From Flavihumibacter soli (GTDB lineage: Bacteria > Bacteroidota > Bacteroidia > Sphingobacteriales > Sphingobacteriaceae), in the NCBI RefSeq assembly GCF_010692725.1, contig NZ_JAAFZB010000095.1, forward strand, positions 124,001 through 188,000: a DNA stretch of 64,000 nucleotides, written 5' to 3'. The position numbers and the translations under genes are program-made. This document shows positions 1 through 64,000 of this stretch, piece after piece. Below the pieces are notes generated by a model, which was not told the origin of the DNA, did not search any database, and saw only the letters and a list, made by a program, of their open reading frames with translations. Positions within the stretch are counted from its first letter, which is position 1, and each line of letters opens with the position of its first letter.

Positions 1-645
1 TGCATCCTTAATTACAATATTTTTGCAAATGGATTTATCAACTGCCTGGCCGATATAGATTCCATCACCCCAGCAGTTAGAAACCTTAGGGCTATAAATG
101 GTAATATTACTGGAACCCCGGATGCCGATACCAATTCCAAACTCACCGCTGGTACCAATATGGGAATTCCGGTCTCCAACAACCACGGGATTATACAAAG
201 TAACATTGGTGGCATCATAGATATTCAGCATATAGTACCCTGAACTGGATGTTCCTTTTAACCGAACTTCAGAACCTTCCGGAAAAGAAATAGTTTTATT
301 GGAACCTATTCTCAGACCGTTATCGTTAATTAAAATCGGGAACGCCGGAAAAACAATATTGCTATACTTGGTAATTGCTGCCTGAACATAAGAGGTATAG
401 TCTTTAGAACCGTCCTTGACGTAACCAGCTGGAAGCGAGTTCACAAGATAATAGCTGTCGGAAGTTATCCCGGTTGCCGCTACTGCCGCATCCGAAAGAG
501 TTTCAGCTACCAATTCGCTGGATTGAAGTGTATCTAACTGAGTTTCCTCCAAATTATCTTTTTTACACTGGCTAAATAGTAAAGCGACCGATGTAAGTAA
601 GGAGAGAGCGATAATTTGATTTTTGAAACTGTTTTTGATATTCAT
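1..645 (-). CDS. Beta-helix lipoprotein, N-terminal part (left duplicate, cut by window edge)
   Basis: An open frame runs from an ATG (complement of 643-645) to the window edge without a stop, giving 215 residues. They align almost residue for residue with the first 215 of the complete protein at 2121-3818. Both share the signal peptide ending in a lipobox Cys at position 27 followed by Lys-Lys-Asp, then the start of a right-handed parallel beta-helix with Asn/Gly-rich turns. Differences are scattered substitutions, for example Ala-Glu-Thr-Leu-Ser-Asp-Ala where the other copy has Pro-Glu-Thr-Leu-Ser-Ser-Val. The visible part has no frameshift, so this copy may still be functional; its 3' end, where a malectin domain is expected, lies outside the window. 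The upstream 290 bases are duplicated too. The lipoprotein is probably carried on the cell surface, and a role on polysaccharide is inferred. Confidence 0.85.
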   Translation of the reverse strand, partial: MNIKNSFKNQIIALSLLTSVALLFSQCKKDNLEETQLDTLQSSELVAETLSDAAVAATGITSDSYYLVNSLPAGYVKDGSKDYTSYVQAAITKYSNIVFPAFPILINDNGLRIGSNKTISFPEGSEVRLKGTSSSGYYMLNIYDATNVTLYNPVVVGDRNSHIGTSGEFGIGIGIRGSSNITIYSPKVSNCWGDGIYIGQAVDKSICKNIVIKDA

Positions 646-935
646 TCTTTTGAGTTTTTTGGCATTTCCTACGTGAGCGGTTAAGAATTGGTTACCAAAA
701 ACTAAAAGAGTGATGCCTGGAGCCTACCGTTCCAAGATTACCTATATCATCACAATTAAATATTGTTGCTCCAGGTGCGTGTAAAAGTTAAAAATATTGC
801 CACTATAAAAAGTATATTAACTATTCTGCATACCAGGGCAGTTGCTGTTAGCATTAACTGCTACTAAAGATTTTTATACCTAACTGGAATTTATATTTAT
901 ACATTTTAGTTATTTAAGTAATTCCACGCGTCACA
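646..935. repeat. Left copy of duplicated upstream region
   Basis: This stretch matches 3819-4105 over nearly its full length, with shared blocks such as GGCATTTCCTACGTGAGCGG and GGTTAAGAATTGGTTACC, plus small indels and substitutions. It is the 5' intergenic region of the left lipoprotein copy and presumably carries its promoter. I did not find a clean TAnnTTTG Bacteroidota -7 box in it. With the two coding copies it defines a tandem duplication with an offset of about 3.17 kb. Confidence 0.8.
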
Positions 936-939
936 TAAA

Positions 940-1272
940 AGCCCGTAAAAGGTTGCGGGATTCTAGTCCAACCTACTATGATGAGAGATAAGAGTAAAGA
1001 ATAGAATACTGATATCCTGTTGATTTACAATCGTGACTTCAAACTCAGTTCATAGACACGATGCGATAGATAACAGCGCTAATGAGCTAAATAGAGTGCA
1101 AAAGTTGATTTGGTTCGACCCAGCTGATTTTTCCGGCAGCAAGCAAATGAGTGAACCTGAGTATCGCACTTGGAGTGCCGTATTCCAAAAACAAGCCCAT
1201 TCGTACGGGAAGAAAAGCATGGTACTACTGAAGGAATATAGTAAAAATGTGGAAAATCTTGAGGCGATATAA
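940..1272 (+). pseudogene. Decayed glycosyltransferase (remnant of a 4289-5329 paralogue)
   Basis: Bases about 940-1150 match 4355-4570 inside the intact glycosyltransferase. Shared landmarks include the Leu-Ile-Tyr-Asn-Arg-Asp stretch and the Lys-Leu-Ile-Trp-Phe-Asp block followed by Ser-Gly-Ser. Small deletions break the frame, for example near 985-1050, and similarity to the parent stops after about 1150. A short open frame starting with GTG at 1033 survives and encodes 79 residues. Its first half is the relic; its second half (from about 1150) is not recognisable. Like its parent it lies divergent from the lipoprotein gene, so it was copied in the same duplication and then lost. Confidence 0.75.
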
Positions 1273-1309
1273 CTTAACTAAACTCTCTCCTTCAGTCACT
1301 TCTGGTTTA

Positions 1310-1361
1310 GGTCATGCTAAGGTCAAGTCCATGTTTGCATGGACTTGACCCTTGCATGACC
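1310..1361. repeat. Long near-perfect hairpin
   Basis: GGTCATGC (1310-1317), a 3-base bulge, then GGTCAAGTCCATG (1321-1333) pair perfectly with CATGGACTTGACC (1338-1350), 3 bases, and GCATGACC (1354-1361) around a 4-base loop, giving 21 base pairs. There is no T run, so it is not a typical intrinsic terminator. It sits between the glycosyltransferase relic and the IS110-like relic, which suggests it is a mobile-element end or structured non-coding part, but this is inference. Confidence 0.55.
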
Positions 1362-1399
1362 TAGACAAGTCCCTTACACGGAAGCTCCCTGGAGAGCTA

Positions 1400-1660
1400 A
1401 CCACTTACTACCATCATCATCAGCACCTAATTGAACAAATTGCCAGGTCCACGCTTAAAATGCAGAAATCATTAAGGCTTATGAATGTAAGACTTGAAGT
1501 TGTGAGATATCACCGGTAAGTCTGGAACTGCCATTATAGAGGCTATACTGGCGGGAGATCGAGACCCTCATTATCTAGCTTCCTCAAATGATTATTAGAG
1601 TTAAACGGACGAAGCACAAAATTGGAGACTCATTACATGGTTACTGGCGGGACAGCGCTG
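1400..1660 (+). pseudogene. Relic of an IS110-family transposase
   Basis: Translated piecewise, this segment gives Lys-Met-Gln-Lys-Ser-Leu-Arg-Leu-Met-Asn-Val-Arg-Leu (about 1457-1495). After a one-base-scale frameshift it gives Asp-Ile-Thr-Gly-Lys-Ser-Gly and Ile-Leu-Ala-Gly-Asp-Arg-Asp-Pro (about 1507-1567). These are the conserved blocks of IS110-type transposases around the Asp-Ile-Thr-Gly motif. A further fragment near 1640, Gly-Tyr-Trp-Arg-Asp, resembles the family's Gly-Asn-Trp-Arg-Glu-Glu block. Stop codons and frameshifts are frequent, and neither the N-terminal RuvC-like catalytic part nor the C-terminal Ser domain is recognisable, so the element is dead. The family call rests on motif memory, not a search. 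Confidence 0.6.
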
Positions 1661-1979
1661 AAGACGGCGTGCTCCTCTTTTGTAAGGCCATCTCGAGTGC
1701 CTGCAACACCCTTGGGCCGATAAGTCATTCTGTATCCGATTATCCATAATCTGGATAAGATTAAGCGACGGTAATCAAAGTGAGGTTCACAAAGCTGTTA
1801 TATACCTCAGAAAAGATATATCGTTCATCTACCGGTTCAGGACGACAAATTTCTACCAACGCGATCAGGCTATCATATTTCCTCATCCAATGATTGAAGT
1901 TAGTCGTAATGACCTGCTAGTCTCTCAAAACCATGGATTACATGTAAGAAAAGAACTCACCTGACTTACAAGAGAAAAT

Positions 1980-2035
1980 CGAATGGTGATCAATTTAAAA
2001 GAAGTAAAAGCAGGGCAAACCCTTTGGTGGTAAAA
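1980..2035 (+). pseudogene. Short relic of the second glycosyltransferase
   Basis: The bases encoding Val-Ile-(Asn/His)-(Tyr)-Leu-Lys-Glu-Val-(Arg/Lys), and then ACCCTTTGGTGG, closely match 5683-5735 inside the intact gene at 5453-6550. Only about 55 bases remain. This shows that the left copy once contained, or recombined with, the second glycosyltransferase as well. It abuts the terminator of the right lipoprotein gene. Confidence 0.5.
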
Positions 2036-2050
2036 ATATTGAACAAACAT

Positions 2051-2101
2051 AAAAAACCTTAAAGCTCAATTCACAAATTGAATTGAGCCATAAGGTTTTT
2101 T
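2051..2101 (-). terminator. Intrinsic terminator of the lipoprotein gene 2121-3818
   Basis: AAAAAACCTTA, two bases and GCTCAATTC pair with GAATTGAGC, two bases and TAAGGTTTTTT around a 7-base loop. The stem is about 20 bp with A/T runs at both ends, so it could terminate in both directions. It begins 20 bases past the stop codon. Confidence 0.8.
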
Positions 2102-2120
2102 AGTATGTAGATGGGTGTAC

Positions 2121-3818
2121 TTATTTTTTGATTACATGAAAAGCGGAAACTTTCGCGTTATCAATATCCGTACGGAAGGTCAGGTTTAAAGTGCCATCGG
2201 TAACTGATACTGTTTTAACAATATCAAGAGCATTGTTGACTCCTGCAGTGGCATACATATCCAGATCAGAAACAATTTCATTATTCTCTGCTAATATATC
2301 AAAGCGTCTTTTTCCTGATGCTTTATGATAAAGTTCCGACATTTTGAAAGTTACCTCATAGGTTCCATTAGCAACAGGCACCGCGTAACTGAAATTTCCA
2401 TAACGCTCACTCTGGTATAGAGCATCATCAGAAGTGTTCGTTATTTCATTCGTAGATTTATACACATAACCCTTACTGAAATTTTTATCAGCAGCATATG
2501 TAATACCGTTGGAAGCTGTGAACGAAGAGCCTCCAGCGTTTACTGCAAACACTACGCCGCCTGCTGTTGTTGGTTCCTGAGCGCTTGCAGGAGGTGTAAT
2601 CCCAGTTGCAAACGCAGGATCTACCGATTCTGATACTGTCAAAAATCCAGATTTAGCCATTTTCATTAAAAGACTGGAAGTTTCGGACGATGACAGAATA
2701 GAGCCGCTTGTGTTCATTATCTCCGGAGAAGAAACTTCTACGATAAAGTTAGACTGATCGCTACTTAAATATAACGGCTGGTTCGTTTCCGTTGCAGTTT
2801 TATGCCAGGTTGGATTTACCAGTTTAAGCTTTCCGTACATTTTTGCAGTATGTCCATCTGTTGGCCGGCATGACCACTTTATTGCAAATCTTGGAGAACC
2901 TACATCTTTATGATTGACGATAGTGATATCCATGTTTTTGTTAATACTTCCAAGCATATGATGAGCTGTAACCTGGATACCGTTCGCACCATTGAATTCA
3001 GTCACCGGGTTATTGATTCTAATGTTCTTCAGTTCACATTCCGGATTGTTAGGCTCAAAATTGATTCCGGTCATTGGTTTAGTACCGTCCGTATAACCTG
3101 CATAGATATTATCCAGCAACAAACCATCGACAGCGATAATTGAAATGCCGTCTCTCCTGTTTTTGCGCAGGTAGGCATCCTTTATTACAATATTTTTGCA
3201 AATAGTTTTATCTACTGATTGCCCGATATAAATTCCATCACCCCAGCAATTAGTTACATTAGGGCTATAAATGGTAATATTACTAGAACCTCGGATGCCG
3301 ATACCTATTCCATACTCACCGCTGGTACCAATATGGGAATTTCGGTCTCCAACAATTACCGGATTATATAGGGTAACATTGGTAGCACCTGAGATATCGA
3401 GGATGTCATATCCTGCGCTGGAAGTTCCTTTTAACCGAACTTCAGAACCTTCCGGGAAAGAAATAGTTTTATTGGAACCTATCCTCAGGCCATTATCGTT
3501 AATTAAAATCGGGAACGCCGGGAAAACAATATTGCTATACTTGGTAATTGCAGCCTGAACATAAGAAGTATAGTCCTTAGAACCGTCCTTGACGTAGTCA
3601 GCTGGAAGCGAGTTCACAAGATAATAGCTGTCGGAAGTTATTCCGGTTGCCGCTACCGCCACACTGGAAAGAGTTTCAGGTACCAATTCGCTAGATTGAA
3701 GTGTATCTAACTGAGTTTCCTCCAAATTATCTTTTTTACACTGGCTAAATAGCAACGCGACCGATGTAAGTAATGAGAGAGCGATAATTTGATTTTTGAA
3801 ACTGTTTTTGATATTCAT
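2121..3818 (-). CDS. Surface lipoprotein with parallel beta-helix and C-terminal malectin domain
   Basis: The product has 565 residues. Residues 1-26 are a signal peptide ending at Cys27, followed by Lys-Lys-Asp, a start commonly seen in surface-exposed Bacteroidota lipoproteins. Residues about 60-390 form a right-handed parallel beta-helix of the pectate-lyase type, with repeating Asn-Ile-(Thr/Val)-Ile and Gly-Asp-Gly-Ile turns such as Asn-Cys-Trp-Gly-Asp-Gly-Ile. Residues about 420-565 look like a malectin carbohydrate-binding domain: Phe-Ala-Val-Asn-Ala-Gly-Gly start, Asp-Asp-Ala-Leu-Tyr-Gln-Ser-Glu-Arg-Tyr-Gly, and Asn-Gly-Thr-Tyr-Glu-Val. The fold suggests a polysaccharide lyase, epimerase or binder, but I cannot assign catalytic residues. 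It is transcribed away from the glycosyltransferase at 4289 and is the intact member of a tandem duplicate. Acting on the neighbouring exopolysaccharide is an inference from position. Confidence 0.8.
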   Translation of the reverse strand: MNIKNSFKNQIIALSLLTSVALLFSQCKKDNLEETQLDTLQSSELVPETLSSVAVAATGITSDSYYLVNSLPADYVKDGSKDYTSYVQAAITKYSNIVFPAFPILINDNGLRIGSNKTISFPEGSEVRLKGTSSAGYDILDISGATNVTLYNPVIVGDRNSHIGTSGEYGIGIGIRGSSNITIYSPNVTNCWGDGIYIGQSVDKTICKNIVIKDAYLRKNRRDGISIIAVDGLLLDNIYAGYTDGTKPMTGINFEPNNPECELKNIRINNPVTEFNGANGIQVTAHHMLGSINKNMDITIVNHKDVGSPRFAIKWSCRPTDGHTAKMYGKLKLVNPTWHKTATETNQPLYLSSDQSNFIVEVSSPEIMNTSGSILSSSETSSLLMKMAKSGFLTVSESVDPAFATGITPPASAQEPTTAGGVVFAVNAGGSSFTASNGITYAADKNFSKGYVYKSTNEITNTSDDALYQSERYGNFSYAVPVANGTYEVTFKMSELYHKASGKRRFDILAENNEIVSDLDMYATAGVNNALDIVKTVSVTDGTLNLTFRTDIDNAKVSAFHVIKK

Positions 3819-4288
3819 TCTTTAAGTTTTTTGGCATTTCCTACGTGAGCGGTTAAGAATTGGTTACCAAAAACTAAATGAGTGATGCCTGCAGCTTACA
3901 GTTCCGAGATCACCTATGTCATCAAAATTAAATATTGTTGCTTCAGGTGTGAGTAAAGGTTAAAAATATTGCTACTAAAAAAAGTGCATTAACTATTTTG
4001 CACACAAAAGCAGTTGATGCCATTATCAACTGATATAAAGATTTTATCCCCTCTGGAATTTAAATTTACATTCTAGTTATTTAAGTATCCCAAGTTCACA
4101 TCAGAATTGAAAATTGTAAGGTTCTCAAAGTGAAGTAATAAACAGATCATCATTAATTATCATCGAAAAAATCATAAAATTACTGTCCTAATTGGAATTA
4201 GCTAAAACAAACTTCCTCCTTATTTCTTATACCCGTTTAACTCATATATTTAAACCTTAAAGAGTAATTAGACCCATTAACACCCCAA
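3819..4288. promoter_or_regulatory. Divergent intergenic region, right copy of duplicated upstream sequence
   Basis: These 470 bases separate the minus-strand lipoprotein gene from the plus-strand glycosyltransferase and must hold both promoters. The first 290 bases are the duplicate of 646-935. Near the glycosyltransferase, TATATTTA at 4245-4252 is one base off the Bacteroidota -7 consensus TAnnTTTG, about 37 bases before the start codon. That is a weak match. No other structure is evident. Confidence 0.4.
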
Positions 4289-5329
4289 ATGACCACTTTA
4301 AAAATCCTTACTTCGTTCAAGAGAAGACTATGTTCAGACTTACATCCTATTTACAGGTGGAAAAAGCAACTGGAAGATTCCGGGATCCTAGTCCACACCT
4401 ACTATGATCATAGAGATAAGGGCTTAAAAAATACTGATACGCTGTTGATCTACAATCGTGACTTCAAAAATCAGTTCACAGACACGAAGCAATTAATAAC
4501 CGCACTGATCGAGCTAAAAAAAGAAGTAAAAAAGTTGATTTGGTTCGACTCAGCTGATTCTTCCGGCAGCATGGATTTCGAAGTTATTCCTTTTGTAGAT
4601 GTCTTTCTAAAAAAACAGGTACTTAAAGATTTGGAATACTACACAGGCGAAAACGGAAATACGCAAGTTCGGATCTGGCTTGACCCAAAGGCCGAACAAA
4701 AGCAATTGATCCCCTGTCCAATCGATATGACGCATAAAATCAAGACAGGATGGAACTTATCGTATTATGACTACCGTCCCTATGACGCCAGAATTAAGCA
4801 AATTGTAAGTAATAGCTTAAGTTATAAACTCTACCCAACCAAGTTTTACCAGGCAACCCAACCCCGGCCGCTGGATTTAACATACAGAGGTACGCTTAAA
4901 TCCAACAACCTCATATCGTTCCAACGAAATAAGGTGATAGGGATGCTAAATGAGTTGCATCTGAACATCGCACATGGGAGCATAGTCTCTCAAAAGGAAT
5001 ATTTAAAAGAGCTAACTAAATCAAAAGTCAGCATAAGCCCTTTTGGATGGGGAGAAATATGTTATCGAGACTTCGAAACTTTTATCTGCGGCTCTATATT
5101 AATAAAACCATCAATGGAACATGTGAATACTTTTCCGAATATTTTTGTTAAAAACCAGACCTACATTCCTGTACAATGGGATTTAAGTGACTTAGAGGAG
5201 AAGATCGTAGAGGTTATTAGCAACCATGAATCGTACACACATATCGCAGTTAGCGGACAGGAAGCATACAAACGCGTGATTAGTGATCCCGATGGGTTTA
5301 TTAAACATTTGAAAGGCATTATGGAATAA
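4289..5329 (+). CDS. Putative glycosyltransferase (paralogue of next gene)
   Basis: The product has 346 residues, no signal peptide and no membrane segment, so it is cytoplasmic. The N-terminal half is variable, with Lys-Leu-Ile-Trp-Phe-Asp-Ser-Ala-Asp around residue 90. The conserved C-terminal block (about residues 240-310) has Ser-Pro-Phe-Gly-Trp-Gly-Glu-Ile-Cys-Tyr-Arg-Asp-Phe-Glu, then Lys-Pro-Ser-Met-Glu-His and Tyr-Ile-Pro-Val-Gln-Trp-Asp. Such a Gly-Glu...Arg-Asp-(Phe/Tyr)-Glu followed by a Lys-Pro-x-Met-x-His block is seen in GT-B-like (CgeB/exostosin-type) glycosyltransferases; donor and acceptor are unknown. It is about 45-50% identical by eye to 5453-6550 and follows it in the same direction. 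It lies at the far end of the exopolysaccharide locus on the opposite strand. A ruined copy lies at 940-1150. Confidence 0.6.
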   Translation: MTTLKILTSFKRRLCSDLHPIYRWKKQLEDSGILVHTYYDHRDKGLKNTDTLLIYNRDFKNQFTDTKQLITALIELKKEVKKLIWFDSADSSGSMDFEVIPFVDVFLKKQVLKDLEYYTGENGNTQVRIWLDPKAEQKQLIPCPIDMTHKIKTGWNLSYYDYRPYDARIKQIVSNSLSYKLYPTKFYQATQPRPLDLTYRGTLKSNNLISFQRNKVIGMLNELHLNIAHGSIVSQKEYLKELTKSKVSISPFGWGEICYRDFETFICGSILIKPSMEHVNTFPNIFVKNQTYIPVQWDLSDLEEKIVEVISNHESYTHIAVSGQEAYKRVISDPDGFIKHLKGIME

Positions 5330-5452
5330 CATTATGTCGCATTTTTACAGCAGCTTCAACATCAGCTGGTAGCAGCCTGAATACCAACATCAAAAGTAAT
5401 TTAACATATAGCCTTATAGAATAATTACCTGGCTCCACTCTCGATCTATTTT

Positions 5453-6550
5453 ATGACTTCAATAAAAATATTAGCATCACCACGCACAGCACTCTTTTCA
5501 GATCTTCACCCTTTTTTTAGATGGAAGAAGCAGTTGAGCGAACAAAACATACATGTGTCGATCTACTTTGACCATAAAAAATTAAAAATCTCCGAACATG
5601 ATCATTTAATTCTCCATCACCGGTATTTTGAAAGCGGCTGGCGAGATTTTTCCAAGCCCATGTCGGAAAATGATAAAACGGTGATCCATTATTTAAAAGA
5701 AGTAAGAAAAAAAGGTTGTCGAATCCTTTGGTGGGACGCTCAGGACACTTCAGGAAGTACAGGCTTTCCTGTGATTCCGTATGTCGATACTTTTATAAAA
5801 AACCAGGTATTAAAAGATAAAACTTATTATACATCTGTCAACAACAGGCCCAATCTACGGGTTTGGTTGGATCCTGAAATTGAGCAAACAGTATTCGTCC
5901 CTTGTCCTTCAGACCAGTTACACAAGATCAAGGTGGGTTGGAATCTCGCATTCAATGACCGCCGTTATTTTCCATTCAAATTACACTACTATTTTAGCAA
6001 CATAACAAGCTATAGAATTAACCCACTTAAATTTACAAACGTTGATGCTGAGCGTCCACTTGACCTTACGTTTCGAGGAAAAGCGAATTATGATAATAAA
6101 TTCCCTCAGCATAATGCCATATCCTTTCAAAGAAATGAAGTTTTTAGACTACTGGAATCCATGAAGTTTAATGTAACCTATGGAAATGTTGTGTCCAGGA
6201 AGCAATATCTGCGAGAGCTGAGTCAATCAAAAATCAGCATCAGCCCATTTGGATACGGAGAGGTATGCTATCGCGATTTTGAAACTTTTATTGCCGGTTC
6301 TATATTAATCAAACCATCAATGGAACATCTGATTACATTCCCAAATCTGTTTCTTCCAAATGAGACATATATTCCGGTTTCATGGGATTTACATGATCTT
6401 CAGGAAAAAGCTGAGTTCGTTATAGCCAATTATAATATGCACAAAGAGATTGCGAAAAATGGTCAGGAAGCATATAGAAATTTCATCAACAGCCCGGATA
6501 TATTTATATCCTCTGTGAAAAACCTGATAAATCAAAACGGCCAATCATAG
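5453..6550 (+). CDS. Putative glycosyltransferase, second paralogue
   Basis: The product has 365 residues, is soluble, and aligns end to end with the product of 4289-5329. It shares Ser-Asp-Leu-His-Pro near the N-terminus, Trp-Trp-Asp-Ala-Gln-Asp-Thr-Ser-Gly-Ser, Pro-Leu-Asp-Leu-Thr-Phe-Arg-Gly, and the C-terminal block Ser-Pro-Phe-Gly-Tyr-Gly-Glu-Val-Cys-Tyr-Arg-Asp-Phe-Glu. A family-level glycosyltransferase role is likely; the substrate cannot be read from sequence. The gene follows its paralogue after 123 bases and converges on the exopolysaccharide cluster, whose last gene ends at 6610. The pair looks like a local tandem duplication that has diverged. A 55-base scrap of the same gene lies at about 1980. 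Confidence 0.6.
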   Translation: MTSIKILASPRTALFSDLHPFFRWKKQLSEQNIHVSIYFDHKKLKISEHDHLILHHRYFESGWRDFSKPMSENDKTVIHYLKEVRKKGCRILWWDAQDTSGSTGFPVIPYVDTFIKNQVLKDKTYYTSVNNRPNLRVWLDPEIEQTVFVPCPSDQLHKIKVGWNLAFNDRRYFPFKLHYYFSNITSYRINPLKFTNVDAERPLDLTFRGKANYDNKFPQHNAISFQRNEVFRLLESMKFNVTYGNVVSRKQYLRELSQSKISISPFGYGEVCYRDFETFIAGSILIKPSMEHLITFPNLFLPNETYIPVSWDLHDLQEKAEFVIANYNMHKEIAKNGQEAYRNFINSPDIFISSVKNLINQNGQS

Positions 6551-6609
6551 CTATCATAGCTTACAGGCAATATTAATTATGTATGAAGCTTGTCAAGGGT
6601 AGCTTTACA

Positions 6610-7689
6610 CTACGCTGGAATACTGTCTAATATTGAGCCGATGAAATTTTCAGGAGTCCTGTGATAAAGAGCAGCCAAATTTTGATTATTATTCTTGTGC
6701 CTATTTAATTCCAGCTCTAATGCTATGGCATTCGTTAATCCATTTATATCATTTACTTTCACTTTTCGGACTGAATCAAATGCTTCTATTCCACCGGCGC
6801 ACAATGAACTGACAACGGAACTATTAAGCGCCATCATCTGTAACAGGACATTTGGAAATCCTTCGCGGATCGAAGAGACAACGCAAACTTCCGCCCGCTT
6901 AAAGTAAGGAAAGGGGTTATCAACAAATCCCTTTAAAATTACTTTCTGCTTCAAATCCAGATCATTAATTAGCTTCTGTAGTCTTTCCTTTTCTTCGCCC
7001 TCTCCTAAAATCAATAACTTAAGATCAGGATATTTTCCTGAAAGTTCTGAGAACGACTTTATTAACAAATCAAAGCCCTTTATGGCTATTAACCTGCCGG
7101 CGGAACAAATATATTTTCCCTCGAAAATATCATCTGCCACAGCAACCTCCGCCTTTTTTAATATCGAGTGAACATCCACAGGGTTCTCTTGTACTATTAC
7201 GCTTTTATCCGTCAAGAATGGAAGATTAAATAAAAGCTGCTCTTTCATTTCAAGCGTTTGACAAATCGACAAATTTATTGAAGGATAACCCAGATAATAA
7301 GCCAGTTTGTAACTTAATCGTTTTAAGCCTGAAAATCTCAAAAATACCGAGGTAGATTCTCGGGCTATAAGTGTTGACTCCAGGTACCCAATTCGCTTTA
7401 AAAATCCTAAGAAAGCGTTTAAATACGAATGAGAACTTATAATAATATATCCCTTTCTGTACTGACCCAGCTCTTTAAATAGAAGGATAAATCCCCAAAG
7501 TATCGACTTGTTACTTAAAAACGTAATCTTTTGATGAGTACCATTTATATTCAGGGCGGATGAAGAAGCCCTGCTTAGAAAAAGTAAAGAGCTGTTAGTA
7601 ACCTTCGCAGCCATAAGCAAAATTTGTTCGGCTCCCCCGGCACCATTAGTGAGAGAAATATAAAGTATCTTATTATTTAAAGTCTTCAT
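6610..7689 (-). CDS. Family 4 glycosyltransferase with altered E-x7-E motif
   Basis: The product has 359 residues with GT-B fold landmarks: an N-terminal Gly-Ala-Gly-Gly-Ala-Glu-Gln loop, Ser-Ala-Gly-Arg-Leu-Ile-Ala-Ile-Lys-Gly-Phe at about 192, and a C-terminal Arg-Glu-Gly-Phe-Pro-Asn-Val-Leu-Leu-Gln. GT4 enzymes normally carry Glu-x7-Glu here; in this protein the second Glu is Gln. The fold and the Lys/Arg that bind the donor phosphates are retained, so it may be active with changed kinetics or donor. It is the last gene of the exopolysaccharide operon. Its start overlaps the stop of the upstream epimerase gene by 4 bases, implying coupled translation. It should act on the cytoplasmic face, adding one sugar to the lipid-linked repeat unit. 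Confidence 0.8.
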   Translation of the reverse strand: MKTLNNKILYISLTNGAGGAEQILLMAAKVTNSSLLFLSRASSSALNINGTHQKITFLSNKSILWGFILLFKELGQYRKGYIIISSHSYLNAFLGFLKRIGYLESTLIARESTSVFLRFSGLKRLSYKLAYYLGYPSINLSICQTLEMKEQLLFNLPFLTDKSVIVQENPVDVHSILKKAEVAVADDIFEGKYICSAGRLIAIKGFDLLIKSFSELSGKYPDLKLLILGEGEEKERLQKLINDLDLKQKVILKGFVDNPFPYFKRAEVCVVSSIREGFPNVLLQMMALNSSVVSSLCAGGIEAFDSVRKVKVNDINGLTNAIALELELNRHKNNNQNLAALYHRTPENFIGSILDSIPA

Positions 7690-8801
7690 TTAGATGGATC
7701 AATCGGTTTAAAATTTCGAACTTCATCAATAAGGTCACCCGACGTTTCTGTCATCTTGTAAAATTCTTTATACCATTTCACGAATTCCGGAATTCCTTGA
7801 GATATCTCTACCTTAGGCGTGTAGCCAAATTTATTTACTAACTCATCTATATCTGCCCAGGTCTCTTCCACATCGCCATCTTGTAGTGGGAAGTAAGTCT
7901 TTTCCGCTTTTTTCCCAAGGCATTTTTCAATTTCATTCACGAATTCCATAAGACCAATGGGCTTTCCCCGGCCTATGTTCAACACACGGTAAGAAGCGCA
8001 TGAACTCGAGGGATCCGGGTTTTTAGGATCCCAGGCAGGATTAGCTTTTGCCTTTTCATCAATGACGGCTAACAGGCCACCAACAATATCATCAACGTAA
8101 GTGAAGTCCCTGCGCATATTACCATTATTAAATACTTGAATGGGATTACCATCAATAATAGCTTTCGTAAATAAATAGATCGCCATATCGGGTCTTCCCC
8201 AAGGTCCATATACAGTAAAAAATCGCAAGCCGGTTGTTGGTAGCCCGAATAGATAACTATAAGTATGGGCCATCAATTCATTGCTTTTTTTGGAAGCAGC
8301 ATATAATGATATAGGGTGGTCAACATTGTTATGTGCAGAAAAGGGCATCTTCTTATTCAGCCCATAAACACTGGAGGAGCTCGCATAAATAAAATGCTTT
8401 ATATGGTTGTGCCGGCAACTCTCAAGAATATTCAAAAACCCCTGAAAATTAGAATCCATATACGCCTGCGGATTAGTTAAGCTATACCTAACTCCTGCCT
8501 GCGCAGCCAGATGACATACTGCATCAAAATTTTCGTCCTTAAAAAGCTGACTTAAGGCTCTACTATCTGTTAAGTCAAGTTTAATAAAACGATAATTCGC
8601 ATATGTTTGGCTCTCAACAAGCTTACCGTATAAAATATCATCCTTCCTTACGCCGGTATCGGCCAGTCGGCCATATTTTAGATTTACATCGTAATACTCA
8701 TTAATATTATCAAGCCCTACCACTTCATCCCCGCGATGTAAAAGTGCTTTGCAAGTATGATATCCGATAAACCCCGCGGTGCCTGTAACAAGTATTTTCA
8801 T
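7686..8801 (-). CDS. UDP-glucuronate 4-epimerase-like SDR enzyme
   Basis: The product has 371 residues of the extended short-chain dehydrogenase type. The NAD-binding Gly-Thr-Ala-Gly-Phe-Ile-Gly lies at 7-13, and the catalytic Tyr-Ala-Ala-Ser-Lys follows the Ser-Ser-Ser-Val-Tyr-Gly block. Asn-Glu-Tyr-Tyr-Asp-Val-Asn-Leu-Lys near residue 38 is typical of the CapI-type UDP-glucuronate/galacturonate epimerases, which interconvert UDP-GlcA and UDP-GalA. The family call is firm; the exact substrate is inferred. No UDP-glucose 6-dehydrogenase is in the window, so UDP-GlcA must come from elsewhere. It is embedded in the exopolysaccharide operon, with a 19-base gap upstream and a 4-base overlap downstream. 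Confidence 0.85.
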   Translation of the reverse strand: MKILVTGTAGFIGYHTCKALLHRGDEVVGLDNINEYYDVNLKYGRLADTGVRKDDILYGKLVESQTYANYRFIKLDLTDSRALSQLFKDENFDAVCHLAAQAGVRYSLTNPQAYMDSNFQGFLNILESCRHNHIKHFIYASSSSVYGLNKKMPFSAHNNVDHPISLYAASKKSNELMAHTYSYLFGLPTTGLRFFTVYGPWGRPDMAIYLFTKAIIDGNPIQVFNNGNMRRDFTYVDDIVGGLLAVIDEKAKANPAWDPKNPDPSSSCASYRVLNIGRGKPIGLMEFVNEIEKCLGKKAEKTYFPLQDGDVEETWADIDELVNKFGYTPKVEISQGIPEFVKWYKEFYKMTETSGDLIDEVRNFKPIDPSK

Positions 8802-8820
8802 AAAACTAATTTAAATTATT

Positions 8821-9885
8821 CTAGTCAACTATAAGCTGTTCGTATTGCTTTACGATCTGGGATACAGAGAAACGCTTTTGAATATCTGCTGAAATCGCCT
8901 TATGATCCCATAGCTTCTCTGATGCTTTTACAATGCTGTCCCTAAACTTGGCTATATCGCCTTGCTCGACGATATATCCGTTGAAATCATCAATTATAAA
9001 GTCTGACACACCACCTACCCGAAATGTAACGACAGGGGTTCCTACAGACAGTGCCTCTAATATTACATTTGGAAATCCTTCGCTATAAGATGTCAATAAA
9101 AAAATCCTATGCCGCGCTATCTGCTCGCAAACATTGCTGATCTGGCCGATCATTGTCACCCGAGAACATAAATTCAATTCACGGATCCTCTGTTTAACCA
9201 AATTTTCTGTTCCCCCATCACCACCCGCAATAGTCAAATGATAATTGTCCGGTAACTCCCTGAAAATCTCAATAAGCCTATCATGACCCTTCACGGAAGA
9301 CATTTTTCCCACAATAATTAGTTTTATCATAACCTCCCGTAACTCAGTGGATCTTATTATATCAGGCTGTAAGACGGGATTACCAATCATTACTAGTTTT
9401 TTCGAATTAATGAAAGACTTGCTTGCCCAGGAAGCTAACATCTCTTTCGACTGGCAAACTAAATAATCAAAGTTCCTATATACAAAGATTTCCAAAAGCG
9501 AAAGCGCCCTTGACTTAAATCCTGCATATTTCTTCCTCTCATGCGGAATATTTGTACTCCGGCCTATCAAATGAGGAATTGAACAAAACACAGAGACGGT
9601 TGCCACTAACATATTTATTTGGCCGCCAGTAGAGTATACTGCATATGGCTTCTCTGCCTTAAACAGCTTTAACAAGGGAATAAATGATCGGGAGGCTTTA
9701 ATGGTTTTCAAATCGATAATTCTTACTCCCAGAACATTCAAGGAAAATGCGTTGTTCTGTGAATTTAATAGCACAACAGTAATGTCAAATTTCGACTTAT
9801 CGAAGGCCTGGCAAAGAAGCCAAAATACTCTCTCGGATCCACCCGCTTTAAAAGAACTTACAACGAAGAAAATTTTATGTTTCAT
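8821..9885 (-). CDS. Family 4 glycosyltransferase
   Basis: The product has 354 residues and no membrane segment. GT4 landmarks are Lys-Ala-Gly-Gly-Ser-Glu-Arg near the N-terminus, Ile-Val-Gly-Lys-Met-Ser-Ser-Val-Lys-Gly-His (about residue 190), Ile-Ala-Gly-Gly-Asp-Gly, and a complete Glu-x7-Glu in Ser-Glu-Gly-Phe-Pro-Asn-Val-Ile-Leu-Glu-Ala. It transfers a sugar from a nucleotide donor to the growing lipid-linked oligosaccharide; linkage and sugar cannot be read. It lies in the exopolysaccharide operon, 158 bases after the polymerase gene and 19 bases before the epimerase gene. Confidence 0.85.
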   Translation of the reverse strand: MKHKIFFVVSSFKAGGSERVFWLLCQAFDKSKFDITVVLLNSQNNAFSLNVLGVRIIDLKTIKASRSFIPLLKLFKAEKPYAVYSTGGQINMLVATVSVFCSIPHLIGRSTNIPHERKKYAGFKSRALSLLEIFVYRNFDYLVCQSKEMLASWASKSFINSKKLVMIGNPVLQPDIIRSTELREVMIKLIIVGKMSSVKGHDRLIEIFRELPDNYHLTIAGGDGGTENLVKQRIRELNLCSRVTMIGQISNVCEQIARHRIFLLTSYSEGFPNVILEALSVGTPVVTFRVGGVSDFIIDDFNGYIVEQGDIAKFRDSIVKASEKLWDHKAISADIQKRFSVSQIVKQYEQLIVD

Positions 9886-10043
9886 CTAATCTAACTTACC
9901 GAAGAGAACTTCCTTTTATTAAAAACATTCATGTTAAATGCTCTTTACTTCCTCGGTAACTCACACCAAATGCAAACCTTAAGCCATAAACTCAATATTT
10001 ACCCGATTCTAAATTAAAATAAGAAAACAAGTAGTCATTTTGA

Positions 10044-11180
10044 TTAACTAACTACAGCCAATGTTTCATTGTTGGCTGTTTGCTCAGTCAAGTGCAAATA
10101 AAAGTGCATACTTATGAATAATATGGACAAACGATCAAAGTAATTATGAGTAACAAGTAATGCTGTAAATAACGCAAGAGCTAACATGAAATAATGGGGC
10201 TCGGTTCTAAACTTTTTATATCCCATTATTAAGAAATAAATATAAATACTTATTAAAATCAAAAAAGGCAGAATACCAGACTCGCCCAGGACCAGAAGGT
10301 AAGAATTGTGAACACCTGCATAGAGCCCAAAATGGCCACCTTGCAGCTTGCCAAAGCCGTTACCAATTACAGGCTTATCCAAAATTATATCTTTATAACT
10401 TGCCCAAGTGTCAGTTCTGGAATCTTCTTGCAAAGTTTTAGTATCCATTTTTTCACCACTAAAAATACTTTTAATAGCATCAAACCTTTCTGCATTTAGC
10501 TGCAGGCTGGCACTGAACACGAAAATTATAACTAGACCTATAACTCCAATTGTAAGAATTTTTAAATTTTCCTTGCTAATGAAAACTGATAAAAAATTCA
10601 TGACAATCCACATCCCCAAAAAATACCTTGAAAAAGTGAAAAATCCAGCAATAGTAAATAGTAGATATCCACCATACTTCAGTCTTTTGTCATTCTGACC
10701 AAAACTAAAGGATAGCCCCATTAAACAGATAGCTCCAGCGTAATTAGGATTCATATAAAATCCGCTAAATCTTCCGTAATCAGGAGTGAAGGCAGCATTA
10801 TATAAAGGAAAAAATAGAGCATGAATGATAACGCTTAAGGCACCCACAAGTAAAAACACATATAATTCTTTAACGGAAGTATCCCTCAGCACCTGAGCTC
10901 CACAAACAACGACTATTAAATATTTTACGATCATCGTTAGATAGATTTTATCCGCATAGTCACTATAGTTAAAGCCTGCAAGTATATAATATGACAAACC
11001 CAAAATAATGAATATATAAAGCAACGGCCCCCTTTTTTTGCTCAATATTCCATAGCATATTAAGAGAGCAAAGCTCAAATAACTTAGGGGAGAGCCTAAA
11101 CTCGAATTGAAATATGAAAGAACAAAGGTTGGCAACACCCACATTATAGTGGCTAAAATGCCATATTTCAAAATATTCAT
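10044..11180 (-). CDS. O-antigen polymerase/ligase-like membrane protein (Wzy type)
   Basis: The product has 378 residues and is strongly hydrophobic, with about 10-11 predicted membrane helices. Near residues 275-300 it has the sequence Gly-Asn-Gly-Phe-Gly, then a periplasmic loop ending Gly-Val-His-Asn-Ser-Tyr-Leu before the next helix. The His-Asn-Ser-(Tyr/Phe) loop is the hallmark of the O-antigen ligase/polymerase (Wzy_C) family. Lying between glycosyltransferase genes and near wzx, wza and wzc, it is best read as the polymerase that joins repeat units at the periplasmic side. Ligase activity cannot be excluded from sequence. It is flanked by AT-rich gaps of about 130-160 bases. Confidence 0.8.
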   Translation of the reverse strand: MNILKYGILATIMWVLPTFVLSYFNSSLGSPLSYLSFALLICYGILSKKRGPLLYIFIILGLSYYILAGFNYSDYADKIYLTMIVKYLIVVVCGAQVLRDTSVKELYVFLLVGALSVIIHALFFPLYNAAFTPDYGRFSGFYMNPNYAGAICLMGLSFSFGQNDKRLKYGGYLLFTIAGFFTFSRYFLGMWIVMNFLSVFISKENLKILTIGVIGLVIIFVFSASLQLNAERFDAIKSIFSGEKMDTKTLQEDSRTDTWASYKDIILDKPVIGNGFGKLQGGHFGLYAGVHNSYLLVLGESGILPFLILISIYIYFLIMGYKKFRTEPHYFMLALALFTALLVTHNYFDRLSILFISMHFYLHLTEQTANNETLAVVS

Positions 11181-11313
11181 TATTCAATGAGGTTTTTAGT
11201 GATAACTCAATTAAGGCCTGTTAAAATTGGTAAAAGATTGTCACCTTCAGAGATACCATAAGAAGAATAGAAAATATACAAAAATAAGTATACTAACCTT
11301 TAAAGGCAATTCT

Positions 11314-12441
11314 CTAATTATTCCTTCCAAATATTAGTTTGCTCTTACCAGCCATCGCCCTTTCAATCAGATCCTTCCATTGCCTTACAATAGTTTTTGC
11401 TTCAAATCGTCTTACACTTTCAATTGCCTGAGTTGCAATTTTGGCTCTTAAAGTCTCATTATCGATGAGTGACTGCAGATGACCCTGTAATGCCGCCTGA
11501 TCATTCATAGGAATTAGGAATCCATTCTCTCCATTATTTATTAACTCCGATGGCCCTGTAGGGCAATCCGTCGAGACGCAAGCCAAGCCAAAATGCATAG
11601 CCTCAATTAGAGCATTTGGAAATCCTTCATAAATAGAGGTAAATGCAAATATGGCAGCGCTGTTATAATGTTTTTCAACCTCTGCCGTTGGAGATAACAG
11701 CATCACCTTGTCTTTCAATTTTAATGATTCAATTAACTCTCTATACTCATCTTCTTTCGGTCCTCTACCAACAATATGTAGTTCCCATTCGCCATAATTT
11801 ATTCCTGCAAAGGCCTTTATAAGTTGATCCTGTGCTTTTTGCTTAGTCAAACTCCCCACATTTAAAATGATCTTATTCCGAATTTCATTAGGATTCCGTG
11901 ATAAAGTTAGCCCTGAGGAAATTGGATTTGGGAGTATCTTAAGTTTTTCAGAATCAACGAATGGTGCGAAATAGTTATAGATTTTCTCTGTCTGCACTAT
12001 CAAATACTCGGCTTTAGGATAAGTTTTTTTTCTTAGAAATTCCCAGAAAAACGGCGCTTTAGAAAGAAAGGGATTATTACGCTCACTTATCATCACAGGG
12101 ATGCTGTTAAATTTCGACGCTAACACTGCCAACACATTGGCACTAGTTAAAAAACCGATTGTTAGGTCGATCCTATGTGTCTTTATAAATTCTGAAATTT
12201 TAGAAAATAGCTTATAGTTGCTCTGTAAAGCTTGAAAAATATTTTTGCTTGGTGGCACGGATTCAACACAATGCAGAAGTTTAATTTTAGGAGAAAGTTC
12301 ATAAAACGGTTGAAACTTAATCAAGGTGATAATGATGACATTATATTCTTCACACAATTCATTAGCTAATGTGGAAACTACCCTCTCCGCGCCCCCAGAT
12401 GATAAAGTTTGAATAATAAAGGCAATTGTTCTTTTATGCAT
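11314..12441 (-). CDS. Family 4 glycosyltransferase
   Basis: The product has 375 residues. It has Ser-Ser-Gly-Gly-Ala-Glu-Arg-Val-Val-Ser at 14-23, Asn-Val-Gly-Ser-Leu-Thr-Lys-Gln-Lys (about 190), and Tyr-Glu-Gly-Phe-Pro-Asn-Ala-Leu-Ile-Glu-Ala-Met as a complete Glu-x7-Glu. This is followed by Asp-Cys-Pro-Thr-Gly-Pro-Ser-Glu, a signature often seen in GT4 enzymes acting on N-acetylhexosamines or galactose. The substrate is an inference only. Its start lies one base after the stop of the asparagine-synthase-like gene, so the two are almost certainly co-translated. Confidence 0.85.
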   Translation of the reverse strand: MHKRTIAFIIQTLSSGGAERVVSTLANELCEEYNVIIITLIKFQPFYELSPKIKLLHCVESVPPSKNIFQALQSNYKLFSKISEFIKTHRIDLTIGFLTSANVLAVLASKFNSIPVMISERNNPFLSKAPFFWEFLRKKTYPKAEYLIVQTEKIYNYFAPFVDSEKLKILPNPISSGLTLSRNPNEIRNKIILNVGSLTKQKAQDQLIKAFAGINYGEWELHIVGRGPKEDEYRELIESLKLKDKVMLLSPTAEVEKHYNSAAIFAFTSIYEGFPNALIEAMHFGLACVSTDCPTGPSELINNGENGFLIPMNDQAALQGHLQSLIDNETLRAKIATQAIESVRRFEAKTIVRQWKDLIERAMAGKSKLIFGRNN

Positions 12442-12442
12442 G

Positions 12443-14164
12443 TTATAAACTTCGTATCTCCCTTAATAAATTTGAATCTTCTTCCATGACTTTCTTCATT
12501 TTAGAAATCATGAAAACCCGGAACGCCAAAATATTAACATCAATGGCACTCCCGACCCTAAACCTGGAAAAACGCCTTAATAATTCTTGAGGCAAATATC
12601 GTTTTAAAAGTGATTTGAAACCTTGCTTCCTGTTTACAAGCCCTTCATTTACAGTCAGGTTTTCAAGTATATGCATAATTAGCTTTTCTGAAAAAAGTGA
12701 CTTGCAATAGTCAGTAGTCAGTTCATATTTGAACAATTCCACCGCTTGCTTGGTTCTTAGAAGAAACACTGTCTCTGCATTTGCACCGCTTGTTGCATAG
12801 GCGATATCGGGGCTAATTGTTCGTACAATCTTTTTAAATAAAGCTTTATTCGTTCGCAAATGGTCAGGCCCTTTTCTACTTGTATCTATAATTCGATGAG
12901 ATAGTAGAGGATTAATTACTTCAACATAAGGAAGCTTCAAATCATTTAAAGCAGCTAAAATAATCGGAATTCTGAATTGGTGATAGAGCCGGTCTCTCCA
13001 GGTTTCTAAAGTCTCGTCTTCCGTCTTTTGTAAAATGTCCGGCAAATTATGATCCGGGCGAACGAATTCTTTCAAATTAGAAAAATCGGAGCATAAAGAT
13101 ATTCCGATTCTATGCCGCACATCGGTTGGAGATTTTACAGTCACCCAACCAAAACCTTCATCTCCCCGAATGATCCCTTGCACCTTATCCTCAAATAAAG
13201 TTTTCCAAATTTTGAAACCATCCATATAACCACTTATATGATCAATCCTCCCTTCACCACATACCAAGAATCGTTCAAATATTTTAACTATAGGCTCGTC
13301 GGAAGCATTTGTCAAATAAAATTTATGTTTTGTTTTATAATATGAAGCAATCTTTTGAGCAACGTATGCATCGTTCCCTTTTTGTTTCGGCGACTCCTTC
13401 ATTCCCCAGGTGATTGATTTTAATTGCCTAAGATCCTCACCAGTCGACGCCAGAAAACATAGTATACTTCTGCTGTCAAACCCACCAGATAAGGGTAGCA
13501 CCCATTTATTAAAATCTATTTTCAGGCCTTTAAACGTATCCGCTAAACTATTACGTAACTCAATCTTGTGCTTTGTATCTGGAATATCTTCTGAACAAAA
13601 CTTAACTGGTCTGGAGTGGATTTCCAAATGCCATGTTGTACGATTTAGGTTAATTACGCTATCAGGTGGAACCATCCTAATACGCTTATCCCATGACTGT
13701 GAAGGTCCTAAAGAGCCCGTAGATAGCATCCAAGCAATTACATCCTCATTAAAAACAAAAGTTTTTGCTAACATCACTAAAGCCCGCTGAGAAGTGGAAG
13801 CAATCAATACTTCCTCGTCAAAGTAATACCAAATCGTCCTGGAGGCGACAGCATCTGTGATTAATTCAACAGTTACACTATCAGCCCGAAAAATTGCATA
13901 CGTTCCTTCCGGAGGCTCTCCGCCAATTTCCCACCAATCTTCAGAATTATTAAAATCCTGTCCCATCAATACGCTGATCCCATGACGTTTTACCGTTTGC
14001 ATCGGATTTGTTAATCCATATAACATCCCATCTGACTCTACTATCTCTGTTGCCTGTGGTAATATATTATCTGGGGTAATCCTTTGAGCGATCGATTCGA
14101 TATCGTCTTTGGAAAAACTCAATGTTTCCTGATGCCTGGGACAAATGAATACAATTTTAGACAT
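12443..14164 (-). CDS. Asparagine synthase-like amidotransferase without glutaminase cysteine
   Basis: The product has 573 residues. The C-terminal part has the ATP-pyrophosphatase PP-loop Leu-Ser-Gly-Gly-Phe-Asp-Ser-Arg at about 225-232, as in asparagine synthase and beta-lactam synthetase. The N-terminal glutaminase-like domain is present (Trp-Trp-Glu-Ile-Gly-Gly-Glu-Pro; Ala-Ser-Arg-Thr-Ile-Trp-Tyr-Tyr), but the protein begins Met-Ser-Lys. It therefore lacks the Cys2 nucleophile that releases ammonia from glutamine. It could use free ammonia or another amine, or join an acid to an amine as beta-lactam synthetase does. Inside an exopolysaccharide operon the natural guess is amidation of a uronic acid residue, consistent with uronate-forming enzymes nearby, but this is unproven. 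It overlaps no neighbour; the next gene starts one base later. Confidence 0.75.
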   Translation of the reverse strand: MSKIVFICPRHQETLSFSKDDIESIAQRITPDNILPQATEIVESDGMLYGLTNPMQTVKRHGISVLMGQDFNNSEDWWEIGGEPPEGTYAIFRADSVTVELITDAVASRTIWYYFDEEVLIASTSQRALVMLAKTFVFNEDVIAWMLSTGSLGPSQSWDKRIRMVPPDSVINLNRTTWHLEIHSRPVKFCSEDIPDTKHKIELRNSLADTFKGLKIDFNKWVLPLSGGFDSRSILCFLASTGEDLRQLKSITWGMKESPKQKGNDAYVAQKIASYYKTKHKFYLTNASDEPIVKIFERFLVCGEGRIDHISGYMDGFKIWKTLFEDKVQGIIRGDEGFGWVTVKSPTDVRHRIGISLCSDFSNLKEFVRPDHNLPDILQKTEDETLETWRDRLYHQFRIPIILAALNDLKLPYVEVINPLLSHRIIDTSRKGPDHLRTNKALFKKIVRTISPDIAYATSGANAETVFLLRTKQAVELFKYELTTDYCKSLFSEKLIMHILENLTVNEGLVNRKQGFKSLLKRYLPQELLRRFSRFRVGSAIDVNILAFRVFMISKMKKVMEEDSNLLREIRSL

Positions 14165-14225
14165 AACGATATAGATGGCCTTAATAACTAATCTAAAACT
14201 AAATGCTTAGAGTACTAAATGTAAA

Positions 14226-15668
14226 TTATCTTCTAAAAATTAATTCCTTGATATCTTTTGCCGCCGATAGTTGGAGAAAATGACTTATTGTCAAATAGCT
14301 TACGAAATACAAAAGCATACCAATTGCTAATCGATTCAAGTCCGAAAATTTATAAGCTAAAAATACTGACTGATCAAGAAACCATATCATCAAACCCACA
14401 ACTGATGCTATGAATATTGATGGTGCAATATCTCGCAATTGATTACTTATAGAATAATCGATTAATTTCTTGCTAAAAAAACAATCAATGCTATAATCAA
14501 TTACGGCAGCTAGTAACTGAAAAATCAGTAAGCCATAAATCCCAAACGAGAGCGCACAAAATATTCCAATAATAGCATACACCTTTTTTACAATCTGTAT
14601 TTTCAATGTCAAATCCGTACGACCTTTAACCTTAATTATGTTATAGTTATAGGCTTGAAGCGGATAAATAATACCTGTAATACATAAAATTTGAAAATAT
14701 GGAACAGCAGGCAACCATTTTTCAGTCAATAGAAACCGAAATAATGGCTCGGCTAATATTATAGAAATAATCATCATCGGGGCTATCCAAAATGTAATCT
14801 GCTGTATTAACTTTTGATAGTAGCCCCTTAATTTTGCATCGTCCCCGCTTATAGAAGAAAGGATAGGATAAGTTACTTTACCTATTGCTGCGGAAATATT
14901 CGAGATCGGCAACTGCCTTAATGAAAATGCTCTATTATAATAACCTAGTTGTGTAGCAGAAAAATACTTGCCGATAATAATGACATATAGATTCTGATAG
15001 ATAGATTCTAAGAGCCCCGCAAGGGTGATTTTATAGCCAAAATTAAAATGGGATTTAAATCGCGATTTATCAAAAATCCAAGTCGGCCTCCAACTAGAAT
15101 AAATCCAATGTTGCATTGAAGAAATTAGAGACTGGCAAACGTACATGTAAACCAGGCTCCAAACACCAAACCCATAATATGCTAGAACTATTCCAATAAT
15201 TCCACCAATCAGAACTGACGGAATCTGAATAACCATCATAGCTTTGAAATTCAATTCCCGAGTGAGCACCGCATTCTGGACACTCATAAACGCTTGAAAT
15301 ATTATTGTAAGAGAGTATACTCTTATAATACTGATTAATATCTCTTGTTTATAGAAAGCTCCAATAAATGGTGCTATTAAAAAAATAATAATATAGATAA
15401 TAACACTTCCAATTAAATTGATAATAAAAACGGTAGAGAAATCTCTATTATCAGCTTTCTCTGTTCGAACAATAGATGAGGTCAAGCCACTATCCATTAA
15501 ATTTCGACCAACGGTAATAACTATCGAAAGCATTCCAATTAACCCAAACTCGGCCGGACTTAGTAGTCGGGCCAAAATTATTGATACAAAAAATCCAATA
15601 AACTGTACGCTAAACTGCTGCCCGAACGTCCAGATCATTCCGGATATTGTTTTTTTTCTTAAACTCAT
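14226..15668 (-). CDS. Polysaccharide flippase (Wzx/MOP superfamily)
   Basis: The product has 480 residues and about 12-14 hydrophobic helices throughout. The N-terminus has Gly-Met-Ile-Trp-Thr-Phe-Gly-Gln-Gln followed by Leu-Ala-Arg-Leu-Leu-Ser-Pro-Ala-Glu-Phe-Gly. This is the signature of the WzxC-like branch of the multidrug/oligosaccharidyl-lipid/polysaccharide exporter superfamily. Known members flip the undecaprenyl-linked repeat unit across the inner membrane. It sits between the UDP-HexNAc epimerase and asparagine-synthase-like genes, and pairs with the Wzy-like protein at 10044 to define a Wzx/Wzy-dependent pathway. Confidence 0.9.
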   Translation of the reverse strand: MSLRKKTISGMIWTFGQQFSVQFIGFFVSIILARLLSPAEFGLIGMLSIVITVGRNLMDSGLTSSIVRTEKADNRDFSTVFIINLIGSVIIYIIIFLIAPFIGAFYKQEILISIIRVYSLTIIFQAFMSVQNAVLTRELNFKAMMVIQIPSVLIGGIIGIVLAYYGFGVWSLVYMYVCQSLISSMQHWIYSSWRPTWIFDKSRFKSHFNFGYKITLAGLLESIYQNLYVIIIGKYFSATQLGYYNRAFSLRQLPISNISAAIGKVTYPILSSISGDDAKLRGYYQKLIQQITFWIAPMMIISIILAEPLFRFLLTEKWLPAVPYFQILCITGIIYPLQAYNYNIIKVKGRTDLTLKIQIVKKVYAIIGIFCALSFGIYGLLIFQLLAAVIDYSIDCFFSKKLIDYSISNQLRDIAPSIFIASVVGLMIWFLDQSVFLAYKFSDLNRLAIGMLLYFVSYLTISHFLQLSAAKDIKELIFRR

Positions 15669-15773
15669 ACCCGGCAGAGAAAAATAATATTATTCATTAA
15701 GGGATTTAACCTCCAAAAACAGGATGTATATTGGAAATATTCTTTACTCTGACTTAAAAAATAGTCTGAGTTA

Positions 15774-16790
15774 TCATATAGTTTCAAGCGCATACCACTT
15801 AAGTGCCTCTCTCAATCCCATCTCTATAGAATAGTAGGGATTATAACCGAGGAAATTAACGGCTCTGTCAATTGAAGCTAGAGAATGTGGAATATCTCCA
15901 TTTCTTAAGGGTCCATAAGTAATTTCAATATCTGCGATTGCCGGATCGTAAGTAGCCAGATTTGACTTTAGGATCTGAACTAGCTCATTTAAAGTCGTTT
16001 TCTGCCCGAATGCTACGTTATAGACTTTATTTAATGCTTCAGGATTTTCGGTTAACGCCGATTTAATGTTCATTTGCACGACATTGTCGATATAAGTAAA
16101 ATCACGTGAGTAATCACCCGTTCCGTTTATCAATGGGCTCTCATGCCTAAGCAATTGGGATGCAAATTTTGGTATCACAGCAGCATAAGCCCCATTTGGA
16201 TCCTGCCGCTGTCCAAATACATTAAAATATCGTAATCCTATTAACTCAAGATTATATAGGTTTGAAAAAACATCTGCGTACAGTTCATTTACATACTTGG
16301 TCACTGCGTATGGGGAGAGAGGTTTACCGATCCTGTCTTCAACTTTAGGAAGTTCCTTACTGTCCCCATAGGTTGATGAAGAAGCAGCGTAAATCATTCT
16401 CTTAACATTTTGAGACCGGCAAGCCTGGAGCATGTTCAGAAATCCGCTTACATTGACTTCATTACTCGTTATTGGGTCATTGATGGACCGGGGCACTGAA
16501 CCCAAAGCCGCCTGATGAAGGATATAATCAACATCCTTAGCCGCCAAATTACAGGTGTCCAGATCTCTGATATCTCCTTCGATAAGTTCGAAGTTTGGGT
16601 TTTCAAAGAACTGCTCGATATTGGAACGATGTCCGGTAGCGAAGTTATCCAGCACTCTTACTTTGCCGGCCTTATACTTTAAGAGATATTCTACAAGATT
16701 TGAACCTATAAAACCTGCTCCTCCGGTAATTAAAAATGAAAGTTGTGATAAATCCTTATCGCCATGATAAGGTGTTGAATACATTGTCAT
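15774..16790 (-). CDS. UDP-N-acetylhexosamine 4-epimerase (TviC/WbpP-like)
   Basis: The product has 338 residues of the extended SDR type. It has Thr-Gly-Gly-Ala-Gly-Phe-Ile-Gly-Ser at 21-29, Leu-Asp-Asn-Phe-Ala-Thr-Gly-His, Ala-Ala-Ser-Ser-Ser-Thr-Tyr-Gly-Asp, catalytic Tyr-Ala-Val-Thr-Lys, and Tyr-Phe-Asn-Val-Phe-Gly-Gln-Arg-Gln-Asp-Pro. These motifs fit WbpP/TviC, which epimerise C4 of UDP-GlcNAc or UDP-GlcNAcA. Acting with the dehydrogenase immediately upstream (9-base gap), it would supply UDP-GalNAc and UDP-GalNAcA. The start is placed at Met-Thr-Met; the next Met two codons on is equally possible. Confidence 0.85.
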   Translation of the reverse strand: MTMYSTPYHGDKDLSQLSFLITGGAGFIGSNLVEYLLKYKAGKVRVLDNFATGHRSNIEQFFENPNFELIEGDIRDLDTCNLAAKDVDYILHQAALGSVPRSINDPITSNEVNVSGFLNMLQACRSQNVKRMIYAASSSTYGDSKELPKVEDRIGKPLSPYAVTKYVNELYADVFSNLYNLELIGLRYFNVFGQRQDPNGAYAAVIPKFASQLLRHESPLINGTGDYSRDFTYIDNVVQMNIKSALTENPEALNKVYNVAFGQKTTLNELVQILKSNLATYDPAIADIEITYGPLRNGDIPHSLASIDRAVNFLGYNPYYSIEMGLREALKWYALETI

Positions 16791-16799
16791 ATTTAAGAT

Positions 16800-18101
16800 T
16801 TAAAGGCGTGCATCGACCGAGTTCAGAGGTAACAAAGACTTAATATCATAAATAACCGAATGATCTTTGCATAAGCTGGATATATCTATATCTCTAAACT
16901 CATCATGTGCTACCGCAAGTAATACCGCATCATATTTATGATCTTTAGCTTCGCCGTTCATGCATACTACGCCATACTCATGATCTACTTGTTTTGGATC
17001 TGCCCATGGGTCATGTATAGTTACTTTGATTTTATAGGTCTCGAGCCGTCTAACAATATCAATAACCTTGGTGTTTCGCACATCAGGACAGTTCTCTTTG
17101 AAGGTGAATCCCAGCACTAAAACTTCACTTCCCGCAACCGGAATGGTCTTCCAAAGCATATTTTTAACTAGTTCATCAGCCACATAATTACCCATGCCAT
17201 CATTAACCCGCCGGCCCGCTAGGATTATTTCAGGATGATAGCCCGCCTCCTGCGCTTTCTGAGCAAGATAATAAGGGTCAACTCCGATACAATGTCCTCC
17301 TACGAGGCCCGGCTGAAATTTCAAAAAGTTCCATTTTGTTCCCGCTGCTTCCAGAACAGCATGTGTGTCTATATCTAAAAGATTGAAGATTTTTGCCAGC
17401 TCGTTCACGAAAGCTATATTGATATCCCGTTGAGCATTCTCAATTACTTTAGCCGCCTCTGCGACCTTAATGCAACTTGCTTTGTGAGTTCCTGCTTCGA
17501 TGACAGACCGGTATAACCGATCAACCCGCTCAGCGGTTTCAGGCGTTGACCCTGAAGTAATTTTTAAAATTTTGGAAACAGTATGCAGTTTATCGCCCGG
17601 ATTAATCCGCTCAGGAGAGTAGCCTGCAAAAAAATCTTCATTAAATCGAAGTCCTGAATGCTCTTCCAAAACTGGAACACATTCATCTTCGGTTACCCCC
17701 GGATATACAGTAGATTCATAAACGACGGTATCACCTTTTTTTAGAACCTTGCCAACTGTTGCACTCGCTTTATATAGTGGGGTTAAATCAGGTCTATTAT
17801 TTTTGTCTACCGGGGTAGGGACTGTTATTATGTAAAAGTTACACTTTTTTAGTTCAGAAACTTCATTGGTACATAGCAACCCGGTTTCCTGGTCACTCTT
17901 ATTGCTTAAAACGGCCTTAAGAGATTCCGAATCGACTTCCAAAGTTCGGTCAATTCCATTGTTCAGTTCTTCAATTCGGGTAGCGTGAATATCGAATCCT
18001 ATAACTTTATATTTTTTAGCAAATTCTACTGCTAATGGAAGACCGACATAACCCAATCCAATAACGGCAATAGTAGTGTCAGGCAAAAAATCATTATTCA
18101 T
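16800..18101 (-). CDS. UDP-N-acetylhexosamine 6-dehydrogenase (TviB/WbpO-like)
   Basis: The product has 433 residues of the UDP-sugar dehydrogenase family. The N-terminal Rossmann motif is Gly-Leu-Gly-Tyr-Val-Gly, followed by Gly-Phe-Asp-Ile and then Arg-Ile-Glu-Glu-Leu. The catalytic block [11 protein letters not shown] has its Cys at 271, and the C-terminal part has [14 protein letters not shown]. The Pro-Thr-Pro-Val-Asp block and overall pattern fit TviB/WbpO better than UDP-glucose dehydrogenase. It makes a UDP-N-acetylhexosaminuronic acid with two NAD turnovers. Next to the TviC-like epimerase, it implies an acidic polymer containing an N-acetylhexosaminuronate. All catalytic residues I can check are present. 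Confidence 0.9.
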
Positions 18102-18157
18102 ATTTTTTGAAAAGTTTAGTATATAAGTAAATGCGATTAAGTGTTATGGGCTTCCAG

Positions 18158-20476
18158 TTAGGTATACGCTTTTTGTTCCGCGAAGCCATACCCATAACCG
18201 CCATATCCATATCCCTTGAAGCCCTCGGCCTTGGCGTCATTCAAAACAATCATAGGATTATTCAGTTTGTTGTTTTCAAATATGTCCTTGAGAATATTGA
18301 GTTGAACCTTATTTGTATAATTATATCGAACCAGATAAATACTTGCATCTGCATATGGGGCTAAGCTAAATGCATCAGCAACCTGGCCAACCGGAGAGGT
18401 ATCGATTATAATGTAATCAAATCGTTCTTTAAGCTGTTCGAATAATTCTGGAATCCTGGGACTCATCAGCAACTCTGCCGGATTATCCGGAATATCTCCG
18501 CATCCGATAACGAAAAGATTAGCTTGCGTTGGGGACTGAAGAATTATCTCATCTAAAGAACTCTCGTCATTTAAAAAGTCAACAAGTCCTTTCGATGCCT
18601 GGATATTAAGATTTCTTAACAAATCAGGTTTCCGCACATCAAATTCAAGTAAAACAACTTTTTTGTCAACTAATGACAGGGTAGCACCAAGGTTAATACT
18701 GAAAAAGGTCTTGCCTTCACCCTTCATACTTGAAGTAATCAACATGACCTTATTTCCGCTTTCCTCCGTCATGTAATTGAGATTGGTCCTGATGTATCTA
18801 AAAAGTTCCGAGATAGTAGTTCTGCTTGATTTATTTATAACTAAAGCATCCTTATTTTCTTTGTGACTAAGCTCGCCCAGGATCATCGCACCACTAATCT
18901 TTTCTATTTCACTGACATCCTGAACCTTCGTATTAAAAAGATCTTTAATAAAAATACCGCCGGCAGGCAATGAGAGGCCCAATAAGAATGCACATAAATA
19001 AATAAAGGAGATTTTTGGGCTGACAGGATTGGAATCGAAATTGGGAGCATCAACAACTCTTGATGTCGGCGTAGTTGCAGACAACGACAAAGTAGTTTCT
19101 TCACGCTTTTGTAGTAAGTACTGATATAAGCCCTCCTTAACTCCTTGCTCACGACCGCGCTCAGCTAAGCCTCTCTCAATCGTTGGGGCAGTCCTTATTT
19201 GAGATTCAAATTTTGAAGAATTTGCCTGAAGATTATTTCTGGTAATATCCAGGCCGCGCTTAACGTTACGGAGATTTTCGCTTATATTTTCTTTAAGGCT
19301 GGCGAGCTGTTCATTAATGTTAACGACCAAAGGGTTTCCTGGTTCAGCTGTTCTTAAAAGGCGTTGTCTGTCGAGCTGGAGCTCATTGTACCTCTTTGTT
19401 AAGCCAGCCAATGTTGGATCCTCCAAGCCCAAAGTGCTTGGAACCAATTCGTACTGACCCGGAGGCCTATTTATATATCTCTCCATTGATGCGACAACAT
19501 TGCGTTGAATATCCACCTCGCTTAGCTGCCTGTTATACTCGCCTGCGTTTGCTAGACTTTGTTCCGCATCAGAAGAAACGTTTGTTACCCTATTGGCTTG
19601 CTTAAAATCCTCTACTTCCTTACCAGTGGTCGACAAATCGGAACCCAGGTACATGAGCCGGTTATCGATAAATTTAATAGTATTTAGGGCCAGTTGATTT
19701 TTATGATCAATATTTTCCCGATTATAGGTTTCAATCAGTTTATTCAAAATATCGATCGATCTTTCAGGAATTACATCTACCAGAGTTAAGACGATAGTAT
19801 TCGATTCTTGTGATATAGGTGCTGCCCCTAACAAAGTGCCACTATAGCGCTCAGCTAATTTTTTAACGTTATTAAAATTTACAAATATTGGACCCGAACG
19901 CTTGCTGAAGGAGGGACCTTTCAATACTTTGATGGCAAAGTCACCGGTCCTGACTTTTTGGCCAAACTTATAGGTACCAGCATGAGTCTCACTACTAAGT
20001 TTGTAACTTCCTTCATCAAGAATTTCCAGGGTTAGCGTTTGGCTGTATACTCCTTGAGTCAACTTCTCTACAACAACTACAACAGGCAGGTCTTCGCCAT
20101 AAAGTTCTTCCGTCTTAAATGTGCCGTCAACGTAATAACTAACATTTATCGGAAGCTGTGAAAGGACTTTTTCCCATAAACTCCTTGACCGAAGTGCTGC
20201 AATTTCATTATCTACAGTCACAACCTGCTTAAACATATCAAGATCACTAAATGCGGTTGCCTGCATTGCTCCTTCACCTTTCTTGTCCTCCTGAATAATA
20301 AGAGTACTCTTGACATTATATGCGGGAGTTTTAGTTTGTAAATAAAGCCAGGCCAAGCCGAGAAAAATCACAACACTCGCAATGAAGATGTACCAATACC
20401 TCAAGTAGTTAAAAATCACTTGCATTATATCACCTTTAACAGGCTGACTTTGAAGAGATGAATTGTTGTAAGTCAT
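18158..20476 (-). CDS. wzc: Wzc-like polysaccharide co-polymerase / BY-type tyrosine autokinase
   Basis: The product has 772 residues. It has an N-terminal Wzz domain with a membrane helix at about 28-46, a long periplasmic coiled-coil region (about 250-470), a Pro-rich second helix near 500 (Phe-Asp-Ser-Asn-Pro-Val-Ser-Pro-Lys), and a cytoplasmic kinase domain. Kinase motifs are Walker A Lys-Gly-Glu-Gly-Lys-Thr (about 583-590), Walker A' Leu-Glu-Phe-Asp-Val-Arg-Lys-Pro, and Walker B Ile-Ile-Ile-Asp-Thr-Ser-Pro. The C-terminal tail is a short Gly/Tyr repeat with five Tyr in about 18 residues, the likely autophosphorylation cluster. Known Wzc proteins set chain length and cycle phosphorylation with a Wzb phosphatase; no phosphatase gene is in the window. 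It follows wza by 36 bases. Confidence 0.92.
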   Translation of the reverse strand: MTYNNSSLQSQPVKGDIMQVIFNYLRYWYIFIASVVIFLGLAWLYLQTKTPAYNVKSTLIIQEDKKGEGAMQATAFSDLDMFKQVVTVDNEIAALRSRSLWEKVLSQLPINVSYYVDGTFKTEELYGEDLPVVVVVEKLTQGVYSQTLTLEILDEGSYKLSSETHAGTYKFGQKVRTGDFAIKVLKGPSFSKRSGPIFVNFNNVKKLAERYSGTLLGAAPISQESNTIVLTLVDVIPERSIDILNKLIETYNRENIDHKNQLALNTIKFIDNRLMYLGSDLSTTGKEVEDFKQANRVTNVSSDAEQSLANAGEYNRQLSEVDIQRNVVASMERYINRPPGQYELVPSTLGLEDPTLAGLTKRYNELQLDRQRLLRTAEPGNPLVVNINEQLASLKENISENLRNVKRGLDITRNNLQANSSKFESQIRTAPTIERGLAERGREQGVKEGLYQYLLQKREETTLSLSATTPTSRVVDAPNFDSNPVSPKISFIYLCAFLLGLSLPAGGIFIKDLFNTKVQDVSEIEKISGAMILGELSHKENKDALVINKSSRTTISELFRYIRTNLNYMTEESGNKVMLITSSMKGEGKTFFSINLGATLSLVDKKVVLLEFDVRKPDLLRNLNIQASKGLVDFLNDESSLDEIILQSPTQANLFVIGCGDIPDNPAELLMSPRIPELFEQLKERFDYIIIDTSPVGQVADAFSLAPYADASIYLVRYNYTNKVQLNILKDIFENNKLNNPMIVLNDAKAEGFKGYGYGGYGYGFAEQKAYT

Positions 20477-20512
20477 TATATGAGAGAGGTTTATTTAACC
20501 GATTAAAGTTAA

Positions 20513-21247
20513 TTAATAATAAGCATTAACAAATATTGATGTAATTGTTAGCACAGTCGCGATGATCACCGGAATCCATCTGTTACCTGGACTAATACTA
20601 GCGGCTTTCGCGCGGTCAGGCTCTACATAAACAATATCATTTTGCTTTAGATTAAAATAAGGTGAATTCAGAACATTCCTGTTATTCATATTAATGCGTC
20701 CCATTGTCCGTTCATTTCCGTTTTGCCGTATTACCAGAACATTTTCACGCTTACCAAAAGCAGTCATATCTCCCGCCAGTCCTAAGGCCTCAAGCACATT
20801 GATCTTATCATTGGTTATCGAAAAGCTGTTTGGCCTTGTAACCTCTCCTATAACGGTAATTTTAAAGTTCAGATATTGCACCGCGACATTCGGACCTTTT
20901 GCGTATTTTTCAACTTCCCGGGCAATCTTCACCTGAGCCTCATCAAGTGTCAAACCTTCGAGTTTGACAGAGCCTAAAACAGGGAAATGAATATTTCCTG
21001 ACTTATCTACTTTATAACCCGTTTCCGCAACCAGTGGATTGAACAATGCATTTGACTCCAGGCTTAGGGTATTAACCGAAATCTTTAGAATGTCATCAGG
21101 CTGAATCTTTACTTCCATCGACGCTGGAAGAACAATAGCGCCTTTAGAATTTTGATTGCCTTCACTGAAATAAACAAGATTTCGCTGGGGCGCACATGCG
21201 GCAAATAAAAACAAGCAGGAAATTAATATGATAAGGCTCTGTTTCAT
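20513..21247 (-). CDS. wza: Polysaccharide export outer-membrane lipoprotein (Wza-like)
   Basis: The product has 244 residues. A lipoprotein signal ends Leu-Phe-Ala-Ala-Cys at position 18. A Poly_export domain follows, with Ile-Gln-Pro-Asp-Asp-Ile-Leu-Lys-Ile-Ser at about 50, then an SLBB-type segment (Ile-Thr-Val-Ile-Gly-Glu-Val-Thr-Arg-Pro). A single hydrophobic helix lies at the very C-terminus. It is shorter than E. coli Wza (about 380 residues), which is usual for Bacteroidota. It forms or gates the outer-membrane exit pore together with Wzc. It is the first gene of the exopolysaccharide operon; the 129 bases upstream should hold the promoter, but I found no clear -7 box there. Confidence 0.9.
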   Translation of the reverse strand: MKQSLIILISCLFLFAACAPQRNLVYFSEGNQNSKGAIVLPASMEVKIQPDDILKISVNTLSLESNALFNPLVAETGYKVDKSGNIHFPVLGSVKLEGLTLDEAQVKIAREVEKYAKGPNVAVQYLNFKITVIGEVTRPNSFSITNDKINVLEALGLAGDMTAFGKRENVLVIRQNGNERTMGRINMNNRNVLNSPYFNLKQNDIVYVEPDRAKAASISPGNRWIPVIIATVLTITSIFVNAYY

Positions 21248-21376
21248 AATTGGACTTTATTTATTGTTTATTAATCTGGTTGCAGCTGAAAGTTACTTGG
21301 TTAATATACTAATTGGCGACTGGAAATATGAGCTTAAGATATTTATTTCCAAACAAGCAACCAGGCTTACACGGCA

Positions 21377-22126
21377 TCATCCTTTAACATAATATATGCC
21401 AAACCCGATTAACTCTTTTATATAAATTCCCCATTTACTCAAAATTTCCACCTGGGGAATAAATTCATCTACCGAAACCTTCTTCCTTCCGGCGATATAA
21501 GTTGAAGAATAAGGGATCACCTGTACACCGGCGCGCCTGAATGTGTACAATGCTCTACGCATATGAAATGCAGAGGTAACTAAAAGATATGGCGGGGCCA
21601 ACCCTCTCCTTTTTAACTCCTGGGTAACAAAAAGTGCATTTTCGAGCGTATTCCTGGACTCGCTCTCGATTAGTATACTGCTGTCAGGAACCTGCATTAA
21701 CTTCAGCTCTTCTTTTACCCATACGCTTTCCCGAAACTTCCCGGGAATAATGTCACTATTTCCTCCGGTGATCAACAAATGCGACACCTTCCCGGTCATC
21801 TTCAATTTAAGCCCCTGGATAAACCTGTCGGCATGAGCGTTGAAATAACCCCGCCCATCACCGTCCGACGAGGAAAATCCTCCGAGCACAATCGTGCAGC
21901 TATAAACCTTTTGACTGTTAATATTCCCTGTGTCAACGTCCCAGAGCCGCGAAAATCTATTTAGTAAAAAAGGGTTACTGAAAAGTATAAGTAAAATGAG
22001 GGTATACAGTAAGGCCCGGTTACGAACCCGGTAACTTCTGGAAAATATGCCTAAACAAAGGCCAGCCAGGAGCCAGAGCATTGGATTAAGCAAATGGATT
22101 AGAAGCTTAGAAAGAACAAAGAACAT
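21377..22126 (-). CDS. YdcF/ElyC-like DUF218 membrane protein
   Basis: The product has 249 residues. Two N-terminal hydrophobic helices (about 5-22 and 37-52) precede a DUF218 domain, with Val-Leu-Gly-Gly, Leu-Ile-Thr-Gly-Gly-Asn-Ser, Glu-Ser-Arg-Asn-Thr-Leu-Glu-Asn-Ala and Thr-Ser-Ala-Phe-His-Met-Arg-Arg-Ala. This arrangement matches ElyC/YdcF proteins, which in enterobacteria affect envelope polysaccharide or undecaprenyl-phosphate metabolism; the molecular activity is unclear. It is the last gene of the signalling operon, 25 bases after the HD-YitT gene, and faces the exopolysaccharide locus in the same direction. Confidence 0.8.
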   Translation of the reverse strand: MFFVLSKLLIHLLNPMLWLLAGLCLGIFSRSYRVRNRALLYTLILLILFSNPFLLNRFSRLWDVDTGNINSQKVYSCTIVLGGFSSSDGDGRGYFNAHADRFIQGLKLKMTGKVSHLLITGGNSDIIPGKFRESVWVKEELKLMQVPDSSILIESESRNTLENALFVTQELKRRGLAPPYLLVTSAFHMRRALYTFRRAGVQVIPYSSTYIAGRKKVSVDEFIPQVEILSKWGIYIKELIGFGIYYVKG

Positions 22127-22151
22127 AATTCAGAATCGTATCCTGTTTAGT

Positions 22152-23609
22152 CTAATGAGTTGAACGTCTTCTTAAGATTCCACCACTGGCTTCCTTTATC
22201 GTACTGGCAAATACAAAAGCCTTGGAGTCAGTTTCCGCTACCAGGTTCTTTAATTTCCTCATCTCAAGTCTGGTTACAACAGTAAAAATAATATCGCACT
22301 CACTGCTTTGATGAAAGTTACCTGGCAAAAACCCTCTTTCGCCTTTGTAGATTGTTATGCCCCGTCCTAATTGATTTACAAGGCGTTCCTTCATAATATC
22401 ACTTTGGCCCGATATAATCGTAACACCTGTGTAAGCTTCAACACCTTCGACTACATAGTCTACGGTTTTAGAAGCCGTAAAATAAGTTAAGATCGAATAC
22501 AGCGCAGTTTCCACGCCAAATTGAAAGGCGGCACTTAAAAAGATCAGCACATTGATAGCAAGAATAATTTCCGTGATAGTGAAGCTTGTTTTCTTAATGG
22601 TGAATAATGCTAAAATTTCAACTCCGTCCAATGCGCATCCCGCTCTCATCGTTAAACCAATGCCAATACCTAGAAAAAACCCTCCAAATATTGATATTAG
22701 TAGTTTATCCGAAGTAATGATCGGATAAGGGAAGTACAACAAACAAATACCTAATAACAAAACACAGATAAAAGTCTTGACTGCAAATTTGAAGTTGATG
22801 GCGAAGTAACTTGCCAGAATAAAAGGAATGTTGGCAAGAACTATGATGTATCCAAGATTGAAATGATATTGCTCATGAAGAAGCAGTGAAATTCCGGTTA
22901 TACCGCCATCAAAAAAATGATTTGGTACCAGAAAGCCCTTTAGCGCAAAGCCAGCGATAACCACACCAGTTATGATGAGAAGAAAATCCTGAATAACAAA
23001 TCCTGCATCAGCCTGGCCGACGTGGACCGAATTATAATTCCTGAGAAGAATTTTCAGATTATGCGCTTTTTTTTGCGCAAATCGCCTGTTTGCCGCTTGT
23101 GTAAAATAACTATGGGATTTCAAAAACTGAATCTGTTTCTGTTCCCACATTTCGATAACAGGTACATCCTGCAGTGATTTTAATTCCTTATAAAGATTAC
23201 CTGAAATCGTGGTATATGAATCCGTACCCAGGTACGAAAGGTCAGCATCACAGATAATACGTTCCAGCTTACTATTTGGTTGTTGCGGATTTTTAGTTGC
23301 CTGGATCAAACTGCAGACTGTCTCAATCTGTTGAGGGGAATACTCAAAAGCGGGTAAATACTCCCTCGCGAGATCGCATGAGCGCTCCTCATGGTTTTCG
23401 GCAGCACCGGAAAGAAAGCCGGTGTCATGAAACAAAGCGGCTGTACCAAGGATGGTTTTTTCTTCTTCACTTAGCCCTTCGTCATCGGCCAGCTGCATGA
23501 CCACTTCAGTCACCCTGGCTGTATGCGCATCGTTATGGTAAGTAAGATGCTGCGGAAGCTCATTCTGCAGTTTATGGTGTATAAAGGCTGTTATTTTGGA
23601 ATATTGCAT
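22152..23609 (-). CDS. HD phosphohydrolase fused to YitT/DUF2179 membrane protein
   Basis: The product has 485 residues. Residues 1-190 are an HD-domain phosphohydrolase with its metal ligands visible: Tyr24-His25...His29, His61-Asp62-Thr-Gly, His73-Glu74-Glu75, and Cys-Asp121-Ala-Asp123. Residues about 205-400 are five or so membrane helices of the YitT (DUF161) family, including Phe-Phe-Asp-Gly-Gly-Ile-Thr-Gly. Residues about 405-480 are a DUF2179 domain (Gly-Arg-Gly-Ile-Thr-Ile-Tyr-Lys-Gly; Arg-Leu-Glu-Met-Arg-Lys-Leu). YitT proteins normally stand alone at about 290 residues. There is no sign of a frameshift or lost stop at the join. HD enzymes cleave phosphoesters, often nucleotide signals; the gene follows a nucleotide cyclase by 10 bases, so cyclic-nucleotide hydrolysis is a reasonable but untested idea. 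Confidence 0.85.
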   Translation of the reverse strand: MQYSKITAFIHHKLQNELPQHLTYHNDAHTARVTEVVMQLADDEGLSEEEKTILGTAALFHDTGFLSGAAENHEERSCDLAREYLPAFEYSPQQIETVCSLIQATKNPQQPNSKLERIICDADLSYLGTDSYTTISGNLYKELKSLQDVPVIEMWEQKQIQFLKSHSYFTQAANRRFAQKKAHNLKILLRNYNSVHVGQADAGFVIQDFLLIITGVVIAGFALKGFLVPNHFFDGGITGISLLLHEQYHFNLGYIIVLANIPFILASYFAINFKFAVKTFICVLLLGICLLYFPYPIITSDKLLISIFGGFFLGIGIGLTMRAGCALDGVEILALFTIKKTSFTITEIILAINVLIFLSAAFQFGVETALYSILTYFTASKTVDYVVEGVEAYTGVTIISGQSDIMKERLVNQLGRGITIYKGERGFLPGNFHQSSECDIIFTVVTRLEMRKLKNLVAETDSKAFVFASTIKEASGGILRRRSTH

Positions 23610-23619
23610 ATGACTCCAC

Positions 23620-24657
23620 CTAATTTAAGACTTCATAAAGTATTCCGGGCTCCTTTTTATTCTTCAGCTTAATTTCACCAACCAGATTGCAGGTAAATGA
23701 CTCCTGGATTTTTCGATATGAATCTTCGTTTATAAATATTTGACCTTCCTGTGCGGCAGATTGTAACCTTTGGGCGGTATTTACAACATCTCCAATTACC
23801 GTGTAATCAAGTCGCCTTAAACTGCCCGAGCCTATATTTCCTGATATCACTTCCCCGCTATCCAGACCGATCGAAACTCGTGGTTTGAAATGAAGGTCAT
23901 CTAAATCAGGCAAGTTTTCTATCTGCTTTCTCACTGATAAAGAAGCTTCCACCGCCCTGTCCAGGTGGAAGTCGCCTTTGAAGACAGCCATCACCGCGTC
24001 CCCCATAAACTTGTCTACATATCCTCCGGATTCGATTATGGCTTCCACCATTACATCAAAATACCTGTTCAGAAGTTTTACTACAACATCAGCGGGTTCC
24101 TTTTCCGAGATAGATGTAAAGCCGCAAATATCAACAAACATAACGGTTGCTTCAAGGGTCTCATTTACTAACAGGGAGGTCTCGAACTCCTTTCGGCTCA
24201 TAAAATTCAAAACCGTCTCATCCACATACATCCGTAAAATATTGTTTTCCTTAACGGCTTTTAAGGTCTCTCTGAGCTGAAAGACATGGGAGATTGTCTT
24301 CTCAATGGTCAATTCCAGATCATCAAAGTTTACGGGTTTGCAAACAAAGTCAAAAGCACCGCGATTCATTGCTGTTCTGATATTATCCATATCACCATAA
24401 GCAGAAACCATAACAGCTTTTACCAACGGATTTTCCTCATTTAGCCGGGTAAGTAAAGATAAGCCGTCCAAACCCGGCATGTTGATATCACTCAATACAA
24501 TAGCTATATCAGGATGTTCATGCAGCTTATCGAGTGCCTGATTTCCATCAAGGGCGAATACAAATTCATATTTGTTTTCCCGGATCTGCCGTCTGAATTT
24601 TTGTTTGATTAGTATCTCCAGATCTACCTCATCATCAGCAACTAATATTTTTGGCAT
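23620..24657 (-). CDS. Response regulator with class III adenylate cyclase output domain
   Basis: The product has 345 residues. The receiver domain (1-122) has Asp8-Asp9, phospho-acceptor Asp57 in Ser-Asp-Ile-Asn-Met-Pro-Gly, and Cys-Lys-Pro. A short helical linker follows. The class III cyclase domain (about 165-345) has Val-Asp-Ile-Cys-Gly-Phe-Thr with the first metal Asp, Asp-Lys-Phe-Met-Gly-Asp with the second metal Asp and the base-selecting Lys, and Asp-Tyr-Thr-Val-Ile-Gly-Asp-Val-Val-Asn-Thr-Ala-Gln-Arg with the second base-selecting Asp plus transition-state Asn and Arg. Lys and Asp at the base-reading positions indicate ATP, hence cAMP. All catalytic residues are present. It lies 2 bases after a stand-alone receiver and 10 bases before the HD-YitT gene. 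Confidence 0.9.
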   Translation of the reverse strand: MPKILVADDEVDLEILIKQKFRRQIRENKYEFVFALDGNQALDKLHEHPDIAIVLSDINMPGLDGLSLLTRLNEENPLVKAVMVSAYGDMDNIRTAMNRGAFDFVCKPVNFDDLELTIEKTISHVFQLRETLKAVKENNILRMYVDETVLNFMSRKEFETSLLVNETLEATVMFVDICGFTSISEKEPADVVVKLLNRYFDVMVEAIIESGGYVDKFMGDAVMAVFKGDFHLDRAVEASLSVRKQIENLPDLDDLHFKPRVSIGLDSGEVISGNIGSGSLRRLDYTVIGDVVNTAQRLQSAAQEGQIFINEDSYRKIQESFTCNLVGEIKLKNKKEPGILYEVLN

Positions 24658-24659
24658 AC

Positions 24660-25043
24660 TCAGCTCAGTTTAAGTTTTTGTTTAAGCAGCAGAAAGTCAA
24701 TCGGCTTTGTGAGAAAATCATCGGCACCCAGATTGATGGCATTGGTATAGTTCTCCGCATCTCCATAGGCCGTTATCATCATAACAATCGGCGGCGGGGT
24801 GCGAAACCTTTGCTTGATGCGTTGCAGCAATTCCAGGCCGCTCATACCTGGCATATTAATATCTGATAATATCAATACAGCCTCATGGTCATTTGCCTCC
24901 ATATAAGAAAGTGCATCTTCGCCTGATGATGCGAATGCAAATTCGACCATTCCATTCTTAATCTCCTTTCTAAATCGCTGCTCAAAAAGAGATTGCATGT
25001 CCTTTTCATCATCAACAGCAAGAATTTTCATCGTTGTTCCCAT
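24660..25043 (-). CDS. Single-domain response regulator
   Basis: The product has 127 residues and is a receiver domain only. Acidic pair Asp-Asp-Glu follows Lys-Ile-Leu-Ala-Val, the phospho-acceptor Asp lies in Leu-Ser-Asp-Ile-Asn-Met-Pro-Gly, and the late Thr and Lys lie in Thr-Ala-Tyr-Gly-Asp and Thr-Lys-Pro. No output domain follows, so it works as a phospho-relay or by protein contact. It shares one base with the kinase stop codon (TAATG overlap), and its stop is 2 bases before the cyclase-regulator start, so the three are translated as a unit. A start four codons later (Met-Lys-Ile) is also possible. Confidence 0.9.
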   Translation of the reverse strand: MGTTMKILAVDDEKDMQSLFEQRFRKEIKNGMVEFAFASSGEDALSYMEANDHEAVLILSDINMPGMSGLELLQRIKQRFRTPPPIVMMITAYGDAENYTNAINLGADDFLTKPIDFLLLKQKLKLS

Positions 25044-26410
25044 TATGATAAATTAAGCGGAATAAAAATATTGAACTCGGCATATTCACCCTCTCTTGTG
25101 GAAACTTTCATTTCCCCCTGGTGGCCTTTAGTAATAATATCATAGCTTAATGACAACCCTAGTCCGGTTCCCTCACCTGCGGGCTTTGTTGTAAAAAAAG
25201 GCTGATAAATTTTATCGAGCGCCTTTGGCGGAATACCAAGCCCGTTATCGCGGATCTTTATAAGGATTTTATTTTTATATTTTTTTGTTTGAACAGACAC
25301 TGTCGGTTCATATAGGTTTTCGGAATGTTTCCTTTTCTGGTTGACAGAATAGAACGCATTGGTCAATAAATTGAGAATAACCCGACCCAGATCTTGCGGC
25401 AAAACATTTACTTTCCCTACTGAACTATCGAAGTCAGTCTGCATTATGGCATTGAAACTTTTGTCTTTGGCTCTTAATCCGTGGTAGCTTAAGCGGAGAT
25501 ATTCGTCGGCCAAGGCATTTATATCAACTGGCTCTATTTTACCATTACTGCTTCGGGAATGTTGAAGCATTCCCTTTACTATAGCATCCGCCCGCTTACC
25601 GTGATGTTTTATCTTTGCCAGGTTTTCTTTTAACATCTCCAGAATTTCTGTTTCATTTCCCAGATTTCTGAAGTCCTTTCGTTGCTCTTCCTGCAACTCG
25701 TCAATTAACTCGGCACTTACCTCCGAGAAGTTATTGACAAAATTCAACGGGTTTTGAATTTCATGAGCTATTCCGGCTGTTAATTCACCAAGTGATGCAA
25801 GCTTCTCCTGCTGAATAAGCTGATGCTGCGTGGCACTTAATTCAGCTAATGCCTTTTCAAGATCTTCCTTCTGACTGATGAGTTCCGCTGTCCGCTCCGA
25901 GACCATCATTTCGAGTTCATTTTTTCGAGCTGCTATAATCTTATTTTGCTGCTCTTCAAACTGCCTCTTGAGTCTCTCCTTCTCTAATGCCTTTTGCTGT
26001 TTATTATTATTGACCCACATAATGACAAGCAAAATCAATGAGAAGAGAATACCAGCCTCCATATAACCTTTCCAGGTATTGTAAAGATTCCTGTCAACCG
26101 CCTGCAAGATGTCATTTACAAGAGATATGGCAATAAAGGGAAGTACTCCAATTAACAATGTCCGGCTATGCTTAAGATCGTCCGTTTTATACATGAACAG
26201 GGCAATGGCTATTAATATCAAATGCCAAATCCACTTGGTAATATACTCTGCGTTAAAAGCCACCTCGGCGCCAAGCAAACCAATTCCAATCAGCAGAAAC
26301 CCTCTTAATGGCTTTACAGATAATGAAATACCGTGATCGGAAACTAATGATTTTTGAAGATACCGAATGAGAAAAAAAGCGACCAGAAACGGGGCTAATA
26401 ACATAGACAT
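25043..26410 (-). CDS. Membrane sensor histidine kinase
   Basis: The product has 455 residues. About four membrane helices lie in residues 1-140 with no sizeable periplasmic domain, followed by a coiled coil (about 143-205). The HisKA box is Gly-Ile-Ala-His-Glu-Ile-Gln-Asn-Pro-Leu-Asn-Phe, with phospho-acceptor His around 224. The HATPase domain has an N box (Asn-Leu-Leu-Thr-Asn-Ala), a G1 box (Asp-Asn-Gly-Leu-Gly-Ile) and a G2 box (Gly-Glu-Gly-Thr-Gly-Leu-Gly-Leu). The lack of an external sensor suggests sensing in the membrane or by the coiled-coil region. It is the first gene of the five-gene operon, so the adjoining receiver and receiver-cyclase are its likely partners. Confidence 0.92.
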   Translation of the reverse strand: MSMLLAPFLVAFFLIRYLQKSLVSDHGISLSVKPLRGFLLIGIGLLGAEVAFNAEYITKWIWHLILIAIALFMYKTDDLKHSRTLLIGVLPFIAISLVNDILQAVDRNLYNTWKGYMEAGILFSLILLVIMWVNNNKQQKALEKERLKRQFEEQQNKIIAARKNELEMMVSERTAELISQKEDLEKALAELSATQHQLIQQEKLASLGELTAGIAHEIQNPLNFVNNFSEVSAELIDELQEEQRKDFRNLGNETEILEMLKENLAKIKHHGKRADAIVKGMLQHSRSSNGKIEPVDINALADEYLRLSYHGLRAKDKSFNAIMQTDFDSSVGKVNVLPQDLGRVILNLLTNAFYSVNQKRKHSENLYEPTVSVQTKKYKNKILIKIRDNGLGIPPKALDKIYQPFFTTKPAGEGTGLGLSLSYDIITKGHQGEMKVSTREGEYAEFNIFIPLNLS

Positions 26411-26498
26411 TCAAGCTTATATATAGTAAATTTAATTTAATTATTGGTTGCTCAAGGGAAAATTCAACTTCTCTTGTATTTTGCCAGTAATCAAACAT

Positions 26499-26528
26499 AA
26501 AAAAGCCCTGTCTATTTAATAGCAGGGC
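26499..26528 (-). terminator. Intrinsic terminator of the DUF4114 gene
   Basis: GCCCTG (26505-26510) pairs with CAGGGC (26523-26528). On the minus strand the hairpin is followed by a T run (A run at 26499-26504). It begins about 20 bases past the stop of the gene at 26549. Confidence 0.7.
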
Positions 26529-26548
26529 CGTTTAGATCGATCTATTTT

Positions 26549-27298
26549 TTAATGAACAGGGGTCACTGTCGCATATAATACAACATCATTGAAATCATGG
26601 TCACATTCTGGCAAAGTCCTATTAATGTCTTCAAAGCCAATGATCACCTTGTTCTCCGCCGGATACTCAAATAATACGGTATGGGCTTTGAGTTCATCAT
26701 AGTTTTCCGGATTGAGTTCCTTATTGGAACAAAAATGCGGAGCCTTATCATTCACTTTCCTGGTAGTAAAATCCCATCCCTTTTGAACCAGGACAAATCC
26801 AATGGACATACCCGATTCGAAAACGCCAAGTTTAATTTTATCTCCGGGTTTTAATGTTCCGCCATTATTCGATTGTGCGTGGGGGAACACATACACAATG
26901 TTCTCAATATCTTCGGGCTTTTTAGGTGACTGGCCGGTTTTATAAGCATAATAACCAACCGAATTGGCGAAGCCTGTTCCTTCGGCTACAAATGTGATAT
27001 AAACTTCGGACTTCGCTGTTATTGTCAAATCCGCGTTCTTTAAAAAATCAGGATTTGTTTTCCTTACATCTGTCTTTTCAGGAAGCTTGTCCGTAACGAA
27101 ATTTGAAAGTTCGGATGATACTATATCTTTTTCTGCCAAATTTTTTGGACGTCCCTGTTCGTCATACTCACCCAAATAGCTATACTTTGTAGTGACAAAG
27201 TCAACAGGTGTAGACCCGCCGTTAACCGGCCCTTTATCTTTTTTACAAGAGGTAATTGTAAAAACGAACATAAAAGCGAAAAGTATAAAATTCTTCAT
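26549..27298 (-). CDS. DUF4114-domain lipoprotein
   Basis: The product has 249 residues. The signal peptide ends at a lipobox Cys near 18 followed by Lys-Lys-Asp, the surface-lipoprotein pattern of Bacteroidota. The C-terminal 80 residues carry the DUF4114 hallmark Gly-Phe-Glu-Asp-Ile-Asn-Arg...Cys-Asp-His-Asp-Phe-Asn-Asp-Val-Val-Leu, an Asp-rich pattern that resembles a calcium site. The domain occurs in secreted or surface proteins of unknown role. It stands alone with its own terminator, upstream of the histidine-kinase operon on the same strand. Confidence 0.8.
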   Translation of the reverse strand: MKNFILFAFMFVFTITSCKKDKGPVNGGSTPVDFVTTKYSYLGEYDEQGRPKNLAEKDIVSSELSNFVTDKLPEKTDVRKTNPDFLKNADLTITAKSEVYITFVAEGTGFANSVGYYAYKTGQSPKKPEDIENIVYVFPHAQSNNGGTLKPGDKIKLGVFESGMSIGFVLVQKGWDFTTRKVNDKAPHFCSNKELNPENYDELKAHTVLFEYPAENKVIIGFEDINRTLPECDHDFNDVVLYATVTPVH

Positions 27299-27565
27299 AG
27301 CATGGTATTTAGAGTTATTTTTTATTTATAAAATTAAATCAATAAATATTTGAGACAAGCGTCTTTAATTGACGATCGAAAAACAAATATCCAGCCAGAT
27401 TATATTAAGTTAATTAATTCAATGGCTAAAAGCAATAATTTAACGGAAATTTTGCTGACTAAAGATCCTGCTTATTAATCGTATCGTTAAGAAGTCACCG
27501 CTGTATTACCTGAAGCTATTCGCATAGTTAACAGTAATAATGCAAAGGAAATATTTATGCGAAAT
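27299..27565. other. Intergenic stretch without recognised features
   Basis: AT-rich sequence between the DUF4114 gene and the tRNA terminator. It should contain the promoter of the DUF4114 gene. I see no open frame, repeat or hairpin that stands out. Confidence 0.5.
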
Positions 27566-27598
27566 AAAAAAAGCCTCTCAGATTACTCTGAGAGGCTT
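27566..27598 (-). terminator. Intrinsic terminator after the tRNA genes
   Basis: AAGCCTCTCA (27571-27580) pairs with TGAGAGGCTT (27589-27598) around an 8-base loop. On the minus strand a run of T follows. It lies just downstream of tRNA-Asp. Confidence 0.8.
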
Positions 27599-27604
27599 TA
27601 CCAG

Positions 27605-27678
27605 CGGTCCGGACGGGACTCGAACCCGCGACCCCATGCGTGACAGGCATGTATTCTAACCAGCTGAACTACCGAACC
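27605..27678 (-). tRNA. tRNA-Asp (anticodon GTC)
   Basis: A 74-base cloverleaf. The acceptor strand GGTTCGG pairs with CCGGACC with one G-T pair, the D-loop contains AGCTGG, the anticodon loop CTGTCAC carries GTC, and the T-arm is GCGGGTTCGAGTCCCGT. The CCA end is not encoded. It is 61 bases downstream of tRNA-Lys and probably transcribed with it. Confidence 0.95.
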
Positions 27679-27739
27679 GTTTTACCATTTGTATCTGCTG
27701 GTACAATCCAACAATGGGATAAAGATACAATTTTTTTTG

Positions 27740-27812
27740 TGATCCCGCTGGGACTCGAACCCAGGACCCCAACATTAAAAGTGTTATGCTCTACCAGCTG
27801 AGCTACGGAATC
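27740..27812 (-). tRNA. tRNA-Lys (anticodon TTT)
   Basis: A 73-base cloverleaf. The acceptor strand GATTCCG pairs with CGGGATC, the D-arm contains AGCTCAGCTGGTAGAGC, the anticodon loop CTTTTAA carries TTT, and the T-arm is CTGGGTTCGAGTCCCAG. The CCA end is not encoded. Confidence 0.95.
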
Positions 27813-27977
27813 ATCTTTTTTTAGAACTTCTTTTAAGTGGTTTTCCTTAAAAGTGAGGCAAATATAGGGTTATAATTAATACAGTGCAACAATAAATAAT
27901 TATTAATCGAACTTAAACGCTAACCACTTCATTCTCAACCTAAAATATTCAACGGGCGGAAATAGTGTAAGGCAACC

Positions 27978-29051
27978 CTATGCTACTGTCCCTTCCTTCA
28001 TCTTTTCTGCGTTCTCCGCCAACTGCAGCTGATCTATGATTTCCTGTATGTCACCATTCATTACGTTTGGTAAATTATATATCGTTAACCCTATACGGTG
28101 CTCCGTAACCCTGCCTTGCGGATAGTTATACGTACGCACTTTTGCAGACCGGTCTCCTGTGGCGACCATGGTCTTACGCTTTTTAGAGTCTGCTTCTATT
28201 TTTTTAGCCAGTTCAAGTTCATAGATACGACTTCTTAATACAGCGAAAGCCTTGTCAAAATTCTTTAATTGCGATTTCTGATCCTGGCATTGGGCCACGA
28301 TCCCTGTTGGAATATGAGTCAAACGAACAGCCGAGTAGGTGGTATTCACGGACTGCCCGCCCGGTCCTGAGGAGCAAAATAAATCCTTACGAATATCGCC
28401 CATATTGACTTCAACATCGAACTCATCAGCTTCAGGCAGAACCACAACAGACGCAGCAGACGTATGTACCCTTCCCTGTGTCTCTGTATCCGGTACACGC
28501 TGAACCCGGTGAACACCCGATTCATACTTTAATTGCCCATAGGAGTCATCAGCAAGAACATTAAAGACAACTTCCTTATATCCGCCCGCGGAACCTTCGG
28601 TAACATCCATCACTTCCATCTTCCATCCGCGGCGCTCGCAATAACGGGTATACATACGATAAAGATCTCCGGCAAAAAGCGCTGCTTCATCCCCTCCTGT
28701 ACCTCCTCTGATCTCTACAATAGCATGCTTGGCATCCTCCGGATCCTGGGGAATCAGCATTAGCCTGATCTTCTCCTCCATCTCGTCCTGCTGTTCCAGC
28801 AGCTCGTCCAGGTCCATCTTCACCATTTCACGCATCTCATCATCCTTCTCTGTCGCAAGCAGACCTTTATTGGTGTCTATATTGCTCATTATGTTACTGT
28901 AAATGCGGTACTCTTCAACAATCTTTCCCAGATCCTTGTACTCTTTATTAAGCTGGGCAAAACGTTTCATGTCGCTCATGGCTTCCGGACTACTTAATTC
29001 CCGTTCAACTTCTTCCCAGCGCTCTTTTATTAATTGCAACTTCTGTAACAT
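27978..29051 (-). CDS. prfA: Peptide chain release factor 1
   Basis: The product has 357 residues, the normal length for RF1. The N-terminal coiled-coil domain is followed by Gly-Gly-Thr-Gly-Gly-Asp-Glu-Ala. The codon-recognition Pro-x-Thr motif is Val-Pro-Asp-Thr-Glu-Thr-Gln-Gly-Arg, which marks RF1 and not RF2 (Ser-Pro-Phe). The catalytic block is Gly-Pro-Gly-Gly-Gln-Ser-Val-Asn, whose GGQ triggers peptide release at UAA and UAG. The C-terminal part has [14 protein letters not shown]. It stands alone, downstream of the LpxH-like gene on the same strand and upstream of the tRNA genes. Confidence 0.97.
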
Positions 29052-29157
29052 ATCTCCTTAATCTGAATCCGCCTCTCGGCGTATCTTTTTCTATCCGCTT
29101 TCATAGGGCGCGAACAGACTAGCCCAAAAAATTGAACAAAAGTAGCGCTTTTTTCGG

Positions 29158-29937
29158 TTAACTTATGGTCATCTTATCTGCACGATCACCCGATTCGAAA
29201 TATTGCAGCGAAAGATCGTTTCCGTCGAATACAGCGTACGAATTGTGATTTATCCACTCTCCCAGGTTGATATACCGGCTTTTTTCATCTAATCTGATAT
29301 CAAGCGGAAGGTGTCTGTGCCCGAAGATGAGATAATCAAAGTGCGAATGATTGAGAAGTTCCTTTGAGTAGGTGATAAGCCACTCCCGATCCGCATTCAC
29401 AAACTTCTCTTCCACTGTGCTTGCCAACCGGCTCCTGGCAGACCATTTCTGAGCAATCCCCATACCCAGATTCGGATGCAGCCTCGCAAATAACCATTGG
29501 CAGAATTTACTTCTGAAAACTGTTTTAAGGATCTTGTATCCGGGATCGCCAGGACCCAGGCCATCTCCGTGATGTAAGTAGAATACCTTCCCTTGCCGTT
29601 CTATCACCAGCTCATCAGAGATTATTTCGATATCAAGCTCTTTCTGAAAATAATCAAACATCCACATGTCATGGTTTCCTTTAAACATCACAATGCGCAC
29701 ACCTGCATCAGAAAGCTCGGCTAACTTTCCCAGTAGCCGGACATAACCTTTCGGCACTACCGTTTTATATTCAAACCAGAAATCAAAAACGTCCCCTAGT
29801 AAATACAGTTCACCTGCATTTACCTTGATAGAATCAAGCCAGCGGATGATACGATCTTCCCGCTCCCGGCTTGAGGCATGGTCAGGAACCCCCAAATGAA
29901 AATCGGAAGCGAAATAAATATACTTTCCTGCGATCAT
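29158..29937 (-). CDS. lpxH: UDP-2,3-diacylglucosamine diphosphatase-like phosphoesterase (LpxH)
   Basis: The product has 259 residues from Met at 29937. A longer frame to 29982 adds 15 residues with no family match, so the inner start directly before Ile-Ala-Gly-Lys-Tyr-Ile-Tyr-Phe is preferred. Metallophosphoesterase motifs are all present: Ser-Asp-Phe-His-Leu-Gly, Leu-Gly-Asp-Val-Phe-Asp-Phe-Trp, Lys-Gly-Asn-His-Asp-Met-Trp, His-His-Gly-Asp-Gly, and Gly-His-Arg-His. The Asp-Phe-Trp after the second motif and the Gly-Asp-Gly-Leu-Gly-Pro-Gly-Asp block are typical of LpxH, which cleaves UDP-2,3-diacylglucosamine to lipid X in lipid A synthesis. Bacteroidota often have several LpxH-like proteins, so the exact substrate is less certain than the family. 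Confidence 0.85.
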   Translation of the reverse strand: MIAGKYIYFASDFHLGVPDHASSREREDRIIRWLDSIKVNAGELYLLGDVFDFWFEYKTVVPKGYVRLLGKLAELSDAGVRIVMFKGNHDMWMFDYFQKELDIEIISDELVIERQGKVFYLHHGDGLGPGDPGYKILKTVFRSKFCQWLFARLHPNLGMGIAQKWSARSRLASTVEEKFVNADREWLITYSKELLNHSHFDYLIFGHRHLPLDIRLDEKSRYINLGEWINHNSYAVFDGNDLSLQYFESGDRADKMTIS

Positions 29938-30046
29938 AGGCCGCAAAAGTACATAAAAAACTACAGGCGCCCCCTCGCACAATTAGCAATGTGAATTGAC
30001 GTTTCTAAATTGCTTTTACTATTTTTAATCCCTAACCAAATGATTT

Positions 30047-32182
30047 ATGAAGCATTTTGCATCTCTAACCCTGGCTTTGGCGGCTTTCGTTTATCCCTAT
30101 AGCACGTATGCACAGCACACCAGTCCTCCCTCTACAACTATGACCTACCCGACCACCAAGAAGACAGAAGTAACCGACACCTATTTTGGAACACCCGTCA
30201 AAGACCCATACCGATGGCTTGAAGACGATCGCGCCGCTGATACCAAAGCCTGGGTAGAGTCGCAGAATAAACTAACCCATGACTATCTGTCTAAGATTCC
30301 GTTCCGCAATGAGATTAAAACCAGACTGGAACACCTATGGAATTATGAAAAGTATTCCGCCCCTTTTAAGGAAGGTAGTTATACATATTTTTATAAGAAC
30401 GATGGTTTGCAGAACCAGTCAGTGCTTTACCGGCAAAAAAAAGGTGGTGAACCTGAAATATTCCTTGATCCGAACAAATTTTCAAAGGATGCGACTACAT
30501 CACTCGCCGGAATAGAATTCACTAAAGACGGTACCATGGCCGCATACCAGATATCTGAAGGTGGCTCAGATTGGAGAAAAGTAATTGTCCTGAAGACCGA
30601 TAACAAAAGTATGGTCGGAGATACCCTAAAGGACGTAAAGTTTTCAGGCCTGGCATGGCGGGGCAATGAAGGCTTTTATTACAGCAGTTATGATAAGCCT
30701 GCTAAAGGCAGCCAACTTTCGGGTTTAACACAATATCATAAACTTTATTTTCATAAACTGGGTACTTCCCAAAAGGACGATCAGCTGATTTTCGGAGGTG
30801 ACGCTACACCACGTCGATACATCGGTGCAAGTGTTACAGATGACAATCGCTTTCTCGTTATCTATGCATCTAAATCAACTACTGGAAATGAACTCTATAT
30901 TCAAGACCTGTCAAAACAGGGAAGTGAAATACTAAAAGTGGTCGATAACTTCGATTCCAATCACTCTGTGGTAGACAACGTTGGGAGCAAGCTATACATT
31001 CACACCAACCTCGCTGCACCAAACTATAAGGTCGTCACGGTGGATGCTTCGAATCCTGCCCCGGCGAACTGGAAAGACCTGATCCCTGAAACGAAAAATG
31101 TATTGAGTGTCAGCACGGGCGGCGGAAAAATATTTGCAAATTATTTGAAAGATGCTACCTCGCTGGTTATTCAGTATGACGTGGAAGGAAATATGGAACG
31201 AACAGTCACGCTGCCCGGCGTAGGATCAGCGACTGGATTCAGTGCAAAAAAGGCCGACAAAGAGCTTTACTACACTTTCACCTCCTATGTGTTCCCACCT
31301 ACAATTTTCAAATACAATATTGCTTCGGGTCAGTCGTCTGAATTTAAAAAATCCGGAGTAGATTTCGACCCCTCAAAGTTTGAATCGAAACAGGTCTTTT
31401 ATAAGTCCAAAGACGGGACAAGTATCCCGATGATCATTACTTATAAAAAAGGGCTTGTGATGAATGGCAACAACCCGACACTCTTATATGCATATGGCGG
31501 TTTCGGTGTAAACTTAACTCCGGCGTTCAGCACTTCAAATATAATCCTGCTTGAACAAGGGGGAATCTACGCGGTCCCGAACCTCCGGGGGGGCGGCGAA
31601 TATGGCGAAAACTGGCATCTGGCCGGCACCAAAATGAAGAAGCAAAATGTGTTTGATGATTTCATTGCGGCGGCCGAATACCTGATCGATAATAAGTATA
31701 CATCCAGTAATTACCTGGCAATTGCCGGCGGCTCTAACGGAGGACTTCTGGTCGGAGCAACAATGAGTCAGCGGCCGGACCTCTTTAAGGTCGCTTTTCC
31801 TGCTGTGGGAGTGTTAGATATGCTTCGTTATAATAAATTTACCGCTGGTGCCGGTTGGGCCTACGATTATGGAACTGCAGAGGAGTCGAAAGAGATGTTT
31901 GACTACCTGCTTAAATATTCACCTTACCATGCACTCAAACCCGGAGTATCCTATCCAGCAACCATGATCACTACGGCTGACCATGATGACCGGGTCGTTC
32001 CCGCCCATTCATTTAAATTTGCGGCACGACTCCAGGATTATCATAAGGGAGTAAGTCCGGCAATCATTCGCATTGAAACTAATGCGGGACATGGAGCGGG
32101 TAAGCCTACTGGTAAAATCATTGAAGAACAGGCAGATAAATGGGCCTTTATGCTTTACAATATGGGCCTAACCTTCAAATAG
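30047..32182 (+). CDS. Secreted prolyl oligopeptidase (family S9A)
   Basis: The product has 711 residues. The signal peptide is cleaved near Tyr-Ala-Gln (residues 21-23). The N-terminal seven-bladed propeller region (about 80-440) begins after Asp-Pro-Tyr-Arg-Trp-Leu-Glu-Asp, the usual S9A start. The catalytic alpha/beta-hydrolase domain contains Gly-Gly-Ser563-Asn-Gly-Gly, Asp648 in His-Asp-Asp-Arg-Val-Val and His682 in Ala-Gly-His-Gly-Ala-Gly, so the triad is complete. It cleaves short peptides after proline in the periplasm. The promoter must lie in the roughly 65-110 bases between it and the divergent LpxH-like gene. It is monocistronic, ending at a hairpin shared with the convergent DUF1028 gene. 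Confidence 0.95.
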   Translation: MKHFASLTLALAAFVYPYSTYAQHTSPPSTTMTYPTTKKTEVTDTYFGTPVKDPYRWLEDDRAADTKAWVESQNKLTHDYLSKIPFRNEIKTRLEHLWNYEKYSAPFKEGSYTYFYKNDGLQNQSVLYRQKKGGEPEIFLDPNKFSKDATTSLAGIEFTKDGTMAAYQISEGGSDWRKVIVLKTDNKSMVGDTLKDVKFSGLAWRGNEGFYYSSYDKPAKGSQLSGLTQYHKLYFHKLGTSQKDDQLIFGGDATPRRYIGASVTDDNRFLVIYASKSTTGNELYIQDLSKQGSEILKVVDNFDSNHSVVDNVGSKLYIHTNLAAPNYKVVTVDASNPAPANWKDLIPETKNVLSVSTGGGKIFANYLKDATSLVIQYDVEGNMERTVTLPGVGSATGFSAKKADKELYYTFTSYVFPPTIFKYNIASGQSSEFKKSGVDFDPSKFESKQVFYKSKDGTSIPMIITYKKGLVMNGNNPTLLYAYGGFGVNLTPAFSTSNIILLEQGGIYAVPNLRGGGEYGENWHLAGTKMKKQNVFDDFIAAAEYLIDNKYTSSNYLAIAGGSNGGLLVGATMSQRPDLFKVAFPAVGVLDMLRYNKFTAGAGWAYDYGTAEESKEMFDYLLKYSPYHALKPGVSYPATMITTADHDDRVVPAHSFKFAARLQDYHKGVSPAIIRIETNAGHGAGKPTGKIIEEQADKWAFMLYNMGLTFK

Positions 32183-32206
32183 GCTATTCATTAATTTCCA
32201 CTGTCG

Positions 32207-32238
32207 ACGGCGGGTAAAGAATTTTACCTGCCGTTTTT
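32207..32238. terminator. Shared terminator hairpin between convergent genes
   Basis: ACGGCGGGTAAA (32207-32218) pairs with TTTACCTGCCGT (32223-32234) with one G-T pair. A T run (32234-32238) follows on the plus strand, fitting termination of the prolyl oligopeptidase gene. It touches the stop codon of the minus-strand DUF1028 gene. Confidence 0.7.
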
Positions 32239-33217
32239 ATTGAGCCATGATCCTTTTAAGATCAGCGTCACTGACGGTAAGCAACCCAACTGCCGGGAGT
32301 CGACGGGTCAGTTCCTTCCAATTTTTTTCAGCCGAAAATACACTCTTAAACAAAGTCAGGGATTTTTCTACCTCTTTGTTGTTAGCTAATGTGACGGCCG
32401 TCCAATATTGCATTTCGAGGTTCTCAGGAAGCATCTTCATTGCGGCCCCATATTCCCGCATTGCACCGGGCATATCATTCACTTCTACAGCCAGGTCCCC
32501 CCTGTTCATATGCTCATAGGCTTGCTGAACCTTGTATAAACGCCCCAATTCAATGAGAGGATTTTCGTGATCGTCGACCCTGAGATCCACGCTTCGTTCA
32601 TTCCATGGCTCAGCCTTTGATTTCCCGGGGACCACAATAAGAGCAGCCGACTGCTTGCCGCGAATGTCACCGCCTGCCTGCTGGGCAGCGTTTAAGGCAG
32701 CCATAACCCGTTCAGCAAGCGGGAGTTGCATACTTGTTTCGTAAGCGCTTTCCATTGCTTCAGACACCTTATCTGTGAGCATCATGTTGCTTTGAACTGA
32801 AAACTGCTCCCCCGTAATATGGTCAGCGAACTGTATACATTTAGTGCCTGTGTGAGCCGCAACATTACCTTTGCTATCTACTATTGCTACCTGCCTGACA
32901 TCCCTTCCTTCATCGCGCGATAATAATTCTGTTAGAACTTCCTGTGCGGTTTTTCCTTCCTTTAACAGGGCAAGACCTCTGATGCCAAAAGATTTGTTCG
33001 TAAACGATTGCGTCGCAACCGCACCCACGCCTGCTTCAGCCCAGGAAACTGCTGTGCCCACAGAAAACCAATGGCTCTGAACTCCTACCGCCATCTCCCC
33101 AGTTCGGGCATCCCGTGCGACTATCGAAAAGGTATGAGCGAGCTCAGATGGCCGTAGATTTTGCGAGAAAGCATGTAAGCCTGCGAAACAACAGACAAAT
33201 AAAAACCCATATCTCAT
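32237..33217 (-). CDS. Secreted DUF1028 protein
   Basis: The product has 326 residues. The signal peptide ends near Phe-Ser-Gln (residue 19). The DUF1028 domain occupies about 28-240: His-Thr-Phe-Ser-Ile-Val-Ala-Arg-Asp, Val-Gly-Val-Gln-Ser-His-Trp-Phe-Ser-Val-Gly, Gly-Val-Gly-Ala-Val-Ala-Thr-Gln-Ser, and Gly-Asp-Ile-Arg-Gly-Lys-Gln-Ser-Ala-Ala. The fold is Ntn-hydrolase-like, but no activity is established. The C-terminal 90 residues look like TPR-type helices (Ala-Tyr-Glu-His-Met-Asn-Arg-Gly-Asp-Leu-Ala). It lies 40 bases after the S41 protease gene on the same strand and may be co-transcribed with it. Confidence 0.8.
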   Translation of the reverse strand: MRYGFLFVCCFAGLHAFSQNLRPSELAHTFSIVARDARTGEMAVGVQSHWFSVGTAVSWAEAGVGAVATQSFTNKSFGIRGLALLKEGKTAQEVLTELLSRDEGRDVRQVAIVDSKGNVAAHTGTKCIQFADHITGEQFSVQSNMMLTDKVSEAMESAYETSMQLPLAERVMAALNAAQQAGGDIRGKQSAALIVVPGKSKAEPWNERSVDLRVDDHENPLIELGRLYKVQQAYEHMNRGDLAVEVNDMPGAMREYGAAMKMLPENLEMQYWTAVTLANNKEVEKSLTLFKSVFSAEKNWKELTRRLPAVGLLTVSDADLKRIMAQ

Positions 33218-33257
33218 AAAATTCCAATAAAATGTTGATTATGACGTATGATCCGGC

Positions 33258-34985
33258 TTATTTACCGGCATTTGCTGAAAAGTCTTCGCCAGGCTTACCG
33301 ATAGTCTTAAAAGTTCCCTCTCCTTTTAATATAGATGCAAGAACCGGCCGGTTTCCTATTACTTTTAAAGCCTCGCTGATATCTTTATCATACTGGAACG
33401 CCTGTTCAACACGTCCCCGCTCAAAATAATAGCGGGCTATGATCTCGTTTTCCAGAACCTTACGAATCTCATCCTTAAACTGAAGAAGATCATTCTTTTT
33501 ACTATGACTTACCTTTACATTCAACGCGTCAAATTCCGACTTAATCTCAGCCAGCTTATTTTCCTTGTCAGCCTCTTCCTTTAAATCATTAAGAAGTTTT
33601 TCCGTTTTAGTCCTATAGCTGTAATCCTTCCCCGAAAGGTAATTAACAAACTTTGAATACTCGCTGTCTGAGAGGTTGAACTTCGATGCCTCGCCAATAC
33701 TTTCATTTTCATTCCTAAATTTCGTTGCATAGTCAAAAATGAAAAACTTGCTTGCCAAAGTTTGCGTGATCAAATTATATTTAACCGGCTTAACGAAAAG
33801 ATCAGGATAGATTCCGCTGCCATCGTATACAAACCGGCCATTTTTAGTTTTGTATTGGGAAATCAGAGAATCAGCTACCTTCACGACACTTCCGTCGGCA
33901 TCCCGATGAGTATAATCAAGGGCTTGAATACATCGGCCCGAAGGTGTATAGTATTTCGCTACAGTGATTTTTACAAGAGTATTATAGGGTAAATTAAACG
34001 TCTGCTGAACCAATCCCTTACCAAAGCTGCGCTGACCAATAACCACGGCCCTGTCAAGATCCTGTAAGGATCCCGCCACAATTTCCGAGGCGGAGGCCGA
34101 GCGGTTATTGACAAGAACAACTAAAGGCAAGTTTGGCTCTATCGGAGTGTTAAATGTTTTATAGCTTACCGTCTTTTCCCTATTTCTGCCTTTTTGAAGA
34201 ACCACATTAACATCCTTCTCTACGAAAAGGTTGACAATTTTAACCGCTTCCTGGAGAATTCCACCGCCGTTATATCTTAAGTCGAGAACCAGTCCCGTGA
34301 GATTGTTTTTTTTCAGATCGAGCAGGGCATCCTTTACTTCCTGTCCGGAATTTTCAAGAAATTTATCCAGCTTAATATATCCAACGTGATTGGGAAGCAT
34401 ACCGTAATATGTAACGTTATCTTGTTTGATCTCTTCCCGGATAAGTTTCTTCTCCATTGGCTGACTGGACGCAGGCCTCCGGATAAGCAGGGTGACTGGC
34501 GTTCCCTTCGGGCCTTTCAGCATCTGGCTTACCTGTTCACTGCTGCGGCCCTTCATGGAAACCCCGTTTATCTCCAGTATCTCATCCCCGGGACGAACGT
34601 CTGCTTTTTGAGCCGGAAAACCCTGGAAAGTTTCCGAGATAATGACCTTCTCATTCCGTAATATGATAGAGGAGCCTACCCCACCATATTGCGTACTGAC
34701 GTATTTAAGCTTGTAATTCTCAATTTCAGATTCCGGAATATATTCTGTGTAAGGATCAAGTTCTTCCAGCATAGCATCGATGCCGGTCTTCATTATCTCC
34801 GAAGAATTGACCTCATCCACATAATTAATGCTAAGGTCTTTATATAAAGAACCGAAAATGTCGAGATTCTTGGAAACCTGGAACAGGTCTTCAACGAAAG
34901 CAACAGAAAATAAACCAACCAGAATAGTTCCGGTTATGATGACTTTCTTAAAGAGCTTTCCGAAAGGTTTTTTAAAATTATTCAT
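33258..34985 (-). CDS. C-terminal processing protease (family S41)
   Basis: The product has 575 residues. An N-terminal signal anchor (about 14-32) is followed by the S41 N-terminal helical part. A PDZ domain (about 95-180) has Tyr-Gly-Gly-Val-Gly-Ser and Arg-Pro-Gly-Asp-Glu-Ile-Leu-Glu-Ile-Asn-Gly. The protease core has catalytic Ser in Ser-Ala-Ser-Ala-Ser-Glu-Ile-Val-Ala-Gly and Lys in Arg-Ser-Phe-Gly-Lys-Gly-Leu-Val-Gln. The long C-terminal extension (about 420-575) is charged and probably helical, as is common in Bacteroidota CtpA-like proteins. It trims or degrades periplasmic proteins. Gene order protease then DUF1028 suggests a shared transcript. Confidence 0.92.
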   Translation of the reverse strand: MNNFKKPFGKLFKKVIITGTILVGLFSVAFVEDLFQVSKNLDIFGSLYKDLSINYVDEVNSSEIMKTGIDAMLEELDPYTEYIPESEIENYKLKYVSTQYGGVGSSIILRNEKVIISETFQGFPAQKADVRPGDEILEINGVSMKGRSSEQVSQMLKGPKGTPVTLLIRRPASSQPMEKKLIREEIKQDNVTYYGMLPNHVGYIKLDKFLENSGQEVKDALLDLKKNNLTGLVLDLRYNGGGILQEAVKIVNLFVEKDVNVVLQKGRNREKTVSYKTFNTPIEPNLPLVVLVNNRSASASEIVAGSLQDLDRAVVIGQRSFGKGLVQQTFNLPYNTLVKITVAKYYTPSGRCIQALDYTHRDADGSVVKVADSLISQYKTKNGRFVYDGSGIYPDLFVKPVKYNLITQTLASKFFIFDYATKFRNENESIGEASKFNLSDSEYSKFVNYLSGKDYSYRTKTEKLLNDLKEEADKENKLAEIKSEFDALNVKVSHSKKNDLLQFKDEIRKVLENEIIARYYFERGRVEQAFQYDKDISEALKVIGNRPVLASILKGEGTFKTIGKPGEDFSANAGK

Positions 34986-35089
34986 ACCCTGATGTTATAC
35001 ATTTAAAAGTACGAAAAAAGGTGTACGATTGTATCGGGTATGACGGAATGTGAAATTCCCTAAAATGCGGCAACAGGGGCTAATCCCTG

Positions 35090-35305
35090 CTAGAGGCGGT
35101 TGGTATCTATATTAATTAAACCTTTTTTCAGAGTGAATACCACGTACTCGCGGTTCCGTTTAAGGCGATCCATTAATCGGGTGATAAGTTCTTCTTCCTG
35201 ACCGGCTTCATAAGCCAGATCGTCGTCATTGAGATGATTGTACTTGCGCTTTAACTTCAATTTTAATCGTGTCCAATCTGTATTGCTTATACTAATCTCT
35301 GCCAT
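35090..35305 (-). CDS. CsbD-like small stress protein
   Basis: The product has 71 residues, acidic and basic in patches, with no signal. The pattern Trp-Thr-Arg-Leu-Lys-Leu-Lys-Leu-Lys-Arg-Lys-Tyr, then Leu-Asn-Asp-Asp-Asp-Leu-Ala-Tyr, Gly-Gln-Glu-Glu-Glu-Leu-Ile and Arg-Leu matches the CsbD family (Trp...Lys-Leu-Lys...Leu-Thr-Asp-Asp-Asp-Leu). CsbD proteins are general-stress proteins of unknown mechanism. The gene lies alone between the S41 protease and the beta-barrel gene. Confidence 0.75.
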   Translation of the reverse strand: MAEISISNTDWTRLKLKLKRKYNHLNDDDLAYEAGQEEELITRLMDRLKRNREYVVFTLKKGLINIDTNRL

Positions 35306-35431
35306 GACTTAAGTTTGCACAAAATTATACTTAATCCTGACAATTTTAAATGTTTTCTGCTGAACCGCACTTTTGATCTACTTTAGCCTGATTTTTGTAA
35401 CATGTCCTCCTATTAATTAAAACTTAAAAAA

Positions 35432-36040
35432 ATGAAGAAGATAATTTTACTTGCCGCTATCCTGTTAACCAGTGCTTACACGGCGATGGCACAACATTTC
35501 GCATTAGGCATCAAGGGAGGCATTAACTATTCAACCCTGAAAACAGTCGATGACCTCACCAACCAAAACAGCATGTTGGGCTATCAGGCCGGTGTATTCA
35601 CCCGACTTGGAGCTCTCGGCTTATACGTACAGCCAGAGTTATACCTGGGAACTAAAGGAACCGAATTTACCAGCTTTGAAGATCCGGCGGGTAATGAGGT
35701 TGAAGCAAAAGGGAAAGTAAAATTTACCACATTAGATCTGCCAGTCTTACTCGGCGTAAAATTAGGTCCGGGCAAAACGAATTTCCGATTAATGGCAGGC
35801 CCCGTGGTTTCATTCATTGTTGATGAGAACACCACTTTTGATGATGCCTATAACGAGGTGTCTGATTTTGATAATTACAAAGATCAGACAATAGGAGGCC
35901 AGGTCGGTGCGGGCTTTGATCTTGGAAGCCTGACTGTTGACCTAAGGTACGAGGCCGGCCTGAGCAACGTCAGCCAGAGTGAGAAATACAACCAAAAACA
36001 AAACCTTTTCCATTTAAGCCTGGGCTTCAAATTACTCTAA
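35432..36040 (+). CDS. Outer-membrane beta-barrel protein (PorT-like)
   Basis: The product has 202 residues. The signal peptide is cleaved after Ala-Met-Ala-Gln. The mature part begins His-Phe-Ala-Leu-Gly-Ile-Lys-Gly-Gly-Ile-Asn-Tyr-Ser, the typical first strand of the Bacteroidota OMP_b-brl_2 family. It continues with alternating hydrophobic strands and ends on Phe-Lys-Leu-Leu, an aromatic-containing barrel terminus. It is probably an 8-stranded barrel of unknown partner. It is monocistronic and ends at a hairpin shared with the convergent gene. Confidence 0.85.
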   Translation: MKKIILLAAILLTSAYTAMAQHFALGIKGGINYSTLKTVDDLTNQNSMLGYQAGVFTRLGALGLYVQPELYLGTKGTEFTSFEDPAGNEVEAKGKVKFTTLDLPVLLGVKLGPGKTNFRLMAGPVVSFIVDENTTFDDAYNEVSDFDNYKDQTIGGQVGAGFDLGSLTVDLRYEAGLSNVSQSEKYNQKQNLFHLSLGFKLL

Positions 36041-36057
36041 CAATTAACAATATAGAA

Positions 36058-36089
36058 CAGCCCCTTTCGGTAAATGCCGAAAGGGGCTG
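36058..36089. terminator. 13-bp hairpin between convergent genes
   Basis: CAGCCCCTTTCGG (36058-36070) pairs perfectly with CCGAAAGGGGCTG (36077-36089) around a 6-base loop. There is no long T run on either side, so termination efficiency is uncertain. Its place 17 bases past one stop and 3 bases from the other supports a shared terminator. Confidence 0.65.
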
Positions 36090-36092
36090 TCG

Positions 36093-36734
36093 TTATTTAC
36101 ACATTTCCAGTAAAGCCCGGCATCGCTCTTTCCCCCAATCCGGTGAAACAGGATCACCCGCTTGAAATTTCTCATATTTTGCCATGGCTGTTTCCAATAA
36201 GGGTTTAGCTCTCTCCTTACCTCCGCCGAAGGCTTCAGGAGTATAAAATGTATTTTGACCCGAAACCAGATCCGGCCTTGGATTTAACGGATCCAGGGCT
36301 TTGGCCTTTGCAAGTGCTTCGTTTGCCGGGCCGATCATCTGCATGGCGCGGCTCTGGGGATCAACCGTCATCTTCATAAAGGTAATATATCCCAGCAGAG
36401 TATAAATTTCACTATTATCCGCCGAAATCGCAGCCGCATCTTTCACCCCTTTCATTGCCTTATCAAACAAGGGATCTTTCTTCATATTATCTGTAGTAAT
36501 AATTCCTCCGAGGAGATTAGCGTAAGAAGCATAGTACAAGGGCAACCACTCCGTTCTTTCGGCGTTCGCTATTCGTTCAAACTGGTTTGCGACAGCCAGC
36601 ATTTCATCTGCGGTTTTAGCTGACTTTAATGTCTCCAGCGATTTCTGCATTGCTGCAGTGTATTTGTTTGCCTGAGCCCAGACAAGAGCCGGACTTAACA
36701 AAATTAAGACGATAATAACTCTGATAGTTTTCAT
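36093..36734 (-). CDS. Periplasmic alpha-helical (TPR-like) protein
   Basis: The product has 213 residues. A signal peptide is cleaved after Val-Trp-Ala-Gln (about 22). The rest is helical with repeats of the tetratricopeptide kind: Ala-Asp-Glu-Met-Leu-Ala-Val-Ala-Asn-Gln-Phe, Ile-Tyr-Thr-Leu-Leu-Gly-Tyr-Ile, and Ala-Leu-Asp-Pro-Leu-Asn-Pro-Arg-Pro. I do not recognise a named family. The gene starts 35 bases after the TonB-dependent receptor gene, in the same direction, so the two are very likely one operon. It could be a periplasmic or outer-membrane partner of that receptor. Confidence 0.7.
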   Translation of the reverse strand: MKTIRVIIVLILLSPALVWAQANKYTAAMQKSLETLKSAKTADEMLAVANQFERIANAERTEWLPLYYASYANLLGGIITTDNMKKDPLFDKAMKGVKDAAAISADNSEIYTLLGYITFMKMTVDPQSRAMQMIGPANEALAKAKALDPLNPRPDLVSGQNTFYTPEAFGGGKERAKPLLETAMAKYEKFQAGDPVSPDWGKERCRALLEMCK

Positions 36735-36769
36735 GATGATTGTTTTTTATTAATAAATTGTTGTCTGAA

Positions 36770-38878
36770 TTAGCGGACAAATTTGTCATCTCCGATGGTT
36801 ACGAACATTCCCACAAAAAAATTACGCCGGGCGGTTGACCCTATTGGGCGGCGTATGGATCCATTATCCGAAAAATGATACCCGTATACATTTTTAAATC
36901 CCGGCACATTATTCACCGAAAGATAGACCACGGTAAACTGCCTGAATACATTTGTCAGGTAGCTTAAGTTGATACTAAAGTTTTGAAAGCTTTTGGTCCT
37001 GTCGCCCAGAAACTCGCTGCTCCCCGGATTAAAATATGTACGGCCGGTCGAATAGGTGTACGTGGCTCCAACCTGCGATCTGATCTTTGCAACGTATTGT
37101 TTGTAAACAATATTAAGTGTGTGCTTCGCAGCAAAGGGAGGAACTGATAAAGCCGGATAATCCCTGAAATTTCGTTTGGTATCCAGGTAGGAGTAGGAGA
37201 TCCAATAATCCAAACCCTTGAACGTTTTTTTATCGCGCCAGAACAGATCAAATCCGCCGGCATAGCCATCCCCGGAATTATTGAAAGTGCTGCCTGCTGC
37301 CTTAACCAGGTTCCGATAATCCTTATAAAAGCCTTCCACACGAAAAACCTGGCCTTCACCAATGAACTGGTAATTCAGTATATAATGCTCTGCCTGTTCA
37401 AATCCCAGGTCCTTTGACTGTATCAGATAACCATCTTCAGGATTTTGAAAAAAGCGTCCGTATGCTAACGAGATCTGACTGTATCTTCCGGTCTTATAAG
37501 CCAGTGAAGTGCGTGGAGCAAGATTAAACATCCCCAGGTAAGATGAACGTTCAAGCCGCAGTCCGAAGCGGGCCACTAGCCTTGTTGTAAAATACACATC
37601 ACCCTCAGCAAAGGCGGCAACACTCTCATCGGTATAGTGACGTTTCAAAGAATTCAAACTTTCCTCCCGGGTGAAGGCTGCAGCCTCAGCGCCGAATTTT
37701 ACCGAAGACAGGGACCCGGTAAAATTTGTCACCGTTACCCTGCCTTGCAACAATCTGTCAGCCCGTTCATACTCATCGGTATCAAACAGTCCGTCATCAC
37801 TGGTATTACTGTAAGAAATTCCGCTCTGCACCTTCCATTTATTTCCGACAAAATCCTGATAAGTGCTGTTGACATAGAAATTTTTGTTCCTGTTACTGAA
37901 ATAGTCTTGCTTATTGAGGCTATCTAGGTTCTCAGTAAACAAGCTAACCGTTGAGCGACCGTACTCACTGTAAATCTTAATGATACCGGTTTCAGAAGTT
38001 TTCAATTTGTATTGAATGATCCCGCCGTATTGCTCGGGCTCTTTGTCCCAGTTTGTACGCTGCTTAAAGAGAGAGAAAGCCGGTTTCAAATTAATATAGC
38101 TACCGCCCAGGGATAGTGAACTGTTTTTAAATCGCTGAGCATGATCCAGGCCACCCCCAACAGTCATAAGTGAAATTCCGGTCGTTGTTTTTTCAGGAAG
38201 ATCCTTACTTTCAAGTATAAGAGCAGATGACAAAGCCTGACCATACTGTGCCGAATATCCACCCGAAGAGAAGGTCGTACCTTTGAATAAGAAAGGTGAA
38301 AATCGTCCCCGGGAAGCCAGGTCTGGTAACTGTGTATTAAAAGGGTTTTTAACCAGCAATCCATCGAAGTAAGTCTTCGTTTCAGCAGCAGAGCCACCCC
38401 TGACAAATAAACCATTTTCGCTGAATGCGGTTTGTGTGCCGGGAAGCGTTTGCAACGCCGCAAAAACATCGGCCTCGGCTCCTGCTGTTGTCGCCACATC
38501 AAGCGAATTCAACACTAACCCTTTCTTTGCATCGCCGGCTTCAAAAGTGCCGGCGGTAATGACCACCGCGTTTAATTCACTGATCTCTTCTCTTAAAACC
38601 AGATTTAAACTGAGGGCACCATCAACCAATTCTACTATTAAACTATCAGTATTAAATCCCACGGAGGAAAATTGCAAAACTACCTTGCCTTGTTCGTTTG
38701 TAGGAAACCGGAAGAATCCAAGGCTATCCGAAGATCCTCCGTCATAAGAATTGCTGATACTTATATTGGCACCCCGAACCGCTTTTCCCTTCGAGGTTTT
38801 GACGGTACCCGACACGATGGTTTGCGCATCTGCTCCGAACGAAGCCATCAGGATGATAAGTACGGAAAGGAATTTCAT
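36770..38878 (-). CDS. TonB-dependent receptor with carboxypeptidase-like domain
   Basis: The product has 702 residues. The signal peptide ends near Ala-Asp-Ala-Gln (19). A carboxypeptidase-like regulatory domain (about 20-100) has Val-Ser-Gly-Thr-Val-Lys...Gly-Ala-Asn-Ile-Ser. The plug domain (about 115-225) has Phe-Val-Arg-Gly-Gly-Ser-Ala-Ala-Glu-Thr and Tyr-Phe-Asp-Gly. A beta-barrel follows. It is smaller than SusC proteins and has no SusD partner. Its gene is followed by that of a small helical periplasmic protein, a pairing unlike a polysaccharide locus. The substrate is unknown; siderophore, metal or peptide are all possible. Confidence 0.88.
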   Translation of the reverse strand: MKFLSVLIILMASFGADAQTIVSGTVKTSKGKAVRGANISISNSYDGGSSDSLGFFRFPTNEQGKVVLQFSSVGFNTDSLIVELVDGALSLNLVLREEISELNAVVITAGTFEAGDAKKGLVLNSLDVATTAGAEADVFAALQTLPGTQTAFSENGLFVRGGSAAETKTYFDGLLVKNPFNTQLPDLASRGRFSPFLFKGTTFSSGGYSAQYGQALSSALILESKDLPEKTTTGISLMTVGGGLDHAQRFKNSSLSLGGSYINLKPAFSLFKQRTNWDKEPEQYGGIIQYKLKTSETGIIKIYSEYGRSTVSLFTENLDSLNKQDYFSNRNKNFYVNSTYQDFVGNKWKVQSGISYSNTSDDGLFDTDEYERADRLLQGRVTVTNFTGSLSSVKFGAEAAAFTREESLNSLKRHYTDESVAAFAEGDVYFTTRLVARFGLRLERSSYLGMFNLAPRTSLAYKTGRYSQISLAYGRFFQNPEDGYLIQSKDLGFEQAEHYILNYQFIGEGQVFRVEGFYKDYRNLVKAAGSTFNNSGDGYAGGFDLFWRDKKTFKGLDYWISYSYLDTKRNFRDYPALSVPPFAAKHTLNIVYKQYVAKIRSQVGATYTYSTGRTYFNPGSSEFLGDRTKSFQNFSINLSYLTNVFRQFTVVYLSVNNVPGFKNVYGYHFSDNGSIRRPIGSTARRNFFVGMFVTIGDDKFVR

Positions 38879-39221
38879 AACAGGCCGCTATTAATACATC
38901 ACAAAAATGTATCAATAGCGGCGCGTTATAAATAGATTACCGACGAACGGCGGGATTAAAGAGGCGGATGGTATTAAATGCCTATCGTGTACATCGCGGA
39001 GATCCTGAATAAGAAACGGGCATCCATTCAAACTCCATCCAATAAACCATTAATGGCATTCCAAAAGCCTTTTGGGCACGCAAAGCAAAATAAGAAAACG
39101 CAAAGCCCGCAAAGCTTAATCCTCTACCTCGGTCTAAAATCAATGAGTTTGATACTAAACTTTGCGACCTCTGCGTCTTAATCTTTGAGACCTTTGGGTT
39201 CTTTATATTGTCGCCAAACAT
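38879..39221. repeat. Intergenic patch of CGCAAAG-type interspersed repeat
   Basis: Within this gene-free stretch, about 39070-39200 contains several GCAAAG words on one side (ACGCAAAGCAAAAT, CGCAAAGCCCGCAAAG). On the other side it has their complements (CTTTGCGACCTCTGCGTCTT, then GAGACCTTTGGG), forming an imperfect inverted array. Such CTTTGCGxCCTTTGCGTCTT words recur between genes in many Bacteroidota and other bacterial genomes. No coding potential is convincing. The left 150 bases hold the receptor gene's presumed promoter region. Confidence 0.6.
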
Positions 39222-41078
39222 CTATTCGTAGCTGAGACAGGTGATCGTTCCGTCCATAGAGCTGACAATTACCCGATTTTTACCGGCAGGCATAAGTGGG
39301 TTTAGCAGTGAGTTCGAAATTTTATATTTCCAAAGCACTTTACCGGTCTTCCGGTCAATGGCCGAAGCAAGTCCTGAATGTGAAGGGACATACACAACAC
39401 CATCATTTTCCACCAGTGCTGATGGACTTAATTCATAAGGAAGTTGAAGTTCGGATCTCCAGGCCATTTGCATTGTATCGGCAGTAGTAGAAACACCCTG
39501 AACCTGCCCGTCCATTGTCTTGACGAAAACCAGCGATCCGTCTTTGGACAGGCCCATTGATTCGCGTACCCTGAAGCCCTGCATTTGCTTGCGCCAGGCT
39601 AATTTCCCCGAGGAAGCATCTAAGGCTGTCATGTAACGATCCGGGGCCACGATAAAGATCTTTCCGTTTGCGCCTACAGGATAACAGGCTGCCGCTGAAA
39701 ACATGCGGTTGGTGGAACCATTACTCCATTCCCAAATTAGTTTGCCGCTTGCAATATCTAAAGCGTAAAACTCGTTGTTCCATGAGCCGAAGAACACTTT
39801 TCCCTGGTATACGAGGGGTTTTGTTACAACGAAGCCACTGACCTTGTCGAAATCCCAAAGCAGTTTCCCGGTTTTCAGATCTAAAGCCCTGAAATGACCA
39901 TCAGAAGCGCCGATCAGTACCCTGTTTCCTTCAATAGAGGGGGAGCCCAGAACAGGCTTTTGAGCAGGCACCTTCCATACTAATTTACCGGTGACCGCCG
40001 ACAGGCAGTATATAAAGTTATCTGATGACCCGACAACCAGCCGGCCCTTTGCTACAGCCGGAGTAGAATAGATCTTGCCGCCCGTAGCAAACAACCATTT
40101 CTGCTTCCCTGTTTCTTTGTCCATGGCATACACATGGCCGCTTGTGTTTGTAGCAAAGATCAGCTTGCCGGCTATTGCCGTTCCGGCGCCTACATCACTT
40201 TTATCCTGAAACCTCCAAACCTCCTTAACATTCGTGTATTTATTATTGACCGTAAAGTCCGGCCGGAAATACCTGCTAGTGTCGTCACTGAAATGATGGT
40301 CTTTGAGGCGAACTGCCAACCAGCGTTTTTGCGTTTGAGCAACGGGTCTTCTGAGCTCAAAAACCGCGGAATCGCTATTGAAACTCACAATATTATATCC
40401 GCCGATACTATCCTTCGCCCTTAAATTAGACCGGCCCATCACTGCGGGGATACCATCAAAGTCGAGCCGCCGGTTATTATGACCATGACCGCACAGGATC
40501 ATCTGGACATTCTTCATTTTTAAACGATCAATGGCATCAAACCAATTGTTTTGAGCAGAATCCTGTGGATAGTGATTGAGGTAGATCAACGGCATCTTCG
40601 GATCCGGCATATTATTTAAAACCGAGTCAAGCCACACGATATTTTCCCGGGGCACTTGTCCGGGACCCATGCGCATGTTCGGGCCTGAACTGGTACCGGC
40701 AAACAGATATCCTTTATGAGTAAAGGAAAAAGTTTCGGCACCAAAGATCTTCCTAAAACTGTTGCTGCCGCTTTCGGACCAGTTTGAGTCGTGATTCCCG
40801 GGCACCAGGTACCAGGGATTACTTAAACTGTCCAGTATCTGTTTGGCAAGCTTTAATTCCTGATCCGAGCCAAATTCGGTGATATCGCCTGTGATAACCG
40901 TAAATTCCAGGGAGCTATTCGAATTAATATCCTGCACCGTGCGCCTCAGGTCTTCCGAGGCCGTTGCCCCGCCAATATGCGTATCAGAAACAAACGCGAA
41001 CTTAAAAGGTTGGGCCTGACAAAAGACCGCTGACACTAAAAATGCTAATAAGAATGCTGTTTTTTTAAATCCTTTCAT
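39222..41078 (-). CDS. Metallophosphoesterase fused to PQQ-type beta-propeller
   Basis: The product has 618 residues. The signal peptide ends near Cys-Gln-Ala-Gln (about 23). The calcineurin-like phosphoesterase domain (about 24-250) has Val-Ser-Asp-Thr-His-Ile, Thr-Gly-Asp-Ile-Thr-Glu, Pro-Gly-Asn-His-Asp-Ser, Leu-Asn-His-Tyr-Pro and Gly-His-Gly-His. All the metal ligands are therefore visible. Residues about 290-615 form a propeller of PQQ-like repeats: Gly-Lys-Leu-(Ile/Val/Leu)-Trp-x-(Phe/Val/Tyr) recurs at least six times, as in Thr-Gly-Lys-Leu-Leu-Trp-Asp-Phe. It is a secreted protein, perhaps acting on a phosphoester bound by or linked to the propeller. The substrate is unknown. It stands alone, upstream of the receptor operon. 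Confidence 0.88.
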   Translation of the reverse strand: MKGFKKTAFLLAFLVSAVFCQAQPFKFAFVSDTHIGGATASEDLRRTVQDINSNSSLEFTVITGDITEFGSDQELKLAKQILDSLSNPWYLVPGNHDSNWSESGSNSFRKIFGAETFSFTHKGYLFAGTSSGPNMRMGPGQVPRENIVWLDSVLNNMPDPKMPLIYLNHYPQDSAQNNWFDAIDRLKMKNVQMILCGHGHNNRRLDFDGIPAVMGRSNLRAKDSIGGYNIVSFNSDSAVFELRRPVAQTQKRWLAVRLKDHHFSDDTSRYFRPDFTVNNKYTNVKEVWRFQDKSDVGAGTAIAGKLIFATNTSGHVYAMDKETGKQKWLFATGGKIYSTPAVAKGRLVVGSSDNFIYCLSAVTGKLVWKVPAQKPVLGSPSIEGNRVLIGASDGHFRALDLKTGKLLWDFDKVSGFVVTKPLVYQGKVFFGSWNNEFYALDIASGKLIWEWSNGSTNRMFSAAACYPVGANGKIFIVAPDRYMTALDASSGKLAWRKQMQGFRVRESMGLSKDGSLVFVKTMDGQVQGVSTTADTMQMAWRSELQLPYELSPSALVENDGVVYVPSHSGLASAIDRKTGKVLWKYKISNSLLNPLMPAGKNRVIVSSMDGTITCLSYE

Positions 41079-41166
41079 TTGATCCTATCGGTATAGTAAA
41101 TTAAAACCTGTTTTAACACACTTGTATGTTCAATTCTTAGGTCACGTAACACAGTAACCAGCAATA

Positions 41167-41202
41167 AAAAGGCCGTCATCAATTGTTTTGAGACGGCCTT
41201 TT
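41167..41202 (-). terminator. Intrinsic terminator of the first SusC/SusD operon
   Basis: AAGGCCGTC pairs with GACGGCCTT around a loop of about 14 bases. On the minus strand a T run follows (A run at 41166-41170). It lies some 30-65 bases past the SusD stop. Confidence 0.8.
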
Positions 41203-41232
41203 CAATCTTAATCAATTTATATGCTCAAAGAA

Positions 41233-43071
41233 TTACCAGTTTACGGTTTGCGAAAGCTTGAATCCTTTTTCTTTATATTCAATAATTTGATTCTGTCCTA
41301 TTGGAGCCAAATATACCTGGTCCCCAAATGAATTCCGGTTCACCGCATTTTCGATAACCCAGAAGCCAACAAGATCGTCACCATTAGTACCATTATAGAC
41401 AACTACTGTACCATCCAGTTTTTTAACTTTTATTCTGTTTTTATAGGTTGCAGTTAAGAAGCTTGGAACTTCTGCTTTAACATTAACCCATGGGCCCAGA
41501 AAATAATCCTGGTTCGTACTGAAATCCATATTCCGAATCTTTTTCCAACGTTTCAGATCCAATAGCCTGGCATCCTCCATTACAAATTCCATCCGCCTTT
41601 CACGACGAATCTCTGAAATTAAGGCTGATACGCCTGCTTCACGAGATGGATCATTTGGAAGGGCGGCAAGACTCAATGGAGATGTTTTCTTCACTCCTTT
41701 TGCAATAGCTGCGGCGTCCAGCGGTCTATTTCGAATAGCATTTATGGATCTGTCCAAATCACCCTGACCAACAGCTGCTCCGCCGTGAGACTCGGCTAAT
41801 ACTGCCTTTGCTTCGATCCAGTTAAGCACCACTTCTGCTAGTCGGATAACAGGAGCATCACTCGAATTTGTATTACTCCCCCATGCAGCAGGATACGATT
41901 TTCCAATAAAGGTCATAGCGTCTCTCGAGGCAAATTTATTTGCGTAAAGCAGTGTACCAGAAACAGAGTGAGCCTTATCTATAAACGACGCTTCAAACCG
42001 GGGGTCCCGCGTACGTGCCAGATCGGCAACTGAAAAGCTGGAAGCACCACTAACATTTGAATTTTGCCAAACTTGGCCGTCATTGCAGATAAATGATTTA
42101 ATCAATACTAAATTGGCATTAGCACCCAAAGATTCAGTGCCATTGTTATACGAGCCGATACTGTGAGTAATGCCCAATGCGCCATCATATGCCCGGTACA
42201 TAATAACTTCCGGGTTTCCTGCTAAACTTTCGGAAGTAAACAGCCTTTTGAAATCACTGGTGAAATTATACTTTCCACTATCCATCACTATCTGAGCAGC
42301 CTCAACAGCAAACTCCAGGTACTTTTTAGCACGTGCGGCATCCAGACTATGATAATGCTGATAGGTACCTTCAAACAACATAAACTTTGAAATAAAGGCT
42401 GCGGCGATATACTTATTCAAAACCTGGTTGCCATCGTTTGCACGAATATTAGCCAACACAAACTTGAAATCATCATACACCTTGTCCATTACCACGCCCC
42501 TGTTGTCGCGATCCTTATACATTAACTCAAAGTCAGAGTCTGATATCACCTTATCAAAGTAAGGAACATCTCCAAAGACACTTACTAATCGACTGTATTC
42601 ATAACCTCTGAAGAAGCGAGCCACAGCCATCCAGTGATTGCTTGCTTCTGGAGTCAAGTTAGGCTTCGCGACATTTTCTAGTCTATCAATAAAAATATTC
42701 GACTTTCTAACCCACGAGAAATTCCATGTAGGTCCTGAATATTGTTGCAGCCAGGTAGCAGCTTCTGAGGTCGCGACACGGCTGGATGGAACAACACTTT
42801 CAAAATTGCTTTGAACATTGGTACTGGTCAAGTCATCTGAGAATGTATATCCCCTTACAGGCGCGTAGTCGACAGTAAACCCGGTGTTATAACCTACAAA
42901 ATAATTAGAATAGAATCCGTTGGCGAATAAACGAATATCCGTTTCACTTTTCCAAAAATTTGCATCAACAGGAGAATTTAATTGTGGCCGTTCAAGCACG
43001 TCCTTATTACACGCAGTGAATAGGATCGATGCCGCAACCACACCATAGAAAAATTTAATATAATATTTCAT
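41233..43071 (-). CDS. SusD/RagB-type nutrient-binding lipoprotein
   Basis: The product has 612 residues. The lipoprotein signal ends Phe-Thr-Ala-Cys at about 21, followed by Asn-Lys-Asp. The N-terminal SusD-like part has Pro-Val-Asp-Ala-Asn-Phe-Trp-Lys-Ser-Glu-Thr-Asp. Helical TPR-type repeats follow, and the C-terminal RagB domain has Ile-Arg-Arg-Glu-Arg-Arg-Met-Glu-Phe-Val-Met-Glu-Asp-Ala-Arg. It forms the lid of the SusCD glycan importer on the cell surface. It lies 11 bases after the SusC gene in one operon that ends at a strong terminator. No glycoside hydrolase is next to it, so the glycan cannot be named. Confidence 0.95.
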   Translation of the reverse strand: MKYYIKFFYGVVAASILFTACNKDVLERPQLNSPVDANFWKSETDIRLFANGFYSNYFVGYNTGFTVDYAPVRGYTFSDDLTSTNVQSNFESVVPSSRVATSEAATWLQQYSGPTWNFSWVRKSNIFIDRLENVAKPNLTPEASNHWMAVARFFRGYEYSRLVSVFGDVPYFDKVISDSDFELMYKDRDNRGVVMDKVYDDFKFVLANIRANDGNQVLNKYIAAAFISKFMLFEGTYQHYHSLDAARAKKYLEFAVEAAQIVMDSGKYNFTSDFKRLFTSESLAGNPEVIMYRAYDGALGITHSIGSYNNGTESLGANANLVLIKSFICNDGQVWQNSNVSGASSFSVADLARTRDPRFEASFIDKAHSVSGTLLYANKFASRDAMTFIGKSYPAAWGSNTNSSDAPVIRLAEVVLNWIEAKAVLAESHGGAAVGQGDLDRSINAIRNRPLDAAAIAKGVKKTSPLSLAALPNDPSREAGVSALISEIRRERRMEFVMEDARLLDLKRWKKIRNMDFSTNQDYFLGPWVNVKAEVPSFLTATYKNRIKVKKLDGTVVVYNGTNGDDLVGFWVIENAVNRNSFGDQVYLAPIGQNQIIEYKEKGFKLSQTVNW

Positions 43072-43082
43072 CGTCGTATCGT

Positions 43083-46000
43083 TTAAAAATTCAATTGAGC
43101 ACCGAAAGAAACACTCTTAAATGCCGGCATACCTACACCTGTACGGCCAGAGTTATAGTTAGTGCTGTTCCACATCGAATAGCCATTTATTACCTCAGGA
43201 TCGATTGGTAATCCGTTCAAATTATCCCATGTAAACATATTCTCCATAGAAGTGTAAACCCGAAGTGAACTTACATTTACCCTTTTCAGCAGGGACTTTG
43301 GTAAGGAATAGCCTAAGGTTAAATTCTTAACCCTTAAATATGACATGTCCAATAAATACCGGGACTGTATCTGCATGTTGTTACCTGATGCAGCACCAGC
43401 CATATTATAGGCGGCAGGATAAAATGCTCCTGTGTTCTGCGGTGTCCAATAGTTATCTGCAATCGCAGCAGGCATTGCACCATCACTTGACTGGTAGCCT
43501 GGAATAGCTAAAGATCCATTACCCCAGATCTCACGTTTGCCTACCCCCTGGAAGAATAATCCGAAATCAAATCCTTTGAAATCAGCTCCCAGTCTTAGGC
43601 CATATTCGAATCTAGGACTTGAACTTCCTAATTTCTCAAGGTCACCATAATCATTCAACAAGGAACTTCCGTTGTTTAATTCTCCATCACCGTTAGAATC
43701 CACAAATTTTACATCACCCGGGCCAAAGAAAAAGTCAGAACTATTTTGTAAAAAAGTCTGGTAAACAGGGTTTTGACCATTTGCTCCCGGCTTCAATTTG
43801 TATGCTTTTTTACCAGCATACAACTTACTTTCCGCCGTGGTAAGTGTGATCAATTGCAATTTTCCGGCTGCATCCAGTTCAAAATCATCCATCTGGTACA
43901 ACCTGTCAGTTTTATAGCCCCAAATCTCACCAATCTCTCTTCCTACATAATTCCCATTTACACTTTGAGTAGATCCGTAAGCTTTGATAAGTGATTTCGC
44001 ATCAGAAACGTTTCCGGTCAAATTAATGCCCAGTCCATTATCGAAATGATGGTTGAAATTGATTGCAAGCTCCCAGCCGTTTGTTTCCAGCGCACCAAAG
44101 TTACCTCTGGGGGCACCAGCACCAAATGTTGCAACTACGCCTTCTCCGGGAACAATCATGTTGTTGGTATTTCTTTTGAACAATTCAAAAGTGACGCCCA
44201 ACCGATGATTAAAAAAGCCCGCATCAACACCAAAATTCGAAGTAACAATATCCTGCCAGGTTATAGATGAAGAAACCGCATTGGGAGTACCGACAAAGTT
44301 TTCCCTTGCTCCGCCACCACCAATCCAGGTAGATTGTCCGGTACCCATAGTAGCAACGTATAAATCATTGGGCACGGTCTGATCACCGATGGATCCCCAT
44401 GACCCTCTGAACTTCAGCATACTTAGAGTTGGAGTTGCCCACTTCATGAAGTTCTCTTCACTGGCTAGCCATCCTGCAGAAAATGAAGGGAACCATCGCC
44501 ATTTCAAATCAGTTGGAAATTTTGAAGAACCGTCATACCGTAAATTTCCCTCTAAAAGATATTTGTTTTTAAAAGCATAATTCACACGGCTGAAGTACCC
44601 TAATTGTGATTCCCAGAATTCCTCACCGCCACCGGTCCAGACGCCTGTTCCATAGTTAAACTGGGGGTTGTTGATATCTGAAAGGTTCGTTACCTGTGTG
44701 AATTGATATTCACTATTATCGGTAACCCGGTTTAATCCGGCTATAAATTTAAAGTCATGATCCTTTTTTAAATTGAAATCATAAGTTGTAACAGCATTGA
44801 TTGTATGACGATAGAAATTTTCCGACTGCTTGCGAATATGATCCGGATTTGTACCTGATGCAGTATACGTTTCTAATCCCAGATCAAAAGCTCTAATCGC
44901 TGCAGGGTCTGTGCTGGAAACAACCTGACCTTCTGCATTTACATAGACAGGAGCTCCACTTGCATCTACTCTTGGTAGAGCCGCTACCCACGAATTTCGA
45001 GCGGTATAACGAGTACCTGGTCTATTCCACAATTCTTCCTGATTTGAAAAAGAATAGTCGAAATCAACTTTCCAGTTGCTTTTAATTTTTAGTGTACTTC
45101 CCAGATTAAAATTCATATAGTTTCTGAGAATATTTGCCGTGTTAGCTGCAGCGGCTTCACTCGCCGGGCTACGGATGGCATCACCATTTTCATCGTTTCC
45201 GAGCGGATAGAGTGGACTCCATCTGAATAAATACAACCATGGATCTGCGGTAGTAGAGTTGGTGATGTAAGGATATTCTTTATTCCGTCTTGAATAGATG
45301 GCTCCAGCCCGTACTGCAATTAATTTGTTGATTTCACTGGTAACTTTCATTGAAGCATTGTAACGGGTAAACTTATCCGATTGTGCTTGCTTCATCATAC
45401 CGCTTTGATCCAATGCTGCCAGGCCCAGATTATAGGAGGTTTTCCCGGTAGTACCACCGACAGATAGATTATGCTGTTGAGTAGGAGCCCATTCTCTAAC
45501 CATAGATTCGAATGGATCATAGGTTCTAACTCCCATTTTCCAGGATTTTGCCGGATCATAGTACCAGTCCCTTCCATAAACTGTTGGATCATCCATGCCT
45601 ATAGTGCTTCCATATTTCTCTTTCCAGGCAACTGCTTTATCATAGCTCTGACGGTCGATCTTATAAAATGCACCTACAGCGGGTGTACCAACTCGTTCCG
45701 ATGCTTCAAGAGAATACTTGAGGGCGTTTATATCCGCCATTTTAAGATCTTTCCATGGATTTTGAAAAGATACGTTACTAGAATAATTGACTTGCGGCTT
45801 TCCTTTGTCAGAACCTTGTTTTGTTGTAATCAAAACTACCCCAAAAGCAGCTTTAGCTCCATAAATTGAAGAGGCCGCAGCATCTTTCAATACAGTAATT
45901 GAAGCCACGTCACCAGGATTTACGAGTGTAATACTTGGGATCTCAACGTTGTCCAATAAGATAAGAGGCGAAGAACCACCATATATGGATCCAATTTGCC

Positions 46001-46508
46001 CCCTTATTTTAATGATTGGATCAGATCCAACCTCACCACTTGGAATTGTAACACTTAAACCAGCTGCCGAACCTTGAAGCGCTCTTCCTGCGTCAGCAAT
46101 CGGCCTTCCTTCCAGGGTCTTTTTAACATCAATGGTAGAAACAGCGCCAGTCACATTGGTTTTTTTCTGGCTCCCGTAACCGACTACAACCACCTCATCC
46201 AGAGATTTTGCATCCGGTTTTAGTGAAACATTAATTTCATTTGCTGCACCCACGGTCTTTTCCTGGGTGATTGTTCCAATAAAACTGAACACCAGGGTCT
46301 GGCCTTGATCCACCCGGATCGAGTACGTGCCATCGGCGCCGGTTTGCGTGCCGGTTGTTGTTCCTTTGATCTTTACAGATACCCCGGGTAAGGCTAATGC
46401 TTCCTCGTCTGTAACCTTACCGCTTACCAGCTTTTGCTGAACTTGTGCGAAAGCCTGTACAGTTACAAAGAAGATACCCAATAACAACACGAGTAGTCTT
46501 TTTTTCAT
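43083..46508 (-). CDS. SusC/RagA-type TonB-linked outer-membrane importer
   Basis: The product has 1141 residues. The signal peptide ends near Ala-Phe-Ala-Gln (22). The carboxypeptidase-like domain has Val-Ser-Gly-Lys-Val-Thr-Asp-Glu. The SusC signature is Leu-Asp-Glu-Val-Val-Val-Val-Gly-Tyr-Gly-Ser-Gln-Lys-Lys-Thr. The plug has Ile-Lys-Ile-Arg-Gly-Gln-Ile and Ile-Thr-Val-Leu-Lys-Asp-Ala-Ala-Ala-Ser-Ser-Ile-Tyr-Gly. The C-terminal strand ends Ser-Phe-Gly-Ala-Gln-Leu-Asn-Phe, with terminal Phe. It imports oligosaccharides with its SusD partner, using TonB energy. An 800-base gene-free region lies upstream. Confidence 0.95.
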   Translation of the reverse strand: MKKRLLVLLLGIFFVTVQAFAQVQQKLVSGKVTDEEALALPGVSVKIKGTTTGTQTGADGTYSIRVDQGQTLVFSFIGTITQEKTVGAANEINVSLKPDAKSLDEVVVVGYGSQKKTNVTGAVSTIDVKKTLEGRPIADAGRALQGSAAGLSVTIPSGEVGSDPIIKIRGQIGSIYGGSSPLILLDNVEIPSITLVNPGDVASITVLKDAAASSIYGAKAAFGVVLITTKQGSDKGKPQVNYSSNVSFQNPWKDLKMADINALKYSLEASERVGTPAVGAFYKIDRQSYDKAVAWKEKYGSTIGMDDPTVYGRDWYYDPAKSWKMGVRTYDPFESMVREWAPTQQHNLSVGGTTGKTSYNLGLAALDQSGMMKQAQSDKFTRYNASMKVTSEINKLIAVRAGAIYSRRNKEYPYITNSTTADPWLYLFRWSPLYPLGNDENGDAIRSPASEAAAANTANILRNYMNFNLGSTLKIKSNWKVDFDYSFSNQEELWNRPGTRYTARNSWVAALPRVDASGAPVYVNAEGQVVSSTDPAAIRAFDLGLETYTASGTNPDHIRKQSENFYRHTINAVTTYDFNLKKDHDFKFIAGLNRVTDNSEYQFTQVTNLSDINNPQFNYGTGVWTGGGEEFWESQLGYFSRVNYAFKNKYLLEGNLRYDGSSKFPTDLKWRWFPSFSAGWLASEENFMKWATPTLSMLKFRGSWGSIGDQTVPNDLYVATMGTGQSTWIGGGGARENFVGTPNAVSSSITWQDIVTSNFGVDAGFFNHRLGVTFELFKRNTNNMIVPGEGVVATFGAGAPRGNFGALETNGWELAINFNHHFDNGLGINLTGNVSDAKSLIKAYGSTQSVNGNYVGREIGEIWGYKTDRLYQMDDFELDAAGKLQLITLTTAESKLYAGKKAYKLKPGANGQNPVYQTFLQNSSDFFFGPGDVKFVDSNGDGELNNGSSLLNDYGDLEKLGSSSPRFEYGLRLGADFKGFDFGLFFQGVGKREIWGNGSLAIPGYQSSDGAMPAAIADNYWTPQNTGAFYPAAYNMAGAASGNNMQIQSRYLLDMSYLRVKNLTLGYSLPKSLLKRVNVSSLRVYTSMENMFTWDNLNGLPIDPEVINGYSMWNSTNYNSGRTGVGMPAFKSVSFGAQLNF

Positions 46509-47271
46509 ACGTTAACTTTTTTAGTTGGTTTTTTTTTGAGTTAAATAATGCTTCTGATACTCAGAAAACCCTTGCGGGAATTTTCATCATTCACGGACTA
46601 ATTTGAAGTTAATTGCAGATATACGCAAGAAAATTTTGGGAAATTATTCGATGATATGAATTTTACAGGCAGCTTAACGCAAGGCAGTTACGGTGTATAA
46701 TATACACTTTGATGACAGGAATAGGGCTAATATAATGCATTGAGAAGGCTGAGAATAGGTTTCGTTCTTTATTGGAGACCTACCATGCTTAGCCGTCTTT
46801 TCGGATAAAATCATTCCAAAAAATCCTGCAAAAAAGTGCAGGTTATATCCGCTTATCAAATTAATTCCTCTTAAATGAAAGCAAAAAACTTTCTGTCAGA
46901 ATTTCCGACTCGCCTTTTCTAAGCTATTTGAATAGAATAGCCGAAATGAATTGACTGCATACGTTCAATAGTACGATAGGTCTTTTTGCTAGAAAGTTAA
47001 ATTCCGCAAATCTTTTTCACATGTGAGCTAAAGGAGAAAGTATTCCTACAAAACTTCGCCTTTGAATCTAATTGCTAGGGGTCTGCTAGTGGTTAGTCCA
47101 CTAAATTAGCGGACTAACCTTAACAAGAGTGCTACATGACCTATGTAAAACTATTTGGATAAGCTGACTGTCTCGACCTGAATCTTAAACAGAATACCAG
47201 TTTTGTTTTATACCGGAATTTATCAGCTTGTGGAAGAACCCCGAGCAGGTGCGTGAGGATTAGGGAAAAAG
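46509..47271. other. Long intergenic region upstream of the first SusC gene
   Basis: This roughly 760-base AT-rich stretch has no convincing gene; the longest frame, 61 codons, shows no family traits. It should contain the SusC promoter. The only structure that stands out is the palindrome at 47091-47119. I could not find a clean TAnnTTTG box on the minus strand near the SusC start. Confidence 0.45.
47091..47119. promoter_or_regulatory. 29-bp palindrome, possible operator
   Basis: GGTTAGTCC, A, CTAA, A, TTAG, C, GGACTAACC reads as a palindrome over 29 bases with a single A/C mismatch pair and a central A. It has no T run, and lies about 580 bases before the SusC start and 200 bases beyond the stop of the next SusD gene. 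It may be a regulator site or a stable hairpin in a transcript; sequence alone does not decide. Confidence 0.4.
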
Positions 47272-47301
47272 AAAAAGACTGCCCCCTAAAGAGCAGTCTT
47301 C
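47272..47301 (-). terminator. Intrinsic terminator of the second SusC/SusD operon
   Basis: AAGACTGC pairs with GCAGTCTT around a loop of about 9 bases. On the minus strand it is followed by TTTTTCTTTTTC. It lies about 25 bases past the SusD-like stop. Confidence 0.7.
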
Positions 47302-47324
47302 GCCGAAATAAATATCCTTAAGTA

Positions 47325-48623
47325 TTAAAATATCGGGCTTGGCGGTGTGTTCGGGTTATTATCACTCTCCGTAAATGGATAAGGGAAGAAATTACGCTTT
47401 CTTTCTGCAACAGGACGATTAAGGCGGCGCATATCTTCCAATCTCATGCCGGACATGAACAGTTCGATTGAGCGGTGTTTATAGATCTGTTCAAGTAATT
47501 GATCCTGGCTGAATGGGCCTGTCAATGCTGGAAGATCTGCGCCCACACCAAACGGATCGCTCGCCGGGGTCTTGGTTACTATTTTGTTTAATTCGACCAG
47601 TGCATTTCCCGGGTCGGGCTGTCTCGCTAATACTTCCGCTTTAATGAGTATCATCTCAGACGGAAGGTATATCGGGAATGGTGTCGCGGCAGCAGCCCCG
47701 AAGCCGTTTATCCGAACCAGGGGTGGAATGGTGGGATTTTGGGTGGTGTAAAACGGAATACGTTTATCTGCCGGATTGGGCGCCACACTGGCGGGCAGGC
47801 CCAGGTTCAGGTCTAATGGCTGAAATACGTTGTTTGTGGAGGTGGCAATTTCAAAGATCGGGTTCAATGACACGGCATCAAAATTAAACACAGAACGTTT
47901 AGTCAGGTCGACCATATTTGCCGAAGAAAGCGCCAGGGGATAATTACCTGCAAACAGCGCATACCTGGCTTTTAGAGCATACAGCGTATTCGTTATATCA
48001 ACCCCCGCTGGAATGTTTGCCAGAAATGTGGGGCTAACAGGAGTTGCTGTAATAGTAGCTAAGGCATTGTCGATAGCGGCAATTGCCATATTGTATCCTT
48101 CTACACGTGTAACAAATGTAGCATTCTCAATTCCTACCTCTCCCGGAACCTGCTCCCAGGCTGTGGCCATACTTCCGAGCGCAAGCGCTTTAAAGATTGT
48201 CGAGTAGCCAACCAGTCCGCTTACATAACCCGGGTCAGGCAAGTTTACTGCATTGGTTATAACCTGGTTTGCGTCGTAAATTATCTTATTGCCGTTCGTC
48301 CAAAGCTGGGTTAATATAGAATTCGTCCCGTCAACGTTCGCCCCGCCCGTGCTTAACTGCAATTCAGGTATATTACCGGCATTCTGTAAAGCGAGTTCAT
48401 TGGATACAAAGCCATGTGCGGTTATCGTATTATAAACCAGGCCCGTGCGCTGGTTAGTATAAAGACGCTGCAGGCCAACGGCTACACCGGTCAGGCCTTT
48501 TGCAGAAGTCAGTACTTCATCTTCAGTTGCACGCGATGGATCGCTGTATTCTTTTGTGCAGGAAGAACTGAAAAGCAGTATCACTGCCAGGAAATATGAG
48601 GTGATTTGATTAGTCTTTTTCAT
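47325..48623 (-). CDS. SusD-like lipoprotein (short form)
   Basis: The product has 432 residues. The lipoprotein signal ends Ser-Ser-Ser-Cys at about 22, then Thr-Lys-Glu. The middle is helical (Ala-Leu-Lys-Ala-Arg-Tyr-Ala-Leu-Phe-Ala-Gly-Asn-Tyr), and the C-terminal block has His-Arg-Ser-Ile-Glu-Leu-Phe-Met-Ser-Gly-Met-Arg-Leu-Glu-Asp-Met-Arg-Arg. It is shorter than the SusD at 41233 and lacks its long C-terminal RagB part. It is paired with the SusC at 48667, 43 bases upstream. It binds the imported nutrient at the surface; the ligand is unknown. Confidence 0.88.
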   Translation of the reverse strand: MKKTNQITSYFLAVILLFSSSCTKEYSDPSRATEDEVLTSAKGLTGVAVGLQRLYTNQRTGLVYNTITAHGFVSNELALQNAGNIPELQLSTGGANVDGTNSILTQLWTNGNKIIYDANQVITNAVNLPDPGYVSGLVGYSTIFKALALGSMATAWEQVPGEVGIENATFVTRVEGYNMAIAAIDNALATITATPVSPTFLANIPAGVDITNTLYALKARYALFAGNYPLALSSANMVDLTKRSVFNFDAVSLNPIFEIATSTNNVFQPLDLNLGLPASVAPNPADKRIPFYTTQNPTIPPLVRINGFGAAAATPFPIYLPSEMILIKAEVLARQPDPGNALVELNKIVTKTPASDPFGVGADLPALTGPFSQDQLLEQIYKHRSIELFMSGMRLEDMRRLNRPVAERKRNFFPYPFTESDNNPNTPPSPIF

Positions 48624-48666
48624 GAGATTTAATTAACAGATGAATCTTCAAATTCTAGCTTCATTA

Positions 48667-51600
48667 TTAGAGTTTAACCTGCAGGCCGAAGCTGAAGGTT
48701 CTTGGAATCGGCACCGAACCGAAATCAATTCCTCTAAGAATGGTGCTTTGTCCACCAGAATTAACCTCTGGATCGTACCCTTTATAATCATCCCAGGAAA
48801 TCAGATTACGGCCGCTGAAATTTAAAGTCAGGTCCTTGAAGAACTTCACTTTCCCCACATTGTAGCTCAGCGATATCTCACGCAGCTTAACGAAAGACCC
48901 GTTGTCGATTCGCCATTCTTCAATCGCATAAATTCCGGAAATATATCCCCTTGGCAATTCGCCGTTATGTTCCTGTTCAGCCACTTTACCATTTCCAACT
49001 CCCTGACGTGTTCTCCAATCTGCATTCCAGACATCTACACCCTGCACTCCGTCAAGCTGGACGTGCAGACCAAAACTCTTATAGTTGAAATCATTCACAA
49101 CCGAAAAGGTATAGTCAGGATTAGGATCTCCTACAATTCTTCTCAGGGGCGTACCTATCGGTAAACCGTCAGGTCCTCGCTGGACGGTATAGCTGGTTCC
49201 GTTTTGTGTTCCTCTTTCAATCTGCGGGATTCCCGCAGCATTGGTCAGCAGCTGGCCACTTTCATCTCTGGCGAAAAAGGTACCATAGAACACTCCGACC
49301 GGAGCTCCATCGATTATGGCAACCGGTGCCCCCGGATTGGTGGTGAACAGCCTTAATCCTCCCACGCTGATCGCCTCATTTCTATTGCGGCTATAGAGAA
49401 CAGACGCATTCCAGCTGAAATTCTCGGTGCGTACGGGCGTGCCATTGAGAACCAGTTCAATTCCCTGGTTTTCCAGTGATCCCACATTATCCAGCAAGCT
49501 GGAGTAGCCGGTTGAAGGTGCGACCACCCTCGATATCAGCAGGTCGGTTACGCGTTTTTTGTACCAATTGAATGTAAGCCCCAGACGATTGCCCAGAAAT
49601 GAAAGATCGGTACCGATCTCCAGTTCCGCCTGTCGTTCTGGTTTAACATCTTCATTTGCCAAAGTGGCACTTGAAAATAAAGAGGTCCGGCCGAGATACG
49701 AAGTTGTAGAAAACGCATTGAAACGGTCATATGCACCGATGCCGGTCAGGTTTCCAGATTCACCATAAGCCATTCTGACCTTGAGTACATCCCACCAGGA
49801 TGAGATGTCTGAATTCTTCCAAAATTCGGCAGAAGACAAAACATAGCTACCACTAGCTTTGAGATATGTCTGCGTACGCTGATCTTCTCCAAACACCGAT
49901 GACTCGTCTACGCGTATCGCACCCGTAACGAATAAATGATCCCTGTACTTAAAGTTCTGCTGGAGATAAAGCCCGTTTATCGAATATTCACTCCGGCCAT
50001 CTACGGCAGGCAGAACTGTACTGGCGCCGTTAACAGTCTCAACAAAGGGTGCCAGTCCTCGTCCGCTTAATAATGTATAACTGCCTTTTTCATACTGGTA
50101 CGAGTAACCCAACTGGGTGGTAGATGAGATCTGATCATTAATGGGAGCCTGGTAAGTAGCATTTAGCTCGTTATTGAATAAAAACGCATTATTAGTTGCT
50201 GAACTTGAATAGCCATTCAGTGCAGGATCTAAAGTTGGTCCCCCACCAAAGAATCCGGTGCTTACATTGTATGCATAGGGAGGGATGAAAGTGGTTCCGG
50301 CCTGGCCTGTGTTATCTATACCCAGGGTATAATCAACGGTCAGATTTTTAACCGGGAAAACCTTCAGGGTTGCGTTACCAATGACCCGGTTGACCTCCTG
50401 CCGCTGTTCGATATCTTCTATTACCGATACGGGGTTCACCCTTCCCAGATTTCCGATGGCCTTGATATTTCCGAGTGCATCCCGGGTAAACAGATCATGG
50501 AAATTGCCCAGGATAGTAACGGAGTTCATCGGCGAAAAGAACGAGTTGCCGTCCGGCTTTTCGTTGGCTGCACTGTTTGTATAATTAAGCCCCGCACTGA
50601 GGGATACCATTTTAGAAATTTGCTGATCCAGGTTGGCCCTGAAGCTGTACCTCCGGAAATCAGTGTTCTTGATGATCCCCTCATTTGAAAAATAGGATGC
50701 GGAAGTATAATACTTGGTATCATCCTTCCCGCCGGAGAGTGATAAGTTATTGTCGGTACCTGTTGAAGACTGGAATATGTAATCCTGATAGTTATAGCGT
50801 GTCACCGGTGTTGTAGTAATTAACGCCGGATTTAAGATGTCCTGGGTTTGCAAATCCACAGAACCACCAAATTTGAGGGGAGCCTGGCTAACGTCAACCT
50901 GCTTACGCAACTCACCCATTGTAAGCTTGGTAGAAAAGCTGACTACCGGTGCCCCGGTACTGCCACGCTTGGTGAATATCTGGACCACGCCCGAGTTGGC
51001 ACGTGAGCCATACAAAGCGGCAGCTGCCGCACCGTTTAATACCTCGACCCGGTCGATATCCGCCGGGTTAATGTCAACCAATCGGTTCTGCCCGATGCTC
51101 CCGACAAAATTACCGCCATCATAGTTGGCCGATGTGTTGGTAACACGCGTTGTTGAGTTGTTGACAATAACACCGTCAACAATATAAAGGGGTTCAGAGG
51201 ATGAGTTGACAGAACTGATTCCCCGTAAACGAACAGATAAGCCTCCGGCAGGATCACCGTTATTTTGGGTGATCTGTACGCCGACCGCCTTTCCCTGCAG
51301 GGCAGAAAGTACATTGCTGCTGGCGGACCTGGTAAGATCCTCACCTTTTACCGTACCAATGTAGTTACCGAGTTGCTTTCGGGTGGTCCCTGCGGAAGTT
51401 CCGGTAACGATGACTTCATCAAGTCCTACCATATCCTCTACAAGCTGACCGTTCACGGTCACGGTTTCCGATGATCCTAATTGAACACTTTTTGTTTGCG
51501 ATCGATAACCTAAAAATGAAAATACAATTGGGTAGCTGCCGGGCGCCAGCTCTACTGCTAAACTGTAGTTACCTTCCGCATTCGCCGATGTGGCCAGGTT

Positions 51601-51804
51601 CGTGTTTTGAACCTTGATCAGCGCCCCTGCCACCGGCTGGTTCTTGTCGTCAGTAACCTTACCGGTTATCGTAACACGCCTGACCTGGGCGTTCAGGTTC
51701 GTGATAAAACAAATTAGAAAAAATGAGAGCCAGATAATTGCTCTGTGTTTGGTCCAGGCGGATGAGTAGTCTTTTTTCATACCTAAAGGTTTTAATGATT
51801 TCAT
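48667..51804 (-). CDS. SusC/RagA-type TonB-linked importer
   Basis: The product has 1045 residues. It starts Met-Lys-Ser-Leu-Lys-Pro-Leu-Gly; a Met eight codons on, before Lys-Lys-Asp-Tyr, is a plausible alternative start. The signal peptide ends near Leu-Asn-Ala-Gln. The carboxypeptidase-like domain has Ile-Thr-Gly-Lys-Val-Thr-Asp-Asp-Lys. The SusC signature is Leu-Asp-Glu-Val-Ile-Val-Thr-Gly-Thr-Ser-Ala-Gly. The plug has Arg-Leu-Arg-Gly-Ile-Ser and Val-Leu-Asn-Gly-Ala-Ala-Ala-Ala-Leu-Tyr-Gly-Ser-Arg-Ala. It ends Phe-Gly-Leu-Gln-Val-Lys-Leu. It is divergent from the DeoR regulator across 352 bases. Confidence 0.93.
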   Translation of the reverse strand: MKSLKPLGMKKDYSSAWTKHRAIIWLSFFLICFITNLNAQVRRVTITGKVTDDKNQPVAGALIKVQNTNLATSANAEGNYSLAVELAPGSYPIVFSFLGYRSQTKSVQLGSSETVTVNGQLVEDMVGLDEVIVTGTSAGTTRKQLGNYIGTVKGEDLTRSASSNVLSALQGKAVGVQITQNNGDPAGGLSVRLRGISSVNSSSEPLYIVDGVIVNNSTTRVTNTSANYDGGNFVGSIGQNRLVDINPADIDRVEVLNGAAAAALYGSRANSGVVQIFTKRGSTGAPVVSFSTKLTMGELRKQVDVSQAPLKFGGSVDLQTQDILNPALITTTPVTRYNYQDYIFQSSTGTDNNLSLSGGKDDTKYYTSASYFSNEGIIKNTDFRRYSFRANLDQQISKMVSLSAGLNYTNSAANEKPDGNSFFSPMNSVTILGNFHDLFTRDALGNIKAIGNLGRVNPVSVIEDIEQRQEVNRVIGNATLKVFPVKNLTVDYTLGIDNTGQAGTTFIPPYAYNVSTGFFGGGPTLDPALNGYSSSATNNAFLFNNELNATYQAPINDQISSTTQLGYSYQYEKGSYTLLSGRGLAPFVETVNGASTVLPAVDGRSEYSINGLYLQQNFKYRDHLFVTGAIRVDESSVFGEDQRTQTYLKASGSYVLSSAEFWKNSDISSWWDVLKVRMAYGESGNLTGIGAYDRFNAFSTTSYLGRTSLFSSATLANEDVKPERQAELEIGTDLSFLGNRLGLTFNWYKKRVTDLLISRVVAPSTGYSSLLDNVGSLENQGIELVLNGTPVRTENFSWNASVLYSRNRNEAISVGGLRLFTTNPGAPVAIIDGAPVGVFYGTFFARDESGQLLTNAAGIPQIERGTQNGTSYTVQRGPDGLPIGTPLRRIVGDPNPDYTFSVVNDFNYKSFGLHVQLDGVQGVDVWNADWRTRQGVGNGKVAEQEHNGELPRGYISGIYAIEEWRIDNGSFVKLREISLSYNVGKVKFFKDLTLNFSGRNLISWDDYKGYDPEVNSGGQSTILRGIDFGSVPIPRTFSFGLQVKL

Positions 51805-52156
51805 TTGATAAAGCTGGGACTAACGTTTCGGTACATCTTAATGGTGAATAAATGCCGATATATGCGAGGTTCACATAAATCTAGTAAAAAAATACTTTAA
51901 TAGTTAGTTAATAATGAAGGAGTTAATTATTATCAAAAATTTTACGTTACATCAATTTGGTAACCTGCGGGCCCTACAACGGGATTATTCGCTATTTTCA
52001 TATATCGAAGTTTTTGCCCTGAAAACATTGATTTGCCACAACCACGGTGAAATGCATGAGAAAACTGCAAAAACCTGCAAATCGTCATTCAAAAAATTTT
52101 ATATTTATTCCGGGGGCACCTTAACAAAAAATTAAAATCTGAGATAATTTAGAGAT
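51805..52156. promoter_or_regulatory. Divergent intergenic region between SusC and DeoR regulator
   Basis: These 352 bases separate two divergent transcription units and must contain both promoters, perhaps also the operator of the DeoR protein. I see no clear inverted repeat. A 73-codon frame at 51914 on plus has no recognisable features and is treated as chance. Confidence 0.4.
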
Positions 52157-52921
52157 ATGGAAAATTCCAGTGGTAACATGCTTAAAAAGGAACGGCATGC
52201 ATTTATTATCAAACAGATCAATCTTCATAATAAAGTTCTGTCGGCCGACTTGAGTGTCCAGCTTCAGGTTTCTGAAGATACTATCCGTCGAGATCTCAAT
52301 AATTTGGCGGAAACCGGCAAAATTGAAAAAGTACACGGAGGTGCCCTATCTAAATCGTTTCACTTTCCCTACCAGCTTAACGAAGTCTACGCCCAGGATA
52401 AGAAAAAGGAAATCGCCCGTAAAGCGGTTGGCCTGCTAGGCGAAGGAATGGTTATCCTCACAGGCGGCGGCACCACCATGATTGAAATTGCCCGCATGAT
52501 CCCTGATACGCTGGAGGCAACATTTTTCACGATTAGTCCGCTCGTGGCACTTGAGTTATCCGAACGACGCATGCTGACAGTGATCCTGATAGGGGGCGAA
52601 CTAAGCAAAAATGCGCATATCAATATGGGAGCTAAAACTGTTAGTGACCTTGCCGAGATAAAAGTAGACCTATGTTTCCTGGGAGCTAATGGGATAGACC
52701 TCAGGGAAGGAATAACTGATTCTGACTGGGAAGTAGTTCAAATTAAAAAGGCAATGATTCGCTCGTCACGGCGCTTAGCGATCATGAGCCTCGGTGAAAA
52801 ACTTGGTTCGGTTCAAAAGATGAAAGTGTGCGATCTGGACATGCTCGAATACCTGATAACTGACCTGAAGGAAAACAACCCGGCGATTTCTTCTTACAAA
52901 GAATATGTTAAAATTATTTGA
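52157..52921 (+). CDS. DeoR-family transcriptional regulator
   Basis: The product has 254 residues. The N-terminal winged helix (about 8-62) has Arg-His-Ala-Phe-Ile-Ile-Lys-Gln-Ile and Val-Ser-Glu-Asp-Thr-Ile-Arg-Arg-Asp-Leu. Then comes Ile-Glu-Lys-Val-His-Gly-Gly-Ala, the family's standard link. The effector domain has Leu-Thr-Gly-Gly-Gly-Thr-Thr, Ile-Leu-Ile-Gly-Gly-Glu-Leu, and Leu-Gly-Ala-Asn-Gly-Ile-Asp. Such regulators respond to phosphosugars, often amino-sugar or ketose phosphates. The amino-sugar genes next door make a hexosamine phosphate the likely effector, by inference. A start at Met8 (Met-Leu-Lys-Lys-Glu-Arg) would fit the family equally well. Confidence 0.92.
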   Translation: MENSSGNMLKKERHAFIIKQINLHNKVLSADLSVQLQVSEDTIRRDLNNLAETGKIEKVHGGALSKSFHFPYQLNEVYAQDKKKEIARKAVGLLGEGMVILTGGGTTMIEIARMIPDTLEATFFTISPLVALELSERRMLTVILIGGELSKNAHINMGAKTVSDLAEIKVDLCFLGANGIDLREGITDSDWEVVQIKKAMIRSSRRLAIMSLGEKLGSVQKMKVCDLDMLEYLITDLKENNPAISSYKEYVKII

Positions 52922-52932
52922 TATCGCCGACC

Positions 52933-54132
52933 CTAATCCGGGAGACAGATCTTTCCCATACATATTGAGGGTACTCCCTGGCGACTACCGAAATCAATGG
53001 CACCTCCTGCGATCGTCTCATTAGCCAGCACCGCAAACAGAACTGCTTCCTTTGCATCAGGATCTATGCCCAGGTCGGCGGTAGTTTTGAAGCTCGCATC
53101 AGGTAAACCCGTTTTCATAAAATCAACTAACAACGGGTTGTGCATCCCACCTCCGCTCATATAGATGATGACTTTATCTTGTGCTGAAAAACAGTCTTTA
53201 ACAGCATTGATGATACCCCTGGCACTCAACATGCATAATGTGGCAAGTACATCTTCATGCCGTAACGCAGTAGTACCTGATCGCTCCTGCGCGGATGTGA
53301 GATAATCCAGGTTGAAAAGTTCCGGGCCGGTAGTTTTCGGAAAGGCGGAGGTAAAGAAGGGGTCGGAATATAATTCTGCCAGAAGTTCATGGCTGACCAC
53401 TCCTGCAGACGATAGCCGGGAATCCTTGTCGTAATAAGAGCCGGAAAAATAGCGTTGAACATACTGGTCCATGAGGGTATTTCCCGGACCGACGTCAGTT
53501 GAAAAGACACGACCGGCATCCCCGTCGGCGGGTAAAAAAGTGAAGTTGGCTATCCCGCCGATATTCAGCATCACGCGGTTCTCATCAGGATCCGAAAACA
53601 TGAGGAAGTCACCATATACCGCCAGCGGGGCACCCTCGCCACCAGCGGCAACATGCTTTTGACGAAAGTCTGCAATTGTTATTATACCGGTTTTCACAGC
53701 GATATGGTCACCATCACCGATCTGCAGGGTCGCGTTGGGATATTGGTCCTGAGCATGCAAAATCCGCGGCGCATGAAAGATGGTCTGCCCGTGGCTGGCA
53801 ACCAGGTCTACTTCAGCAGCAGAAAGGTTCCACTTATCCAAAGCCTGAAGTATCATTTCAGCATGACGGGTCGCGATCATTTCATTCAGGATACAAACCT
53901 GCTGCAGGTCTGCATCCCGCTTTGAAAAAATACTTTTTATCTCACTTCTAAAGGTATCGTCATAGGGTATGGTTTCAAACTCCGCAATACTGATCCTTGT
54001 AGAAGGGCCGGAACCTTTGCAGGAGCACAAGGCTATGTCAAGTCCATCCATTGAGGTGCCCGACATCAGGCCGATGATTAACCGTTCAGCTTTCGATGCA
54101 ATGGTATATAGCTTTTGTATTTGTGGGTTCAT
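52933..54132 (-). CDS. anmK: Anhydro-N-acetylmuramic acid kinase
   Basis: The product has 399 residues, slightly longer than E. coli AnmK because of the N-terminal extension. The ATP-binding Gly-Leu-Met-Ser-Gly-Thr-Ser-Met-Asp-Gly-Leu-Asp lies at 22-33, and the catalytic Asp in Ile-Ala-Asp-Phe-Arg. Further blocks are Gly-Gly-Glu-Gly-Ala-Pro-Leu-Ala, Asn-Ile-Gly-Gly-Ile-Ala-Asn, Thr-Asp-Val-Gly-Pro-Gly-Asn-Thr-Leu-Met-Asp, and Ser-Gly-Gly-Gly-Met-His-Asn. It opens and phosphorylates 1,6-anhydro-MurNAc to MurNAc-6-phosphate in peptidoglycan recycling. It converges on the DeoR gene (11-base gap) and is divergent from the NagB-like gene; no MurQ etherase is in the window. Confidence 0.95.
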   Translation of the reverse strand: MNPQIQKLYTIASKAERLIIGLMSGTSMDGLDIALCSCKGSGPSTRISIAEFETIPYDDTFRSEIKSIFSKRDADLQQVCILNEMIATRHAEMILQALDKWNLSAAEVDLVASHGQTIFHAPRILHAQDQYPNATLQIGDGDHIAVKTGIITIADFRQKHVAAGGEGAPLAVYGDFLMFSDPDENRVMLNIGGIANFTFLPADGDAGRVFSTDVGPGNTLMDQYVQRYFSGSYYDKDSRLSSAGVVSHELLAELYSDPFFTSAFPKTTGPELFNLDYLTSAQERSGTTALRHEDVLATLCMLSARGIINAVKDCFSAQDKVIIYMSGGGMHNPLLVDFMKTGLPDASFKTTADLGIDPDAKEAVLFAVLANETIAGGAIDFGSRQGVPSICMGKICLPD

Positions 54133-54237
54133 AAGGTAAAACTAAGCCGAAATTCAAAAAAACAAGCAATTCAGTATACACAATTCGCAATTAGCTATCA
54201 AAAAATAAGCTTAATGCCCCATTGTCAATTTTGTATT

Positions 54238-54245
54238 TATATTTG
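54238..54245 (+). promoter_or_regulatory. Possible -7 promoter box for the NagB-like gene
   Basis: TATATTTG is an exact match to the Bacteroidota -7 consensus TAnnTTTG. It lies 28 bases before the ATG at 54274, leaving a short leader. A -33 TTG at 54222 is closer than usual (13 bases), so only the -7 part is supported. It also argues for the start at 54274. Confidence 0.4.
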
Positions 54246-54273
54246 CCATTCACCTCAACATCCCGTAACTAAA

Positions 54274-56190
54274 ATGGCCCGTTTAAATCTACTGGAAGAA
54301 ACCCGCTTTGAAAAATTACATGTTACCGTTTATCCTGATCAGCATATCGCAGCCCAGCGGGTGGCGAGACGAATTGCTGACCTGATTATCCGAAAGCAAC
54401 AAAATGGTGAAAACGCTGTTCTGGGACTCGCAACCGGTGTAACTCCTATCGGTATGTACGAGGAATTAGTTCGCCTCCACCGTGAAGAAGGTTTGAGTTT
54501 CAGAAATGTGGTTACTTTCAATCTGGATGAATATTTCCCGATGAGGCCAAATTCGCCGCAGAGCTATGTGACGTTCATGAAAGAAAATTTGTTCAATCAT
54601 ATCGATATTGATATGACAAACGTCCATATCCCGGATGGCACATTGCCTCTCGAAGCGATTCCCGCATACTGCCTGGATTACGAAAGAAAAATAACCTCAT
54701 ACGGGGGATTAGACCTGCAGATCCTCGGTATCGGCCGTACAGGCCATATCGGCTTTAACGAGCCAGGTTCTGCACCGAATTCGGGAACCCGTTTAGTTAC
54801 ACTCGACGACCTTACCCGCCGGGATGCTTCACGGGACTTTGGCGGAAAAGCAAACGTTCCGACGAAAGCGATCACCATGGGCATTGGCACCATCTTCAAA
54901 GCCCGGGAAATCATTTTAATGGCGTGGAATGCGAAGAAAGCAACAATCATTAAAAAAGCAGTTGAAGGCGAGATATCCTCAGATGTTCCTGCTACCTATC
55001 TGCAGCTATCTGAAAACGTGGAGTTTGTACTGGATAAGGATGCAGCATCTGAACTTACCCGATTTGACACGCCATGGCTAGTTAAGGATTGCACCTGGAC
55101 TGAACCGATGATTAAAAAGGCTGTAATATGGTTAGCCAACTATCTGGATAAGCCTATCTTAAAGCTTACAGAAGAAGACTATAACAATCATGGAATGGCT
55201 GAACTGGCCACTGAGAAAGGACCTGTATATAATATTAACATCCACATTTTTAATAAAATCCAGCATACGATCACAGGCTGGCCGGGTGGTAAAGCCCATG
55301 CGGATGACTCCCAGCGTCCCGAGCGCGCCGTTCCTGATCGTAAGCGTGTACTGATATTTTCGCCTCATCCAGACGACGATGTAATTTCAATGGGCGGAAC
55401 GTTCATCCGGCTCGTAGATCAGGGACATGACGTACATGTTGCTTACCAAACATCGGGGAACACAGCCGTTTGGGATGACGACGTCCTACGGTTTACCGAA
55501 TTCGTAGCTGACTTCAGTGAAACGCTGGGACTCGATACCTCAAAGCTGGAGGACCTCTATGTTAATATGCGTTCGTTCATTGAAAAAAAACAGCCAAACC
55601 AGATTGATACAAAAGAGATCCAGACCGTAAAAGGTCTTATTCGTAAAGGTGAAGCGATCAGCGGCGCCCGTTATGCTGGACTCGCTGATGATCACATTCA
55701 TTTCATGGCACTACCCTTTTATGAACGGGGGAAAACCCAACGCAACCCGGTTAGCGAGGAAGATGTTCAGATGACGGTTGATCTGCTCCAAAAGGTCAAA
55801 CCGCATCAGATATTTGCAGCCGGTGATTTTGCAGATCCCCATGGTACCCACAAAGTTTGTTTTGACATCCTCTTGTCAGCACTGGCTAAGCTGAAGGATG
55901 AATCATGGATTAAGGATAGCTGGTTGTGGATGTATCGGGGAGCCTGGCATGAATTCGAAACTCATGAAATAGAGATGGCTGTACCGCTTTCGCCTCAGGA
56001 AGTTGAACGCAAACGTTTCGCCATTTTTAAACATCAGTCTCAAAAAGATCGTCCGGTGTTCCCGGGTGATGACTCACGTGAATTCTGGGTACGAGCTGAA
56101 GACCGGACGCGTGAAACTGCACGGGCATATGATAAACTCGGTATGGCAGAATATGAAGCTATGGAAGCATTTGTCCGCTATAAATTTTAA
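54274..56190 (+). CDS. NagB-like glucosamine-6-phosphate deaminase fused to LmbE/PIG-L deacetylase
   Basis: The product has 638 residues from the ATG at 54274. An upstream in-frame start at 54115 overlaps anmK and adds 53 unlikely residues. Residues about 15-260 are NagB-like: Leu-Ala-Thr-Gly-Val-Thr-Pro-Ile-Gly, Phe-Asn-Leu-Asp85-Glu-Tyr, and Gly-Arg-Thr156-Gly-His158-Ile-Gly-Phe-Asn-Glu163-Pro-Gly. E. coli NagB has Asp141 where this has Thr156; the equivalents of Asp72, His143 and Glu148 remain. Residues about 365-638 are a PIG-L/LmbE deacetylase with the zinc motif Pro-His-Pro-Asp-Asp-Asp and a later Asp-Pro-His-Gly-Thr-His. The fusion is a known Bacteroidota architecture of uncertain activity. 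It may couple deacetylation with amino-sugar isomerisation. It lies next to anmK and a NagX-like gene. Confidence 0.9.
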   Translation: MARLNLLEETRFEKLHVTVYPDQHIAAQRVARRIADLIIRKQQNGENAVLGLATGVTPIGMYEELVRLHREEGLSFRNVVTFNLDEYFPMRPNSPQSYVTFMKENLFNHIDIDMTNVHIPDGTLPLEAIPAYCLDYERKITSYGGLDLQILGIGRTGHIGFNEPGSAPNSGTRLVTLDDLTRRDASRDFGGKANVPTKAITMGIGTIFKAREIILMAWNAKKATIIKKAVEGEISSDVPATYLQLSENVEFVLDKDAASELTRFDTPWLVKDCTWTEPMIKKAVIWLANYLDKPILKLTEEDYNNHGMAELATEKGPVYNINIHIFNKIQHTITGWPGGKAHADDSQRPERAVPDRKRVLIFSPHPDDDVISMGGTFIRLVDQGHDVHVAYQTSGNTAVWDDDVLRFTEFVADFSETLGLDTSKLEDLYVNMRSFIEKKQPNQIDTKEIQTVKGLIRKGEAISGARYAGLADDHIHFMALPFYERGKTQRNPVSEEDVQMTVDLLQKVKPHQIFAAGDFADPHGTHKVCFDILLSALAKLKDESWIKDSWLWMYRGAWHEFETHEIEMAVPLSPQEVERKRFAIFKHQSQKDRPVFPGDDSREFWVRAEDRTRETARAYDKLGMAEYEAMEAFVRYKF

Positions 56191-56249
56191 TTACCGAATT
56201 CAGATTTCTTGTTAATATATTGCAATTGCTTTATATTATCTCATTAATA

Positions 56250-56278
56250 AAGACCATCATTAGATGGTCTTTTATTTT
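56250..56278 (+). terminator. Intrinsic terminator after the NagB-like gene
   Basis: AGACCATC (56251-56258) pairs with GATGGTCT (56263-56270) around ATTA and is followed by TTTATTTTT. It separates this gene from the NagX-like gene downstream, which then needs its own promoter. Confidence 0.8.
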
Positions 56279-56338
56279 TCAATTAAAAATCGCAGTTTTC
56301 TCCAGGCTTACAAGACCTTTAAAATTTAATTCTTAAAC

Positions 56339-57541
56339 ATGACCAACACACCTGCTGTGAAAATTTCACAGAAAGAAACCACCAGACAAAAAGGGAGTCC
56401 TAAAGGATCGAATCCGCGCCTTCTTTCACTGGATGTCTTTCGGGGCCTCACTGTTGCTGGAATGATCCTGGTGAATAACCCGGGCGATTGGGGCAATATC
56501 TATGCGCCCCTTAAACATGCTGCCTGGCATGGCTGCACACCAACCGACCTTATATTTCCATTCTTTTTGTTCATTGTGGGCGTTTCGATTGCTTATGCAT
56601 TGGGTTCAAAGAAGGAACAACATGCGGATCACTCAAAACTGATTTTTTCGGCGTTAAAAAGAGCACTCATTCTATTCGGACTAGGTTTATTCTTATCTCT
56701 CTTCCCTAAGGTATTTACGGAACCTCTGGAAGCATTCAGCACTGTCCGTATTCCCGGGGTACTTCAGCGTATTGCTGTGGTATTCTTCATTTGCGCTGTC
56801 GTCTTCATCAAGACAACTAAAAAAACCCAGTTTATAATCATTGCCAGCCTGCTTATCGGCTATTGGTTAATGATGAGCCTTATACCTGTTCCCGGAGTGG
56901 GTTATGCTAATTTGGAGCCTGAAACCAATCTGGGTGCCTGGCTTGACCGCAGCATCTTAACGGAAGCGCACCTTTGGAAATCCGTTCGTACCTGGGACCC
57001 TGAGGGCATTCTAAGTACACTGCCGGCTATTGCTACAGGACTCTTCGGCGTATTGATCGGAACGTGGCTCAAACGAAAAGACAGGGAGGACAGTGTGAAA
57101 GTAACCTGGATGTTCACGATCGGCATTCTGTCTGTTCTTGCAGGCTTGATATGGGATCTGTTCTTCCCGATAAATAAATCCTTATGGACCAGTTCGTATG
57201 TTTTGTACGCAGGTGGCCTTGCCACCATGGGGCTTGCCCTGTGCTACTGGCTGATTGATGTTCAGGGCTACAGAAAAGGAACAAAAACTTTCGTCGTCTA
57301 CGGAGTGAACGCTATTACAGTCTTCTTCCTTTCGGGCCTGATCCCAAGAATACTGAGCATGATCAGGGTTGACATGCCTGATGGCACTGAGGCCGGAGCT
57401 CAGGTTTGGCTTTACAAAACATTCTTGACACCCTATTTTTCACCGGTAAATGCTTCGCTGGCTTGGGCGGTAGCATTTATATCCTTCTGGCTTATCATTT
57501 TATGGGTAATGTATAAGAAAAACATCATCATCAAAGTCTGA
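56339..57541 (+). CDS. NagX-like heparan-glucosaminide acetyltransferase family membrane protein
   Basis: The product has 400 residues and about ten membrane helices. The first conserved block is Arg-Leu-Leu-Ser-Leu-Asp-Val-Phe-Arg-Gly-Leu-Thr-Val, then Met-Ile-Leu-Val-Asn-Asn-Pro-Gly. The key block follows: His-Ala-Ala-Trp-His-Gly-Cys-Thr-Pro-Thr-Asp-Leu-Ile-Phe-Pro-Phe-Phe. This matches the DUF5009/HGSNAT family, in which the His before Ala-x-Trp is the acetyl-carrying residue in the human enzyme. NagX proteins often sit in bacterial GlcNAc-use clusters, which fits the neighbours. It probably transfers acetyl groups across the inner membrane to amino sugars; direct evidence in bacteria is thin. 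Confidence 0.85.
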   Translation: MTNTPAVKISQKETTRQKGSPKGSNPRLLSLDVFRGLTVAGMILVNNPGDWGNIYAPLKHAAWHGCTPTDLIFPFFLFIVGVSIAYALGSKKEQHADHSKLIFSALKRALILFGLGLFLSLFPKVFTEPLEAFSTVRIPGVLQRIAVVFFICAVVFIKTTKKTQFIIIASLLIGYWLMMSLIPVPGVGYANLEPETNLGAWLDRSILTEAHLWKSVRTWDPEGILSTLPAIATGLFGVLIGTWLKRKDREDSVKVTWMFTIGILSVLAGLIWDLFFPINKSLWTSSYVLYAGGLATMGLALCYWLIDVQGYRKGTKTFVVYGVNAITVFFLSGLIPRILSMIRVDMPDGTEAGAQVWLYKTFLTPYFSPVNASLAWAVAFISFWLIILWVMYKKNIIIKV

Positions 57542-57585
57542 TCACAATAATCTGCTATCTTTCACTACATAAAGCATCAAATTGT

Positions 57586-60438
57586 ATGAATTCATCAAAA
57601 AAGATCTTAACCTATGCCGTGGCGGCCGTTCTTTCTGTTTCGGCGGCAACGGCGCAGACCTCAAAACCCAAGGCTAAAAAGGCTGCGAAGACAAGCACTG
57701 CCAAACAAACAGAATCTGCCTTACCAATGGATGCCAATGTGCGTATTGGAAAACTGGCAAACGGCTTTACTTACTACATTCGGAAAAACGTAGAGCCAAA
57801 AGACCGTGCTCAGTTATACCTGGCTAATAAGATCGGCTCGATTGTGGAGGACGAGGATCAGCAAGGCCTTGCACACTTTATGGAACACATGAGTTTCAAT
57901 GGCACGAAGAATTTCCCTAAAAACGATCTGGTAAACTACCTGCAAAAAGCCGGTGTACGTTTCGGAGCTGATCTGAATGCTTATACCAGTTTTGACGAAA
58001 CGGTCTATCAGTTGCCAATTCCCACTGATGATCCCGAAGTCTTTAAGAACGGAATGCAGATAATGCGCGACTGGGCGCAGGATGCAACACTTGATGTCGC
58101 CGAGATTGATAAGGAACGCGGAGTTGTCCTGGAAGAGAAAAGACTTGGTAAAGGCGCAGCACAGCGGATGCAGGATAAATATCTCCCGATGCTTTTAAAT
58201 AACTCACGTTATTCAAACCGCTTGCCTATAGGAACCGAGGAGGTTCTTAAAAACTTTAAACCTGAAGCTATTCGCAGGTTCTATTCTGACTGGTACCGTC
58301 CCGATCTGCAGGCCCTGATCGTTGTTGGGGATGTGGATGTGAACGCTGTAGAGCAAATGATAAAAACCCAGTTTTCTACGCTTAAATCCTCACCTAAGCC
58401 GCGCACCAGAGAAGAATACGACATCCCGCTGCTAAACAAAAATCAATTTGCGGTAGTCTACGACAAGGAGTTTCCCGTGACAGTCGCCCAGATCATTATC
58501 AAGCATCCGGAAATGGTGGTAAAGACTACGTCAGACCTTCGTAATAATATGATCAGGTCTCTATATAATCAGATGACCTCAGCCCGTTTCAGCGAATTAA
58601 CCAAACAAGCTGATCCACCCTTCCTGCAAGGCGGTGCAAGTATAGGGGGCTTTCTGGCAGGCCTTGATGCAGCTACAACCTTCGTGGTAGCTAAACCCGG
58701 CGAACTTGAAAAAGGATTTAAAACAGCTCTGACAGAAACTGAACGCGTAAAACGATTTGGCTTTCAGCAAAGCGAACTTAACCGGGCGAAAACAGCCTTT
58801 ATGACAACCCAGGAATCAGCTTTTAAGGAAAAGGACAAAACCACTTCTGAAAACTTTGTGAATGAATATCTGGAAAACTTCCTTACCGGAGAGGCCAGCC
58901 CTGGAATACAGTATGAGTACGAATTTTACAAAAACAATATTGAAGGCATTACCCTGGCGGAAATAAATAATATTGCCAAAAAATACATTACTGATCTGAA
59001 CCGGGACGTCATCATCATGGGGCCTGAAAAGGACAAAGATAAACTACCTGACGAGGCAACTGTAACTAAATGGATAAAAGATGTGAACAGTGATGATATC
59101 ACCGCATACGTTGACCAGGTTTCTGATAAGCCATTGCTTTCTGTCAGGCCGAAAGCCGGTAAAGTAACCGCTGTAAAGAAGGTTGGCGAGGTAGGTATCA
59201 CTGAACTAACATTAAGCAACGGGATTAGGGTGCTTTTAAAGCCGACTGATTTCAAGAATGACGAGATAAGCTTTAGTGCTGTCAGTCCGGGCGGAACGTC
59301 CCTGTATAGTGATGCAGATTATCAATCGGCTGCCAGTGCCGGCACCATTATTAACCGCAGTGGATTAGGTGAATTTAATTCCATTCAATTAAGCAAGCTG
59401 CTCACGGGCAAAAAAGTGGTGGTTCAACCAAGTATCAGTGAGAGAAGCGAAAGTATTGTAGGCTTTACAAACCCGCAGGACCTCGAAACAGCTCTGCAGA
59501 TGGTTTATCTTTACTTTACCAACCCTCGGAAGGACGAGGAGATCTTTAAAGGCTATATTACCCAGCAGAAGGGCAATCTGGCGAATCGGAGCAGCGATCC
59601 AAACAGTGTTTTTGCCGATACGGTCTCTGCGGTATTAGGAAACTACAATGTACGCCGTACCGGTCCGAGTCTTGAAAAAGTAGATCAGATTAATCTGGAC
59701 CGTGCTTTTGATATCTTCAAAGAACGGTTCGCCGACGCCGGCGACTTCACTTTTACCTTCGTGGGTAATTTTGACGTTGAGAAGATTAAACCTATGCTTG
59801 AGCAGTATATCGGAAGTTTACCTGCTACAGACCGCAGCGACAAAGCACGAGATCTTGGGATTAAGACTCCTGCAGGCAAAATTCAGAAAACGGTCCTGAA
59901 GGGTCAGGAGCCAAAAGCGAATGTGCGCCTTGTCTTCAGCGGCGATTACACCTACAGCGAAGAAAATAATAACCAGCTGGATGCTCTCGCTGAGGTCTTG
60001 ACCATTAAACTGATCGAACGGTTACGGGAAGATGAGGGCGGCGTTTATGGCGCCGGCGCTCGTTCCAGCTACAGCAAATATCCGAGCGGTCGGTATGCGT
60101 TAAACGTTTCATTTGGTTGCGGACCTGAAAATGTTGAAAAGCTGATTGCGTCAACTCTTGATGAAATTAACAAAATCAAACAGAACGGTGCACAGTCAGT
60201 AGACATCGAAAAGTTCATAGCAGAAGAACGTCGCAGCACAGAAACCCAGTTGAAAGACAATGGTTTCTGGTTAGGTTACCTGACCGGGCAGATACAGAAT
60301 GAAGAGGATCCTAAACAGATCCTGAGTTATCTGGATTCGCTTAAAAAGATCACTCCGGAAACGCTGAAGACAGCCGCAAATAAATATTTGAGCGGAAATA
60401 ACTACATCCGTTTGGTGCTGTTGCCGGAATCGAAGTAA
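57586..60438 (+). CDS. Periplasmic M16-family zinc peptidase
   Basis: The product has 950 residues. The signal peptide ends near Ala-Thr-Ala-Gln (24), followed by a Lys/Ala-rich linker. The N-terminal catalytic half has the inverted zinc motif His97-Phe-Met-Glu100-His101, with the third ligand expected in Val-Val-Leu-Glu-Glu-Lys-Arg. The second, inactive half (about 520-940) retains Glu-Asp-Glu-Gly-Gly-Val-Tyr-Gly-Ala-Gly, the Arg/Tyr substrate-binding block. The two-half layout and length match PqqL/pitrilysin-like proteases, which degrade peptides in the periplasm. It is 45 bases after the NagX-like gene, so co-transcription is possible. It ends at its own hairpin terminator. Confidence 0.93.
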   Translation: MNSSKKILTYAVAAVLSVSAATAQTSKPKAKKAAKTSTAKQTESALPMDANVRIGKLANGFTYYIRKNVEPKDRAQLYLANKIGSIVEDEDQQGLAHFMEHMSFNGTKNFPKNDLVNYLQKAGVRFGADLNAYTSFDETVYQLPIPTDDPEVFKNGMQIMRDWAQDATLDVAEIDKERGVVLEEKRLGKGAAQRMQDKYLPMLLNNSRYSNRLPIGTEEVLKNFKPEAIRRFYSDWYRPDLQALIVVGDVDVNAVEQMIKTQFSTLKSSPKPRTREEYDIPLLNKNQFAVVYDKEFPVTVAQIIIKHPEMVVKTTSDLRNNMIRSLYNQMTSARFSELTKQADPPFLQGGASIGGFLAGLDAATTFVVAKPGELEKGFKTALTETERVKRFGFQQSELNRAKTAFMTTQESAFKEKDKTTSENFVNEYLENFLTGEASPGIQYEYEFYKNNIEGITLAEINNIAKKYITDLNRDVIIMGPEKDKDKLPDEATVTKWIKDVNSDDITAYVDQVSDKPLLSVRPKAGKVTAVKKVGEVGITELTLSNGIRVLLKPTDFKNDEISFSAVSPGGTSLYSDADYQSAASAGTIINRSGLGEFNSIQLSKLLTGKKVVVQPSISERSESIVGFTNPQDLETALQMVYLYFTNPRKDEEIFKGYITQQKGNLANRSSDPNSVFADTVSAVLGNYNVRRTGPSLEKVDQINLDRAFDIFKERFADAGDFTFTFVGNFDVEKIKPMLEQYIGSLPATDRSDKARDLGIKTPAGKIQKTVLKGQEPKANVRLVFSGDYTYSEENNNQLDALAEVLTIKLIERLREDEGGVYGAGARSSYSKYPSGRYALNVSFGCGPENVEKLIASTLDEINKIKQNGAQSVDIEKFIAEERRSTETQLKDNGFWLGYLTGQIQNEEDPKQILSYLDSLKKITPETLKTAANKYLSGNNYIRLVLLPESK

Positions 60439-60451
60439 CAGTTTTCTATGT

Positions 60452-60478
60452 AAAAGCCGGCATTTCAACCGGTTTTTA
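60452..60478 (+). terminator. Intrinsic terminator of the M16 peptidase gene
   Basis: AAAAGCCGG (60452-60460) and CCGGTTTTT (60469-60477) pair around CATTTCAA, with the T run on the plus side. It lies 14 bases past the stop. Confidence 0.75.
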
Positions 60479-60653
60479 CATTTACGGATGGAAATACCTT
60501 CTCTAAAATTTTAAAGTAATTGTCACAAAATCAAACGATCATTGTTAGGTATAAAGTGAATTATTTTTTCGGGAAAAAGCGAATCGCGGCAGATTGTGAA
60601 ACCTTAACCATTAATATCCGTTAAACCGGCCTGAATATCTAACTAAAAGTCAT

Positions 60654-60929
60654 ATGTCATCACTTAATGCTCCTGACACAGCTAACAAGATTCAAAATTC
60701 GATACTATCGTTCTCCAGTCAGGCTACTACCGCTTTCCGGTGGTTTTCTAATGAGGATTTTTTAAATATGATGTCCGAAATGAGTATTGAAGAAATTAAA
60801 GCAGACCTTGAACGCTTCAAAACTTTAGAAGAATACGAGATCTGCAAAAAAATTGAATTTGTAATCAAAGAGAAGCGGCTTTCTGAAGCGGTAGATCTCA
60901 ATATATTAATGGAAGACGTAAATATATAA
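60654..60929 (+). CDS. Small protein of unknown function
   Basis: The product has 91 residues, acidic, without signal peptide or membrane segment. The N-terminal third is Ser/Thr-rich (Asn-Ser-Ile-Leu-Ser-Phe-Ser-Ser-Gln-Ala). The rest is predicted to be two charged helices (Met-Ser-Ile-Glu-Glu-Ile-Lys-Ala-Asp-Leu-Glu-Arg-Phe and Tyr-Glu-Ile-Cys-Lys-Lys-Ile-Glu). I do not recognise a family. A 215-base leader with no other gene precedes it and a clear terminator follows, so it is a real single-gene unit. No function is proposed. Confidence 0.7.
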   Translation: MSSLNAPDTANKIQNSILSFSSQATTAFRWFSNEDFLNMMSEMSIEEIKADLERFKTLEEYEICKKIEFVIKEKRLSEAVDLNILMEDVNI

Positions 60930-60948
60930 TCTCCATCCATTCCAGATT

Positions 60949-60981
60949 AAGCCGGTCGATGAACAATCACCGGCTTTTTTG
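60949..60981 (+). terminator. Intrinsic terminator after the small gene
   Basis: AGCCGGT (60950-60956) pairs with ACCGGCT (60969-60975), followed by a run of T to 60981. It covers the first bases of a longer in-frame start (60979) of the next gene, which argues for the inner start at 61009. Confidence 0.8.
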
Positions 60982-61008
60982 TTGTTTATCATAACAGGGC
61001 TGCTATCT

Positions 61009-61800
61009 ATGAAACTTAACATTCTGAACGGAGATTCCACCTTCTTTAACTTTCGTGAATCAGGAATGACAGGCGACGTCATTATATGGCGTGAAATGCT
61101 TTCGGAAGGACCAGTAGCACAAATAAACTATGATGACTTCTTTTCCATGCGGAGTCAATGGATCACCGAAACCATGGGCGATGATGCGGAGGACTATAAT
61201 TCGAAAGTTCTCAGTGAGTTTAACCGGCTTGTTGAACTCACGAATACGGCTTCCTTAGATGAAGTGATCCTCTGGTTCGAATTTGACCTCCATTGCCAGG
61301 TAAACTTAATCTTCCTCCTAAATTTCTTTTCAGTTTGCGGACATTCGGTTAAGCTTTCTCTTATCTGCCCGGCGAGCCATCCAAATCACAGTAATTTCGG
61401 AGGCATTGGAGAACTGACTCCTGAAGAGTTTAAGGAACTTCCTTTGCAAAAAACAGCGCTTGACAAACGGGATCTACAGATTGCTTCCGAGGCCTGGATG
61501 ATCTATTGCTCAGGCGAAGCGGACAAGATCAAACACTTTATTTCCCAGGATCATCATCACCTGGTAACACTCAAACGGGCATTTGAAGCACATCTGGACC
61601 GCTTCCCGGATGAAGCATCCGGGTTAAGCGAGCTCGAAAAAACAATCGCCGGCATCATCAATTCCGGTTCAACCAAAAAAGCCGATATATATAACGAGTT
61701 TTGGAAATCGAATCGGATTTACGGAATGGGTGACTCACAGATTGACCTGTATATTGAAAAGCTGGAAAAACAGCAGCTCGTTCCGCCTGTAACCGAATGA
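61009..61800 (+). CDS. DUF1835-domain protein
   Basis: The product has 263 residues from ATG 61009; ten extra residues from 60979 would overlap the terminator and precede the conserved start. The DUF1835 opening is Leu-Asn-Ile-Leu-Asn-Gly-Asp-Ser-Thr, then Ser-Gly-Met-Thr-Gly-Asp-Val-Ile-Ile-Trp-Arg-Glu-Met-Leu and Glu-Gly-Pro-Val. Next comes Val-Ile-Leu-Trp-Phe-Glu-Phe-Asp-Leu-His-Cys-Gln. The C-terminal 60 residues form a small helical DUF3658-like segment. The family is widespread and has no known activity. It is soluble. The stop is 27 bases before the SDR gene in the same direction, so the two are probably co-transcribed. Confidence 0.85.
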   Translation: MKLNILNGDSTFFNFRESGMTGDVIIWREMLSEGPVAQINYDDFFSMRSQWITETMGDDAEDYNSKVLSEFNRLVELTNTASLDEVILWFEFDLHCQVNLIFLLNFFSVCGHSVKLSLICPASHPNHSNFGGIGELTPEEFKELPLQKTALDKRDLQIASEAWMIYCSGEADKIKHFISQDHHHLVTLKRAFEAHLDRFPDEASGLSELEKTIAGIINSGSTKKADIYNEFWKSNRIYGMGDSQIDLYIEKLEKQQLVPPVTE

Positions 61801-61827
61801 AGCAATCAACCGAATCAAGTGATCTGA

Positions 61828-62577
61828 ATGAAAACATACTTAATAAGCGGTGCTGGAAGCGGCATTGGAAAGGCAATCACTGAACAATTAGCTAATGAAG
61901 GTCATCGTTGCATACTGCTTGGCAGAAATCACGATTCATTGCTTGATACGCTTTCCGGGATACCGGGAAAACACCAGGTTGTTTCTGCCGACATCCGCTC
62001 TTCCGCGAGCCTAAGCAGGGCATTCGACCTGCTGAACGATAATTTTGCAATCGATGGAATTATTGCCAATGCGGGAATAGGCGGTGAAAATTACTGGGGC
62101 GCTGACGATCGCTGGGAAGATATCCTTAACACTAATCTGACAGGAACTTATAACATGGTAAACAGCTTTATTCCTGCCTTGCAACGATCTTCTTCGCCCT
62201 TTAAACAGATAGTCATCACCTCATCTGTGTTAGCACGCCTTGGTGTAGCTAATTACACCGCCTATTGCGCCAGCAAGGCCGGACTCTTAGGGTTAATGCG
62301 TTCATGGGCAATACAGTTTGCCCCGGAAAACATACTCGTGAACGCGATATGTCCCGGCTGGGTGGATACCCAAATGTCACAGGACGGCATGGAAGGAATT
62401 GCCCGCGGCATCGGAATAAGCAGGGAGGAATTTCATGAACTTGCAATGGAAAGTGTCCCCTTGCGCAAGATGAGCCAACCGCAGGAAATTGCTGGCCTTA
62501 TATCATACCTGCTGAAGCAACAGTCAATTACCGGCCAGGCCATTGATATAAATAATGGCGCAGTTATGAACAGTTGA
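61828..62577 (+). CDS. Short-chain dehydrogenase/reductase
   Basis: The product has 249 residues, classical SDR length. The cofactor loop is Gly-Ala-Gly-Ser-Gly-Ile-Gly at 8-14, then Asn-Ala-Gly-Ile-Gly. The catalytic Ser is in Thr-Ser-Ser-Val-Leu-Ala, and Tyr146-Cys-Ala-Ser-Lys150 completes the active site. The C-terminal part has Val-Asn-Ala-Ile-Cys-Pro-Gly-Trp-Val-Asp-Thr and Ile-Thr-Gly-Gln-Ala-Ile-Asp-Ile-Asn-Asn-Gly, as in FabG-like enzymes. The Arg after the first strand (Leu-Leu-Gly-Arg-Asn) favours NADP. The substrate cannot be read. It is downstream of the DUF1835 gene. Confidence 0.9.
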   Translation: MKTYLISGAGSGIGKAITEQLANEGHRCILLGRNHDSLLDTLSGIPGKHQVVSADIRSSASLSRAFDLLNDNFAIDGIIANAGIGGENYWGADDRWEDILNTNLTGTYNMVNSFIPALQRSSSPFKQIVITSSVLARLGVANYTAYCASKAGLLGLMRSWAIQFAPENILVNAICPGWVDTQMSQDGMEGIARGIGISREEFHELAMESVPLRKMSQPQEIAGLISYLLKQQSITGQAIDINNGAVMNS

Positions 62578-62590
62578 TTCTACCGCTCGA

Positions 62591-64000
62591 TTATCTGCCG
62601 CCTGCCGGCGCAGCGACTGCATCAACACGCTGACCTGTCTGTATCCCAACCTTTGCAGAATTGATACTTTCATTTTTAAGCCTGTCGATGGCGGTAACAA
62701 CATATGTATACCTGCTTCCGGGCGAAACGGAAAAATCAGAGAAGCTGGTTTTCGAAGCATCGAATGATATCTTCAAAATATTGCCGGGCTCGCTGGTGCG
62801 GATCTCGTCGCCTTCGTTAAACCGGTAAATGACGTATCCATAGGCCGTCTGCCCATCGCTTGCAGCTTCAGGAGCTTTCCAGTTGATATCCACGCAGTCA
62901 TTAAGAGCTTTGGCAGTAACCTCTCTTGGCGGATTAGGATCAACTGCGTCCAGCCACAACATAGCAGGTTGCAGGGCAGGATATTTATAGAAATTGGTCC
63001 TCAGCGAATCATTTACACCTGCAAGGTTTCTTGTCAGCGACTTCGAACTGAAAAACACACTGCCCTGTACTCTTGTATTATTTCTCAGGTATCTGATCTG
63101 ATCTGGTATCTGCTGCCGATTTCTCCATCCTTCCCGGTTTTCAGTCGCACGGTATGCTGCCTGGCCAATATACAGGTGCTTGCCATATGTATTGTTACTC
63201 CACCAGTCGAGAAGCTTCTCAAAGGGCGCCGCAGGATAAAAAAACGGAAAGTACAACTGTGGATTTATATAATCCACCCAGCCTGCCTGAGTCCATTTAC
63301 GGGCATCAGCATATAGTTTCCCATATCCGTCCAGGCCGTTGCTCTCAGAGCCTTCAGGATCCTGGCTCTTGTTTCTCCAGATACCAAAAGGACTAATACC
63401 GAACTTCACAAACTTCTTCTCCGCATGAATACTGTCGCTCAACGTTTGAATAAGGGTATCTACGTTATGTCGACGCCAGTCTGTGATATCTGCAAAGCGC
63501 TCAGCCCCGTATGTATTATACGCGTTCGTATCCGGAAGCGGACGGTTCTTGCTGTCCGGGTATGGATAGAAATAATCATCGAAATGTATTCCATCGACAT
63601 CGTAATTGCGAACTACATCCATGATCACCTGAACGATATATTCGCGAACTTCCGGAATTCCCGGATTAAATAACTTCTTGCCCTCATAAGTAAAGAACCA
63701 ATCCGGCTTTTGACGTGTAATATGATCAGGACTAGTATTAGATTCAATAAGATCGAAAGTCGCCCTGTAAGGATTAAACCATGCATGCAGCTCCATTCCC
63801 CGTTTGTGCGCTTCAGCTATTGCAAATTCCAGGGGATCATAATATGGCAAGGGTGCAAGTCCCTGCTTCCCGGTTAAGAACCGGCTCCACATTTCCCTGC
63901 CATTACCGTAGAGGGCATCAGTTGATGGTCTCACCTGTATCATAATGGCATTAATGCCGCTCCTCTGATGATCGTCAAAAATACGCAGCAGTTCTTTCTG
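62591..64000 (-). CDS. GHL10-type glycoside hydrolase, 3' part (5' end outside window)
   Basis: The frame is open to the right edge. Bases 63944-64000 add 19 residues, ending Ser-Gly-Ile-Asn-Ala-Ile before Met-Ile-Gln-Val-Arg-Pro, so the Met at 63943 is internal. About 469 residues are visible. Family blocks are Gln-Val-Arg-Pro-Ser-Thr-Asp-Ala-Leu-Tyr, Glu-Ala-His-Lys-Arg-Gly-Met-Glu-Leu-His-Ala-Trp-Phe-Asn-Pro-Tyr-Arg, Asp-Val-Asp-Gly-Ile-His-Phe-Asp-Asp-Tyr-Phe, and Trp-Val-Asp-Tyr-Ile-Asn-Pro-Gln-Leu-Tyr. These fit DUF187/GHL10 (pfam02638). The C-terminal 110 residues look like a fibronectin type III domain. It is likely secreted and acts on a polysaccharide or on denuded peptidoglycan; the substrate is not established here. 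Confidence 0.88.
   Translation of the reverse strand, partial: QKELLRIFDDHQRSGINAIMIQVRPSTDALYGNGREMWSRFLTGKQGLAPLPYYDPLEFAIAEAHKRGMELHAWFNPYRATFDLIESNTSPDHITRQKPDWFFTYEGKKLFNPGIPEVREYIVQVIMDVVRNYDVDGIHFDDYFYPYPDSKNRPLPDTNAYNTYGAERFADITDWRRHNVDTLIQTLSDSIHAEKKFVKFGISPFGIWRNKSQDPEGSESNGLDGYGKLYADARKWTQAGWVDYINPQLYFPFFYPAAPFEKLLDWWSNNTYGKHLYIGQAAYRATENREGWRNRQQIPDQIRYLRNNTRVQGSVFFSSKSLTRNLAGVNDSLRTNFYKYPALQPAMLWLDAVDPNPPREVTAKALNDCVDINWKAPEAASDGQTAYGYVIYRFNEGDEIRTSEPGNILKISFDASKTSFSDFSVSPGSRYTYVVTAIDRLKNESINSAKVGIQTGQRVDAVAAPAGGR

Follow-up and report, generated by a model that had tools for sequence, protein, structure and literature searches.

A fused HD-YitT membrane protein beside a predicted two-component adenylyl cyclase in Flavihumibacter soli: a candidate cyclic-nucleotide phosphodiesterase

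No molecular function is assigned to YitT membrane proteins in the accessible parts of the literature examined (PMC4944035, PMC6516651), and one such protein is named in a table row of PMC10434189. In the window, as the whole 64,000-nucleotide stretch of Flavihumibacter soli DNA analysed is called here, a YitT protein is preceded in the same reading frame by an HD-type phosphohydrolase domain. The locus raises two questions, whether the join is genuine and what an enzyme of this sort may do at the head of a membrane protein. An earlier note, made from the letters alone, had given the right coordinates for the gene, which lies on the minus strand; when translated, the plus-strand reading of 22152..23609 has many stops.

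22152..23609, minus strand: HD-YitT fusion ORF, 485 codons, ATG at 23609, stop ending at 22152
23010..23609, minus strand: HD domain, residues 1-200 (Pfam match over 28-123), proposed class I-like cyclic-nucleotide phosphodiesterase
22380..22988, minus strand: YitT membrane domain, residues 208-410 (Pfam PF02588), helices in the model
22182..22364, minus strand: DUF2179 domain, residues 416-476 (Pfam PF10035), PII-like predicted fold

That a complete HD phosphohydrolase domain is joined to a YitT membrane protein is borne out by Pfam. In whole-protein searches the three domains, in the order HD, YitT, DUF2179, all score above cut-off: HD over residues 28-123 (PF01966, E 1.5e-8, 35.3 bits against a cut-off of 22), YitT over 208-410 (E 5e-54, 183.2 bits) and DUF2179 over 416-476 (E 2e-11, 43.9 bits), the last two above the curated cut-offs. 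Score and H...HD...D ligands place the first domain in the HD superfamily. The full-length model has a pLDDT of 91.1 and a pTM of 0.71, with a disordered tail. No published description of an HD-YitT fusion was found in the literature searched, a body of text outside which most subscription journals lie.

When 300 genomes of the order were searched with the full-length protein, 272 gave a match; among the matches listed, mostly the YitT part alone aligned. The alignment reached well into the HD part in 22 other genomes of this order-wide search. The loci are complete in 21 of these (L025, which meets a contig end, is excluded), 8 being a single ORF and 13 having a stop between HD and YitT. A missed stop or a frameshift was considered as the source of the fusion and is unlikely, because the single-ORF architecture recurs in 8 relatives, with the stop in place in 13. 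Fusion is uncommon, with 8 of the 299 other genomes showing it among the full-length matches listed, and the search undercounts split pairs because many lie in different frames. In 12 split relatives, chosen for a shared frame and examined at the junction, the two ORFs meet or almost meet, and the loss of one stop (two in L043) would thus fuse them.

In a quick tree built from 89 YitT rows without bootstrap, F. soli YitT stands apart from the clade with the other 8 fusions. The tree omits L116, a duplicate of L045, and YitT pieces shorter than 230 residues or below 320 bits, and it warns of long branches, F. soli YitT included. On it, well-supported branches force two changes to account for the fused state. 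The simplest reading of the sequences would be two separate fusions of a standing HD and YitT gene pair. The ease of fusion at abutting ORFs and the scarcity of fused copies also suit another reading, that YitT is a passenger, co-transcribed only, with HD serving a cyclase and the loss of the stop between them neutral; the two changes on the tree speak against it.

The genes on both sides of the fusion are the following.

23620..24657, minus strand: receiver fused to a class III nucleotidyl cyclase (Pfam PF00072 and PF00211), adenylyl type predicted
24660..25043, minus strand: stand-alone receiver, a response regulator (Pfam PF00072)
25043..26410, minus strand: histidine kinase (Pfam HisKA and HATPase_c)
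21377..22126, minus strand: DUF218 protein, downstream (Pfam PF02698)

The upstream genes are closely packed on the same strand, the cyclase with a gap of 10 bp, the receiver with 2 bp and the kinase with an overlap of 1 bp. A DUF4114 protein, perhaps secreted, is found upstream of the kinase at 26549-27298. The DUF218 gene belongs to the same gene run, 25 bp downstream of HD-YitT; it probably lies outside the module, since none of the ORFs of 20 flanked relatives matched it. Class III adenylyl cyclases have two metal-binding Asp, a base-binding Lys and Asp, an Asn and an Arg. All six catalytic and base positions are occupied accordingly in the F. soli cyclase (metal Asp pair, Lys, Asp, Asn, Arg), and its Lys/Asp pair we take to be adenine-type. 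At each of the six positions the residue of the window is kept in 104 to 107 of 107 cyclase domains from these loci, pieces shorter than 130 residues being excluded. Among solved structures, CyaB and photoactivated adenylyl cyclases are nearest to the catalytic domain, and the six positions were read from an alignment to CyaB and a photoactivated cyclase.

The kinase-receiver-cyclase trio accompanies HD and YitT well beyond F. soli. It is found in 13 of 20 flanked close relatives (a set without L024 and L025), and L041 has four cyclase ORFs in a row; in 6 of the 20 a cyclase is out of reach. Tandems of four class III cyclase ORFs adjoin HD and YitT at L041:9843-17458 and L055:2-7967, and TPR-linked cyclases are found in L054, L057 and other HD/YitT loci. 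The orientation of the trio varies among genomes (convergent, divergent or co-directional), so the linkage is not merely one inherited operon.

A profile of the 21 HD parts (set A1) led to 80 loci, the best 80 of 460 confirmed, nearly all labelled Bacteroidota, with one Chlorobi and one Williamsia. HD and a class III cyclase share one ORF in 26 of these best 80, and a further 31 loci contain a separate cyclase (flanks of up to 8 kb, some shorter). YitT is present in 30 of the 80, together with a cyclase in 23, and 16 have neither; in 29 of these 30 loci it directly follows HD, and in L093 it lies upstream. Domains were assigned with our own HMMs, built partly from loci which they later scored; Pfam confirmed all five full-strength cyclase-HD ORFs checked.

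YitT proteins of two similarity classes were compared as a control. Among 20 stand-alone paralogues, the next class in the order-wide listing, neither a cyclase (0/20) nor an HD (0/20) lies within flanks of about 8 kb, against 17 and 14 of 20 loci of the higher-scoring class (Fisher p 2.6e-8 and 3.3e-6, respectively, for loci hand-picked broadly by score, some rows being passed over). The loci related by HD part, the best 80 of 460 and the YitT-picked loci overlap in some genomes and are not additive. Chance nearness of a cyclase is rejected on this control and on the low cyclase density of the F. soli genome, whose 4.4 Mb contain five PF00211 matches (about 2% per 17 kb), along with three cNMP-binding PF00027 matches. 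The view that YitT proteins normally stand alone fails in this branch, where the HD gene directly adjoins YitT in 14 of the 20 YitT-picked loci; with HD so common a neighbour, and two changes needed for the fused state, neither is the fusion an isolated curiosity.

Two further results bear on the passenger reading. Cyclase-linked and stand-alone YitT are separated in the quick tree by a branch with 99% SH-aLRT, and in 4 of the 20 linked loci (L164, L166, L169, L172) the trio is kept beside a YitT that has no HD nearby, which suggests that YitT is itself part of the cyclase module. The genomes of these four loci have lower-scoring HDs alone, four of five in ORFs of about 400 residues. A mere passenger YitT is for us a rather unlikely explanation, and the data suggest that this branch of YitT works in cAMP signalling.

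Within the HD domain, His25/29, His61-Asp62 and Asp121/123 had been named as metal ligands and are present; for Glu74-Glu75, named with them, the conserved pair is His73-Glu74, Glu75 not being conserved. H29, H61, D62 and D121 are invariant in the 21 sequences of A1 as well as in A3, 74 rows hand-chosen from the available HD copies, and Q159 and F162 are invariant in the 74. The HD search patterns span about residues 115-132, so part of the conservation seen there in A3 follows from the selection; A1, which was not pattern-picked, also has D121 and D123 invariant, and the patterns do not reach H25, H29, H61, D62, E74, Q159 or F162.

Over the whole 200-residue domain the predicted fold is that of class I phosphodiesterase (PDE) catalytic domains. 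The metal pocket of these enzymes is given, in the available text of PMC5617230, as eight residues: His, His, His, Asp, His, Glu, His, Asp. H25, H29, H61, D62, E74 and D121 can be paired with it by order and spacing, and no His is found at 65 or 77 in the F. soli domain. The Q-x-x-F spacing of Q159 and F162 is that of the purine-scanning Gln369 and clamp Phe372 of PDE4D, as described in the accessible part of PMC11311937, a match by spacing and not by residue superposition; the Giardia PDE paper prints a different Gln/Phe spacing in the part available (PMC5617230). The stretches matched in sequence profiles stop near residue 66 for PDEs and near 130 for HD proteins, short of both residues.

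The F. soli domain scores 15.3 bits against the PF00233 cut-off of 24.8; the family is listed for 11 of the 21 members, with a best E of 1.5e-4. No protein above the cut-off was found in 296 genomes of the phylum, nor in 14 control genomes, which leaves the search with no positive control. Five sub-threshold matches were seen, of which three (L190, L191, L194) are clear members of this HD family, L192 is a weak one (21 bits) and L193 does not belong. Falling short of the cut-off and lacking two of the eight pocket residues, the domain is not classed as a class I PDE; our claim, made by analogy, is that it would work like one.

A generic nucleotide hydrolase of the YpgQ or YedJ kind, tied to the cyclase through shared regulation only, is the competing view of the domain. 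The best PDB sequence matches are indeed YedJ and 2pq7, the Foldseek list is headed by 2pq7 and YpgQ with ADP, and 2pq7 equals most PDE rows on Z. However, the PDE alignments listed cover 187-193 residues versus 162 and 175 for generic HD hydrolases, Q159 and F162 are invariant in the 74 sequences, and direct cyclase-HD fusions make up 26 of the best 80 of 460 relatives. We consider a generic hydrolase improbable. The domain had been described as a nucleotide phosphohydrolase, with (p)ppGpp and nucleotides among the compounds suggested for assay beside cAMP and cGMP; it is complete as described, and the adjacent two-component cyclase, with the cyclase-HD fusions elsewhere, favours 3',5'-cyclic nucleotides as substrates over (p)ppGpp or nucleotides in general.

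Inactive versions exist in the family. Six loci (L073, L092, L102, L107, L125, L127), five of them labelled Bacteroidales, have a second cyclase-HD ORF, and H61 and D62 are lost in 6 of 6; the degenerate ORF L092:11541 is a cyclase by Pfam, with no Pfam HD. Each of the six may be a pseudo-phosphodiesterase sensor that accompanies an intact cyclase-HD protein. It may be asked whether the F. soli domain is itself weakened or inactive, binding a cyclic nucleotide and relaying the signal to YitT. Its Arg32 (23514-23516) replaces an Asp present in 114 of 114 other full-strength copies aligned, some genomes occurring twice among them, and the branch of F. soli YitT is long in the quick tree. All of H25, H29, H61, D62, H73, E74, D121, D123, Q159 and F162 are nevertheless retained, and such a loss of activity appears quite doubtful.

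Three further HDs of the family are found in the F. soli genome. One stands alone (L185:12812-13417), 5.5 kb from a TPR cyclase (5169-7298); a single subtilase-type ORF of 1749 aa, with a secretion-tail domain, separates the two. The others are fused to PycTM (PF18967). In L186:3731-5017 HE replaces HD, a further degenerate version of the domain, and Q-x-x-F is absent by eye; kinases and a response-regulator cyclase lie within 9 kb, and the protein may be a binding-only sensor. L187:7589-8791 has no cyclase within the 17 kb fetched. Since HD-YitT and HD-PycTM coexist, HD with a membrane partner is a recurring design in this genome. An anti-phage system of the Pycsar type, with a membrane protein as effector, was considered in this light, as PADLOC PycC models match the neighbouring cyclase (best 86.6 bits) and the HD-PycTM paralogues are also matched. 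No PADLOC model matched the HD-YitT protein (P0001), however, and the pairing of a Pycsar cyclase with a PycTM or TIR effector was not found for it; moreover, the cyclase bears a receiver and follows a kinase, and many related genomes have the trio next to HD-YitT. An anti-phage role is very improbable.

DUF2179 had been likened to small ligand-binding domains, in agreement with its PII-like predicted fold. The model runs beta-alpha-beta-beta-alpha-beta from residue 393, a PII-type ferredoxin-like order, with part of the domain at low confidence (pLDDT 63-72 at residues 421-440). Foldseek with the full model retrieved 3hlu, which is DUF2179 itself, Staphylococcus aureus PstA with c-di-AMP, PII, CutA1 and CPII with AMP or ADP, at E of 0.009-0.09 and probability 1.00 (PstA 0.016, PII 0.045, CPII 0.058), no row of the full-model search being at or below 0.001; PH1503 is listed as well. 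Sequence profiles match 3hlu clearly (E 1.5e-9), and TM0021 (E 0.014) and PH1503 (E 0.64) weakly. The YitT membrane part is absent among the 50 matches listed in either fold comparison with the full model, from which nothing is concluded. PII-like proteins are trimers with nucleotide in their clefts. Linked (27 rows) and stand-alone (10 rows) YitT consistently differ at five residues only (410, 411, 418, 451, 467), three being exchanges among Ile, Val and Leu, which counts against a cAMP-specific ligand of DUF2179. YitT proteins are widespread, occurring in 5 of 14 control genomes.

Taken together, the fusion probably encodes a membrane-tethered cyclic-nucleotide phosphodiesterase joined to a nucleotide-sensing membrane protein, both parts of a two-component adenylyl cyclase circuit. 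Judging from the domains, the upstream histidine kinase and receivers would control the response-regulator adenylyl cyclase. The HD domain would hydrolyse the 3',5'-cyclic nucleotide of the neighbouring cyclase, most likely cAMP, and act as off-switch. By analogy with class I PDEs, H29, H61, D62 and D121 would hold metal, H25 would serve as acid, and Q159 and F162 would hold the purine. YitT would tether HD to the inner membrane, and DUF2179 probably binds an adenine nucleotide and may couple it either to the membrane part, through transport or gating, or to HD activity. A more tentative version makes DUF2179 a PII-type cyclic-nucleotide receptor gating a YitT transporter or channel, with HD as an on-board phosphodiesterase ending the signal. 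If so, the fusion would be a cAMP-gated membrane protein that terminates its own signal, within a phylum whose 296 sampled genomes gave no standard class I PDE in the uncontrolled search above. A YitT branch travelling with a PDE-like enzyme near an adenylyl cyclase makes cyclic nucleotides a testable lead, the HD domain would be a small bacterial fold relative of animal PDE drug targets, and the natural cyclase-HD, HD-YitT and HD-PycTM fusions are material for comparison.

Several known systems resemble parts of this protein. Class I PDEs (PF00233; PDE10A, PDE7A, PDE4, RhoPDE) are alike in predicted fold, HxxxH, HD, metal Asp and, as far as spacing goes for PDE4D, Q-x-x-F; they are chains of about 280-330 residues, whereas the F. 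soli domain has about 200, lacks HDxxH, is below the Pfam cut-off, and is bacterial and membrane-fused. The HD-superfamily hydrolases YedJ, 2pq7 and YpgQ are closest by PDB sequence and Foldseek, but differ in that the sequence match ends ahead of Q159 and F162. HD-PycTM joins the same HD family to a membrane effector-type domain, twice in this genome and once with a degenerate HD, PycTM standing where YitT stands here. Borrelia BB0017 is a YitT family protein with a C-terminal DUF2179, as in F. soli, already proposed to be PII-like by Phyre2, and neither an HD domain nor a cyclase link is described for it in the accessible part of PMC6516651. PstA and CPII have a fold in common with the DUF2179 model, and SbtB, also PII-like, integrates adenyl nucleotides and cAMP, according to the available text of PMC10117731; in contrast to these free soluble proteins, the DUF2179 domain of F. 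soli is linked to a membrane.
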